Source: a virus. Taken from it: 29,849 bases of DNA. The notes below the pieces were generated by a model that saw nothing but the letters and a program-made list of their open reading frames with translations, was not told the DNA's origin and made no database searches. The stretch lies in IMG/VR virus record IMGVR_UViG_3300044970_002554, positions 1 to 29,849 of that record, one strand, 5' to 3'. This document shows positions 1-29,849 of this stretch, in pieces (the first letter of the stretch is position 1; every line of letters starts with the position of its first letter). The position numbers were made by a program, and so were the translations under genes.

Positions 1-1
1 T

Positions 2-205
2 GATTTATCCGAAAAAGAATTTATTGAACAAATGTTGATGGTTGGGCGCGGAGTACAAATACCTATGATTGATAAGAGAGTAGGTAAAACAGAAATTTAC
101 AAGCCAAAACGTAGATTAGAATTTCGTTTAAATTGTGATGGTATGAAGAATAAATTTTTATATTCACATAGTTATAAACAAAGTAATTCTCTTTTTGAAA
201 TATAA
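2..205 (+). CDS. Hypothetical protein, 5'-truncated by the window edge
   Basis: An open frame runs from the left edge to a TAA at 203-205, giving 67 visible residues of the C-terminus. The segment is basic and polar, with runs such as KRRLEFRLNCDGMKNKF, and has no membrane segment. I recognise no family. The amino acid composition looks like a real coding end rather than random sequence, and the frame stops shortly before a tRNA gene on the same strand. The start lies outside the window, so length and function cannot be judged. Confidence 0.6.
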   Translation, partial: DLSEKEFIEQMLMVGRGVQIPMIDKRVGKTEIYKPKRRLEFRLNCDGMKNKFLYSHSYKQSNSLFEI

Positions 206-225
206 AATCGCCATGACACTCGGCG

Positions 226-231
226 TATAAT
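226..231 (+). promoter_or_regulatory. Possible -10 element upstream of tRNA-Phe
   Basis: A perfect TATAAT lies 21 bases upstream of tRNA-Phe, where a start point near 238 would be expected. No good -35 hexamer is found 16-18 bases upstream. A short inverted repeat, GACAC (215-219) and GTGTC (244-248), flanks the box. Either a phage-modified polymerase uses it or the match is chance. Confidence 0.35.
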
Positions 232-252
232 GTGATAAGTAGTGTGTCATAT

Positions 253-328
253 GCCAACTTAGCTGATGTGGTCATAGCGGCGGTCTGAAGAACCGTGGAA
301 AGAGGTTCGATTCCTCTAGTTGGCACCA
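253..328 (+). tRNA. tRNA-Phe(GAA)
   Basis: A complete 76-base cloverleaf can be folded by eye. The acceptor GCCAACT pairs with AGTTGGC, followed by discriminator A and an encoded CCA. The D-stem is GCT/AGC. The anticodon stem GCGGT/ACCGT carries loop CTGAAGA, giving anticodon GAA. The T-stem is AGAGG/CCTCT with loop TTCGATT. Position 37 is G. The gene ends 12 bases before the next start codon. Confidence 0.95.
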
Positions 329-340
329 ATATATATTTGT

Positions 341-730
341 ATGAAAAAAATATTTGTTAATGGAACATTCGACATTTTACATGTTGGTCATATTGGACTA
401 TTAAACTATGCCAAAAGTCTCGGTGACATTTTGGTTGTTGGTATTGATAGTGATAGTAGAGTCAAACAATTAAAAGGTGAATCTAGACCAATCAATAATG
501 AAAATGAAAGACTCCTACTGTTAAGTAATTTAAAATCGGTAAATGAGGTATACATTTTCAAAAATGACCAAGAATTGATTGATTTAATTTGTGGATGTGA
601 TATAATGGTCAAAGGTTCGGATTACGAAAGTAAGCCTATAATTGGCAGTGATCTTATTCCTGTTATTTTTTATGAGTATCGAAATGAGTGGTCAACAACC
701 AAAAAAATTCAACATATTATTAATCGGTGA
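341..730 (+). CDS. HldE C-terminal-like (RfaE2-type) nucleotidyltransferase
   Basis: This 129-residue protein matches the nucleotidyltransferase half of HldE, which activates heptose-1-phosphate to ADP-heptose. The signature GTFDILHVGH is at residues 8-17, the substrate/nucleotide motif KGSDY at about 91-95, and an STTK motif at 118-121, close to the HldE pattern KGGDY...STTK. The start was placed at ATG 341 because an upstream in-frame start would lie inside tRNA-Phe. There is no clear Shine-Dalgarno sequence. It overlaps the sugar-kinase gene that follows, so HldE appears here as two separate polypeptides in the order transferase then kinase, the reverse of the fused bacterial enzyme. The exact sugar is inferred from this homology and from the HldD-like gene downstream. 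Confidence 0.82.
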   Translation: MKKIFVNGTFDILHVGHIGLLNYAKSLGDILVVGIDSDSRVKQLKGESRPINNENERLLLLSNLKSVNEVYIFKNDQELIDLICGCDIMVKGSDYESKPIIGSDLIPVIFYEYRNEWSTTKKIQHIINR

Positions 731-1439
731 TGATTGTTTAGATGTATATCAATATGGGTTAGTGGATCGTTTGAGTCCAGAAGCACCTGTGCCAATTTTC
801 AAAATACTGGAAGAAAAATGTCTTCCCGGTATGGCAGGCAACGTTTATCGCAATCTGATTAATCTCGGATGCAATGTGCAATATTTGCACAATCTTACCT
901 CAAAGAAAATTCGCATCATTGATAAGAAAAGTGGTCAACACCTATTGAGAATCGATGATGATATGGTGTCTGAACCTATCACATTTGAAACTGCAATTCC
1001 ACCATCTTATGATGCAATCGTAATCAGTGACTACAACAAAGGTACCGTTTCATATGAATTGATTGAAGAAATGATCGACACAGGAATTCCTGTTTTCGTT
1101 GATACAAAAAAAACTGATTTGTCACGTTTCAATGGTGCTATTGTTAAAATAAATTCTATTGAATATGCTAATGCAAAAAGTTTACCAATAAATTTAATTG
1201 TCACTATGGGTGCCAATGGTGTCACGTGGGACGGTAGAAAATATGATGTACCACTTATTGATGTTGTTGACGTTTGTGGTGCCGGTGATACTTTTCTCGC
1301 ATCTTTCGTTTACGATTACCTCCAAACAAATAATATAGATAACAGTATCAAATTTGCAATTAAGTCTGCATCGATTACTGTACAACATACGGGAGTCTAT
1401 GCTCCTACACTTGGAGAAATAAATGCGTTTGCAAGGTAA
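684..1439 (+). CDS. PfkB-family sugar kinase, HldE N-terminal-like
   Basis: A 251-residue carbohydrate kinase related to the D-glycero-beta-D-manno-heptose-7-phosphate kinase domain of HldE. Visible family features are GDDCLDVYQYG at about 15-25, SPEAPVP at 31-37, the PfkB-type glycine and asparagine motif near PGMAGNV at 48-54, and the C-terminal anion hole/catalytic motif DVCGAGDTF at about 196-204 with the catalytic Asp near 202. It is shorter than the roughly 315-residue HldE kinase domain, so some central segments are missing. The start chosen, ATG 684, gives the family-like N-terminus; ATG 672 is an alternative. It overlaps the upstream gene by about 47 bases, which suggests translational coupling. 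Confidence 0.82.
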   Translation: MSGQQPKKFNILLIGDDCLDVYQYGLVDRLSPEAPVPIFKILEEKCLPGMAGNVYRNLINLGCNVQYLHNLTSKKIRIIDKKSGQHLLRIDDDMVSEPITFETAIPPSYDAIVISDYNKGTVSYELIEEMIDTGIPVFVDTKKTDLSRFNGAIVKINSIEYANAKSLPINLIVTMGANGVTWDGRKYDVPLIDVVDVCGAGDTFLASFVYDYLQTNNIDNSIKFAIKSASITVQHTGVYAPTLGEINAFAR

Positions 1440-1779
1440 AGTCGAAAAAGGTTGGGGCTCAGAAGAAATTTGGGCATCAAATGATAAGTATTGTGGTAAG
1501 TTACTTCACTTTAATGAAGGTGCAAAATTCAGTATGCACTTCCATGCTCAAAAAGATGAAACTTGGTATGTGCTAAGTGGAGAATTTGAAGTAAATTATA
1601 TTATGACACAAGATGCCAGCATTAGGAAAACTGTATTACGATCTGGTAATGTATGGAGAAATGAACCTCTCGAACCACATCAATTAATTTGTATTAAAGG
1701 TGGCACTATCATTGAGGTTAGTACGCCAGATAGTGTTGAAGATAATTATCGTGTATTACCCGGTGATTCACAAAAATGA
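1423..1779 (+). CDS. Small single-domain cupin, sugar isomerase/epimerase-like
   Basis: This 118-residue protein is a single beta-barrel cupin. The first cupin motif is HFHAQKDETWYVLSG, with putative metal ligands His39, His41 and Glu46. A second-motif histidine is probably His86 in EPHQL. It resembles the cupin domain of type II mannose-6-phosphate isomerase/GDP-mannose pyrophosphorylase and other sugar-phosphate cupins. It overlaps the kinase gene by 17 bases and the epimerase gene by 4, so it sits in the middle of the heptose cassette. Its place there suggests it acts on a sugar phosphate or nucleotide sugar, perhaps supplying an isomerase step otherwise missing from the cassette. That role is inference. 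Confidence 0.7.
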   Translation: MRLQGKVEKGWGSEEIWASNDKYCGKLLHFNEGAKFSMHFHAQKDETWYVLSGEFEVNYIMTQDASIRKTVLRSGNVWRNEPLEPHQLICIKGGTIIEVSTPDSVEDNYRVLPGDSQK

Positions 1780-2543
1780 AAATACTTGTAACTGGCCATC
1801 GTGGCTTTATTGGTTCGAATCTTTATTCTAAACTGAAAATATTGGGTTTTCAGGTTGATGGATTTGAATGGGGTGAAAAATTTCCAGGATTCAATTATGA
1901 TGTAGTAATGCACATTGGTGCGATTTCCTCCACCGAAGAACGTAATGTGGAAAAAATCATGCGACAGAATTATGATTTTTCAACATGGTTATTGGAAGCC
2001 TGCAACACATACGATATAGATTTTCAGTATTCGTCTTCCGCATCTGTGTATGGACTCAATAATGAATTCAATGAAGAATCTCCTGTTGATCCAAGAACTC
2101 CATATGCATGGTCGAAGTATATGTTTGAAAGATATACACAAAGTAAAGTATGGAACATTAAAGTACAAGGATTTAGGTACTTCAATGTGTATGGAAAAGG
2201 TGAAGATCATAAAGGTGAACAGGCTAGTCCCTATCATAAATTTTCACAACAAATAAAACAATATAATACAATAAATTTATTTGAGGGTTCGGAAAATTAT
2301 CTAAGAGATTTTGTTCCCGTTGAACAAGTTGTTGATACCCACATAAAATTCCTAGATGTATCGGAATCAGGCATATGGAATGTGGGTACTGGAAAACCTA
2401 AAAGTTTTCTTGCCGTGGCTGATGAATTGGCACATACTACAACTCAGTTCAAATACTTTCCGATGCCTAAACATATGTTGTCGAGTTACCAAAAATACAC
2501 TTGTGCTAATATGGAAAAGATGGAACGGACAATTAAAAAATGA
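1776..2543 (+). CDS. ADP-glycero-manno-heptose 6-epimerase-like (HldD) short-chain dehydrogenase
   Basis: A 255-residue NAD(P)-binding epimerase that strongly resembles HldD, the enzyme that epimerises C6 of ADP-heptose. The nucleotide motif GHRGFIGS is at 7-14, YSSSASVYG at about 85-93, and the catalytic YxxxK as YAWSK at 110-114. HldD-specific segments include HIGAISS, LFEGSENYLRDFV and IWNVGTGKPKSF. HldD is usually about 310 residues. Here the protein stops shortly after the segment matching its ...RYQxFTxAD... region, losing the final part. The stop lies 7 bases before tRNA-Leu, so truncation by past insertion or recombination next to the tRNA is plausible. ATGA overlap with the cupin indicates one operon. 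Confidence 0.85.
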   Translation: MKILVTGHRGFIGSNLYSKLKILGFQVDGFEWGEKFPGFNYDVVMHIGAISSTEERNVEKIMRQNYDFSTWLLEACNTYDIDFQYSSSASVYGLNNEFNEESPVDPRTPYAWSKYMFERYTQSKVWNIKVQGFRYFNVYGKGEDHKGEQASPYHKFSQQIKQYNTINLFEGSENYLRDFVPVEQVVDTHIKFLDVSESGIWNVGTGKPKSFLAVADELAHTTTQFKYFPMPKHMLSSYQKYTCANMEKMERTIKK

Positions 2544-2550
2544 TATAAAT

Positions 2551-2627
2551 GCCTCGGTGACGGAATTGGTATACGTGCCAGTCTCAAACACTGGATTTTG
2601 GGGGCTCGACTCCCCCCTGAGGCACCA
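2551..2627 (+). tRNA. tRNA-Leu(CAA) with short variable loop
   Basis: The acceptor GCCTCGG pairs with CTGAGGC (one G-U), followed by A and an encoded CCA. The D-stem is ACG/CGT around a loop containing TTGGT. The anticodon stem CCAGT/ACTGG has loop CTCAAAC, giving CAA. The T-stem GGGGG/CCCCC has loop CTCGACT. The variable region is only ATTTT, so the long extra arm normal for bacterial tRNA-Leu is absent, and position 54 is C instead of T. Confidence 0.85.
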
Positions 2628-2631
2628 TGTT

Positions 2632-2656
2632 GTTTTTAGGCAACAATGCAAAAAAA
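2632..2656 (+). repeat. Copy 1 of a GTTTTTAGG...GCAAAA repeat
   Basis: GTTTTTAGG followed 7 bases later by GCAAAA. The 13-base string TGTTGTTTTTAGG at 2628-2640 recurs exactly at 3002-3014. It lies directly after tRNA-Leu(CAA), and TGTTG can pair with CAACA at 2641-2645 to make a small hairpin. It is one of four related copies in the island. Confidence 0.5.
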
Positions 2657-2659
2657 GCC

Positions 2660-2688
2660 TTGCCAAGTTACACTTAACGTGATATAAT
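2660..2688 (+). promoter_or_regulatory. Strong sigma70-type promoter for the non-coding RNA cluster
   Basis: A -35 box TTGCCA (2660-2665) is separated by exactly 17 bases from a perfect -10 box TATAAT (2683-2688). Transcription should begin near 2695. No protein start follows for more than 400 bases, so the promoter most likely drives a structured RNA transcript that could run on into the Ro60-like gene. Confidence 0.75.
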
Positions 2689-2694
2689 CTTTAT

Positions 2695-2885
2695 ATGGAG
2701 ATTATATAAGTTTTTAGGATAGGTACAGCATCCCACTAATACTGGATCGTTTAGTCACTGTGGTAGAAAACTGGAGCACGGAGTCTTGACCGAGTGCGTT
2801 GAAGGTTTGACACTGAAACATACTAAGCAAGGAGAGTTTCGATTTTCTCTCTGTAATCAAAAAGTAGAAAACTATCCTGTTATTT
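2695..2885 (+). ncRNA. Structured non-coding RNA, domain 1 of the Y-RNA-like cluster
   Basis: This stretch begins at the predicted start point. AGGATAG (2716-2722) pairs perfectly with CTATCCT (2872-2878), closing a domain of about 160 bases. Inside it a 6-bp hairpin (2831-2836 with 2847-2852) presents a TTCGATT loop like a tRNA T-arm. A GTTT/AAAC hairpin lies near 2808-2822, and a 10-base direct repeat GTAGAAAACT occurs at 2763-2772 and 2864-2873. No credible protein is encoded. The next-door Ro60-like gene suggests a Y-RNA-like role, which is inference; the RNA could also simply be a leader. Confidence 0.5.
2710..2733 (+). repeat. Copy 2 of the GTTTTTAGG...GCA repeat
   Basis: GTTTTTAGGATAGG-TACAGCATCC aligns with the other copies in the island (2632, 2892, 3006). 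It lies at the 5' end of the predicted transcript, and its AGGATAG forms the closing stem of domain 1. GGAT and ATCC inside the copy can also form a local hairpin. Confidence 0.5.
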
Positions 2886-2891
2886 TTGAAA

Positions 2892-2915
2892 GTTTTAGAG
2901 TAGGTTCAGCAAAAC
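2892..2915 (+). repeat. Copy 3 of the GTTTTAG...GCAAAAC repeat
   Basis: GTTTTAGAGTAGG-TTCAGCAAAAC aligns with the copies at 2710 and 3006. Its ends GTTTT and AAAAC can form a local hairpin. It lies just before the T-arm of tRNA-like module A. Confidence 0.5.
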
Positions 2916-3005
2916 AAAAACTAGCTGGTTCGATTCCAGCATTATCCACCAAAACTCGAAAGAGACTCGGATGATGTGCCACGGTGGCAATCAAACTACT
3001 CTGTT

Positions 3006-3030
3006 GTTTTTAGGTTAAGTTCCGCAAAAC
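3006..3030 (+). repeat. Copy 4 of the GTTTTTAGG...GCAAAAC repeat
   Basis: GTTTTTAGGTTAAG-TTCCGCAAAAC aligns with the copies at 2710 and 2892 and separates tRNA-like modules A and B. TTGTTTT and AAAACAA (3004-3010 and 3026-3032) can close it as a 7-bp hairpin. A diverged version, GGTCCGCAAAAAG, follows module B at 3106-3118. Confidence 0.5.
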
Positions 3031-3035
3031 AATTT

Positions 3036-3135
3036 ATGCAACGAAAAACCGAAAGACCGGTTCGATTCCGGCTCCCTTAGGGGTCTAGTGTAATGGTAGC
3101 ACAATGGTCCGCAAAAAGTTTAACCTGTTGATTGA
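3036..3135 (+). ncRNA. Permuted tRNA-like RNA module B in the leader of the Ro60-like gene
   Basis: A T-arm-like hairpin (CCGG, loop TTCGATT, CCGG; 3057-3071) is followed at once by TCCC/GGGG as a short closed acceptor-like hairpin (3073-3083). Then come TA, in the place of U8-A9, and a D-arm with stem GTG/CAC and a canonical loop TAATGGTAG (3088-3102). This is again T-arm, acceptor, D-arm, the reverse of a normal tRNA gene. AAAC (3046-3049) with GTTT (3118-3121), and CAAC (3039-3042) with GTTG (3127-3130), could close the module. It ends just before the Shine-Dalgarno sequence of the downstream gene, so it may also control translation. Confidence 0.55.
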
Positions 3136-3148
3136 AAAGGAGTTCATT

Positions 3149-4588
3149 ATGTCAACATTTGTCGAAGCTGTTAAGAACCAAGAAGCCCGTACCACAAACG
3201 GTATGAAGGCTCGCAAGTCAACCGCCAATGCGGTGGTTGATTTGTTTTACAATGCGGGTGCATCCCGTGGAAAAGATATTAAGCCTGCATTTGCGGCCGC
3301 CTTGGCAGAGAACCGTGAATTGGCTCTACGAGTTGCCGCATGGCTACGTGACGCACGTGGCGGTGCTGGTGAACGCCAGTTGTTCCGTGATATCCTAGTG
3401 TATCTGGAAAACACTGATACAGAAGCCGCTAAGGCTCTGTTGGCTAAAGTGCCAGAATTGGGTCGTTGGGATGATTTGTTTGTCTTCAAGACCAAAGCAC
3501 TGAAAGAAGCCGCATACACTATTCTTGGTAACGCACTCCGTGAAAAGAATGGTTTGGCGGCTAAGTGGACACCTCGCCAAGGTCCACTTGCGGCAGAAAT
3601 CCGTACATTCTTCGGAATGTCACCAAAGTTCTACCGTAAGTCTTTGGTTGAAATGACCAAAGTTGTTGAAACAAACATGTGTGCAAAGGACTGGGATTCC
3701 ATTAACTTCTCACATGTTCCTTCCGTAGCGGCTTCCCGTTACAAGAAGGCTTTCAACCGTAACACACCAGAATATGGTAAGTATGTTGCTGAGTTGATGA
3801 AGGATCCAAAAGATCGCACCGTTGAAGTAAAAGTCAACGCTGGCGCTGTGTATCCATATGATGTGTTGAAGGGTCGTATCAACTTCTACGGAGTGAAGTT
3901 TGACAAGACTGAATTGGACTTGATCCAAAAGCAATGGGAAGCACTACCAAACTACGTTGGCGATGGAAACATCCTACCTCTGGTAGACGTTTCTGGTTCT
4001 ATGTCATGCCCAGCTGGTGGACACGGTTCAAACAGCAAGTTGTCATGTATGGAAGTTGCAGTCTCTTTGGGATTGTATCTTGCAGACAAGAATACTGGTA
4101 AGTTCAAGGATACATTCTTGACCTTCTCAACTAACCCAGAGTTGTTGCACCTGAAAGGTAACATCAACCAAAAGATTGATCGAATGGTCAAGTCTAACTG
4201 GGCTATGAGCACTGACTTGAGCAAGGCATTTGCAAAAATCCTTGCTACCGCAGTAGGTGCCGGTGTTCCACAGAATGAAATGCCAGAAATGGTATTGATT
4301 CTGTCAGATATGCAGTTCAATCAATGTGTGAACCACGATGATTCTGCTATCCAAATGATCGCACGAAAGTACGAAGCCGCAGGATACACCTTGCCAAAGG
4401 TTGTGTTCTGGAACTTGAATGCTTCATATGGCAACTCGCCAGTGAAGTTTGACAAGTCTGGTACAGCACTGGTGTCTGGTTTCTCTCCAGCCGTGGTTAA
4501 GCCACTCCTTGCTGGTGACCTAGATACTTTTACACCAGAAACTGTGATGCTTAAAACCATCATGGATGACCGTTACAAAGTGCTGTAA
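3149..4588 (+). CDS. Ro60-like HEAT-repeat and vWA-domain protein (TROVE/DUF2828 type)
   Basis: A 479-residue protein. The N-terminal half is an alpha-helical repeat region with an ARG-rich LRDARGGAGERQLFRD segment near 65-85. The C-terminal half is a von Willebrand A domain with a MIDAS DxSxS motif (VDVSGSMS; Asp280, Ser282, Ser284) and a later LSDMQF segment near 385-390. This is the Ro60 plan: a helical ring plus vWA. The detailed motifs, especially SDMQF, look closest to DUF2828-type proteins, so canonical TROVE membership is uncertain. Ro60 binds misfolded RNA and Y RNA. ATG 3149 was chosen over ATG 3104 because AAGGAG lies 6 bases upstream and 3104 falls in the tRNA-like RNA. It sits between tRNA genes and structured RNAs, which supports an RNA-binding role. 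Confidence 0.8.
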   Translation: MSTFVEAVKNQEARTTNGMKARKSTANAVVDLFYNAGASRGKDIKPAFAAALAENRELALRVAAWLRDARGGAGERQLFRDILVYLENTDTEAAKALLAKVPELGRWDDLFVFKTKALKEAAYTILGNALREKNGLAAKWTPRQGPLAAEIRTFFGMSPKFYRKSLVEMTKVVETNMCAKDWDSINFSHVPSVAASRYKKAFNRNTPEYGKYVAELMKDPKDRTVEVKVNAGAVYPYDVLKGRINFYGVKFDKTELDLIQKQWEALPNYVGDGNILPLVDVSGSMSCPAGGHGSNSKLSCMEVAVSLGLYLADKNTGKFKDTFLTFSTNPELLHLKGNINQKIDRMVKSNWAMSTDLSKAFAKILATAVGAGVPQNEMPEMVLILSDMQFNQCVNHDDSAIQMIARKYEAAGYTLPKVVFWNLNASYGNSPVKFDKSGTALVSGFSPAVVKPLLAGDLDTFTPETVMLKTIMDDRYKVL

Positions 4589-4593
4589 TGGCG

Positions 4594-4617
4594 TGGACAC
4601 CGAAAGGTGTCCATTTT
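4594..4617 (+). terminator. Rho-independent terminator after the Ro60-like gene
   Basis: TGGACACC, a GAAA tetraloop and GGTGTCCA form a perfect 8-bp hairpin, followed by TTTT, 5 bases after the stop codon. Its 3' arm is shared with the 5' strand of a longer hairpin (4608-4706), so the two folds exclude each other. Confidence 0.75.
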
Positions 4618-4707
4618 GAAATACATTTGCCCAACCATGGTGGATGGGTCCTAAAACCTGTTCTAGGCGGGGGGATATTTGCAAATAGTGTGTTTCAAAA
4701 TGGACAT
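4606..4707 (+). ncRNA. Long imperfect hairpin RNA, possible second Y-RNA-like element
   Basis: TGTCCATTTTGAAA (4608-4621) pairs perfectly over 14 bp with TTTCAAAATGGACA (4693-4706). The helix continues with TAC/GTG (4622-4624 with 4690-4692) and, after a 3-base bulge AGT on the 3' strand, ATTTGC/GCAAAT (4625-4630 with 4681-4686). That gives a bulged stem of about 23 bp closing a 50-base loop with further small hairpins such as CCTA/TAGG. A long bulged terminal stem is the hallmark of Ro60-binding Y RNAs. The element lies directly between the Ro60-like gene and tRNA-Leu(UAA). Expression as a stable RNA is not proven. Confidence 0.55.
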
Positions 4708-4795
4708 GCGGGTATGGTGGAATGGTAGACACAGCGGGCTTAAAACCCGCCGCAATTTAAAAAGCGTGAGGGTTCGAATCCCTCTTCCCGCACCA
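4708..4795 (+). tRNA. tRNA-Leu(UAA)
   Basis: An 88-base class II tRNA with encoded CCA. The acceptor GCGGGTA/TTCCCGC has one T-T mismatch at pair 6. The anticodon stem GCGGG/CCCGC with loop CTTAAAA gives UAA. The long variable arm CGC...GCG is present. The T-stem is GAGGG/CCCTC with loop TTCGAAT. Its 5' end begins one base after the long hairpin RNA, so processing by RNase P would free both RNAs. Confidence 0.93.
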
Positions 4796-4798
4796 AAT

Positions 4799-4873
4799 GC
4801 TCCGATAGCTTAATGGTAAAGCAGTGAACTCATAATTCATTGAGTCTAGGTTCAATTCCTAGTCGGAGCACCA
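4799..4873 (+). tRNA. tRNA with CAU anticodon (Met, or Ile2 if lysidinylated)
   Basis: A 75-base cloverleaf: acceptor GCTCCGA/TCGGAGC, discriminator A and encoded CCA, D-arm GCTT...AAGC, anticodon stem GTGAA/TTCAT with loop CTCATAA, and T-stem CTAGG/CCTAG with loop TTCAATT. The CAU anticodon fits elongator Met or tRNA-Ile2. The first base pair G-C argues against initiator Met. Identity cannot be settled by eye. It ends one base before the convergent cyclase gene. Confidence 0.92.
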
Positions 4874-4874
4874 A

Positions 4875-6935
4875 TTACTTGCTTGTTGCACGGTAAACTC
4901 CGTCCCAATCTTTAGGCAAGTCCTTTGCCTTCATTTCTTCACAACGTTCAATCCAAAGTTCGTAGTAGTGGTCCATTTCACCGAGGAATGAACCTTTTAG
5001 GTCTTGGCAGAATTTGATAGCTACATCAAACTTCTGCATCCTGTAGAGTTCCAACATCTTCTCATGTTGTTGAGTATTGACAACATACGCTGAATTCTCC
5101 ATCCACCAATCGTGTCTACCTAGGACGGTGTAGACATGTATACCCTCTTTCTTTCCTTTGACGGCAATGCAATCAAGTTCTAGTGTTGCATATTCATCTT
5201 CAACCTGTTTATTGGTATTCGCACCAATAACAATCTTCACACCATAAGGTTTACTCTGACCTTCTAGTCTTGCGGCAAGATTGACGCCATCACCGAGACA
5301 AGTATAATCAAAACGCATATTGCTCCCCATATTTCCAACCACGACAGTATCAGTATTGATACCAAGACCCATGCCAAATGGAGGAACACCTTCAGCCGTA
5401 ACTTCTTTATTGAACGCATCTAGACTACCCATCATTTCCAGTCCAGTTTTGACCGCCAGCTTTGCATGATTTGGTTCATCCAAAGGTGCATTCCAAAATG
5501 CCATCTGTGCATCTCCGATGTACTTATCCAAAGTTCCATTATTTTCAAGTATCTTTGCTGTCATTGCTGTCATGTATCGGTTCATAATTTTGGTCAAACC
5601 TTGTACATCTTTACCATAGTGTTCAGAGATTGAAGTGAAGCCACGAACGTCAGTGAACATGATCGATAGTTCACGTGATTCACCACCAAGTTGTAGTAGT
5701 TCTGGATTTTTTTGAAGTTTTTCAACCAAAGCTGGTGAAAGATATGTTCCAAATTGTTTCTTGATTTGCATTTTCTGCAAAAACTCGGAGACAAACTTAA
5801 CACCATATGCATGTAGACCAACAAGAATGATTGCAGTTACGAATGCTGTAATGTCAAAGAGCCAAGCATTCTGTGCATACACATACTGCGAACCAAAAAT
5901 GGCACCAAGTGTGAGTACAAGTATTGATGCAAGACCAACATAAGTCCATCGTGTGAGTATGAGTAAGAGTATACCAGCGCCAGCAATTGCTAAGATTTCA
6001 GCACCATCAGCCCAATCTGGACGATTGATGTTTGTACCAGCAATAGCCGTGTCTAGTACAGAGGCTTGCAGGTAGTGCGGATAAACTTCTCCTCTACCAG
6101 TTGCAACGGGATTGTTGAGTCCCCTTGCGGTAAGACCGACAATAACGATTCCACCTTTGAAGTCCTCTGGCAACTTAGCAAGGGAGTGTTCGGTTGGTCT
6201 TGAAGACCAATCCACCCAGATTCTACCGAGGTTATCTGTTGGAATTTTTCCAAACTGTGGAATTCGGACAGCTTCAATTGCTCCATCGACAACCTTAACC
6301 TGGAAAGAGGGGTCACCTGATGCAACTCTGAGGGTTTCGAGGGAGATGCTTGGGTAGAGTTTTGCGTCTGCACTAACGACCATTGGAACTCTGCGGACCA
6401 CACCATCGATTTCGGGAATAGTATTAACAATACCAATACCAGAGGCATTTTCATTTACGGACCTCACATTCGGTTGTACATTTTTATAATGAATTCCTGG
6501 ATCACCTTCACCTATGACTGAAACACCAGGACGAAAAGCAATAGATTTTGGAACATCCTCATTAGTTGCTGTATGTGGAAATACTACAGGATTTTGTTTT
6601 AGTGTGAAAGCAAGTTTAGAATCTTGACCAAACCTATCACCATCAGGCATGAAGATATTAAAAACAACCAACCCAGCACCATGCCTATACAGAGTATCAA
6701 TAATGGAGGCATATTCTCCACGTGGGAAAGGAAATTGTCCTTTTTGTCGAATAGTTTCGTCATCTATATTTACCACGTGGACTTGTTGGGACACAGTGGT
6801 TTCTTTTGAAGTTATTAGAGTGTCAAAATATCTGAGTCTAACGGACTCAATGAATGGTGAATCATAAAAACGAATACAAACAAAAAACAACAAGGTAATG
6901 ATGGCTGTCCACGGTGACAATAATATTTTTTTCAT
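4875..6935 (-). CDS. CHASE2-domain class III adenylate cyclase, membrane-bound
   Basis: A 686-residue sensor cyclase. It has an N-terminal transmembrane segment (about 8-23), an extracytoplasmic CHASE2 sensor (about 30-300, with VVNIDDETIR, FPRGEYA and YPHYLQASVLD), three membrane helices (about 313-376) and a class III cyclase domain (about 420-600). Metal-binding aspartates are Asp429 (FTDVRGFTS) and Asp475 (KYIGD). Lys471 and Thr545, at the purine-recognition positions, favour ATP over GTP, and Asn552 and Arg556 in VNLAARLE are the transition-state residues. All catalytic positions are intact, so it should make cAMP. It is the last gene of the minus-strand operon, coupled by an ATGA overlap to the FecR gene. 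Such cyclases are bacterial signalling proteins and are unexpected in a phage. Confidence 0.92.
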   Translation of the reverse strand: MKKILLSPWTAIITLLFFVCIRFYDSPFIESVRLRYFDTLITSKETTVSQQVHVVNIDDETIRQKGQFPFPRGEYASIIDTLYRHGAGLVVFNIFMPDGDRFGQDSKLAFTLKQNPVVFPHTATNEDVPKSIAFRPGVSVIGEGDPGIHYKNVQPNVRSVNENASGIGIVNTIPEIDGVVRRVPMVVSADAKLYPSISLETLRVASGDPSFQVKVVDGAIEAVRIPQFGKIPTDNLGRIWVDWSSRPTEHSLAKLPEDFKGGIVIVGLTARGLNNPVATGRGEVYPHYLQASVLDTAIAGTNINRPDWADGAEILAIAGAGILLLILTRWTYVGLASILVLTLGAIFGSQYVYAQNAWLFDITAFVTAIILVGLHAYGVKFVSEFLQKMQIKKQFGTYLSPALVEKLQKNPELLQLGGESRELSIMFTDVRGFTSISEHYGKDVQGLTKIMNRYMTAMTAKILENNGTLDKYIGDAQMAFWNAPLDEPNHAKLAVKTGLEMMGSLDAFNKEVTAEGVPPFGMGLGINTDTVVVGNMGSNMRFDYTCLGDGVNLAARLEGQSKPYGVKIVIGANTNKQVEDEYATLELDCIAVKGKKEGIHVYTVLGRHDWWMENSAYVVNTQQHEKMLELYRMQKFDVAIKFCQDLKGSFLGEMDHYYELWIERCEEMKAKDLPKDWDGVYRATSK

Positions 6936-7960
6936 TTTAAACCTTGTTTGATAATTGTTTTGTTTGTTGTATTATCCATATTTTTAATAAACAATGTAGT
7001 ACCGTCTTGGATTAGAGTGATATCATAGCCCTGATCTTTATTTATCAGCATGGTAAAATCTTGACGTATATGACGATTGAGTTGCCAATAACTATTTCGG
7101 TCAAAGACATATAATTGTGTTAATGCATTATAACCCACCTGAAAGGCATTCATTGTAAGAGTGTCTAATGCATTTGTGAGATAATTTGTATCTAGTTCAT
7201 TGATGTTTAGTTCATCATATTTTAATGCATCAACAAACACTTTAATGTCAAGTGCATTTCTATCAAGTTCGTTAAATGCAAGAGCATCAAATGTTTTTGA
7301 GTTTTCCTCAATCATCTGTTTAAGTATTTCTTTTGGTGGTTTAACAATCAACATATTATCGATTGCAGATTCACTTAAATTGAGTAGTGTCGGTTTCAAT
7401 GGTTTGATTTCAGCACCTGTTGTTACCGTGGCCTGAAATGCCTGATTTAATACAACTGAACCCATTGATGTACGAACTTCAATTTCACCAACTGAACCAT
7501 CAACGTTTGGTAATAATACAATCAATGATTGTCCAATTTCATCCACCGTCATAGTGAATGCCGTTCCACGAACCGCAATTGTTGCGGTCGGAGTATTGAT
7601 TGCTACGTTCTTAACGTTATCTTTTGCTATACTACCGGAGGCATAACGAACAGTGCCGAGAGCAACTTTCATTGCTAATTTTCCGGCACCTTTAGATTTG
7701 GGGTCATAAACAAAATCGTCAATAACCAATTTTGAATGTTCTGTTACCCGAACCTTTGTGTCATCTTCAAAGGTTATGCCAACAACACCATTGACAGTTT
7801 GAACAATATCATTCGATTCAATGCCAGAATTTATCTTGGCTCCTAACTTTGATTTCTGTCTAACTATCTCAGCATTACCTTTTTCTTCAGTTACCTTACC
7901 GATACCACCATAGCAATTAATGCTGAACAATAGTAGTAGTAGTGCTAGAACCTGTAACAT
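6932..7960 (-). CDS. Secreted FecR-domain protein
   Basis: A 342-residue protein with a signal peptide (LLLL-rich, residues 1 to about 18) and an N-terminal FecR domain (about 25-150). The domain carries the typical TPTATIAVRGTAF motif at 123-135 and the KVRVTEHSKLVIDDFVY segment. The C-terminal half is rich in Asn, Asp and Leu, with ELDxN-like repeats around 240-270, and has no family I know. FecR domains act as periplasmic sensory or structural modules. Genes for FecR proteins are often found beside CHASE2 cyclases in bacteria. Here the stop overlaps the cyclase start as ATGA. The start overlaps the end of the curlin-like gene by 44 bases, so a signal-peptide leucine run and a threonine run are read from the same DNA in two frames. 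Confidence 0.87.
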   Translation of the reverse strand: MLQVLALLLLLFSINCYGGIGKVTEEKGNAEIVRQKSKLGAKINSGIESNDIVQTVNGVVGITFEDDTKVRVTEHSKLVIDDFVYDPKSKGAGKLAMKVALGTVRYASGSIAKDNVKNVAINTPTATIAVRGTAFTMTVDEIGQSLIVLLPNVDGSVGEIEVRTSMGSVVLNQAFQATVTTGAEIKPLKPTLLNLSESAIDNMLIVKPPKEILKQMIEENSKTFDALAFNELDRNALDIKVFVDALKYDELNINELDTNYLTNALDTLTMNAFQVGYNALTQLYVFDRNSYWQLNRHIRQDFTMLINKDQGYDITLIQDGTTLFIKNMDNTTNKTIIKQGLK

Positions 7961-8624
7961 TCAGCGTAATTATGTTTGGTGTTGTGGTTCCATTTTGTGT
8001 AATGGAGACGGCATTACTATCACCAATAATATTTGCTGTAATTTTATGTCCAGCAAAAGACGGGGACCCGTGAGCACCAATCTGATTCGTTGTTACATTA
8101 TTTGAGTTACCAAGAACACTAATATTGTTTTCGATATATTTACTGTTCATATTAGACAACACATTGTTCAAATTACCAGCAATCGCTAAAGTATATTGAT
8201 AGTTGTTGGTTATATGTGAAGTACCCATATTGAATTCAACGGTGTTGTTGTCACCGGTCTTGTTCACATTCATGGTACCACCGTTGGTACCAAAGTTACC
8301 CTGATTCAATTTAAATATGTTACCGGAACCCGTCTGTGTGATGGCCGCTGTAGAATCACCACCAATAAAATTACCAATAATGGAGTTGTTCATACCATCT
8401 TGGTTAATTGTTAATTGCATTGAGTTACCATCGATAACAAATGCTGGTGTGATTAGATTGGTTCTGTCACCAACTTGGTTTCCAGAACCAGTTTGTGTTA
8501 TACTAATTGATGTATTATCTGAGTTAGTTTGGTCAATATACACTGAGTTGCCACCACTATTTGTCGCAAATGCGCTGGCAACGAATAACAAAGACATGAT
8601 ACTAGAGAGTATCGTCTTTTTCAT
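7917..8624 (-). CDS. Curlin-repeat (CsgA/CsgB-like) amyloid subunit candidate
   Basis: A 235-residue protein with a Sec signal peptide (MKKTILSSIMSLLFVASAFA) followed by irregular curlin-like repeats rich in Gln, Asn, Gly, Ser and Thr. Recurrent units such as SISITQTGSGNQV, LTINQDGMNNSI, AAITQTGSGNIF and MNVNKTGDNNTV follow the SxxxxQxGxxN strand-loop-strand pattern. About eight or nine units can be seen, more degenerate than E. coli CsgA. It is probably exported through CsgG and assembles as amyloid or a beta-solenoid. A good Shine-Dalgarno GAGGAA precedes ATG 8624. The gene lies 2 bases after csgG. No separate nucleator is seen, so it may serve as both major subunit and nucleator. Confidence 0.85.
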   Translation of the reverse strand: MKKTILSSIMSLLFVASAFATNSGGNSVYIDQTNSDNTSISITQTGSGNQVGDRTNLITPAFVIDGNSMQLTINQDGMNNSIIGNFIGGDSTAAITQTGSGNIFKLNQGNFGTNGGTMNVNKTGDNNTVEFNMGTSHITNNYQYTLAIAGNLNNVLSNMNSKYIENNISVLGNSNNVTTNQIGAHGSPSFAGHKITANIIGDSNAVSITQNGTTTPNIITLNVTGSSTTTTIVQH

Positions 8625-8626
8625 TT

Positions 8627-9427
8627 TTATTCCTCTTCTGTTTTTAATTGTTTAAATTTCCACAATCCTTTTCGCTCACCCTGATATACTAATTCCTCAA
8701 CTGCCAAATCGATAGCCGCTTTCACTGCATAAATTCCTGGCTCAGTTGATGTGCTTCCAATCTCATTTTCAAATGCTTTTGTTCCTGAATCGAAAAACTT
8801 AAATGTAGAGATTGATGTTGCAACACTCAGAATAGTTTTTTGTGTATTCACCGTAAGTATTACTTCACCAGTTTGTACGTTCACTGCCCGTAGAGAAACG
8901 GTAACCATATCTTCTTGATATTGTGTACTCGGTCCAATGCCTAAGTACCTCCATCCAAAACCACCTGTACGCTTATTAGTATCATAAGAAACTATAGCAC
9001 CTTCAATAATCATTCCTGCAAAAAGTATAGGCCTAAGATTAGTAGAGTCTTTCATTTCATCTCTTGCTGAACGTATTAATTGCCGCTCTTTCAAAAGATT
9101 GTCCAATCCAACTCTTTCAACAATTCTAAACCACTGTCCATCTCCAACATCTGCTAGTGCTTTTAATAATAATGATTCTGCACCCTGTGTAACAGCAGAT
9201 GATAATTTTGCAATAGTTGCAGAATCTTTTCTTTGACCCGTTTTATCCATAAACTGATAAACGGCAACAACGATTGGTTGTCCACTTTCTGGTTCAGGAA
9301 AAGGTATTTTAAATTTTGTAGGCGCAACTTTTTCAGCTTCCAGTGCTTGATCTGGAAACATTACAGGAACAGCGGCGCAGCCTGTTAAAAAAGCCGACAA
9401 TAGAATAGTGTATATTAAGCGTTGCAT
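8627..9427 (-). CDS. csgG: CsgG-like curli secretion channel lipoprotein
   Basis: A 266-residue outer-membrane lipoprotein homologous to CsgG (277 residues in E. coli), which forms the nonameric pore that exports curli subunits. The lipobox LTGC has Cys17 as the acylation site. The periplasmic domain begins with PIVVAVYQFMDKTGQ, then has RIVERVGLDNLLKERQLIR, FAGMIIEGAIVSYDTN, GFGWRYLGIGPSTQYQEDMV and LRAVNVQTGEVI, all typical CsgG segments including the barrel-forming and constriction regions. Length suggests a complete channel. The start overlaps the csgF stop as TAATG. CsgE is not found nearby, so substrate delivery may differ or use host CsgE. Confidence 0.93.
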   Translation of the reverse strand: MQRLIYTILLSAFLTGCAAVPVMFPDQALEAEKVAPTKFKIPFPEPESGQPIVVAVYQFMDKTGQRKDSATIAKLSSAVTQGAESLLLKALADVGDGQWFRIVERVGLDNLLKERQLIRSARDEMKDSTNLRPILFAGMIIEGAIVSYDTNKRTGGFGWRYLGIGPSTQYQEDMVTVSLRAVNVQTGEVILTVNTQKTILSVATSISTFKFFDSGTKAFENEIGSTSTEPGIYAVKAAIDLAVEELVYQGERKGLWKFKQLKTEEE

Positions 9428-9876
9428 TAGAATTTAAACTGTGCTACTGGGATGATAACTTGTGTGACTGTACCATCTTGACCTGTCACAGTTAAATTAA
9501 TTTCATCACCTGTTTTCGAATACTTAATTGTGTTACCTGAAATAACAACAGTTCCAGATTCTTTTGGATTTTCACCAAAAAGATTGTTCACCAACTGTGA
9601 AGATAATTGTGCATACACACGTGATTCAAAGTTGTTTAAAAACTTCACCAAGTTCGTATTGTTTGCCGCAGTTGCCGCATCTTTAATTGCTTGGAGTTTT
9701 GCAGATTCTATTGCATCTTTTCGTACACGTTCCGTATTTTCTATAGTCTGCACGTGTGACGAATATCCAATACCTGAAAATGCCGGCGATTTGAATGAAA
9801 ATGCCAATTCAGCTTTGCTTGTTGTCGTCATCATGGCGATAACTGCCATCAGTGACATTTTTATTAATTTCTTCAT
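9427..9876 (-). CDS. csgF: CsgF-like curli assembly protein
   Basis: A 149-residue secreted protein with a signal peptide ending near SKA. The mature N-terminus ELAFSFKSPAFSG matches the CsgF segment that inserts into the CsgG pore (TMTFQFRNPNFGG in E. coli). The middle has a FLNNFESRVYAQLSSQLVNNLFG helix, followed by a C-terminal beta-rich region with LTVTGQDGTVTQVII. CsgF caps CsgG at the cell surface and couples secretion to nucleation. It overlaps the upstream small membrane-protein gene by 68 bases; starts at Met7 or Met10 would shorten this overlap. Its presence with CsgG suggests a working secretion-nucleation complex. Confidence 0.87.
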   Translation of the reverse strand: MKKLIKMSLMAVIAMMTTTSKAELAFSFKSPAFSGIGYSSHVQTIENTERVRKDAIESAKLQAIKDAATAANNTNLVKFLNNFESRVYAQLSSQLVNNLFGENPKESGTVVISGNTIKYSKTGDEINLTVTGQDGTVTQVIIPVAQFKF

Positions 9877-10117
9877 CTTTTTTATTGACCTCTCTCATCA
9901 TTAGAACAATATTAATTTTTTGGTTTAGTCTAATCAAATCATTGTCTAACATTCTAACACGGTCAATCAAAGCAATTAAAACCGAACTTGCCTCACCTAA
10001 CACAGGTTTAATTTCTTTGGTTACCCATGTCCAAACATAGAATATGAAATACCCCATACCAGCGGCAGAGATAATAGGAAATCCATATTTGCTAATTAGC
10101 TCCGAAAGGTTATCCAT
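9809..10117 (-). CDS. Small holin-like membrane protein, copy 2
   Basis: A 102-residue protein with one N-terminal transmembrane helix (about 12-34, GFPIISAAGMGYFIFYVWTW) followed by an amphipathic or coiled-coil segment (ALIDRVRMLDNDLIRLNQKI) and a charged tail. The arrangement is like small phage holins of the one-helix type. It is clearly paralogous to the protein at 10390-10668, sharing the GFPI...AAG-YF-F core and the ALxxRVxxxxxDxIRxxxxI segment. Its end overlaps csgF by 68 bases. Function is not proven; holin, antiholin or membrane anchor for the adjacent secretion system are possible. Confidence 0.72.
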   Translation of the reverse strand: MDNLSELISKYGFPIISAAGMGYFIFYVWTWVTKEIKPVLGEASSVLIALIDRVRMLDNDLIRLNQKINIVLMMREVNKKDEEINKNVTDGSYRHDDDNKQS

Positions 10118-10186
10118 TTTTTAAATTTATACCAATAAAATTTTATTCTATAGGTGAAAGATTTCATCCTTTCAACCTTTTCTAAT

Positions 10187-10390
10187 TCAGACAGTCTCAG
10201 ATTTTCTATTATCTGTTTTTGATTCTCTGTTAACATCTGGAACTTTCCTAAAAATTATTCTTCCATCAAAACTTACATGAACGTCAAAACGGTCACCAGT
10301 TTTAACTTGGAGACTTTTGGCTGAAAGTTCTTTATCCATAAGAATCGATCCATCAGGCATCAAATCAAATACGTAATCTACAAATAACAT
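10187..10390 (-). CDS. Small hypothetical protein with AbrB-like segment
   Basis: A 67-residue protein. The central stretch KSLQVKTGDRFDVHVSFDGRIIFRKVPD resembles the swapped-hairpin SpoVT/AbrB DNA-binding fold (..GDR.EV...DGRI.LR..), preceded by an acidic, hydrophobic N-terminus and followed by a polar tail. The start codon overlaps the upstream stop as TAATG, and AAGGAG lies just upstream, so it is well translated in the operon. A regulator or structural role cannot be decided from this short similarity. Confidence 0.6.
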   Translation of the reverse strand: MLFVDYVFDLMPDGSILMDKELSAKSLQVKTGDRFDVHVSFDGRIIFRKVPDVNRESKTDNRKSETV

Positions 10391-10668
10391 TAGTCTCTCC
10401 TTGCATCATTTTTACCGTCTGCTCTGGCAATACGGTCAACATCTGGTTTGACACCTAGTGCGTTTGACATTAGTGTGTCGATTCTGATAACATCATGGTT
10501 CATTGTTTTAACCCGGTTATCAAGAGCAGTAATTATACCACTAAGTGACTTGACAGAACCTGTGACACCTGCTAAAATGAATTTCAGTGTAAGAAAAACA
10601 AAATAACCAGCCGCTATGGCTGCCGCTATTGGAAAACCAACATCGGCCACCAACTTAAAAAAGTCCAT
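10390..10668 (-). CDS. Small holin-like membrane protein, copy 1
   Basis: A 92-residue protein with an N-terminal hydrophobic helix (about 10-32, GFPIAAAIAAGYFVFLTLKF), a short second hydrophobic stretch, an amphipathic helix (ALDNRVKTMNHDVIRIDTLM) and a charged C-terminus ending KNDARRD. Similar small membrane proteins are common in T4-like marine phages. It is the first gene of the minus-strand operon, with Shine-Dalgarno AAGGGG 8 bases upstream and a CTAAATA late-promoter box about 20 bases upstream. It is a paralogue of the protein at 9809-10117. A holin role is likely by architecture but not shown. Confidence 0.72.
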   Translation of the reverse strand: MDFFKLVADVGFPIAAAIAAGYFVFLTLKFILAGVTGSVKSLSGIITALDNRVKTMNHDVIRIDTLMSNALGVKPDVDRIARADGKNDARRD

Positions 10669-10688
10669 AATGTACCCCTTTTATTTGG

Positions 10689-10695
10689 TATTTAG
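10689..10695 (-). promoter_or_regulatory. Late-promoter box (CTAAATA) for the curli-like operon
   Basis: Read on the minus strand the box is CTAAATA, a form of the T4-type late promoter used in marine T4-like phages. It lies 21-27 bases upstream of the first gene of the operon at 10668. No other strong minus-strand promoter is seen before csgF, so the curli-like genes are probably late genes. The 63-base divergent gap also holds a weak plus-strand sigma70-like pair (TTGGTA, 18 bases, TATATA). Confidence 0.55.
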
Positions 10696-10731
10696 CTATC
10701 CGAACAACTATATAACTATTTAAGGTTTAGA

Positions 10732-11301
10732 ATGACGCCTTCATTGATGATTTTCGATAACTTTTATGGTAACCCAGAACAAGTTAGAGACTATGCCTTG
10801 TCTTTACCCTATACCATTTCCGGTAATTATCCAGGAGTAAGGACAGATATAATGCGTGGAGAACACAACACCAACGCCAAAAAGCTGTTTGAGGACATAC
10901 TAAGAAAAAAAATTACTTGGTGGCCAGAACAATACAATACAGCATTCCAGTACACAACCGCCAAAGATAGCACGTGGATACACCATGATCCTACGAATTG
11001 GGCGGCGGTACTTTATCTGACACCGGATGCACCATTAGATTCTGGAACAGCAATCTACCGAAATAAAGAGTCTAAAATTTCGATGTACAATCCAGGGATA
11101 CCATCAACTGATTACAACAACAATACAGAAGAAATAACAGATTTGGATAGATGGGAACCAATCGTTCAGGTGTCCAACATCTTCAATAGATTGGTAATGT
11201 ATCGAGGTGAATATTACCACAGAAGTATGTTGCCAGGGTTTGGTGATTCAGTGTATAATGGACGATTGTTCCAAACATTCTTTTTCAACGCAGAGGTATA
11301 A
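10732..11301 (+). CDS. Fe(II)/2-oxoglutarate oxygenase-like protein
   Basis: A 189-residue protein with the layout of small iron-dependent oxygenases: a candidate metal site HHD (WIHHDPTNWAAVLYLTP, about residues 83-85), GTAIYRNKE, a distal histidine in GEYYHRSMLPG (about 162) and a final beta strand GRLFQTFFF. Such proteins (for example DUF6445-type) are frequent in T4-like phages and may hydroxylate proteins, nucleic acids or small molecules; the substrate here is unknown. It has a short upstream AAGG and starts a plus-strand block running into the replication genes. An Arg to bind 2-oxoglutarate is likely in NGRLFQ but was not confirmed structurally. Confidence 0.65.
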   Translation: MTPSLMIFDNFYGNPEQVRDYALSLPYTISGNYPGVRTDIMRGEHNTNAKKLFEDILRKKITWWPEQYNTAFQYTTAKDSTWIHHDPTNWAAVLYLTPDAPLDSGTAIYRNKESKISMYNPGIPSTDYNNNTEEITDLDRWEPIVQVSNIFNRLVMYRGEYYHRSMLPGFGDSVYNGRLFQTFFFNAEV

Positions 11302-11303
11302 TT

Positions 11304-11618
11304 ATGAATATTCAAGGTATTAAATTGGTAACGGGTGAAGAAGTCATCGCTGATGTTTCTGTAAATCAGCAAGGTCAATTGCAACTTAAAAATCCAGTAC
11401 AGTTGCGTATGGTTCCACCAAAAGTTGCCGGAGCTTCACCTCAGATGGGTTTTGTTCCTTTCCCAGCTTTCTCTCAACAAAAACAAGGTGAAATTATTCT
11501 TGTGGAACCACTACATGTTGTATACAATTACACACCAGCATCGGACATTTCTGACAACTACAATCAGATGTTTGGCTCCGGTATCATTACCCCTCCAACT
11601 CAAATCATCACCGGTTAA
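11304..11618 (+). CDS. Small conserved phage protein, Sm-like fold candidate
   Basis: A 104-residue protein beginning MNIQGIKLVTGEEVIADV, followed by KNPVQLRMVPPK and a hydrophobic EIILVEPLHVVYNYTP segment. The pattern KLxTGEEVIADV...LxNPxxL is reminiscent of a small Sm/LSm-like beta barrel. It has a GAGG Shine-Dalgarno sequence and overlaps the DNA polymerase start as TAATG, so it is translationally coupled to gp43. In T4 this place holds the clamp loader and RegA; this protein is not recognisably either. An RNA-binding translational regulator of the polymerase is an attractive but unproven idea. Confidence 0.62.
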   Translation: MNIQGIKLVTGEEVIADVSVNQQGQLQLKNPVQLRMVPPKVAGASPQMGFVPFPAFSQQKQGEIILVEPLHVVYNYTPASDISDNYNQMFGSGIITPPTQIITG

Positions 11619-14140
11619 TGGCTCTTTTTTACACAAACGTACAATCTGTTGGTAGCAACATTCTTTACCGTGGTGTCACTGACGGTAAAAGAACGAAACT
11701 AAAGATTCCATACCAGCCAACACTATACGAAAAGTCAAGCAAGGTTACAAATTACACATCACTAGATGGTGTGTATCTCCAACCACATAAATTCGGAACG
11801 ATGCGTGAAGCACGTGACTATCTACGTCAGTTCGAAGGTGTATCCGGTAAAACAATTTATGGTCAGAATCGTTTTGAATATGCATTCATCGGCGAACAGC
11901 ACAAAGAAATGATTGATTGGGACTTTGATAAAGTTTCTATTGCAATTATCGATATTGAGGTCGGTTCAGAGAACGGCTTCCCTGATCCTTATCTTGCCAA
12001 TGAACCTGTTACTGCTATTGCCCTCCGTTTTATCGGTGGGCATATGTTCGTTTTCGGCTGTGGTGATTATGAGGTCAAGGGTACAGAACGTTACATGAAG
12101 TGCAAAGACGAATATCACTTACTCAAGTTCTTCCTTAAACTTTGGCAAGAGAAATGTCCTGATGCACTCACTGGCTGGAACACCAAGTTCTTTGACGTAC
12201 CATATCTTGTAAATCGTATGCGTAAGGTTCTCGGTGAAGATGAGGCTAAGAAGTTGTCTCCGTGGAACATCATCTCTGAACGCCAAGCATTTGTTATGAA
12301 CCGTAAAATGACGGTTTATGAACTTGTTGGTGTCGGCGACCTCGATTATCTTGAACTGTATAAATGGTATTCACCAAATGGCAAATCACAAGAATCTTAT
12401 CGCCTTGACGCAATCGCACAATTTGAACTCGGTGAAGGTAAAATCTCATATGAAGAATATGAGAACCTGCACCAGCTTTATCGTTTGAACTACCAACTCT
12501 TTATTGAATACAACATCAAAGACGTTGATTTGATTCTGAAACTTGAAGATAAACTCAAGTTATTAGAACTTGCACTGACTCTGGCTTATGACACAAAAAC
12601 CAACTATGACGATGTGTTTGCACAGACACGAATGTGGGATGCTCTGACATATAATCACTTGATGAATCAAAACATTGTGGTTCCTCCACGTGTTATCAAA
12701 GAAAAGAGTGAAGCGTTTGAAGGTGCTTTCGTAAAAGATCCACAAGTTGGTCTTCACAATTGGGTTGCATCGTTCGACTTGAACTCATTGTATCCACACT
12801 TGATGATGCAGTATAATATTTCACCCGAGACTCTGATTGAACCCGGAAATTACACACAAGAAATGCGTGATGTTCTTTCACAGGGTGTCACTGTTGATAA
12901 ACTTCTGAAAAAAGAAGTTGATTTATCTACTCTCGAAAATGTAACAATCACTCCAAACGGTCAATTCTTCCGCACCGATATACAAGGCTTCTTGCCAAAG
13001 ATGATGGAAGAAATGTATGAGGATCGTAAGAAGTTTAAGAAGATGATGATTCAAGCCAAGAAAGATTATGAGGCCGAAAAAGATGATTCCAAAAAGTATG
13101 AAATTGAAAAGCGTATCGCCAGATACAACAACCTACAACTCGCTAAGAAAGTCTCTCTCAATTCTGCTTATGGCGCTTTGGGTTCTCAGTATTTTAGATT
13201 TTACGACCTTCGGATGGCTTTGGGTGTCACTACTGCTGGCCAGTTTTCTATTCGTTGGATTGAAGGGAAGATCAATGGTTACATGAACTCTTTGTTGAAG
13301 ACCAATAAAGACTATGTGATTGCGTCTGATACAGATTCGATTTATCTCCGTCTCAGTGAATTGGTTGACAAGTTTATTAAAGACACTTCTGATAAGAATA
13401 AAGTCATTTCTTTTATGGATAAAATCTGTGAAGAAAAGATTCAACCATTCATCGACAAATCATATGGTGAATTGGCAGACTATGTACACGCATATGACCA
13501 AAAGATGCAAATGAAACGTGAAGCATTGGCTGACAAAGGTATCTGGACTGCCAAGAAACGTTATATCATGCACGTGTATAACAATGAAGGTGTTCAATAT
13601 ACCGAACCTGACATGAAGGTCATGGGTCTGGAAATGATTAAGTCTTCCACGCCTGCGCCTGTGCGTGAGAAGATGAAAGAAGCACTTCAGATTATGATGA
13701 AGGGTACGGAATCTGACATGCACAAATTCATTGATACATTCCGAACCGAATTCAAGAAGTTAAATGTGGAAGATATTTCATTTCCACGTGGCATCAATGG
13801 TCTGAAAGAATATGGAAACAAGACTACCATATATTCGAAAGGTACACCAATCCACGTAAGAGGTGCTCTGCTATATAATAAGTACCTTGAAGAAAAAGGT
13901 CTATCAAAGAAGTATCCGTTGATTCAAGAGGGTGAAAAGATTAAATTTACTTATCTAAAAACACCAAACATATTCAAAGAAAATGTAGTATCATTTCCAG
14001 GAAGATTACCTCCTGAATTTGGTCTTCAAGATTGCATTGATTACAACATGCAATTCGACAAAACATTTCTAGAGCCAATTAAAGTCATTCTTGATTGTAT
14101 GGACTGGACAACGGAACGAACAAACTCACTATTCGATTAA
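11618..14140 (+). CDS. 43: Family B DNA polymerase (T4 gp43 type)
   Basis: An 840-residue replicative polymerase with proofreading exonuclease. Exo I IAIIDIEVGSENG (about 109-121), Exo II TGWNTKFFDVPYL (near 187) and Exo III YNIKDVDLI (near 297) are complete. The polymerase motifs follow: A, SFDLNSLYPHLMM (near 387), B, KKVSLNSAYGALGS (near 510) and C, IASDTDSIYLRL (near 570). It carries out leading and lagging strand synthesis with the phage clamp. The length is close to T4 gp43 (898) but shorter, typical of marine T4-like phages. No intein or intron is visible in motifs A to C. UvsX follows within 10 bases. Confidence 0.98.
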   Translation: MALFYTNVQSVGSNILYRGVTDGKRTKLKIPYQPTLYEKSSKVTNYTSLDGVYLQPHKFGTMREARDYLRQFEGVSGKTIYGQNRFEYAFIGEQHKEMIDWDFDKVSIAIIDIEVGSENGFPDPYLANEPVTAIALRFIGGHMFVFGCGDYEVKGTERYMKCKDEYHLLKFFLKLWQEKCPDALTGWNTKFFDVPYLVNRMRKVLGEDEAKKLSPWNIISERQAFVMNRKMTVYELVGVGDLDYLELYKWYSPNGKSQESYRLDAIAQFELGEGKISYEEYENLHQLYRLNYQLFIEYNIKDVDLILKLEDKLKLLELALTLAYDTKTNYDDVFAQTRMWDALTYNHLMNQNIVVPPRVIKEKSEAFEGAFVKDPQVGLHNWVASFDLNSLYPHLMMQYNISPETLIEPGNYTQEMRDVLSQGVTVDKLLKKEVDLSTLENVTITPNGQFFRTDIQGFLPKMMEEMYEDRKKFKKMMIQAKKDYEAEKDDSKKYEIEKRIARYNNLQLAKKVSLNSAYGALGSQYFRFYDLRMALGVTTAGQFSIRWIEGKINGYMNSLLKTNKDYVIASDTDSIYLRLSELVDKFIKDTSDKNKVISFMDKICEEKIQPFIDKSYGELADYVHAYDQKMQMKREALADKGIWTAKKRYIMHVYNNEGVQYTEPDMKVMGLEMIKSSTPAPVREKMKEALQIMMKGTESDMHKFIDTFRTEFKKLNVEDISFPRGINGLKEYGNKTTIYSKGTPIHVRGALLYNKYLEEKGLSKKYPLIQEGEKIKFTYLKTPNIFKENVVSFPGRLPPEFGLQDCIDYNMQFDKTFLEPIKVILDCMDWTTERTNSLFD

Positions 14141-14150
14141 AGGAAAAATT

Positions 14151-15206
14151 ATGAGCATTTTGGACAAAATTAAAAAGAACAGTTCTATTAAAGATTCAGC
14201 CATTTTGGCAAAATCCAAATTCTTTTTGGATAAGGATATGATTCCAACCTCTGTACCAATTATCAACGTTGCGTTGTCTGGTAAATTGGATGGTGGCTTA
14301 ACACCAGGTCTTACAATGTGGGCGGGTCCATCAAAACATTTTAAGACAGCATTCTCACTTTTGATGGCCAAATCTTACTTGGACAAATACCCTGATGCCG
14401 CACTTCTTTTTTACGATTCTGAATTTGGTACTCCGCAGAGTTATTTTGATAGCTTTGGTATCGACACTAATCGTGTTCTTCATACACCACTCACTGACAT
14501 TGAACAATTAAAGTTTGATATCATGCAACAACTCACCAATCTTGAACGTGGTGAAAGATTGATTATCGTTATCGATTCAATCGGTAACTTGGCTTCAAAG
14601 AAAGAAGTTGATGATGCACTTGAAGGTAAATCCGTTGCAGATATGTCACGTGCTAAACAAGTTAAGTCTTTGTTCCGTATGGTAACTCCACACTTGTCAC
14701 TCAAAGATATTCCGATGGTTGTGGTGAATCACACATACAAAGAAATTGGTATGTTCCCGAAAGATATTGTTGGTGGTGGTACGGGTTCTTATTATTCTGC
14801 TGACAATATTTTCATCATTGGTCGCCAGCAAGAAAAAGAAGGAACTGAAATCGTTGGTTACAATTTTATTATTAACGTAGAAAAGAGTAGATATGTTAAA
14901 GAAAAATCTAAAATCCCTGTTTCTGTATCTTTTGACGGTGGCATTAGCCGTTGGTCAGGCTTACTTGATATTGCGCTGGAATCCGGACATGTCATCAAAC
15001 CCTCAAATGGGTGGTATAGCAAAGTGGATGTGGCCACCGGCGAAGTAGAAGAAAAGAAGTATCGTATTAAAGATACAGACACTAAAGACTTCTGGATGTC
15101 AATTTTGAAAGATGCAACATTTAGGAAATTCATCGAAGACAAATACCGTGTTGCGGCGGGAGAAATCATTCAAAAGGAAATTGAGGTAGAAGATGAACCA
15201 GTATAA
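14151..15206 (+). CDS. uvsX: UvsX-type RecA-like recombinase
   Basis: A 351-residue strand-exchange protein. The Walker A is AGPSKHFKTA (about 57-66), the phage variant of GPEssGKT with HFKT. Walker B is LIIVIDSIGNL (near 140-150). A loop region VVNHTYKEIGMF and the GGGTGSYYSADNIF segment follow, typical of UvsX. It forms filaments on single-stranded DNA for recombination-dependent replication. ATG 14151 was chosen for its AAAGGA Shine-Dalgarno sequence; an upstream in-frame start would overlap the polymerase gene by 50 bases. The tail is acidic, as in UvsX. Confidence 0.96.
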   Translation: MSILDKIKKNSSIKDSAILAKSKFFLDKDMIPTSVPIINVALSGKLDGGLTPGLTMWAGPSKHFKTAFSLLMAKSYLDKYPDAALLFYDSEFGTPQSYFDSFGIDTNRVLHTPLTDIEQLKFDIMQQLTNLERGERLIIVIDSIGNLASKKEVDDALEGKSVADMSRAKQVKSLFRMVTPHLSLKDIPMVVVNHTYKEIGMFPKDIVGGGTGSYYSADNIFIIGRQQEKEGTEIVGYNFIINVEKSRYVKEKSKIPVSVSFDGGISRWSGLLDIALESGHVIKPSNGWYSKVDVATGEVEEKKYRIKDTDTKDFWMSILKDATFRKFIEDKYRVAAGEIIQKEIEVEDEPV

Positions 15207-15525
15207 AGAAGGTGTTGATTTTAACTATGTGATTCCTGAATCGGAAGAAACTACAGTTGGTGTCAAACTACTCTCTGGAAAATACATTGATACCGTTTAT
15301 CAATATGGTAAAGTGAAGTTTGAGGAGGAGAAAGATGGTGCCATCTATCTGCAATTCGTGTATAATGTATTAGAGTCTCCGATGCAAAAGGAAGAACTCG
15401 AAAAGGACATGAATTTCAAGAATCACATTGGTGATGTTCTGGTTAGTATCATGTCACAGAATATAGATAAAGGAATTATTGATGAAGTTGGAACAGACTA
15501 TTCTGAGGAATCTGATACAAAATGA
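15193..15525 (+). CDS. Conserved phage protein between uvsX and gp41
   Basis: A 110-residue acidic protein (MNQYKEGVDFNYVIPESEE...) with a SGKYIDTVYQYGKVKFEEE strand segment and a helical C-terminus ending in DYSEESDTK. It overlaps uvsX by 14 bases and the helicase gene by 44, so all three are translationally coupled. Its place between recombinase and helicase suggests a replication-related role, but it does not resemble UvsY or gp59 clearly enough to call. Confidence 0.72.
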   Translation: MNQYKEGVDFNYVIPESEETTVGVKLLSGKYIDTVYQYGKVKFEEEKDGAIYLQFVYNVLESPMQKEELEKDMNFKNHIGDVLVSIMSQNIDKGIIDEVGTDYSEESDTK

Positions 15526-16879
15526 AGACTATTTGAGGAAGGCTTTACCCTTCCTCAAAGATGAATATTTCACAGATAGAAGTGAAAAGGTAATTTATGA
15601 TGAAATCTTATCATTTACAAATGCTTACAATAGTACACCATCAGTTGAAGCGATTACATTGGCCATCAAAGAGAGGCGTAATCTCACAAATGAAGAAGTG
15701 GAGAAGTGCGAAACTTATCTACAAGAAATTGAACAATCTTCAAAGACGGAACAAAAAACTGATAACAATTGGCTCATCGACAAAACTGAAAAGTTCTGCC
15801 AGGAAAAAGCCATTTATAATGCAGTCTTAAATTCTATTTCTATTCTTGATGGCAAAGATAAGACCAATGACAAAGGTGCAATTCCTAAAATTCTATCCGA
15901 TGCACTTGCAGTAAGTTTCGATAACTCGGTTGGTCACGATTATTTAGAAGATTCCGATGGTCGTTATGAATTCTACCACAGAACAGAAGAAAGAATTCCG
16001 TTCGACCTTGACTACTTCAACAAAATCACGAAGGGTGGTTTACCTAAGAAAACCCTTAATATTGCCTTGGCTGGCACTGGTGTCGGTAAGTCCCTTTTTA
16101 TGTGTCATGTCGCCGCTGGTGCTATGTCACAAGGTAAAAATGTACTATACATCACCATGGAAATGGCTGAGGAAAAAATTGCAGAACGTATAGATGCAAA
16201 TTTATTGAATGTGTCTATTGATGATTTGATGCAACTTCCTAAAGACCTGTATGATAAAAAGGTCAAGCGTGTCAAAGAGATGACTACAGGTAAATTAATT
16301 ATTAAAGAATATCCAACAGCATCTGCATCTGCTGTACATTTTAGAACGTTGTTAAATGAACTTAACCTTAAAAAATCTTTTGTACCTGATATTATCTTCA
16401 TTGATTATCTTAATATTTGTTGTTCATCAAGGATTAAGGCAGGTGCAAACATCAACTCCTACACTTATGTTAAATCCATTGCAGAAGAATTGCGAGGACT
16501 TGCCGTTGAATTCGGAGTCCCAATTGTATCTGCTACACAAACAACACGGTCCGGTTTTACTTCATCCGACCCCGGACTCGAAGATACAAGTGAAAGTTTC
16601 GGTTTGCCAGCCACCGCTGACATGATGTTTGCTCTCATTTCTTCCGAAGAACTTGAAGCACTCGGTCAGATTATGGTAAAACAGTTGAAGAATCGTTACT
16701 CGGATCCAACAGCACATAAAAGATTCGTTCTTGGTGTTGACAGGTCGAAGATGAAACTGTATGATGTGGAACAGGACGCACAATCAGGTTTGGCTGATGC
16801 TGGACACAATCCAACACAAAGACCTTCACAACAAAATGGTAACTTCAAGAAGAAAGATTTTGGAGGATTCAAAGTATAA
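15482..16879 (+). CDS. 41: DnaB-like replicative helicase (T4 gp41 type)
   Basis: A 465-residue hexameric helicase. An N-terminal helical domain (about 1-140) begins MKLEQTILRNLIQNEDYL, as in gp41/DnaB. The RecA-like motor follows, with Walker A AGTGVGKSLF near 199, H1a glutamate region YITMEMAEEKIAERID, Walker B DIIFIDYLN near 304, and SATQTTRSGFTSSD, the H3 motif, near 345. It unwinds the fork ahead of the phage polymerase. ATG 15482 follows AAAGGA at a fitting distance; the codon just before it, TTG, is less likely. The C-terminal tail (QRPSQQNGNFKKKDFGGFKV) is low in complexity, and such tails often bind partner proteins. Confidence 0.96.
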   Translation: MKLEQTILRNLIQNEDYLRKALPFLKDEYFTDRSEKVIYDEILSFTNAYNSTPSVEAITLAIKERRNLTNEEVEKCETYLQEIEQSSKTEQKTDNNWLIDKTEKFCQEKAIYNAVLNSISILDGKDKTNDKGAIPKILSDALAVSFDNSVGHDYLEDSDGRYEFYHRTEERIPFDLDYFNKITKGGLPKKTLNIALAGTGVGKSLFMCHVAAGAMSQGKNVLYITMEMAEEKIAERIDANLLNVSIDDLMQLPKDLYDKKVKRVKEMTTGKLIIKEYPTASASAVHFRTLLNELNLKKSFVPDIIFIDYLNICCSSRIKAGANINSYTYVKSIAEELRGLAVEFGVPIVSATQTTRSGFTSSDPGLEDTSESFGLPATADMMFALISSEELEALGQIMVKQLKNRYSDPTAHKRFVLGVDRSKMKLYDVEQDAQSGLADAGHNPTQRPSQQNGNFKKKDFGGFKV

Positions 16880-16882
16880 ATA
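16875..16882 (+). promoter_or_regulatory. T4-type late promoter TATAAATA
   Basis: A perfect match to the T4 late promoter core, read by the gp55 sigma factor in T4. It overlaps the last codons and stop of the helicase gene and lies 23 bases upstream of ATG 16905. A start point near 16889 would leave a short leader holding TGGAG as ribosome binding site. This suggests the next gene is re-expressed late, apart from the replication genes. Confidence 0.7.
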
Positions 16883-16904
16883 CTTCCATTTGGAGTGTTT
16901 ATAC

Positions 16905-17654
16905 ATGGCCGCACAACAAGGTTTTCAATACGAAGTGAATGCCGCAAATATATTAAAACCTTTAGGGTTTGTTCCCAAGAATTTTATTCCTGCTGGCGCT
17001 GGCAGTGACCAACCAGACCTGATGTTAGAATATAACAAGAAGAAAGCTGGCTGTGAATTAAAAATCACTGCCGCATCAGCCGGTTCTCTTGTGATGAAAT
17101 ATGATAGTAAAGACAAAAAGAATCCATGGAAATTTGGTGAAATTAAAAAAGATGATGATGAAAAACAATTCATCGCCGATTTAGCAAAAGAAGTTGGACT
17201 GTTCGATATTATAAAAAAACAATGGAAAGAAATTCCATTTAAAAGAGATAAAGATTTGTTATGGGAAGCCACTGCTGGTAAGTTAACAAACCAGCAGAGA
17301 TACGAAAGAGACCGAGATACATTTTCAGATATTCGTGGCGAAATTGCGGCAAGCAAGATTGAAGAATACTATAATAAAAAAGATACGTTTTATGTGAATG
17401 TTGGTACACATGGTTTCTATTTGATGGGTTCTAAAAATCCATTAAAGTTAAAAGATGTTCCAATGTTTGGTAAATCGGCTAAGGCAACATATCGAGCCCG
17501 TGTACAATACAAAGGTGGTGGTAATTACCAGTTTACATTTGAAATGCAGTTCTCAATACCCGCAAATAAAAAATCACCATTTAATATAGCGCCAGTTGAC
17601 GGAAAATCTGTTACAATTAGAAAAGACCAACTAAATCTCTCCTGTTTTATTTAA
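16905..17654 (+). CDS. PD-(D/E)XK nuclease-like protein
   Basis: A 249-residue protein starting MAAQQGFQYEVNAANILKPLGF. Its N-terminal part fits a PD-(D/E)XK nuclease core: an N-terminal helix with Glu10, then GSDQPDLML (Asp38) and the ExK strand GCELKIT (Glu51, Lys53). The C-terminal half (about 140-240), with YVNVGTHGFYLMG and YKGGGNYQFTFEMQFS, is beta-rich and may bind DNA. Restriction-like or branch-cutting nucleases of this kind take part in phage DNA processing. ATG 16905 was preferred to longer starts because those lie inside the helicase gene and because a late promoter and TGGAG directly precede it. Substrate is unknown. Confidence 0.68.
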   Translation: MAAQQGFQYEVNAANILKPLGFVPKNFIPAGAGSDQPDLMLEYNKKKAGCELKITAASAGSLVMKYDSKDKKNPWKFGEIKKDDDEKQFIADLAKEVGLFDIIKKQWKEIPFKRDKDLLWEATAGKLTNQQRYERDRDTFSDIRGEIAASKIEEYYNKKDTFYVNVGTHGFYLMGSKNPLKLKDVPMFGKSAKATYRARVQYKGGGNYQFTFEMQFSIPANKKSPFNIAPVDGKSVTIRKDQLNLSCFI

Positions 17655-17655
17655 T

Positions 17656-17937
17656 ATGCCACTAGACAAAGATACCCAAAAAATTCTCAATGAATATGAT
17701 GATGATTTTGATTTCGGATTCACCGCTACCGATGAAGAAGAATATAATTCTCTCATTTCACAAAAACAAGATACTGTAGAACAGTATAAGGCTAGACTAG
17801 CCGAAGCTGAAAAACTTATCATTCCTTTTTTGATGAAACTACTCAAAACTGCGGATCAACCAATCATTAAGTGGCCAAATCGTGGACCAGTTATTGAAGC
17901 ACAGATACAGAAAATTCTTAAGGTGACACGGAGCTAA
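17656..17937 (+). CDS. Small conserved phage protein
   Basis: A 93-residue acidic protein with an N-terminal Asp/Glu-rich region (EYDDDFDFGFTATDEEEY) and a helical core ending in QPIIKWPNRGPVIEAQIQKIL. The WPNR segment and a following amphipathic helix are seen in small conserved proteins of T4-like marine phages. It begins 2 bases after the nuclease-like gene, with no obvious Shine-Dalgarno sequence, so coupling is likely. No function is known to me. Confidence 0.68.
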   Translation: MPLDKDTQKILNEYDDDFDFGFTATDEEEYNSLISQKQDTVEQYKARLAEAEKLIIPFLMKLLKTADQPIIKWPNRGPVIEAQIQKILKVTRS

Positions 17938-17940
17938 ATT

Positions 17941-18675
17941 ATGAAACCATTGGTGACGGTCATTACGCCAACTACGGCTAGTGACCAATTAAGTGATGTA
18001 TTGAAATCAATCGACAGACAAACATACCAGAATATACAACACCTTGTTGTTGTTGATGGGTTCGACAAGTATGGTGTAAGAGCCACACAACTCATGGAAG
18101 GTGCAACACGTTCCACAGCATTCTCACTCCCATATAACACAGGTTACGACCAATACAATGGTCATAGAATCTATGGTGCAATGTCTTATATTGCAGAGGG
18201 TGATTATATTTGTTTCCTAGACCAAGACAATTGGTATGAAGACAATCATATCGAATCGCTTGTTGACGTTATTCAACGTGGTAACGATTGGGCTTATTCT
18301 CTGAGGAAAATTGTATCTCAGGAAGGCACATACATATGTAATGACGATTGTGAATCTCTTGGTAAATGGACCTCGGTTATTAATGACAAATTTATTGATG
18401 TGAATTGCTTTATGATTCCAAAGATGGCAGCAATTCATTTCTCTCCTGGCTGGTATCGCCGTGCAAGGCATCCACAGGAGCAACCAGAAGTTGATAGACT
18501 TTTATCTCCATATATGATGCGAAATTTACCAAAATTTGACACGAATGGTGAATATACTGTAAACTATCGTGTAGCCAGTCGTTCGGATTCGGTGCAAGAT
18601 AGTTTCTTTATGAAAGGTAATGAAGTGATGAAACAAAAAATGAATGGAGAGTACCCATGGCGCAAAAAGACTTAA
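17941..18675 (+). CDS. Family 2 glycosyltransferase (GT-A fold)
   Basis: A 244-residue enzyme with a typical GT2 start, VTVITPTTASDQLSDVLKSI, then HLVVVDGFDK and a DxD-like metal site DYICFLDQDNWYEDNH near 95-102. The later WYRRARHPQEQPEVDRLL segment may be the catalytic region. It transfers a sugar from a nucleotide sugar to an unknown acceptor, perhaps host LPS, phage DNA or a virion protein. It opens the modification cassette that continues to 24262, has ACGGAG upstream, and overlaps the next gene by 19 bases. Confidence 0.85.
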   Translation: MKPLVTVITPTTASDQLSDVLKSIDRQTYQNIQHLVVVDGFDKYGVRATQLMEGATRSTAFSLPYNTGYDQYNGHRIYGAMSYIAEGDYICFLDQDNWYEDNHIESLVDVIQRGNDWAYSLRKIVSQEGTYICNDDCESLGKWTSVINDKFIDVNCFMIPKMAAIHFSPGWYRRARHPQEQPEVDRLLSPYMMRNLPKFDTNGEYTVNYRVASRSDSVQDSFFMKGNEVMKQKMNGEYPWRKKT

Positions 18676-19553
18676 TCATAGGCGCATTCAACAACTACAC
18701 AGATTATGATGTACTCAAGCCTTGGGTACAGTCTATCAAAGATACTGGTTTCACTGGTGACACTGTATTGTTCGCAATTGGTACAACTAATGAACTTGTG
18801 ACGAAATTACAGAATGAAGGTGTGATTGTCATTCCCCTAGAAAAGAATGACAAGATGATGATTCATATGCAACGATTCATTCACATCTATGATTTTTTGT
18901 CACGTTATGGTGACAATTATCGCTATGTAATTTCAACTGATGTTCGTGATGTTATCTTTCAATTAAATCCATCTGAACACATTCAAAAATTTACGGGTGG
19001 TGATAATTATTTTCCTATTGTCGTATCATCTGAAGTGATTAAAATAAAAGATGAAGAATGGAATCGTAATAACATTTTGAAAAATTTTGGTGAGTATTTT
19101 TACAATATAGTCAAAGAAAATCCAGTATGTAATGTTGGTGTTTTAGCTGGCACATCTAATGCAATTAAAGAACTTTGTTTCTATCTTTATCAATTTTCAA
19201 TCAATCGTCCAGATTGGGTTGCAGACCAAGCCGCATATAATATGTTGTTAGGTACAAAAATTTGGAGCACAAAGGCATGTGTTACAAAACTAAGTAATGC
19301 ATGGGCTTTGAATGCACACGTGACGAACAAACCAGACACGATGAATATTTTTGGTCCATATTTATTGGAAGAAAGGCCTTCAATGAATGATTCTGGTCTT
19401 GTTGTAAATTCTGAAGGCAATCCTTTTGTTATTGTGCATCAATATGATCGTGTTCCAAAATGGATGGAATATTTTTCTAAAAAATATGGAACAAATATCA
19501 CGAAAGATACCAATACCGGCACATCGCCTAAATACTTCTTGTACAATACGTAA
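18657..19553 (+). CDS. Glycosyltransferase-like protein
   Basis: A 298-residue protein with a nucleotide-sugar-type N-terminal fold: DLIIGAFNNYTDYDVLKPWV, GDTVLFAIGTTNELV, a TDVRDVIFQ segment near 96-104 that could supply the DxD metal site, and GVLAGTSNAIKELC. Similar to proteins annotated in phages as putative glycosyltransferases. GGAGAG precedes the start. Because its strands and DxD-like site fit a GT-A fold but no family signature is certain, the acceptor and sugar are unknown. Confidence 0.68.
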   Translation: MAQKDLIIGAFNNYTDYDVLKPWVQSIKDTGFTGDTVLFAIGTTNELVTKLQNEGVIVIPLEKNDKMMIHMQRFIHIYDFLSRYGDNYRYVISTDVRDVIFQLNPSEHIQKFTGGDNYFPIVVSSEVIKIKDEEWNRNNILKNFGEYFYNIVKENPVCNVGVLAGTSNAIKELCFYLYQFSINRPDWVADQAAYNMLLGTKIWSTKACVTKLSNAWALNAHVTNKPDTMNIFGPYLLEERPSMNDSGLVVNSEGNPFVIVHQYDRVPKWMEYFSKKYGTNITKDTNTGTSPKYFLYNT

Positions 19554-19585
19554 ACTTTATAATTTAATAAATATGGGATTTTGAA

Positions 19586-20416
19586 ATGAGTAAAATTAGC
19601 ATCGTAACTGCATTCTATGATATTGGCCGAGGTGATTGGTCGACAAACACCGAAAAAAATGGTGGACCGCTTCCACATTATCTTCAACGTTCAGTTGACA
19701 AATACATCGATCACTTTACACGCATGTGTGAAATTGATACTGAAATAATTGTATATACTTCATCTGACATTGCGCCACGTTTAGCCGCAATTTCTCCCAA
19801 TGTTAAAGTAGTTGAATATGACTACTTCAATATTCACAAAGAACTCCGTGATAAGATTGAAGAAATTCAAACATCACCTGAGTTTGTCAAAAAAATTAAT
19901 CCCTATCAAGTTCGTAATCCAGAATACTGGTCGAAAGACTATGTTGGTGTTACATCACTTAAAGCATTCTATGTTGCAGATGCATATGAACGGGGTTTAA
20001 TCACAAATGAGTTTGCCGCTTGGGTTGACTTTGGCTATTGCCGTGATGATGAACATATTCCTTTGAACAAAACTTGGGAATATGATTTCACTCCAGGTTT
20101 GATGCACTATTTTAATTATCGTGATCCAGAATTCAGACAAGCAAAACAGCAAGTTTCCATGGCTGTGCAGAATAATGTTGTATTCATAATCGGCGGTGTG
20201 TTCGTTGCACAAAAAGAACAATGGCAAGTTTTGGCCAATGACATGAAAGAAGCACTTGACTATTTGATGAGTATTGGTCTTGTTGATGATGACCAAGGTC
20301 TATTACTAATGGCTTATTTTAAAAATCCTGATATGTATGAACTTCATAAGATGCCACTTGATGCACCTATTGAGGACGTTCGTTCAATTCTAAGAAAGTT
20401 TAACAAACATGAGTAA
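19586..20416 (+). CDS. HtrL/YibB-family protein
   Basis: A 276-residue protein that matches the HtrL/YibB pattern: SIVTAFYDIGRGDWS at the N-terminus, an HFTRMCEIDTEIIVYTS segment, and a central AAWVDFGYCR motif with FIIGGVFVAQKEQW. In enteric bacteria htrL lies in the LPS core gene cluster, and the family has a glycosyltransferase-like look, but its reaction is not settled. A link with LPS or surface sugar modification agrees with the neighbours. The stop overlaps the next start by 8 bases. Confidence 0.75.
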   Translation: MSKISIVTAFYDIGRGDWSTNTEKNGGPLPHYLQRSVDKYIDHFTRMCEIDTEIIVYTSSDIAPRLAAISPNVKVVEYDYFNIHKELRDKIEEIQTSPEFVKKINPYQVRNPEYWSKDYVGVTSLKAFYVADAYERGLITNEFAAWVDFGYCRDDEHIPLNKTWEYDFTPGLMHYFNYRDPEFRQAKQQVSMAVQNNVVFIIGGVFVAQKEQWQVLANDMKEALDYLMSIGLVDDDQGLLLMAYFKNPDMYELHKMPLDAPIEDVRSILRKFNKHE

Positions 20417-21155
20417 ATTGGTTATTTTTGATCTCGATGGAGTTTTGATAGATTCACGTGAACTTCATTATGACGCCCTCAACGATGCACTAAGGAAAGT
20501 CGGTGAAGAATTCGTAATCACACGTGAGGAACATCTCAGTAAATACGATGGTCTGAATACGACCAAAAAACTCAAAATGTTAACCGAACAAAAGGGTCTA
20601 CCTGTATCGGTATATGACCAAGTGTGGAAAGATAAACAAGACGCAACATTTAATCTTGTTCGTGGCTTCTGCAAAGAATATTTGCTACAGACTATCTTCC
20701 GCCAGATTAAAGCACGTGGTTATAAAATTGCTGTTGCATCAAATTCGATTCGTGAGACTGTAAAATTATCTCTACTAAGTATTGGTGTGATGGACGAAGT
20801 TGATTATTTTGTCAGTAATGAGGATGTGTCACGCACAAAACCATATCCTGAAATGTATTGGAAATGTATGACTGCACTGAATGCACTTCCTAAAAATACA
20901 ATTATTGTGGAAGATAGTCACATTGGACGCCAAGGCGCATTGGACTCTGGAGCACACCTGCTTGCGGTTGAAAATGCAAAAGAAGTTAACTCTGAATATA
21001 TGATGCAAAGGATTTATGACCTTATGAATACGATTGAAGGTACAAGCAAAAAGTCTCTACCATGGAGAGACAAAACTGAATGTTTTGATTCCGATGGCTG
21101 GCGCTGGTTCACGTTTCGCACAAGCTGGTTACACTTTCCCAAAACCACTCATTGA
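20409..21155 (+). CDS. HAD-superfamily phosphatase, beta-phosphoglucomutase-like
   Basis: A 248-residue HAD hydrolase with all four motifs: I VIFDLDGVLIDS (nucleophile Asp8 and acid/base Asp10), II VASNS, III TKPYPEMYW with the lysine, and IV IVEDSHIG. The cap between motifs I and II is helical, as in beta-phosphoglucomutase and related sugar phosphatases. It may remove or move a phosphate on a sugar before activation by the nucleotidyltransferase next to it. The last 27 residues are encoded in DNA shared with the start of that gene; the core fold ends before them. Confidence 0.85.
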   Translation: MSKLVIFDLDGVLIDSRELHYDALNDALRKVGEEFVITREEHLSKYDGLNTTKKLKMLTEQKGLPVSVYDQVWKDKQDATFNLVRGFCKEYLLQTIFRQIKARGYKIAVASNSIRETVKLSLLSIGVMDEVDYFVSNEDVSRTKPYPEMYWKCMTALNALPKNTIIVEDSHIGRQGALDSGAHLLAVENAKEVNSEYMMQRIYDLMNTIEGTSKKSLPWRDKTECFDSDGWRWFTFRTSWLHFPKTTH

Positions 21156-21789
21156 AGTCCGTGGTAAGCCGATGATTCAAGTTGTGGTTGAGAACTTGAA
21201 CATCGAAGCAAACTATATTTTCTTGGTCCAAAAGGATCATTATGAAACATATAATTTGAAGTACCTGTTGAATCTAATTGCACCTGGTTGCAAGATTGTG
21301 CAAGTTGATGGTATCACGGAAGGTGCCGCCTGTACGACTTTGCTTGCTAAAGAACACATCGACAATGATGCACCTTTGGTTATGGCAAACTCAGACCAAT
21401 TCGTTGAATGGAACTCAAATGAATGTATGTATGCATTCTCAGCGGATTCTATCGATGGTGGTATTCTAACATTCAAAGCAACACATCCAAAATGGTCCTA
21501 CGCAAAACTTGATGAAAATGGTTTTGTATCCGAAGTTGCAGAGAAGAAAGTTATTTCAGATGAAGCTACAGTTGGTATCTACTACTGGCGTCACGGTTCA
21601 GACTATGTTAAGTATGCTGAACAAATGATTTCTAAGAACATTCGAACCAACGGTGAATTCTATACTTGCCCCGTGTTCAATGAGGCAATCGGTGATGATA
21701 AAAAGATTCGTGTTAAAAATATTGAGAAGATGTGGGGTATCGGTACACCTGAAGACCTGAATTACTTCTTGGACAATCACAAGGAGTAA
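21076..21789 (+). CDS. Sugar nucleotidyltransferase (NTP_transferase family)
   Basis: A 237-residue enzyme that activates a sugar-1-phosphate with an NTP. The glycine-rich signature LIPMAGAGSRFAQAGYTFPKP near the start, the IEVRGKPMIQVVVENL segment and the DQFVEW metal site (about 120) are clear. No ATG gives the expected N-terminus. The family start MNVLIPMAG maps to a CTG at 21076, preceded at 7 bases by GGAGAG; TTG at 21034 is a longer option. I prefer CTG. It overlaps the HAD gene by 80 bases. The pairing of phosphatase and nucleotidyltransferase suggests one activated sugar pathway. Confidence 0.83.
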   Translation: MNVLIPMAGAGSRFAQAGYTFPKPLIEVRGKPMIQVVVENLNIEANYIFLVQKDHYETYNLKYLLNLIAPGCKIVQVDGITEGAACTTLLAKEHIDNDAPLVMANSDQFVEWNSNECMYAFSADSIDGGILTFKATHPKWSYAKLDENGFVSEVAEKKVISDEATVGIYYWRHGSDYVKYAEQMISKNIRTNGEFYTCPVFNEAIGDDKKIRVKNIEKMWGIGTPEDLNYFLDNHKE

Positions 21790-21791
21790 AA

Positions 21792-22403
21792 ATGATTTTA
21801 TTTGACGTTGGTGCCCACCACGGTCAAGACTCTCTTAATGTGACACAGCATAATCCAAATGTTATTTGTTATGCGTTTGAACCTACACCTGAACTTGCTA
21901 GACTGCTACGTATTGCGGCAGAAGCGAGAAACATGAAAGACCGTTATCATGTTTACGAACAAGCTATCTCCGATTTTGATGGTGAAGCAGATTTCCATAT
22001 GGTTGAAGGTGACACTGGTTCAGCATCACTTAATGATTTTTCAGACAATTTATCCGAAACATGGCCGGGTCGCACAGACTTTGTTGTACGTGAATCCAAA
22101 AAGGTGAACGTATATCGTCTTGATACTTGGTTGACAATCTTTGCACCTGAAATTACACAGATAGACCACTTACACATTGATGCACAAGGCTGTGATTTAG
22201 CGGTACTCAAAGGCCTTGGTGAAAAAATATCGATGGTGCAATCTGGTGTTGTTGAAGTTCCACAAGAGGACAACCTGAGACTTTATAAAGGTCAACACAC
22301 CAAACAGGAAGCACTTGACTTTTTGGAACAGAATGGATTTGTGATTGATAAAGTTACATCACAAGAGAATGAAGATAATTTATATTTCGTGAGGAAAACA
22401 TGA
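21792..22403 (+). CDS. FkbM-family SAM-dependent methyltransferase
   Basis: A 203-residue methyltransferase of the FkbM type. The SAM-binding motif MILFDVGAHHGQDSL is at the very start, then CYAFEPTPELARLLR with the acidic ribose-binding residue, SDFDGEADFHMVEG, and the FkbM region LDTWL...IDHLHIDAQGCDLAVLKGL near 113-140. Members O-methylate sugars or polyketides; here O-methylation of a surface or virion sugar is plausible. AAGGAG precedes the start. It lacks the longer N-terminus of many members. ATGA overlap with the next gene. Confidence 0.87.
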   Translation: MILFDVGAHHGQDSLNVTQHNPNVICYAFEPTPELARLLRIAAEARNMKDRYHVYEQAISDFDGEADFHMVEGDTGSASLNDFSDNLSETWPGRTDFVVRESKKVNVYRLDTWLTIFAPEITQIDHLHIDAQGCDLAVLKGLGEKISMVQSGVVEVPQEDNLRLYKGQHTKQEALDFLEQNGFVIDKVTSQENEDNLYFVRKT

Positions 22404-23113
22404 ACGTAGCAGTAGTATTGACAGGACACATGCGTTGTTGGGAACAAGTTTATCCCAATTTTAAAGAGCATATCGTTGACAGATATAATCCAGATATTTT
22501 TATCCACACGTGGGGTGATGAAGCATATTGGGATCCACATAGCGAAGCCGGAATTGTTGATAATGCACCAATGATTGATAATGAAGCAATCATTGAAACA
22601 TACAAACCCATCGATTTTGTTGTTGAAGATTATGACGATTACAAAGAAGACTTTTCTAAACGTGCAGAATTTTATACAAACTTCTATCATGTACCCAAGA
22701 ACATTGTTTCCATGTTGTATAAACTTGGCTCCGGCATGTTAATGCTTGAAGATCATATGTTTAAAACTGGCAAGCAATATGATTTGGTCATTCGTATGCG
22801 TCCAGATTTAACTTTCAATGAACCTTTGCCAGATTTCAATCCACAAAAATTCTATACACTTGGCTATAGAAATCATATGGGTCAAGGAACTTCTGACATG
22901 ATTCAGGTTGGTAACTTCTTCTCGATGTGTCTATTCTCCAAGGTATTACATTTCTTACCGCAAGTTTATCGTGAAACCGGTCTTTTATGTCCACATGTTA
23001 TATCTGAACAATTCATCCGCAGACTTGGATTGCCATGGGAAGAATTTATGATTAACAAGACCATCATGCATACACCACTAGGTGAATATAAACACAAGAG
23101 TCTATATCAATGA
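22400..23113 (+). CDS. Glycosyltransferase-like protein (paralogue of 23537-24262)
   Basis: A 237-residue protein with the pattern VAVVLTGHMRCWEQVYPNF, DIFIHTWGDEAYW, and YDLVIRMRPDLTFNEPL, the last with a possible metal-binding RPDL site. The same three blocks occur in the protein at 23537-24262 (LCLSGQARG, DVFCHTWKPP, YDFVIRSRFDLAL). Such proteins are common in phage and capsule gene clusters and are thought to be glycosyltransferases; the sugar is unknown. GAGGAA precedes the start. Confidence 0.65.
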   Translation: MNVAVVLTGHMRCWEQVYPNFKEHIVDRYNPDIFIHTWGDEAYWDPHSEAGIVDNAPMIDNEAIIETYKPIDFVVEDYDDYKEDFSKRAEFYTNFYHVPKNIVSMLYKLGSGMLMLEDHMFKTGKQYDLVIRMRPDLTFNEPLPDFNPQKFYTLGYRNHMGQGTSDMIQVGNFFSMCLFSKVLHFLPQVYRETGLLCPHVISEQFIRRLGLPWEEFMINKTIMHTPLGEYKHKSLYQ

Positions 23114-23589
23114 AAATGATTGCACATCGTGGACTCTTTCAGGGTCCAGATAAAGGAAAAGAAAATCGTCCTAGTCAAATCCTATTAGCGTTGGAAAAAG
23201 GATATGACTGTGAGATTGATCTTTGGTGGATAAAAGACCAGTGGTGGCTAGGGCATGATGAGCCACAATATATGATTGGAGAAGAATTTATCGGTAAGCA
23301 AGGCCTTTGGCTACACTGCAAAAACTTAGATGCACTGCATGAATTAATCGATAGACCATTCAAATATGTTTATTTTTGGCACCAGGAAGACGATTTCACA
23401 TTAACATCAAATGATGTAATTTGGACGTATCCCGGAAAAAAATTAACAAGCAAATCAGTTGCTGTCATGCCTGAAAGGTGTCCTTCCTATTGGGAATATA
23501 TAAAGGACCAAAATCTTATTGGAGTCTGTACTGATTATGTTGAAAAATTCATCTCCGAAACTAGCACTGTGTCTCTCGGGACAGGCTAG
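23110..23589 (+). CDS. GDPD-like (glycerophosphodiester phosphodiesterase) protein, short
   Basis: A 159-residue TIM-barrel-type phosphodiesterase. The family motifs are MIAHRGLFQG with catalytic HR near 5-6, ENRPSQILLALEKGYDCEIDLW (Glu and Asp metal ligands) and WLGHDEPQY with the second catalytic histidine. Full GDPD enzymes have about 240-300 residues, so this is a minimal version close to those in other phages. It may cut glycerophosphodiesters or a sugar-phosphate diester linkage on the surface. It ends overlapping the next gene by 53 bases. Confidence 0.78.
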   Translation: MKMIAHRGLFQGPDKGKENRPSQILLALEKGYDCEIDLWWIKDQWWLGHDEPQYMIGEEFIGKQGLWLHCKNLDALHELIDRPFKYVYFWHQEDDFTLTSNDVIWTYPGKKLTSKSVAVMPERCPSYWEYIKDQNLIGVCTDYVEKFISETSTVSLGTG

Positions 23590-24262
23590 AGGTCTATTTC
23601 AAGCAAAAAACTACATTAAGAGAAATCTCTTAGATATTTACGATGTAGACGTTTTTTGCCACACTTGGAAACCACCCGGTGGTATAACACAAATGAAGAT
23701 GTATGAGGACATAAATTTCCTCTACGATCCAATATATTTGGCATACGATATGCCATTACCGGCAACAACAAACTCCGACATGTTTGTTCCGAATGCTTCA
23801 CATCCAGCTAATTTCTGTACGTCAATGTTTTATTCAATTTATAAAGCAAACGACCTCAGGATTCGCCATCAAGTTCTGAATGATGTAAAATATGATTTTG
23901 TTATTAGGAGCAGGTTTGATCTAGCACTCAACAAAGTTATAGATTTTTCTTCTCTCGAAAAGGGTAAAGTGTATATATCGAAAGATACTGATGGACCTAA
24001 TCCATTATTGAATGACCAATTTGCAATTGCCGATCCAGATACAATGAATGTGTATGCTTCAACATATTTAAATTTGAGGCGTCTCGGTGTTCCTCTTTGT
24101 GGCCACGAAATGCTACATGAGCAACTAACCAGAAATTCCATTCCAGTTGAACGTATTGATATCGATCATCCATTTACGGATGGCAAATTTAATATTGGAA
24201 AGCATTCCTTGATTAGAGAAGATATGGACAAATGGGTGGATATTAAGATTTGGGGTTACTAA
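23537..24262 (+). CDS. Glycosyltransferase-like protein (paralogue of 22400-23113)
   Basis: A 241-residue protein. ATG 23537 gives the family-like N-terminus MLKNSSPKLALCLSGQARG; a TTG at 23519 is a longer option. Conserved blocks match the upstream paralogue: LCLSGQARG, VDVFCHTWKPPG and YDFVIRSRFDLAL, then LLNDQFAIADPDTMNVYA. It closes the modification cassette. The FDL/RFD site could bind metal and nucleotide sugar, but the enzyme activity is inferred. Confidence 0.65.
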   Translation: MLKNSSPKLALCLSGQARGLFQAKNYIKRNLLDIYDVDVFCHTWKPPGGITQMKMYEDINFLYDPIYLAYDMPLPATTNSDMFVPNASHPANFCTSMFYSIYKANDLRIRHQVLNDVKYDFVIRSRFDLALNKVIDFSSLEKGKVYISKDTDGPNPLLNDQFAIADPDTMNVYASTYLNLRRLGVPLCGHEMLHEQLTRNSIPVERIDIDHPFTDGKFNIGKHSLIREDMDKWVDIKIWGY

Positions 24263-24265
24263 ATA
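24259..24265 (+). promoter_or_regulatory. Late-promoter-like box CTAAATA
   Basis: CTAAATA overlaps the stop codon of the upstream gene and lies 34-40 bases ahead of ATG 24300. It is the only non-overlapping gap in this part of the cassette, so a new late transcript for the following block of genes is reasonable. Confidence 0.45.
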
Positions 24266-24299
24266 ATACATAGTCACAGTGTACTAGACCGAGGATTTA

Positions 24300-25496
24300 A
24301 TGTTACCGTTTTCCCGATTTTTAACAGAGCAAGAAGACCCTGAAGAAGGTGCGAGCCGTCAGATTAAACATCTCACGCACGTGGAAGACCGCCCGCTTCA
24401 AAACGGAGAGAAGGGTGCTAAACATGCTATTGCTTCACTTACAACTGCCGCACAACACATACAGCAAGGTAAAAAGTCATCCGAGTTGACAACAAAATAT
24501 GATGGTTCTCCTGCCATTGTTTATGGACACCACCCAGAAAACGGCAAGTTTTTTGTAGCATCAAAATCAGCTTTCAATAAGACTCCAAAGATTAATTACA
24601 CTCCTGCTGATATTGAAAAGAACCATGGACACGCACCTGGATTGGTGAAGAAGCTGAAGGATGCACTTCAGCATTTACCTAAAGTTGCACCAGAAAAAGG
24701 TGTATATCAGGGTGACATGATGTTCTCGCACGAAGATAAAACACCAGCAAAAGGTGGTGGAACATCTTTTCACCCAAACCCATCAGGATTAACATATACA
24801 GCACATGGCACACATGAAAATGCTGTTAAGAAGGCCAAAATTGGTGTTGTAACACATCTTTCTTATTCAGGTAAAGATGCTGGCAGTTTGAATGCGTCAC
24901 ATGAAGTTGACCACGAAAATTTCAAACAACACCCTGACGTTTTCTCAGTTGATCCTAGAATGGATACTTCCAAAGTTCACTTTGGTCCTAAAGACAGAGC
25001 AGAATTCAACAAACATATTGCGGCCGCACAAGCTGTACATGATACGCATGGTGATGACATGTATGCTGGCACCAAAACTCACCATGGTGTTGGTGGCCAC
25101 TTAGAAACTTATATGAATCATACCGTTCGTACAGGCGAAGCACCAAACCACCAGAACTTCTCGAATTGGTTGGAAACTAAGAAAAACAAAGAAATAGACA
25201 AGTTGAAGGTCGAAAAGAACCGAACCGCCAAACAGTCTGAACTGAAAGATGAATTGGGTAAAGTTGACCGAAACCGAAAACACTACAATAATTTGTTTAA
25301 AATGCACCAGCATTTGCAGAAAGCAAAAAACGTGCTAATTAATGTAATGAATCAACATCAGGAATTCCAACATGAACATGGTGGTGAAGCGGCAAATCCA
25401 GAAGGTTACGTCTTCCACCACGGAAAAGAATCAGATAAATTTGTTAATCGTGCAGAATTTTCCCGCAGAAACTTTGCAGGAATCAGAAACATATGA
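24300..25496 (+). CDS. Ligase-like covalent nucleotidyltransferase candidate
   Basis: A 398-residue protein of a family common in T4-like marine phages (DUF6267-like). Its motifs fit the covalent nucleotidyltransferase fold of RNA/DNA ligases. Motif I TTKYDGSPAIVYG has Lys66 as the likely AMP-accepting lysine in KxDG. A motif III-like stretch is GVYQGDMMFS, and a motif IV/V-like C-terminus is NPEGYVFHH...SDKFVNR (Glu368, Lys380). A Lys/Glu-rich helix lies between, near 290-350. The N-terminus LPFSRFLTE is like a T4 capsid-targeting leader. Whether it seals nucleic acid is unknown. GAGG precedes the start; ATGA overlap with the next gene. Confidence 0.6.
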   Translation: MLPFSRFLTEQEDPEEGASRQIKHLTHVEDRPLQNGEKGAKHAIASLTTAAQHIQQGKKSSELTTKYDGSPAIVYGHHPENGKFFVASKSAFNKTPKINYTPADIEKNHGHAPGLVKKLKDALQHLPKVAPEKGVYQGDMMFSHEDKTPAKGGGTSFHPNPSGLTYTAHGTHENAVKKAKIGVVTHLSYSGKDAGSLNASHEVDHENFKQHPDVFSVDPRMDTSKVHFGPKDRAEFNKHIAAAQAVHDTHGDDMYAGTKTHHGVGGHLETYMNHTVRTGEAPNHQNFSNWLETKKNKEIDKLKVEKNRTAKQSELKDELGKVDRNRKHYNNLFKMHQHLQKAKNVLINVMNQHQEFQHEHGGEAANPEGYVFHHGKESDKFVNRAEFSRRNFAGIRNI

Positions 25497-27406
25497 AAAA
25501 GTTTTTACAAAAAATAGAAGAAGACATGCAAACAAACAAGCCTGTTGTTATGGCTTTTGGACGTATGAATCCACCAACTATTGGTCACGAAAAGTTGGTC
25601 AACCGTGTTCAAGATATTGCACGTGATTATAATGCACCACATCACATTATCATTTCACATTCTGTGGATGCTAAGAAGAATCCATTAGACATTAAACGTA
25701 AATTGATACACGCAAAACGTTTCTTTCCTGGTGCTAACATCGAATCTTCCAGCAAAGAAATGCCAACGTTCTTGCAACATGCGGCTAGACTACACGCTAT
25801 GGGTCACGATCATTTGATTATGGTTGCAGGATCAGACCGTATTCCAGAATATGAAAAGAAACTTCATCAGTACAATGGTGAGGGTCCAGGTAAACTATAC
25901 AATTTTAAAAAGATTGAGGTAAAGTCTGCTGGCCACCGTGACCCCGATGCAGAGGGTGCTGAAGGTATGTCAGCATCCAAGATGCGTGAACATGCAAACA
26001 GTGGTGATTTTGCTTCTTTCCGTCAGGGTGTTCCGGCACATGTGCCGGAGAAACACGCCAAAGAATTGTTCCGTGATGTTCGCAAAGGTATGGGTATACA
26101 CGAAAGCGTGAACCATGGAATGTTCAAAGCTATTTTTATTTCTGGTGGTCCAGGTTCAGGTAAAGATATCGTTATACGTGAAGCTATTGCTGAACAAAAT
26201 GCAGTTGAAATTACTTCAACCACTGCAATATCAATTTTGAACGACAAACATAAACTCTATGAATTTTCACGTGACACCCGCCGTGAAGCAATACGCCAAC
26301 GTCAACCCTTAATTATTACAGGCACAACAAACGAACAATACAACATTATTGCCATTCGTGAAGAACTTGAAGAACTTGGTTACGAAACTATGATGGTTTT
26401 TGTTAACACTTCAAATGAATCATCTAGAAAGCGTAACGAGGGCCACGAAAGAATGATGGCTGAATCTGTTCGCCAACAAAGATGGGAAGTAACACAACTT
26501 GTTGCAGAGAAATTCAATCAGGAATTCAAGAAGTATTTGGAGTTTGATAACTCTATTGACCTGAATGAAGCAAACGAAATTGAAACGTCAGAGAAAGAGG
26601 AAGACATTTCTATCATATATGAAATGACTAACTGGTTTTTTGACACCCCTGTTGAGAATGAAATCGCCGAATCTTGGATGACGAGGCACAAAAAACATAA
26701 CATCAATAAGATGTTTGAAAACTTTATAACAAAACCTACATTAGAAAAGGGATACAAAAAATATGTTTCAGAAACTAAAACAAATAGCAAAGCTATTCTT
26801 GCCGAAGGACCAAGTTGCACCTGTGGAGACAAAACCACATCCACTGGACGGTCCAACCAGAAAGGCGATTCTTACAAACGCTACAGACTTGCCGACAACA
26901 TCTGTCCAAGTTGCGAACTTGTCAGAAGACAGGGTAAGCCAGACGACATTAAAGACGGAGGAATTACCTCAAACTCAGGTTACACCTTCAGAACCTACGA
27001 AAGCAGTAGCCCAACCATCACCACCAAAGGTCCAGAAAGAGAAACCCGTTTCCAACAAGACAACGACAAACAAAAATCCAAGAGGCAGAAAACCTCAAAC
27101 GCCGAAAGCGGGAAAGTAATCAAAACTTCTGGTGTAACTCCTGAGTATGATACACGTGGTTCCGGTACAGTTTATCCGATGGCTGGTCTTGGTCAAGTGA
27201 CATATAGAGAACAGACTGAACATAAATATGATAGTACCGCAGAGGTGACACGCAAATCTTTCAATAAGTTTAGAAAAGAATCAATTGATTCTCCTAGCAC
27301 AGAAATGGGAGTCACCGGTGGCTATCATGGTCCATCGAATAAAGAACCAATGGATACTTTGAATAAGATACCCGTTAATCCTCCAACAAAGAAGAAAAAG
27401 AAATGA
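25493..27406 (+). CDS. Two-domain protein: HIGH-type nucleotidyltransferase plus P-loop kinase
   Basis: A 637-residue protein. Domain 1 (about 15-185) is an NMNAT/cytidylyltransferase-like fold with FGRMNPPTIGHEKLV (HxGH-type TIGH) and a C-terminal SASKMREHANSGD in the place of ISSTxxR. Domain 2 (about 210-360) is a P-loop kinase of the zeta-toxin/polynucleotide-kinase type with Walker A GGPGSGKD (218-225), DTRREAIRQRQPLIITGTT and a nucleotide-binding SSRKRNEGHERM. A long polar tail follows, with a Cys-rich segment near 441-475 that could bind zinc. Similar NMNAT-kinase fusions (NadR, NadM-like) make or repair NAD, so a role in NAD metabolism or in end-healing beside the ligase-like protein is possible. 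Confidence 0.72.
   Translation: MKKFLQKIEEDMQTNKPVVMAFGRMNPPTIGHEKLVNRVQDIARDYNAPHHIIISHSVDAKKNPLDIKRKLIHAKRFFPGANIESSSKEMPTFLQHAARLHAMGHDHLIMVAGSDRIPEYEKKLHQYNGEGPGKLYNFKKIEVKSAGHRDPDAEGAEGMSASKMREHANSGDFASFRQGVPAHVPEKHAKELFRDVRKGMGIHESVNHGMFKAIFISGGPGSGKDIVIREAIAEQNAVEITSTTAISILNDKHKLYEFSRDTRREAIRQRQPLIITGTTNEQYNIIAIREELEELGYETMMVFVNTSNESSRKRNEGHERMMAESVRQQRWEVTQLVAEKFNQEFKKYLEFDNSIDLNEANEIETSEKEEDISIIYEMTNWFFDTPVENEIAESWMTRHKKHNINKMFENFITKPTLEKGYKKYVSETKTNSKAILAEGPSCTCGDKTTSTGRSNQKGDSYKRYRLADNICPSCELVRRQGKPDDIKDGGITSNSGYTFRTYESSSPTITTKGPERETRFQQDNDKQKSKRQKTSNAESGKVIKTSGVTPEYDTRGSGTVYPMAGLGQVTYREQTEHKYDSTAEVTRKSFNKFRKESIDSPSTEMGVTGGYHGPSNKEPMDTLNKIPVNPPTKKKKK
26763..27119 (+). CDS. Possible overprinted gene inside the kinase tail
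   Basis: A second open frame of 118 codons lies in a different frame within the C-terminal tail of the 637-residue protein. It starts at ATG after an AAGGGA and encodes a Pro/Thr/Lys-rich protein ending RGRKPQTPKAGK. The DNA in this stretch is unusually rich in A and C, and the main frame there has many C-ending codons, unlike its neighbours. It may be a real basic, disordered protein, or only a by-product of base composition. Confidence 0.3.
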   Translation: MFQKLKQIAKLFLPKDQVAPVETKPHPLDGPTRKAILTNATDLPTTSVQVANLSEDRVSQTTLKTEELPQTQVTPSEPTKAVAQPSPPKVQKEKPVSNKTTTNKNPRGRKPQTPKAGK

Positions 27407-27696
27407 TAAGTTTCAAAAAATTTCTAGAAGAATCTGCCGCTTGGAAGCGCAAAGAAGGTAAAAACCCAGAAGGTGGTTTAAACCGCAAAGGTATTGCTTC
27501 TTATCGCCGTGAAAATCCAGGTTCAAAATTATCGATGGCTGTTACTACACCACCTTCCAAATTAAAACCTGGAAGCAAAGCGGCCAATAGAAGAAAATCA
27601 TTCTGTGCTAGAATGGGTGGAATGCCAGGTCCAATGAAGGACGAAAAAGGTAGACCAACTAGAAAAGCATTATCACTACGCAAATGGAACTGCTAA
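27403..27696 (+). CDS. Small basic conserved phage protein with leader-like N-terminus
   Basis: A 97-residue very basic protein with a strongly conserved look: KRKEGKNPEGGLNRKGIASYRRENPGSKL, then KSFCARMGGMPGPM and a KRPTRK-like end ALSLRKWNC. Many T4-like marine phages carry this small module, alone or as a domain of larger proteins. It begins MISFKKFLEESA, which resembles T4 capsid-targeting leaders. It probably binds nucleic acid. ATGA overlap with the upstream gene shows translational coupling. Confidence 0.68.
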   Translation: MISFKKFLEESAAWKRKEGKNPEGGLNRKGIASYRRENPGSKLSMAVTTPPSKLKPGSKAANRRKSFCARMGGMPGPMKDEKGRPTRKALSLRKWNC

Positions 27697-27713
27697 TTAT
27701 AACGGAGAAATAA

Positions 27714-28373
27714 ATGTTCACTAAAAACGTATTCACCCAAACCGATGTTGTTGCCGACCTCATCAAAGATATCAATGAAGCCGATTTTAAGGCTAAGATG
27801 GAAGCATTGAAGGGTAATCAACACAAGATTGATAAAAATAAAAATAATAAGATTGATGCTCACGACTTTAAAATTCTCCGTGGCGAAAAGAAAGTCAACG
27901 AAGAAGAACAAGTCGAAGAAGATACAAGTGTTAAAATTCCTACTTCCACCGGAACAAGAGTTTTAGGTCACCGCTACGGTAATGCCGCAAAGACTCATCG
28001 TGATTCTATGGCTGATCCTTTTGCAGTAGTCAAAGGTCCTAAACAAAAGGACATAGAAGACCTTGAAAAGAAAAAGGTCAAAAAAGAAGAAATTGATCCT
28101 AAAAAAATTACAACTGACACCCTCGCAGGTCAGGTCAAAGGTAAAACTTCTAATCCATTTGCACCAAAAAAAGTGATGATTGACGTTGCAGGTAACGTTA
28201 AAGAAGAAGTTGAACAAGTTGATGAACGTGAACTTTCTAAAGGTGAAACTGCCGAAAAAGAACGCATCGTTAAGGGCATGAAAAAATCTCTTGCAGGTTT
28301 CAAATCACGTTACGGTGACAAAGCAAAATCCGTAATGTATGCAACAGCAACAAAGGCCGCTAAAAAGGACTAA
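27714..28373 (+). CDS. Modular low-complexity protein with EF-hand-like loop
   Basis: A 219-residue charged protein. A 12-residue loop DKNKNNKIDAHD at 40-51 has Asp/Asn at the calcium positions 1, 3, 5, 9 and 12 with Ile at 8, as in EF-hand or dockerin loops. The middle is disordered and Lys/Glu-rich. The C-terminus GMKKSLAGFKSRYGDKAKSV is a basic helical module seen in marine T4-like phages. It contains the linker EEVEQVDERE, also present in the next protein. CGGAG lies before the start. Role unknown; virion-internal or scaffold-like is possible. Confidence 0.6.
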   Translation: MFTKNVFTQTDVVADLIKDINEADFKAKMEALKGNQHKIDKNKNNKIDAHDFKILRGEKKVNEEEQVEEDTSVKIPTSTGTRVLGHRYGNAAKTHRDSMADPFAVVKGPKQKDIEDLEKKKVKKEEIDPKKITTDTLAGQVKGKTSNPFAPKKVMIDVAGNVKEEVEQVDERELSKGETAEKERIVKGMKKSLAGFKSRYGDKAKSVMYATATKAAKKD

Positions 28374-28376
28374 GCA

Positions 28377-29849
28377 ATGAGCAAAGCTGGTAAATTAGTC
28401 AAGGATATGGTGAAGGCCAAGAAAGAGTCTGTTATGGGCAAACTTGGCGATTCACCATACGAGGATCCAATGGAACCTTGGTCTGCAAAATATGCACAGC
28501 CCGTCAAAGAGGAAGCCATAAATGAGGACGGCCTTTTGATGAAGTACATCCGTTCCCTCGGATTTAATCCAGAATTTATGTCATTCGCACAGCGTTCTTC
28601 ATATGCACGTTCGAATGCTTTTAAACGTTTCAAAACTGGCCACACATTTGATCGTGAAAAACAGAATTTGAAAACAGAAGAAGCTGAACAACTCGATGAA
28701 GCTGGTACAGGTCTTCTAATGTCTTTCATTAAGTCTAAAGGTTTAAATCCATTGACGATGGATGGAAATCAAAAGAAAGCATATGCACGTTCTTCAGAAT
28801 TCAAAATTTTCAAGATGCGCCACATGAAAGAAACATCCGGTATGGGTGAGCGTGGTGATGATTGGAACGAAGAAAAGAAAGCAGTAAAAGAAGCTGTTGA
28901 TGTTAAAGACACAGTGACGATGGACATTCCATTGCTAATTCGTGTTCTGGAGTATGCACGTGAAGATGCTAAGACTGATATGGACCTACACAAAGTTGTT
29001 GAGAATCTAATCAACATGCGTGGTGAAGGTGCATTATCTATGGACATGTACAATAAAATTGTTGCAATCAAAGAAGAAATTGAAAAGCTAGACGAACTTT
29101 CTTCCGACATGCTAGGTCGTTATAAAAAAGCCGCCGGCGTTCAAGCATCTGCCGCAGATAAAGCTGGTGATTATGCCAAGGGTAACAAACGTTTCTCTGG
29201 TATCATGAAAGCAACCAAAAAACAATTCGATAATGATGCCAAAAAAATTAACGAATTAAAAAATCAAAACGATAATATGGAAATCGATGACCGTATTACA
29301 CGTGAAGATTTGCGTAAGTGGTTCAGCAAAACTGATCCTGAAGGTGATTGGAAAAGAATCAACTCAAAAGGTGATGCAGTGGGTCCGTGTGCCAGAGAAC
29401 CAGGTGAACCTAAGCCAAAATGTATGTCAAAGGAAAAACGTGCTGAATTAAGTAAGAGTGAACGTGCGGCCGCAGTAGCAACTAAACGTAAGCATGACCC
29501 TGTTGCAGACAGAGCCGGAAAAGGCGGTAAACCCGTCAATGTTTCGAATTATGGTAAGGGTAAACTGGGTGAAGAAACCGTTGATGAAGCATGTTGGGAT
29601 ACTCACAAAAAAGTTGGCATGAAAATGAAGGGTGGCAAGATGGTTCCAGATTGCAGACCTAAAAACGAAGAAGTTGAGCAAATCGATGAAAAGAATAAGC
29701 CAACAAATCCTGCACTATGGTCCAGAGCAAAATCAATGGCCCGTTCCAAGTTCGATGTTTATCCTTCTGCATATGCAAACGGTTGGGCATCTAAATGGTA
29801 TAAGTCAAAAGGTGGTGGTTGGAAGTCTGTCAAAGAAGACGTTGTGCAA
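28377..29849 (+). CDS. Large modular phage protein, 3'-truncated by the window edge
   Basis: An open frame of 491 codons runs off the right edge. Residues 53-86 and 113-146 are two copies of a helical repeat (LLMxxIxSxGxNP...YARSxxFKxFK). A coiled-coil-like middle (about 165-300) follows. Then come small basic modules: CWDTHKKVGMKMKGGKMVP and TNPALWSRAKSMARSKF with YANGWASKWYKSKGGGW. These modules recur in marine T4-like phage proteins. Modules are joined by acidic linkers EEAEQLDEA, GEETVDEAC and EEVEQIDEK. ATG 28377 is the first start after the upstream stop. Likely structural or internal, but not proven. Confidence 0.68.
   Translation, partial: MSKAGKLVKDMVKAKKESVMGKLGDSPYEDPMEPWSAKYAQPVKEEAINEDGLLMKYIRSLGFNPEFMSFAQRSSYARSNAFKRFKTGHTFDREKQNLKTEEAEQLDEAGTGLLMSFIKSKGLNPLTMDGNQKKAYARSSEFKIFKMRHMKETSGMGERGDDWNEEKKAVKEAVDVKDTVTMDIPLLIRVLEYAREDAKTDMDLHKVVENLINMRGEGALSMDMYNKIVAIKEEIEKLDELSSDMLGRYKKAAGVQASAADKAGDYAKGNKRFSGIMKATKKQFDNDAKKINELKNQNDNMEIDDRITREDLRKWFSKTDPEGDWKRINSKGDAVGPCAREPGEPKPKCMSKEKRAELSKSERAAAVATKRKHDPVADRAGKGGKPVNVSNYGKGKLGEETVDEACWDTHKKVGMKMKGGKMVPDCRPKNEEVEQIDEKNKPTNPALWSRAKSMARSKFDVYPSAYANGWASKWYKSKGGGWKSVKEDVVQ

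Follow-up and report, generated by a model that had tools for sequence, protein, structure and literature searches.

The window, a virus record of 29,849 bases, belongs to a T4-like phage as judged by eye from its PolB, UvsX and gp41-type genes. Positions 24300-29849 contain five genes, all on the + strand, encoding a DUF6267 protein, a cytidylyltransferase/P-loop protein, a DUF6321 protein and two modular proteins for which no Pfam family was found. All five are present, in the same order, in a 166-kb relative (G001) whose DUF6267 protein is 92% identical to that of the window. The DUF6267 protein (24300..25496, +; PF19782, E = 4e-94), with a predicted fold like that of ligases and nucleotidyltransferases, starts with a capsid-targeting-like leader, MLPFSRFLTE (24300..24329, +), predicted to be cut after nt 24329 (LTE/Q, the slash marking the predicted cut or border here and below). 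The protein with the DUF6321 module (27403..27696, +; PF19846, E = 4e-24), which has a virion-flagged homologue in S-SCSM1, starts with a second such leader, MISFKKFLEE (27403..27432, +; predicted cut after nt 27432, LEE/S). Both carry aromatic residues at positions 4 and 7, an aliphatic residue at 8 and Glu at 10, and the likeness to the T4 leader that the earlier note saw in these two N-termini holds in the exact register of the capsid-targeting sequence of T4 IPIII. The gene between them encodes a cytidylyltransferase/NMNAT-like protein with a P-loop domain (25493..27406, +; phrog_3041; AAA_33/zeta-like, the AAA_33 match being weak). Its N-terminus, MKKFLQKIEE (25493-25522, +), a degenerate leader not mentioned in the earlier note, falls off the T4-type pattern by having Lys and not an aromatic residue at position 7. 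The leader is weakened in the same way in close relatives of this protein; over 93 distinct contexts of the cytidylyltransferases a strict leader occurred in 25, and some of the others begin at the domain.

The first modular protein (27714..28373, +) consists of an N-terminal stretch ending in INE, an ALKGNQHKID module and a basic C-terminal module; the joint EEVEQVDE/R (28203..28226, +) precedes the RELSKGETAEKERIVKGMKK module. The second (28377..29849, +) runs past the end of the window and comprises at most seven segments split by x[ND]E joints; its full-length relative lies at G001:109218-111245. Along it we found, all on the + strand, EEAINE/DGLLMKY (28509..28526), EEAEQLDE/AGTGLLM (28677..28700), which stands before the second copy of a GLLMxxI module, EEIEKLDE/LSSDMLGRY (29073..29096), a weak candidate joint KINE/LKNQ (29244..29255), EETVDE/ACWDTHKKVGMK (29571..29588), whose equivalent in the virion-flagged gp29 of S-SCSM1 reads LFNE/DCWDGYEKKGMK, and EEVEQIDE/KNKPTNPALW (29667..29690). 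With the acidic linker set aside, most of the segments between joints are basic. The leaders and the linkers quoted previously (EQLDEA, ETVDEA, EQVDER and EQIDEK) are all found in the window sequence; EEAINE/D, EEIEKLDE/L and the weaker KINE/L are additional to them.

We settled on the strict leader pattern, M-x(1-4)-[FY]-xx-[FYH]-[ILMV]-x-E, once leaders had been seen in 7 of 16 S77-positive genomes; gene starts were taken from an in-house ORF caller, which overlooked some annotated starts or placed them wrongly (S-CREM2 gp6 and gp14, S-SZBM1 gp192). Over the 16 genomes, 36 of 3862 gene starts and 11 of 13259 internal Mets fit the pattern; for the nine genomes unseen beforehand the numbers are 20 of 2202 and 5 of 7326, respectively. 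In the T4 register, whose first aromatic is residue 4, the figures for 18 S77-positive genomes were 34 of 4365 starts and 4 of 14964 internal Mets (p = 2.7e-18; as homologues share common ancestry, the p-values overstate independence). Sliding the pattern over 12 other positions gave 0 to 4 starts at each, so that the signal lies in a single register. Among 19 S77-positive genomes (S-SZBM1 being counted as such on its annotation), 35 of 4594 starts carried a leader versus none of the 713 genes in five S77-lacking genomes, SPO1, N4, G008, G009 and G016 (p = 0.006). The T4 matches were ipII, ipIII and gp61.1, and the positions conserved in the leaders are those important in IPIII, in which mutagenesis assigned residues 4 and 7 to targeting and residues 8 and 10 to processing (PMC9026906). 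Leaders were also found on a SAM lyase (PF23780), a RimK-like ATP-grasp protein and a kinase-like protein of other phages; the accessible parts of PMC3037559 and PMC2993671 hold nothing on them. We regard the case for the leader as strong.

No S77 protease was found in the 29.8-kb window, which is a fragment. The comparison with the major capsid protein that the earlier note had proposed was therefore made in the 166-kb relative, which encodes both the S77 protease and gp23, the latter reading MLNE/A. The capsid proteins of other relatives have sites of the same LxE type, e.g. FLSE/A, FLAE/A and LLTE/A; that of S-CREM2 reads GLLTE/APTQ.

Across diverse loci, most DUF6267 proteins consist of a leader ending in xE/ followed by xKNTHxxHLED, as in xE/-xKNTHLEH, and leaderless ones start with MSKNTHLEHLED or MAKANTHLTHLEE (e.g. 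MSKNTHLEH), i.e. at the predicted mature end. The leader is therefore detachable, sitting exactly where leaderless homologues begin. By the search pattern, 46 of 68 anchored loci bear one, 12 of the 80 loci being excluded from this count for want of the anchor. When modelled with AF2 (38 rows, mean pLDDT 88.6), the window protein has residues 1-20 below 50, and the fold begins beyond them. If the protein is carried into the prohead, protease sites inside it should be counter-selected. In leader-bearing DUF6267 domains (n = 58) we counted a mean of 2.9 [LIVMFY]xE sites versus 6.3 for the reversed motif (p = 2.7e-10), and in leaderless ones (n = 10) 7.7 versus 7.8. All ten leaderless domains exceed their nearest leader-bearing relative in sites, six of them sharing one relative, and at least two leaderless origins are needed on the DUF6267 tree. 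The leader site is the sole [LIVMFY]xE of the window protein. In the 30 other leader proteins the depletion did not reach significance (114 versus 137, against 19952 versus 20219; p = 0.18), and it was dropped as a general mark of leader proteins.

The joints, defined as an E-rich stretch ending in [LIV][DN]E, amount to 198 linkers in 111 frames, preceding 61 downstream clusters. A genome-wide excess of the tripeptide was dropped as a description of them, [LIV]DE being no commoner than [LIV]ED, and the claim thus rests on position and not on frequency: the linkers stand out because one type of joint precedes many unrelated modules. DUF6321 offers the cleanest test, as it is found in many settings. 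Glu stands at its border whether it follows an N-terminal leader, a leader with LDE added, an xDE linker or a leader-like stretch in the interior of a protein (in one case LSFKQYLNE, near residue 200). The border of 114 loci was hydrophobic-x-E in 79, another E in 9, without E in 23 and unclassifiable in 3.

That the leaders target the capsid while the xDE joints, instead of being protease sites, are just acidic, flexible linkers or seams left by recombination, is a reading that we consider rather unlikely, though the lack of genome-wide enrichment of [LIV]DE speaks for it, as do the middle residue of the joints, almost always Asp or Asn, unlike that of the leaders, and the fact that most modules other than DUF6321 have too few independent contexts for a register test. 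Mere linkers or seams would not be expected to keep hydrophobic-x-Glu before DUF6321 in 30 of 43 unrelated upstream clusters, versus 8% by chance, nor to fall, together with the leader ends, at one and the same residue. The forms of DUF6321 without E also argue against it, since they start at Met (e.g. MAKTPAW) or follow Gly/Ser/Lys-rich sequence and all three of their contigs of at least 100 kb (G008, G009, G016) are without S77. The E-type contigs of this size have S77 in six of seven cases (G001-G006, G010 being the exception); below 100 kb the absence of S77 is uninformative, as many E-type contigs are also without it, and the S77-positive G007 (128 kb) was left unclassed because its DUF6321 missed the anchor used. 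Of seven other modules put to the register test, ALKGxQHKID alone offered sufficient contexts (9 clusters); E directly precedes it in all of them, but this E may belong to the module itself. Cleavage sites remain our preferred reading of the joints, with a good case for DUF6321 and a plausible one for the other modules.

The earlier note had suggested that some of these proteins are packaged in the capsid, and published virion lists of relatives support this. In the lists of S-CREM2, S-SCSM1 and S-SZBM1, five of eight leader proteins were present where 1.5 were expected (p = 0.006). In the virion tests the starts were those of the annotation, both for the eight leader proteins and for what is listed of S-CREM2 and S-SCSM1, so that an unlisted gene may have escaped where its start was miscalled. 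The SAM hydrolase, APH/ChoK-like kinase and cytidylyltransferase listed for the S-CREM2 virion (PMC10665884) start with MKDFDSFLEE, MKRFDAFLTE and MKNFSSFLTE, and with 50 of its 52 virion proteins matched, leaders were found on 3 of 50 listed versus 0 of 182 other proteins (p = 0.0095). The S-SZBM1 cytidylyltransferase gp140, which starts with MRFRQFIIE, is in the virion list (PMC9146016), and the NMNAT of S-SCSM1, gp91 (MKSFLQFLKE), is flagged as a virion protein in GenBank; cytidylyltransferase homologues with good leaders are virion-listed. Also flagged in GenBank are S-SCSM1 gp29, a multi-module protein with a C-terminal DUF6321 and the joints VSE/GAAW and FNE/DCWD, and gp89 and gp92, which have xDE joints. 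We counted 48 virion-flagged CDS in that GenBank record; the paper states 45 virion proteins (PMC9602691). Fourteen virion proteins have been reported for S-CREM1 (PMC9964418). The three leader proteins absent from the lists are S-SCSM1 gp30 and S-SZBM1 gp191 and gp192 (106, 105 and 165 aa). No leader-bearing DUF6267 protein was seen in virions, S-SZBM1 being the sole virion-listed phage with an identified DUF6267 protein, a leaderless one.

Listed enzymes could be contaminants of the CsCl preparations, which would leave packaging of the block unsupported. The S-CREM2 authors themselves allowed for such carry-over (PMC10665884), and a translational repressor without leader is likewise virion-flagged in S-SCSM1. 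We nonetheless find this explanation improbable, because leader-bearing proteins are over-represented among the listed ones and the leaderless DUF6267 protein of S-SZBM1, gp141, which adjoins gp140, is absent from the virion list (PMC9146016). Still less credible is a generic amphipathic start, serving e.g. translation or folding and unrelated to the head: short hydrophobic N-termini are common and few genes carry the pattern (0 to 5 in each genome, none in HTVC008M), but the signal has a single register, is missing from S77-lacking phages, includes T4 internal proteins among its matches, is enriched in virions and goes with site depletion only where DUF6267 has a leader.

We therefore favour head cargo as the explanation of 24300-29849, and consider it likely as a whole. 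The 10-residue leader, M-x-x-[FY]-x-x-[FYH]-[ILM]-x-E, would be the equivalent of the T4 capsid-targeting sequence and would take the proteins with DUF6267 and DUF6321 into the core of the prohead, where the gp21-type (S77) protease of the phage would cut after Glu and free the mature protein inside the head. The [LIV][DN]E joints of the multi-module proteins would be cut by the same protease, in which case a single translation product is split into a number of small modules, most of them basic. Once mature, the proteins would remain with the DNA and, by analogy with T4, would probably be delivered into the host at infection. Cutting by the prohead protease, which the earlier note had also proposed, gains indirect backing from the T4 register, from the LxE-type site in the major capsid proteins of relatives, from site depletion in leader-bearing and not leaderless DUF6267 and from the conserved joint before DUF6321. 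The removable leaders and the similar-looking cut sites between modules suggest that this phage from water takes along a kit of proteins when it packages its DNA; the prohead protease would probably be used in a polyprotein-like way. Whether this extends to T4-like phages of aquatic bacteria at large seems to us evenly balanced: the prohead protease would there be a polyprotein processor, and interchangeable cassettes with hydrophobic-x-Glu borders, shuffled between genes and set behind a leader, would allow few translation products to release enzymes and basic peptides in the head as a tailored injected set.

The case is a variant of the T4 capsid-targeting system, not a separate kind of system. 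It shares with T4 IPII and IPIII (with Alt) the ten-residue N-terminal leader with key positions 4, 7, 8 and 10, Glu at the predicted cut and, in relatives, the S77 protease and a gp23-type capsid protein. It differs from T4 in that the phages are distant from T4, in that the leader is borne by DUF6321 and by enzymes (the ligase-like DUF6267 and, in relatives, NMNAT-like, SAM lyase, kinase-like and RimK-like proteins), and in that some proteins have several internal xDE joints. Several cuts per protein are known from the T4 core proteins gp22 and gp67, which gp21 cuts to peptides, small fragments staying in the head (PMC9026906, PMC9958956), whereas the predicted fragments here look like conserved, reshuffled and mostly basic modules and not like a degraded scaffold. 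The ejection proteins of phiKZ and SPN3US are, by their published descriptions, likewise head-packed and processed after Glu by a diverged protease of gp21 type; on these descriptions they differ in motif, gene content and phage group. A review of T4 already suggests that the capsid-targeting sequence may serve T4-like phages for packing varied proteins (PMC9026906). In the open-licence PMC papers searched we found neither its extension to these enzymes nor site depletion as a signature, nor the rule of a joint before a module.

Proteins entering the host with the DNA are known for few phages. Kyanoviridae-like phages are abundant in sunlit water, and a sequence rule marking their entry proteins would explain the SAM hydrolase, kinase and NMNAT-like enzymes in cyanophage virions. 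If the proposal is true, the leader predicts, on sequence alone, which phage enzymes are at work from the first moments of infection, the ligase-like, NMNAT-like, SAM lyase and kinase proteins among them; DUF6267 and DUF6321 would gain a first functional setting, and the question of entry proteins would become testable with spectra already collected.

As for DUF6267 itself, our literature search found no paper on it. Residues K66, D68, G69, E368 and K380 are invariant in the alignment (38 rows); we take KxDG to be motif I, E368 the Glu of motif IV and K380 the Lys of motif V of covalent nucleotidyltransferases. The best Foldseek E-value of the model was 0.016, the top 18 rows all being ligase entries. 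VIA-align gave Z = 9.3 to the Naegleria RNA ligase (rmsd 3.7 over 185 residues), and all 50 of its rows were ligases or a tRNA-ligase adenylyltransferase domain. The predicted fold and the invariant residues resemble those of RNA and DNA ligases; DUF6267 gave no relevant match in a sequence search against solved structures, solved ligases included, and a diverged relative (G006) is without the Lys. DUF6267 adjoins the NMNAT-like domain; both proteins are matched by phrog_455, each by a different part of the profile. The two may form a ligase/NMNAT pair that is packed in the head and acts on nucleic-acid ends at entry.

The N-terminus of T4 gp61.1 (hypothetical protein, 54 aa; NC_000866, 18966-19130), MKTFKEFIKE/D with the slash marking the predicted cut, matched the capsid-targeting register exactly, and small proteins with the same type of leader were recovered in three other phage genomes (G001, G003 and G004). 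T4 gp61.1 may be a hitherto unrecognised T4 internal protein. A compact 132-aa protein of a further genome (G002:96021-96419) exhibited, in order, the leader MKTFKQYLDE, a small KGRCWTGYKPV module, the joint SVDE and DUF6321, and is a candidate minimal polyprotein.

Several modular proteins (G002:98919-100370, G003:142957-143436, G005:150904-151971 and the gene starting at position 27714 of the window) shared another N-terminus, with a consensus of roughly MINxKKxDxVAxxVxxILxxE, whose about 20 residues end in E and precede the first module. The N-terminus of gp22 was similar (MGKFNLTDAAKAILTE). This N-terminal type is possibly a second targeting leader.

The virion-listed gp12 of cyanophage S-CREM2 (OR473000, 7704-10313), annotated as a CRISPR-Cas9 nuclease and without a match in Pfam, carries a leader-like RFASFMAE/A that ends near residue 25, away from the protein start. 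In the N-termini of two DUF6267 homologues (loci L417 and L436), the cut Glu is replaced by another residue (FITK/D and FQTQ/D), and processing may have been lost in both.

Elsewhere in the window, at 4875-9876, curli-export-like genes (CsgG-like by eye) adjoin an adenylate/guanylate-cyclase-like gene. The same holds for phage HTVC008M, whose annotation groups a cyclase with CsgF, CsgG and a curlin-associated protein. Positions 3104-4588 encode a DUF7788/DUF2828 protein, here in a phage, which we take to be TROVE/vWA-like.
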